From: Ramlibacter sp.
Lineage (GTDB): Bacteria; Pseudomonadota; Gammaproteobacteria; Burkholderiales; Burkholderiaceae_C
Reading direction: 5' to 3'
DNA: 10,826 nucleotides
Assembly (NCBI GenBank): GCA_021156245.1
Contig: JAJNBO010000224.1
Coordinates: forward strand, 1 to 10,826
Shown: piece by piece, positions 1-10,826 of the stretch
How positions within the stretch are numbered: position 1 is the first letter of the stretch
Layout: each line of letters begins with the position of its first letter
Notes under the pieces: model-generated
Told to the model about the DNA's origin: nothing
The model's database searches: none
The model's input: only the letters and a program-made list of their open reading frames with translations
Position numbers and translations under genes: made by a program

Positions 1-2739
<2,739 letters not shown>

Positions 2740-2795
2740 TGGGTCATTATGGAAGAACAGCCCCTAAACTCGGGGCCACAACGAAGAGGGGCTGC
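2740..2795. promoter_or_regulatory. Divergent promoter/operator region between hydantoinase and TRAP genes
   Basis: Only 56 bp separate the two divergent start codons, so promoters for both directions must lie here or inside the coding ends. It contains a perfect 7-bp inverted repeat, CAGCCCC (2758-2764) and GGGGCTG (2788-2794), with 23 bp between the arms. The right arm overlaps the end of the dctQ ribosome binding site (GAAGAGGGG, 2783-2791), so a protein bound there, or an RNA hairpin, could reduce dctQ translation. TAAACT (2765-2770) is a weak -10 candidate without a convincing -35. The repeat is seen directly; an operator role is inferred. Confidence 0.4.
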
Positions 2796-3305
2796 ATGCG
2801 ACGATTGCTGGACTTCCTGTACGACGCCTCCGCCTGGCTGGCGGCCCTGGCGATGGTGGGCGTGCTCTTGATGGTGCTCCTGTCCATCGTGAGCCGGCAG
2901 CTCGGGTTCCACGTTCCCGGCACGGACGCCTATGCAGGCTATGCCATGGCGGCGGCCGGCTTCCTGGCGCTGGCGCACACCCTCAAGCGCAACGAGCACA
3001 TCCGGGTCACCCTGCTGCTGGGGCGGCTGCGCGGCGGCAAGCGCCGTGCCGGGGAGCTGTGGGCGCTGTCCGCGTCCGTGCTGCTCGGCGCCCTGTTCGC
3101 CTTCTATTCGGTCCGCCTCGCCTGGGTGTCGCGCAGCATCAACGACATCTCCACGGGCAACGATGCCACCCCCTTGTGGATTCCGCAGGTCGCGATGGCC
3201 GTCGGCACGCTGATCCTGCTGGTCGCGCTCGTCGACGAATGGATGCTGGAGCTGCGTGGCCAGCGCAAGTCGATCGAGACCGAAGAGGCGCTGCACAATG
3301 AATGA
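2796..3305 (+). CDS. dctQ: TRAP transporter small membrane subunit (DctQ family)
   Basis: 169 residues, the usual length for the four-helix DctQ/small subunit of TRAP transporters, which sits with DctM in the inner membrane and helps drive uptake of organic acids delivered by a periplasmic receptor. Predicted helices lie near residues 13-33, 44-62, 86-106 and 130-151. Family hallmarks are NEHIRV (66-71) after helix 2 and TPLWIPQ (125-131) before helix 4. The ATG at 2796 is chosen because GAAGAGGGG lies just upstream and the helix 1 amphipathic leader starts there; the same frame is open back to 2739 but would put coding sequence over the divergent promoter. It overlaps dctM by 8 bp (shared ATGAATGA), so translation is probably coupled. 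It is intact, unlike dctM and dctP. Specificity cannot be read from this subunit. Confidence 0.93.
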   Translation: MRRLLDFLYDASAWLAALAMVGVLLMVLLSIVSRQLGFHVPGTDAYAGYAMAAAGFLALAHTLKRNEHIRVTLLLGRLRGGKRRAGELWALSASVLLGALFAFYSVRLAWVSRSINDISTGNDATPLWIPQVAMAVGTLILLVALVDEWMLELRGQRKSIETEEALHNE

Positions 3306-4655
3306 CGTCGCCATCACCACGCTGCTGATCGTCTCGCTGTTCCTGCTGCTGGGCAGCGGCGTCTGGATCGGGCTCACGCTGGCCGGCGTCGCCTGGATCG
3401 GCATGCAATTGTTCTCGTCGCGGCCGGCCGGCGATGCCATGGCCGTCACGGTCTGGGGGGCCGCATCCAGCTGGACCCTGACGGCCCTGCCGCTGTTCAT
3501 CTGGATGGGCGAGATCCTGTTCCGTACCAAGCTCAGCGAAAGCATGTTCCGCGGACTGGCGCCATGGGTGTCCCGGCTGCCAGGCCGGCTGCTGCACACC
3601 AACGTGATCGGCTGCACCATCTTCGCCGCCGTGTCCGGCTCCTCCGCGGCCACCTGCGCGACGATCGGCAAGATGACCTTGCCCGAGCTCGGCAAGCGCG
3701 GCTACCCGCAGGAGATCACCATCGGGTCCCTGGCCGGCGCCGGCACGCTGGGGCTGCTGATCCCACCCTCGATCATCATGATCGTGTACGGGGTGACGGC
3801 GGACGTATCCATCGCGCGCCTGTTCGTCGCCGGCATCATCCCCGGCATCGTGCTCGCATCGCTGTTCTCCGGCTACCTGGCCGTCTGGGCCTTGATGAAC
3901 AAGGAGAAGATCCCGCTGCCGGAGACGGTGATGAGCTTCACCGAGAAGCTGCACGAGTCGCGGCACCTCATCCCGGTGGTGCTGCTGATCGGCGCGGTGC
4001 TGGGCTCGATCTACACCGGCGTTGCCACCGCCACCGAGGCCGCTGCCGTCGGCGTGGTCGGGTCCCTGGTGCTCAGCGCCGTGCAGCGTTCGCTGAACTG
4101 GGAAACCTTCCGCGAGTCCCTGCTCGGCGCCACGCGCCTGTACTGCATGATCGCGTTGATCCTGGCCGGCGCCGCCTTCCTGACGCTGGCCATGGGCTAC
4201 ATCGGCCTGCCGCGGCGTTGATCCTGGCCGGCGCCGCCTTCCTGACGCTGGCCATGGGCTACATCGGCCTGCCGCGGAACCTGGCCGAGTTCGTCCGCTC
4301 GCTGGGCCTGTCCCCGTTCATGCTGATGCTGGCGCTTGCGCTCTTCTACATCCTCCTCGGCTGCTTCCTCGACGGCATCTCGATGGTGGTGCTGACCATG
4401 GGGGTGATCCTGCCCACCGTGCAGGCCGCGGGCTTCGACCTCATCTGGTTCGGCATCTTCATCGTGGTGGTGGTGGAGATGGCGCAGATCACCCCGCCGG
4501 TGGGCTTCAACCTGTTCGTGCTGCAGGGGATGACGGGCAAGGAGATCACATGGATCGCGCGCGTGACCATGCCGTTCTTCTTCCTGATGTGCGCGATGGT
4601 GCTGCTGCTCTGGTTCGTGCCGCAGATAGCCACCTGGCTGCCGTCGAAGATGTGA
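3298..4655 (+). pseudogene. dctM: TRAP transporter large membrane subunit (DctM family), frameshifted by a 62-bp tandem duplication
   Basis: The large subunit is the sodium-coupled membrane channel of a TRAP transporter. The first part (3298-4221) reads 307 residues with family motifs AAVSGSSAAT (around 110-119), GTLGLLIPPSI (149-159) and TEAAAVG (246-252), then stops two codons into a duplicated block. The rest continues in another frame (4218-4655), with QITPPVGFN at 376-384 of the repaired protein. Deleting 62 nt gives one 1296-nt frame of 431 residues, the normal DctM length, with every motif in place, so the ancestor was surely intact. A ribosome binding site (GAAGAGG, 3282-3288) precedes the ATG, which overlaps the dctQ stop. 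As written, the truncated protein lacks the last third, including the second transport motif region. The TGA at 4219-4221 overlaps a possible TTG start at 4218, so a separate 145-residue C-terminal piece is conceivable. A true mutation and an assembly error cannot be told apart here. Confidence 0.88.
4153..4277 (+). repeat. Exact 62-bp tandem duplication inside dctM
   Basis: Bases 4153-4215 equal bases 4215-4277 at an offset of 62, with mismatches at both flanks (4152 versus 4214, 4216 versus 4278). The unit encodes one membrane helix (around LILAGAAFLTLAMGYIGLP). Because 62 is not a multiple of three, the second copy throws the downstream gene out of frame. The two copies are identical, implying either a recent event or an assembly artefact. 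The unit shows no transposase, terminal inverted repeats or target-site duplication that would mark a mobile element. Confidence 0.97.
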
Positions 4656-4656
4656 G

Positions 4657-5526
4657 CTAGGCCGGCACGCGCGCGTCCAGCTCCTGCAGCCAGTCCGCCA
4701 CCTCGCCGGCCACCGCACGGGCGCCCTGCCCCACGTCACCGCCCACGGCGAGCAGGTGGTCCATCCCTTCCACGATGCGCAGGCGCGCATCCGGCCGCGC
4801 GTCGTGCAGCCAGCGGGCGTGGTCGGCGGTCACCTGGGTGTCGCCGGCGCCGTGCACCAGCAGCAGCGGCTGCGCCAGTGCGCCCACGATGGCCGCGGGG
4901 TCGTGCCGGAACCAGGACATCAGGTAGGGCTGCACCGATGGCCGGAACAGCAGCACCAGCGCATCGGGCACATCCTCCACGCGACGCTGCGCCTCCAGCT
5001 CGCCGAGGGCCGCCAGCGCGGGGCCGGAGAGTTCGGCCGGCAGGTAGCCCTCGACCTGGGCGCGGATCAGCGTGGAGGCGCGCACCCCTGCACCGGCGAG
5101 GTACACCACCGCCCTGGCACCCGCCGCAGACGCTGCCAGTGCCGCGATGAGCGCACCTTCGCTGTGTCCCACCAGCACGACGTGCTCCACGCGGGGCTCC
5201 CGCGCCAGCCGCTGGGCCAGCAGCACGGCGTCGGCCACCATGTCGTCGAAACGCAGCGCTTCCTCGCTGAGCCCGGGATAGGCGCTCCCGCCGATGCCGC
5301 GCTTGTCGTAGCGCAGGCTGGCGATGCCCAGGCCGGCCAGCGCCCGCGCCAGCCGCTTGAGGCTGTCGACGGGCTCGGCCAGCAAGGGATTGTTGCCGTC
5401 GCGGTCGGTCGGGCCGGAGCCCGCGATCAGCAGGGCGGCCGTGCAGGGCCCCGCGCCCTCCGGCCACGCCAGCGTGCCGGACAGCTTGCCCCAGGAGGTG
5501 GGCACTTCCAGCGCGGATTCGTCCAT
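4657..5526 (-). CDS. Serine alpha/beta hydrolase (esterase/peptidase-like)
   Basis: 289 residues with a full alpha/beta-hydrolase catalytic set: oxyanion-side loop GSGPTDRDGNNP (36-47), RYDKRGIGGS (72-81), nucleophile elbow GHSEGA with Ser122, acid Asp229 in HGAGDTQV, and His257 in GMDHLL. The GSGPTDRDGN loop is typical of a COG1073/S33-like group of cytoplasmic esterases of unknown substrate. No signal peptide is seen. The ATG at 5524-5526 is preferred over an in-frame start at 5628, because the extra 34 residues are Arg-rich, do not resemble the family and would cover the sigma-54 promoter. No strong ribosome binding site precedes it. The gene sits between dctM and dctP on the opposite strand, an unusual place, and its stop lies one base from the dctM stop, so no terminator fits there. 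It might act on an ester or amide brought in by the transporter, but that is only a guess from position. Confidence 0.88.
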   Translation of the reverse strand: MDESALEVPTSWGKLSGTLAWPEGAGPCTAALLIAGSGPTDRDGNNPLLAEPVDSLKRLARALAGLGIASLRYDKRGIGGSAYPGLSEEALRFDDMVADAVLLAQRLAREPRVEHVVLVGHSEGALIAALAASAAGARAVVYLAGAGVRASTLIRAQVEGYLPAELSGPALAALGELEAQRRVEDVPDALVLLFRPSVQPYLMSWFRHDPAAIVGALAQPLLLVHGAGDTQVTADHARWLHDARPDARLRIVEGMDHLLAVGGDVGQGARAVAGEVADWLQELDARVPA

Positions 5527-5545
5527 GCGGCCCAATGTAGCAAAG

Positions 5546-5610
5546 GCCTTGCCGGGCCGGCGTCGGACAAGGCGGATACGGCGCACCCGCTTCGGGTTAA
5601 GCCGCATCCG
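5546..5610. promoter_or_regulatory. Inverted repeats upstream of the dctP sigma-54 promoter (candidate activator sites)
   Basis: Three symmetric elements lie between the hydrolase start and the -24 box. GCCTTG (5546-5551) pairs with CAAGGC (5568-5573) over a 16-bp gap. CGGATACGGC (5573-5582) pairs with GCCGCATCCG (5601-5610) with one mismatch, and inside that ACCCG (5585-5589) pairs with CGGGT (5593-5597). The outer repeat ends directly at the promoter. Relative to a start near 5638 these lie at about -28 to -92. Sigma-54 promoters need an enhancer-binding activator, and such dyads are typical binding sites, though usually somewhat further upstream. The repeats are seen; the role is inferred. 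Confidence 0.45.
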
Positions 5611-5627
5611 TTGGCCCGGGAATTGCA
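5611..5627 (+). promoter_or_regulatory. Sigma-54 (RpoN) promoter of dctP
   Basis: TTGGCCCGGGAATTGCA matches the sigma-54 consensus TGGCAC-N5-TTGCA/T at all but one base, with the -24 GG (5613-5614) and -12 GC (5625-5626) at exact spacing. Transcription would start near 5637-5639, about 28 nt before the dctP ATG, with the GGAG ribosome binding site at 5657-5660 inside the leader. Dicarboxylate uptake genes in proteobacteria are often RpoN-dependent, so the context fits. No RpoN activator gene is in the window. Confidence 0.7.
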
Positions 5628-5665
5628 CGTAAGCTCGACCTGTCCTGAACGATCACGGAGCTCGC

Positions 5666-6554
5666 ATGAAATTCAAGTTCGCCCTCTCGCTGGCCGCCCT
5701 CGCCATGGCCGGCCAGGTCGCCGCCCAGACCAAGTGGGACCTTCCCGCGGCGTACCCCGCGACCAACTTCCACAGCGAGAACCTCGAGGTGTTCGCCAAG
5801 GACGTGGACCGGCTGTCCAACGGCAAGCTCAAGATCACAGATCCTGCTGGTCAATTTCCAAAACGAGTGGCAGATCTTCGGCGCGGACGGCATCCCCTTC
5901 CTGGCCGACAGCTACGACGACGCCGCGAAGCTGTGGCGCGCGCAGAAGCCGATGCTGGACAAGAAGCTGGGCGAGCAGGGCATGATGGTGCTGTACGCCG
6001 TCGCCTGGCCACCGCAAGGCATCTACACCAAGCGCACGCTCAATTCCGCGGCCGACATGAAGGGCTTGAAGTGGCGCGCCTACAGCCCGGCCACCGCCCG
6101 CATCGCCGAACTGGTGGGCGCGCAGCCCGTCACGGTGCAGGCCGCCGAGCTGTCGCAAGCCATGGCCACCGGCGTCGTCGATTCGTACATGTCCTCCGGC
6201 TCCACCGGCTTCGACACCAAGACATACGAGCACATCAAGAATTGGTACGACACGCAGGCCTGGCTGCCGAAGAATGCGGTGATCGTCAACCGCGCAGCGT
6301 TCAACGCCCTCGACAAGGCCACGCAGGACGCGCTGCTCAAGGCCGCGGCAGACGCCGAGACGCGCGGCTGGGCGGCCAGCCGCAAGACCAACACCGAAGT
6401 GCTGGAGAAGCTCAAGGCCAACGGCATGCAGATCATCACGCCCTCGGCGCAGCTGAAGGCCGACATGAAGAAGGTCGGCGACCAGATGCTCAAGGAGTGG
6501 CTGGAGAAGGCGGGCCCGGAAGGCCAGCAGCTGGTCGATGCCTACCGCAAGTAG
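5666..6554 (+). pseudogene. dctP: TRAP transporter periplasmic solute receptor (DctP family), frameshifted by a deletion near codon 58
   Basis: DctP binds the solute in the periplasm and hands it to the DctQM membrane pair. The start is ATG 5666 with GGAG five bases upstream. Residues 1-20 form a signal peptide with likely cleavage after A20 (QVAA/Q), followed by the mature start TKWDLPAAYP. The first frame matches the family to KLKIT (about residue 58) and then becomes unlike it. The family sequence resumes in another frame at 5838 (QILLVNFQNEWQIFG) and runs 238 residues to TAG 6552-6554, including the ligand-carboxylate arginine in KGLKWRAYSP (codon 6075-6077). Between the two pieces about 25 residues expected from the family (the part around SLFKxxEIKRAVQ and GQAQxGE) are absent, consistent with loss of roughly 70-80 bp. 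The first frame stays open to 6826, so the encoded product would be a wrong-frame protein of 386 residues. Mutation or misassembly are both possible. The gene is separated from dctQM by the reverse-strand hydrolase. Confidence 0.85.
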
Positions 6555-6574
6555 GCAGCTTGCGCTCCTCGCTG

Positions 6575-6600
6575 AAAGCGCCGCACCCGCGGCGCTTTTT
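6575..6600. terminator. Bidirectional rho-independent terminator between dctP and lysR
   Basis: A perfect 10-bp stem, AAAGCGCCGC (6575-6584) and GCGGCGCTTT (6589-6598), closes an ACCC loop and ends in a run of five T on the plus strand (6596-6600). It starts 20 bp after the dctP stop and touches the stop codon of the convergent LysR gene (6600-6602). Read on the minus strand the stem also ends in T residues (TTTC), so it can serve both genes. Confidence 0.88.
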
Positions 6601-7490
6601 CATGGGCCACGCAGCGTGTCCAGCTCCTCCAGCAGCAGGCGCACGCGCAGCGGCAGCAGCCGCGCACCGGGGTACACGATGGACACCGGCAGGGGCGCCG
6701 GGCGTGCCGCGGGCAGCACCTCCACCAGGTCGCCGCGCGCGATCTCGTCGCGAACGAAGTAATCCGGCAACTGGGCGAGGCCCAGGCCGAGCCGGGCAGC
6801 TTCCACCAGTCCCTCGCCGTCGTTGATGCGCACGCGGGACGGCGGATGCAGTTCCACGGGATTTCCGCGTTGCCGGAACTGCCAGGGCCGATCCTTGCCG
6901 GTGCTCGGCATGCGGAACAGCAGCGCGCTGTGCGCGGCCAGCTGGTCCAGCCTGCGCGGCGTGCCGCGCGCGGCGAGGTAGGCGGGGCTCGCCACCAGCA
7001 CCATGGCCTGCGTGGTGAAGCGGCGGGCGACCAGGCTGGAGTCCTTCAACGTGCCCACCCGCACGGCGACGTCGATGCCCTCCTTCACCAGGTCCACGTA
7101 GCCGTCCTGCAGCCGCACGTCCAGCAGCAACCCGGGATGCCGCTGCGACATCCGCGCCAGCAATGGGAGCAGCAGCCGCCGGCCCATCACGATCGGCATG
7201 TCGATGCGCAGCGTGCCGCTGGGCGCTTCGCGCACGCCGGACGCGTCGGCCTGCAACTCGTCGATCTCCGCCAGCAGGCGCTGGCAGCGCCGGTACAGGC
7301 GCTCGCCATCGGGCGTCAGCGTGACCTGCCGCGTGGTGCGGTGGAACAGCTTCACGCCAAGCGACAGCTCGAGCCGCGCGACCGCCTTGGCCAAGGTGGA
7401 CGGCGCGCTGCCGTTCTCGCGCGCAGCGGCCGCAAAGCTGCCGTGCTTGGCGGTTTCGGCAAAGGCAGCGAGTTGCTGGAGCGATTGCAT
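6600..7490 (-). CDS. LysR-family transcriptional regulator (CrgA-like)
   Basis: 296 residues, standard LysR length. The N-terminal winged helix-turn-helix covers about residues 3-62, with the family signatures GSFAAAAREN (17-26), STLAKAVARLE (31-41), GVKLFHRTTR (45-54) and LTPDGE (58-63). An effector-binding periplasmic-binding-like domain follows (about 90-290), with GTLRIDMP near its start and DLVKEGIDVAVRVG typical of the CrgA/PA-type subgroup. It would act as a tetramer on DNA, with an unknown small co-inducer. No clear ribosome binding site precedes ATG 7488-7490. It is divergent from the cupin gene over a 142-bp spacer holding dyads, the classic arrangement in which a LysR protein controls its divergent neighbour and itself. 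It is convergent with dctP and may or may not affect the transporter. Confidence 0.93.
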   Translation of the reverse strand: MQSLQQLAAFAETAKHGSFAAAARENGSAPSTLAKAVARLELSLGVKLFHRTTRQVTLTPDGERLYRRCQRLLAEIDELQADASGVREAPSGTLRIDMPIVMGRRLLLPLLARMSQRHPGLLLDVRLQDGYVDLVKEGIDVAVRVGTLKDSSLVARRFTTQAMVLVASPAYLAARGTPRRLDQLAAHSALLFRMPSTGKDRPWQFRQRGNPVELHPPSRVRINDGEGLVEAARLGLGLAQLPDYFVRDEIARGDLVEVLPAARPAPLPVSIVYPGARLLPLRVRLLLEELDTLRGP

Positions 7491-7499
7491 GCTTGCGGG

Positions 7500-7522
7500 A
7501 TTGAAGAAGAAGTGTCGTCAAT
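7500..7522. promoter_or_regulatory. ATTGA-N13-TCAAT dyad upstream of lysR
   Basis: A perfect 5-bp inverted repeat with a 13-bp gap begins 10 bp upstream of the LysR start codon. Its size and AT-rich ends are in the range of LysR-type binding sites, and its place suits autoregulation. Five-bp arms can arise by chance, so the call is tentative. Confidence 0.25.
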
Positions 7523-7575
7523 GTTATTCCAGCGGCGCATCTTGTGCCCGGGGAACCGCTGCAAGACACTGCGGG

Positions 7576-7595
7576 CACGCCTTGCGCAAAGCGTG
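7576..7595. promoter_or_regulatory. 20-bp imperfect palindrome upstream of the cupin gene (candidate LysR operator)
   Basis: CACGCCTTGCGCAAAGCGTG is symmetric at 18 of 20 positions around the octamer TTGCGCAA (7582-7589); only the pair 7581/7590 is mismatched. GACAC (7565-7569) and GTGTC (7593-7597) add a partly overlapping outer repeat. It lies 37 bp before the cupin ATG, within the LysR-cupin spacer (7491-7632). It is the strongest dyad in that spacer. No good sigma-70 promoter was recognised. Confidence 0.45.
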
Positions 7596-7632
7596 TCCTC
7601 TCGCCCAAACAACCCCTTCTCAGGAGCCCGCC

Positions 7633-8022
7633 ATGAGCCTTGCCAACTATGTCCTGGACCAACCCCGTCCCGTCGCCACTCCCATTCCCGGCGTGCTGCA
7701 TGCCACCTGGGCGGGCAGCCGCGATGGCTTGTCCACCCTCAGCGTCTGGCGTCAGTCGCTGGTCCCCGGAGGCGCCACCCCGCCGCACTCCCACGCATGC
7801 GACGAAGTCGTGCTGTGCCTGGCGGGCCGCGGCGAGGTGCACATCGACGGAGTGGTCCATGCGTTTGGACCGCAGCAGACCGTCCTGCTCCCGGCCAACG
7901 TTCCGCACCAGATCTTCAACGTCGGGCCCGAGCCGCTGGAGACGACCGCGGTCTTCTCGGCCACTCCGGTGGCCGTCGCGCTGCCGGATGGGTCGGCGCT
8001 GGACCTGCCCTGGAGCAGCTGA
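7633..8022 (+). CDS. Small single-domain cupin protein
   Basis: 129 residues forming one cupin barrel. Motif 1 fits G-x5-HxH-x3-E-x6-G exactly (G46/47 through G65), giving metal ligands H52, H54 and E58; motif 2 (G79 to N96) supplies H92. All four metal ligands are therefore present, so a metal-dependent role such as isomerase, dioxygenase or small-molecule sensor is possible, but the fold alone does not tell which. There is no signal peptide or DNA-binding domain. AGGAG (7622-7626) six bases before ATG 7633 decides the start; the frame is open further upstream but lacks cupin sequence and would run through the LysR promoter. It is divergent from lysR, which probably regulates it. Confidence 0.88.
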   Translation: MSLANYVLDQPRPVATPIPGVLHATWAGSRDGLSTLSVWRQSLVPGGATPPHSHACDEVVLCLAGRGEVHIDGVVHAFGPQQTVLLPANVPHQIFNVGPEPLETTAVFSATPVAVALPDGSALDLPWSS

Positions 8023-8079
8023 CGGCCGGGTCGCTGGCGCGAACCCGCCCTAGGGAGAGAGTCCAGGATGTCTGCGCAC

Positions 8080-8106
8080 GGCGGGTTGCGCAAGGCACAC
8101 CCCGCC
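8080..8106. terminator. Weak inverted repeat between cupin and xdhC (possible terminator)
   Basis: The 90-bp convergent spacer 8023-8112 contains GGCGGG (8080-8085) pairing with CCCGCC (8101-8106) over a 15-bp loop. There is no T tract, and the loop is long, so rho-independent termination is doubtful. The loop contains TTGCGCAA (8086-8093), the same octamer as in the dyad upstream of the cupin gene. Confidence 0.25.
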
Positions 8107-8112
8107 AAGCAT

Positions 8113-9180
8113 TCACCGCGGCCCCGGAACCGCGCAGACGATCCCGCCTGCGTCGTTCTCCTGCACCGAACGCAGGTTCTTCGCGGCGGCGACCTCCATG
8201 TCGCGCGGGAGCGTGACGCCGTTCTTCACGGCCAGGATCTCCGCCATGATGCTCACGGCGATCTCCGCGGGGGTCTTGCTGCCGATGTAGATGCCGATGG
8301 GGCCGCGCAGCCGCTGCAGCTCGGCGGCCGTCAGCGCGAAGTGCTCCGTCATCCGCTGGTGCCGCGCTTCGTTGTTGCGGCGGCTGCCGATGGCCCCGAC
8401 GTAGAACGCGTCCGTCTTCAAGGCTTCCAGCAGCGCGAGGTCGTCCAGCTTGGGGTCGTGCGTCAGGGCCACCACGCAACTGCGGCGGTCGGCACGGAAC
8501 GCGGTGACGACGTCGTCAGGCATGTCGCCCACCACCTTCGCACCCTGCACGCTCCAGCTGCCGCGGTACTCCTCGCGCGGATCGCACACGGTCACGGCGA
8601 AACCGTTGAATAGCGCCATGGTCGCCAGATATTCGGTGAGTTGCCCGGCGCCGATCAGCAGCATGCGGTACTCGGGGCCGAAAGTGTTGACCAGCGCCCC
8701 GCCCGCGACACTCAGTTCCTGTGGCGCATCGGCAGGCGCCAGCGACACGGCGCCGCTGGCGAGCTGCACGGTGCGCCGCATCAGGCGGCCCTGCTCGAGT
8801 GCCTGCACCAGGGCTGTCAGCGACTCCGCATCCGGGTCGAACTCCAGCAGCAGCTCCAGCGTGCCGCCGCAAGGCAGGCCGAAGCGATGCGCCTCATCCG
8901 CCGTCACGCCGTACTTCACGAACGACGGCGGGCCGGACGGGATCTGGTGCCCCGGCTCCCTGCCGCTGTAGGCGTGCGTATGGCGATAGATCAGGTCGTC
9001 CTCGATGCAGCCGCCGGAGACGGAGCCGACCACGGAGCCGTCCTCCGCGAGCGCCATGATGGAGCCGATCGGCCGGGGCGACGAGCCCCAGGTGCGGACC
9101 ACCGTCGCCAGCAATGCACGCTTGCCAGCGGCGCGCCAGTCGCGCAGCGTGCGCAGCACCATCACGTCGATGTTTTCCAT
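8113..9180 (-). CDS. xdhC: XdhC/CoxI-family molybdenum-hydroxylase maturation protein
   Basis: 355 residues, full length for the two-domain family. XdhC binds molybdenum cofactor, promotes its sulfuration and delivers it to xanthine dehydrogenase-type enzymes in the cytoplasm. The N-terminal XdhC_CoxI domain has GSSPRPIGS (32-40) and SGGCIED (55-61); LPCGGTLELLLE (102-113) contains the second conserved cysteine, C104. The C-terminal Rossmann domain starts near 172 with LLIGAGQL (174-181), CDPREEY (199-205) and the later motifs YVGAIGSRR and IGSKTPAEIAVSI. GGAAGAAA-like purines (GGAAGAAAG) precede the ATG at 9178-9180. It begins 13 bp after the stop of the TonB receptor on the same strand, so the two are very probably co-transcribed. 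No molybdenum hydroxylase subunit is in the window, so its client is unknown. Confidence 0.93.
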   Translation of the reverse strand: MENIDVMVLRTLRDWRAAGKRALLATVVRTWGSSPRPIGSIMALAEDGSVVGSVSGGCIEDDLIYRHTHAYSGREPGHQIPSGPPSFVKYGVTADEAHRFGLPCGGTLELLLEFDPDAESLTALVQALEQGRLMRRTVQLASGAVSLAPADAPQELSVAGGALVNTFGPEYRMLLIGAGQLTEYLATMALFNGFAVTVCDPREEYRGSWSVQGAKVVGDMPDDVVTAFRADRRSCVVALTHDPKLDDLALLEALKTDAFYVGAIGSRRNNEARHQRMTEHFALTAAELQRLRGPIGIYIGSKTPAEIAVSIMAEILAVKNGVTLPRDMEVAAAKNLRSVQENDAGGIVCAVPGPR

Positions 9181-9193
9181 GGCTTTCTTCCGG

Positions 9194-10826
9194 TCAGAAG
9201 GCGTAGGCCGCGCTGACGCCGAGCAGCCAGGTGCGCCCGGGGGCGGGCTCGAAGAAGCGCTGGTTGCCTTCGTTGACGATCACGGACCCGATCGCCTTGC
9301 GGTCCGCCAGATTGTCCACCCGCACGAATTCCCGCAGGGTCCAGCGGTCCACCTTCTGCCGCAGCCCGAGCCGGAAGCTGAACAAGGTGGAGGCCGGTGC
9401 GAAATCCGCGTTCGCATCGTTGACGGCAATCTTGCCCACGTGCCGCAGTTCCACGGCGGTTTCCAGGCCCCACGGTTGATGCCGCCACGCGAGCTCCGCG
9501 TAGGCCGCGGTCCGCGGAATGCCGGGGATGCGGTTGCCCGCCGGGATGGCGATGGTCGGCGCCGCGCAGGGCGGCGGGCCGCAGGTGAGGAAGGAGGAGC
9601 CGTACGTGGCGTCCAGGTAGGTCAGCGCCGCGTAGGTGGACCAGGCCCCCGCCCAGCGTCCCGACAACGCGAGCTCGAAGCCCCGCCGCTTGGTCTCTCC
9701 CACATTCTGGAAGGCGCTGCGTCCGCCGCTGTTCGACTGCACGGCGATCTCGTCCGAGGTCCTCGCCTGGAACAGCGCCGCGTTCACGCGCCAATCCGGC
9801 GCGGGTTCCGCCTTCACGCCCACTTCGAACTGGCGGCTGCGGGCGGGCTGCAGGTCGAAGTTGAGGCCCGTGGCGCCGCTGGGCCGGTAGGCAAGCTCGT
9901 TGAAGGTCGGCGTCTCGAAGCCGCGGCCGGCCGCCGCATACACGTTCAACGTGTCGGTCACGTGGTAGACGACGCCCAGCACCGGGGTCGTGGCCGAGAA
10001 CCGCGTCGATCCGCTGTCGTCGGGATTGTCGACCGTGATGAACCGGTCCCGCGACGAGAAGCGCACCTGTGAATGCCGCAGCCCGCCCGTGAGCGTCCAG
10101 CGCTCACTTTGCCACTGCGCCTGCGCGTACTGGTCGAAGCTGCGCACGCGGTTGTCCTCGTTGCGCCGCAGGTTGCCCATGACGCCGATCACGCCCGGCG
10201 CCGCTGGCAGCCCGAGGAAGTTCTCGTAGCCGCGCCGGTTCTCCTGCAGATCGTCGCCATAGAGGCCGGCGGTGAAGGTCACGGGATTGTCGGCCACCCG
10301 CGTGCGGGCGATCCACTGCGCATCGACGCCACGGTAGTCACGGTTCAAGGAGATGACGCCACCCGCGCTGGTGGGCGCAGCCTGGCTCGACGCCGGGATG
10401 GACTGGAATTGCTCGGTGGTGCGATGCCCCGTCCACGTGGTCAGCTTCAACGTGTGGACATCGTCGATGCGATGGTCCAGGATCACGCCGCCTTGCAACT
10501 GCTCCACGGACTTGCGCGTGTTGAAGTCCAGCGCCGCCTGCGTGGCCGCGCGCGGATCCGCCTCGAACTCCGCCCGCGTCAGGCCTAGCGGGTCCTGCAC
10601 GTCGGGCATGGACACCCAGTTGCCGACCAAGGTGACCTTAGTGTCGCGCGTCGCGTCCAGGCGCACCTTGCCGTTGAAGCCATCGCGCTGCGCGGCGCTG
10701 TGTGCGCGATAGCCGTCGGTCTCGAAGTGGACGAAGCCCAGGTTCCAGTTCCAGGGACCTTGCGCGCCGGAGAAGCCCGCGTTCTGCCGTTGCACGCCAT
10801 CGGCGCCGAAAGCGGTGCCCGCCTCC
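9194..10826 (-). CDS. TonB-dependent outer-membrane receptor (partial, N-terminus beyond right edge)
   Basis: The minus frame is open for 543 residues from the right edge to TGA at 9194-9196. It is the beta-barrel part of a TonB-dependent receptor, with alternating amphipathic strands, aromatic girdles and a C-terminal strand ending in ...WLLGVSAAYAF, the terminal Phe being the usual outer-membrane assembly signal. The segment DPLGLTRAEFEADPRAA and the following FNTRKSVEQLQ resemble siderophore/FecA-type receptors. The signal peptide, TonB box, plug domain and first strands lie outside the window; the GTG at 10793-10795 is internal, as in-frame receptor-like codons continue to the edge. A CGPPPCAAP segment puts two cysteines in a likely extracellular loop. 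Ligand is unknown; xdhC follows directly in the same operon. Confidence 0.9.
   Translation of the reverse strand, partial: EAGTAFGADGVQRQNAGFSGAQGPWNWNLGFVHFETDGYRAHSAAQRDGFNGKVRLDATRDTKVTLVGNWVSMPDVQDPLGLTRAEFEADPRAATQAALDFNTRKSVEQLQGGVILDHRIDDVHTLKLTTWTGHRTTEQFQSIPASSQAAPTSAGGVISLNRDYRGVDAQWIARTRVADNPVTFTAGLYGDDLQENRRGYENFLGLPAAPGVIGVMGNLRRNEDNRVRSFDQYAQAQWQSERWTLTGGLRHSQVRFSSRDRFITVDNPDDSGSTRFSATTPVLGVVYHVTDTLNVYAAAGRGFETPTFNELAYRPSGATGLNFDLQPARSRQFEVGVKAEPAPDWRVNAALFQARTSDEIAVQSNSGGRSAFQNVGETKRRGFELALSGRWAGAWSTYAALTYLDATYGSSFLTCGPPPCAAPTIAIPAGNRIPGIPRTAAYAELAWRHQPWGLETAVELRHVGKIAVNDANADFAPASTLFSFRLGLRQKVDRWTLREFVRVDNLADRKAIGSVIVNEGNQRFFEPAPGRTWLLGVSAAYAF

What the first reader, a model, noticed from the sequence alone, without database searches (positions are those of the whole stretch)
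4153..4277. Exact 62-bp tandem duplication breaks dctM
Seen directly: bases 4153-4215 are identical to 4215-4277, and removal of 62 nt rejoins the two frames into a standard 431-residue DctM. An identical two-copy tandem can revert by slippage or recombination, so the transporter could in principle be switched off and on. It may equally be a fresh loss-of-function mutation or an assembly error.
Basis: partly seen in the sequence, partly recalled or inferred. Interest (0 to 1): 0.7.

Follow-up and report, generated by a model that had tools for sequence, protein, structure and literature searches.

The report
Likely assembly error breaking dctM
An exact 62-base repeat splits one transporter gene in this draft genome, but the same draft breaks several unrelated genes with similar small duplications and gaps, so it is most likely an assembly fault rather than an on/off switch.

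Summary
The repeat is in the sequence: 4153-4214 and 4215-4276 are identical (plus one base) and split dctM into a 307-residue N part and an out-of-frame C part. Of 127 fetched loci with both dctM halves, 125 carry them in one frame at single-copy spacing; the two split ones are the window itself. Evidence against a switch: (1) dctP of the same transporter lacks about 77 bases at 5838/5839 and is also out of frame. (2) The window belongs to a 556-contig, 69%-complete draft. In 778 kb of readable sequence from it there is one other exact tandem of this size, 68 bases inside mrdA; control loci (189 kb and 788 kb) hold none. (3) That sample has 12 abrupt frame switches against 3 in 977 kb of controls. 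Of the 11 outside the window, 8 have both pieces in one family, among them acnB, which lacks 95 bases. In-frame stops are not in excess. Local misassembly is the best explanation (0.75), genuine loss of the transporter second (0.2), switching unlikely (0.03). No reads were available.

The parts
4153..4214 (+). first copy of the exact 62-nt unit, inside dctM
4215..4276 (+). second copy of the unit, in another reading frame; base 4277 also matches
3298..4221 (+). N-terminal dctM piece, 307 residues, stops at the TGA at 4219-4221 in the second copy
   Evidence: PF06808 positions 1-295
4218..4655 (+). C-terminal dctM piece in another frame; a TTG at 4218-4220 overlaps the upstream stop (145 residues if it were used as a start; use not shown)
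   Evidence: PF06808 positions 277-413 for 4209-4652; the overlap is read from the sequence
2796..3305 (+). dctQ, small TRAP permease subunit, intact frame
   Evidence: PF04290
5666..5838 (+). dctP 5' piece up to the break
   Evidence: no Pfam match on its own
5838..5839 (+). point where about 77 nt present in relatives are missing
5839..6554 (+). dctP 3' piece in another frame
   Evidence: (PF03480 positions 74-283)

Best explanation
The tandem is most likely a local assembly error in a fragmented draft genome. Two neighbouring stretches that really overlap by 62 bases appear to have been placed end to end without merging the overlap, so that the overlap is written twice. At 5838/5839 the opposite error would have lost about 77 bases. 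Shown: the exact duplication, the dctP gap, single copies in relatives, and further out-of-frame duplications and gaps in unrelated genes of the same draft. Inferred: that these have a common technical cause, and the end-to-end joining mechanism itself.
For: The genome is 3.31 Mb in 556 contigs, 69.17% complete. One other exact two-copy tandem of similar size occurs in the 121 stretches sampled from it (810,852 bases, of which 32,861 are masked): 68 nt at L249:415-551 inside mrdA, also out of frame. No near-full tandem of unit 12-1499 nt occurs in 17 relative loci (189,233 bases) or in 80 named loci (787,537 bases). The sampled draft has 12 same-strand frame switches in which the upstream frame stays open over 60 nt, in 777,991 bases, against 3 in 976,770 bases of control loci. 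Outside the window there are 11; in 8 of the 11 both pieces match one family: sulfatase, FAA hydrolase, xylose-isomerase-like, UrtB-like permease, mrdA, ABC transporter, acnB, CoA-transferase III. acnB lacks 95 nt against G011 and G037 by sequence and against G004 and G008 by match coordinates. In-frame stops flanked by coding-like codons are not in excess: 12 in own (15.4 per Mb, 0 without a start nearby) against 24 in controls (24.6 per Mb, 1 without), so the draft does not look like a generally decaying genome. Overlap at the joints is tiny: 1 nt at both duplications, none that I see at dctP, at most 2 nt at acnB judged on a relative.
Against: No reads, coverage or assembly log could be seen. 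Two breaks in one transporter is what gene loss would give; at the measured rate the window would be expected to hold about 0.17 further switches (12 / 778 kb x 10.8 kb, by hand). The control loci are centred on a dctM gene and four genomes are represented twice, so they are not a random sample. The 3 control switches were not checked against families, and 3 of the 11 own ones (L172, L239, L256) did not match one family on both sides. In the own draft the dctM matches that span nearly the whole profile in one piece are unbroken (6: C543, C390, C180, C214, C76, C554). A matched control from other fragmented drafts could not be fetched.
Confidence: 0.75

Rival explanations
1. The transporter is a genuine pseudogene cluster: dctM suffered a real 62-nt tandem duplication and dctP a real deletion of about 77 nt, after the transporter was no longer needed.
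For: Two separate out-of-frame lesions lie in one three-gene transporter, 1.6 kb apart, while the upstream 1-2739 frame is open. The duplicated unit has no sequence change between copies, which fits a recent event.
Against: Similar lesions occur in unrelated genes of the same draft, including mrdA and acnB, and the draft has no excess of in-frame stops. A second copy of these genes in the missing 31% of the genome cannot be excluded.
Confidence: 0.2
2. The tandem is a reversible switch: cells gain and lose one copy by slippage or recombination and so turn the transporter off and on.
For: Two identical head-to-tail copies can in principle lose one copy (general knowledge; no call tests it).
Against: Of 127 loci with both dctM halves, the two-copy form is seen only in the two that are the window. 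dctP is broken independently, so losing a copy would not restore the transporter. Single-strand folding of 4120-4310 is not unusual (z = -0.49; 62 of 200 shuffles fold at least as well).
Confidence: 0.03
3. The split gene works as two polypeptides: the stop at 4219-4221 overlaps a TTG at 4218-4220, so ribosomes could restart and make a separate C-terminal part.
For: The TTGA overlap is in the sequence, and both parts match DctM.
Against: No relative has such a split, TTG is a weak start (general knowledge), and dctP is broken as well.
Confidence: 0.02

Closest known systems
DctM, TRAP transporter large permease (PF06808 / TIGR00786)
   Same: Both pieces match the family and together cover profile positions 1-413; the neighbours dctQ and dctP match theirs.
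   Different: The frame is interrupted by an exact 62-nt tandem that is absent from the 125 related loci with a single frame.
Local misassembly in draft genomes (overlap written twice, or a gap closed with bases lost)
   Same: Exact two-copy tandem or missing bases, within genes, in a highly fragmented draft, at several unrelated places.
   Different: The usual proof, read mapping, could not be made here.
Phase-variable tandem-repeat loci (contingency loci; recalled, no call)
   Same: An exact tandem whose unit is not a multiple of three lies within a coding frame.
   Different: Two copies of a long unit instead of many short units, no copy-number variation seen among relatives, and a second lesion in dctP.

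Membership tests
intact DctM (TIGR00786 / PF06808) | match to the family profile | tested here: met
   N piece 183.1 bits, C piece 94.3 bits, cut-off 23.8
intact DctM (TIGR00786 / PF06808) | one continuous frame over the whole profile | tested here: not met
   two frames, stop at 4219-4221
phase-variable tandem-repeat locus | exact tandem whose gain or loss shifts the frame | tested here: met
   62 nt, not a multiple of 3
phase-variable tandem-repeat locus | copy number differs among related strains | tested here: not met
   125 related loci with one frame at single-copy spacing; two copies only in the window's own loci.
phase-variable tandem-repeat locus | mixture of copy numbers within one population | not testable with these tools
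   no reads available
phase-variable tandem-repeat locus | loss of a copy gives a working system | tested here: not met
   by sequence only: dctP of the same transporter is also out of frame; another solute-binding protein could serve, not tested
local misassembly | similar breaks in unrelated genes of the same draft at a rate above controls | tested here: met
   12 in 778 kb against 3 in 977 kb; 8 of 11 outside the window have both pieces in one family; controls imperfect
local misassembly | reads contradict the joint | not testable with these tools
   no reads available
pseudogene by general genome decay | excess of in-frame stops in the genome | tested here: not met
   12 in 778 kb against 24 in 977 kb

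The most novel reading that the evidence does not exclude
The organism really carries frequent out-of-frame tandem duplications and deletions of about 60-100 nt, perhaps as mixed states in its population, so that transporters and other genes are switched by indels with almost no flanking repeat.
Probability: 0.03. Interest if true: 0.6.

Novelty: not a real feature. Interest (0 to 1): 0.08.

Why it matters
If it were a switch, it would be a reversible transporter switch built on one long tandem. As it stands the value is a caution: this draft holds several out-of-frame duplications and gaps, so apparent pseudogenes in it should not be read as biology without checking reads.

Tried and rejected
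A switch and a split-but-working protein were considered and set aside (see rivals). Folding of 4120-4310 as single-stranded DNA gave nothing unusual. Rfam found no match in the window at gathering scores. A promoter and terminator scan of 2600-5700 found none. A search of plasmid records with 3298-6560 found 23 records, none covering 80% of the query. A first, forward-only frame-switch survey was too noisy because antisense frames were counted: 18 switches without any ATG or GTG nearby in own, 14 in controls; I replaced it by a two-strand version.

The three control frame switches were not checked against families. In one search the comparison for L323 and L324 came out in the wrong orientation and was not used.

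Full report
Observation. Bases 4153-4214 and 4215-4276 are identical and one further base matches, so 63 bases match at offset 62. It is the longest exact direct repeat in the window. The N-terminal dctM piece (3298-4221, 307 residues) ends at a TGA at 4219-4221; the C-terminal piece continues in another frame to 4655. They match PF06808 positions 1-295 and 277-413.

Relatives. The window is contig C117 of a draft of 3,312,702 bases in 556 contigs, 69.17% complete. Of 153 loci fetched by then, 127 hold matches to both dctM halves: 125 have them in one frame with spacing for one copy, and 2 have them split, both being the window itself; 26 held only a part or no match and were not counted. Several loci cover the same gene, so these are loci, not species.

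A second lesion in the same transporter. dctP is out of frame too. Matches to relatives break between 5838 and 5839. In the 15 of 17 fetched neighbourhoods that I lined up at this point, the relative has 77 extra bases in 13, 78 in one and 79 in one, the last two counted at hit edges that I set by hand. The two left out are L067 and L069. Losing one copy of the dctM unit would therefore not give back a whole transporter operon.

The rest of the draft. I took 120 stretches of other contigs. With the window this is 810,852 bases; 12 contigs (32,861 bases) read only N. Near-full exact tandems: the 62-nt one in dctM, a 68-nt one at L249:415-551, and two short ones of 17 and 15 nt (L213, L262). None occurs in 17 relative loci (189,233 bases) or 80 named loci (787,537 bases); 58 of the 80, with 552,278 bases, have titles that call them MAGs (count from the titles, bases). 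The 68-nt tandem lies in mrdA: the pieces match TIGR03423 at 175-335 and 312-592, and G011 has this stretch once. The search found one match to this gene in the own draft.

Frame switches. A two-strand codon model found 219 same-strand frame switches in own (777,991 bases, 109 sequences) and 198 in controls (976,770 bases, 97 loci). Most are ordinary gene borders. Switches in which the upstream frame stays open over 60 nt number 12 in own (15.4 per Mb) and 3 in controls (3.1 per Mb). The own 12 are dctP of the window and 11 others. Of these 11, 8 have both pieces in one family: L158 sulfatase, L211 FAA hydrolase, L215 xylose-isomerase-like, L218 UrtB-like permease, L249 mrdA, L282 ABC transporter, L297 acnB, L298 CoA-transferase III; L172, L239 and L256 do not. 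In most of the 8 some profile positions are missing between the pieces (for instance acnB 222 to 257, CoA-transferase 152 to 172); in mrdA they overlap, as a duplication gives; for the sulfatase no clear loss is seen. For acnB the missing stretch is 95 nt against G011 and G037 and, from match coordinates, G004 and G008. dctM itself is not among the 12, because its upstream frame stops within 60 nt.

Is the genome decaying? In-frame stops flanked on each side by 60 coding-like codons number 12 in own and 24 in controls; without a start nearby 0 and 1. The breaks in this draft are thus indels and not nonsense changes, and they hit genes that a free-living cell would be expected to keep, such as mrdA and acnB (expectation from general knowledge; another copy in the missing part is possible).

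Reading. One technical cause covers the tandem, the dctP gap and the other breaks: stretches put end to end with their true overlap written twice, or with bases lost. I give this 0.75. Genuine loss of the TRAP transporter (0.2) is favoured by two lesions in one operon; at the measured rate about 0.17 further switches would be expected in the window (by hand), so the coincidence is mild. A switch gets 0.03 and a working split protein 0.02.

Limits. No reads, no coverage, no assembly record. The control loci are centred on dctM genes, four genomes are in the control set twice (L059/L076, L060/L093, L066/L075, L071/L074), and the three control switches were not checked against families. The own sample was partly chosen (14 contigs with DctM or DctP matches). 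Controls from other fragmented drafts could not be fetched. The protein database and the literature search gave no answers.

Noticed in passing
5838/5839: dctP lacks about 77 bases that relatives have and is out of frame.
   Followed up: yes
L249:415-551: A second exact two-copy tandem, 68 nt, breaks mrdA on contig C430 of the same draft.
   Followed up: yes
L297:728-729: acnB on contig C535 lacks 95 bases against relatives.
   Followed up: yes
L158, L211, L215, L218, L282, L298: Further genes of the same draft are split by an abrupt frame switch with both pieces in one family.
   Followed up: partly
4218-4221: The stop of the N-terminal dctM piece overlaps a TTG in the frame of the C-terminal piece (TTGA), so re-initiation is conceivable.
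   Followed up: no
L268:1-2400: Many exact direct repeats of 25-42 nt at multiples of 276 nt on contig C35 of the same draft, like a protein with long internal repeats.
   Followed up: no
L206:110-2235: Two neighbouring DctP genes, 1242 nt apart and similar in sequence, on contig C126.
   Followed up: no
L302: Relative G011 has two mrdA-like genes about 2.2 kb apart.
   Followed up: no
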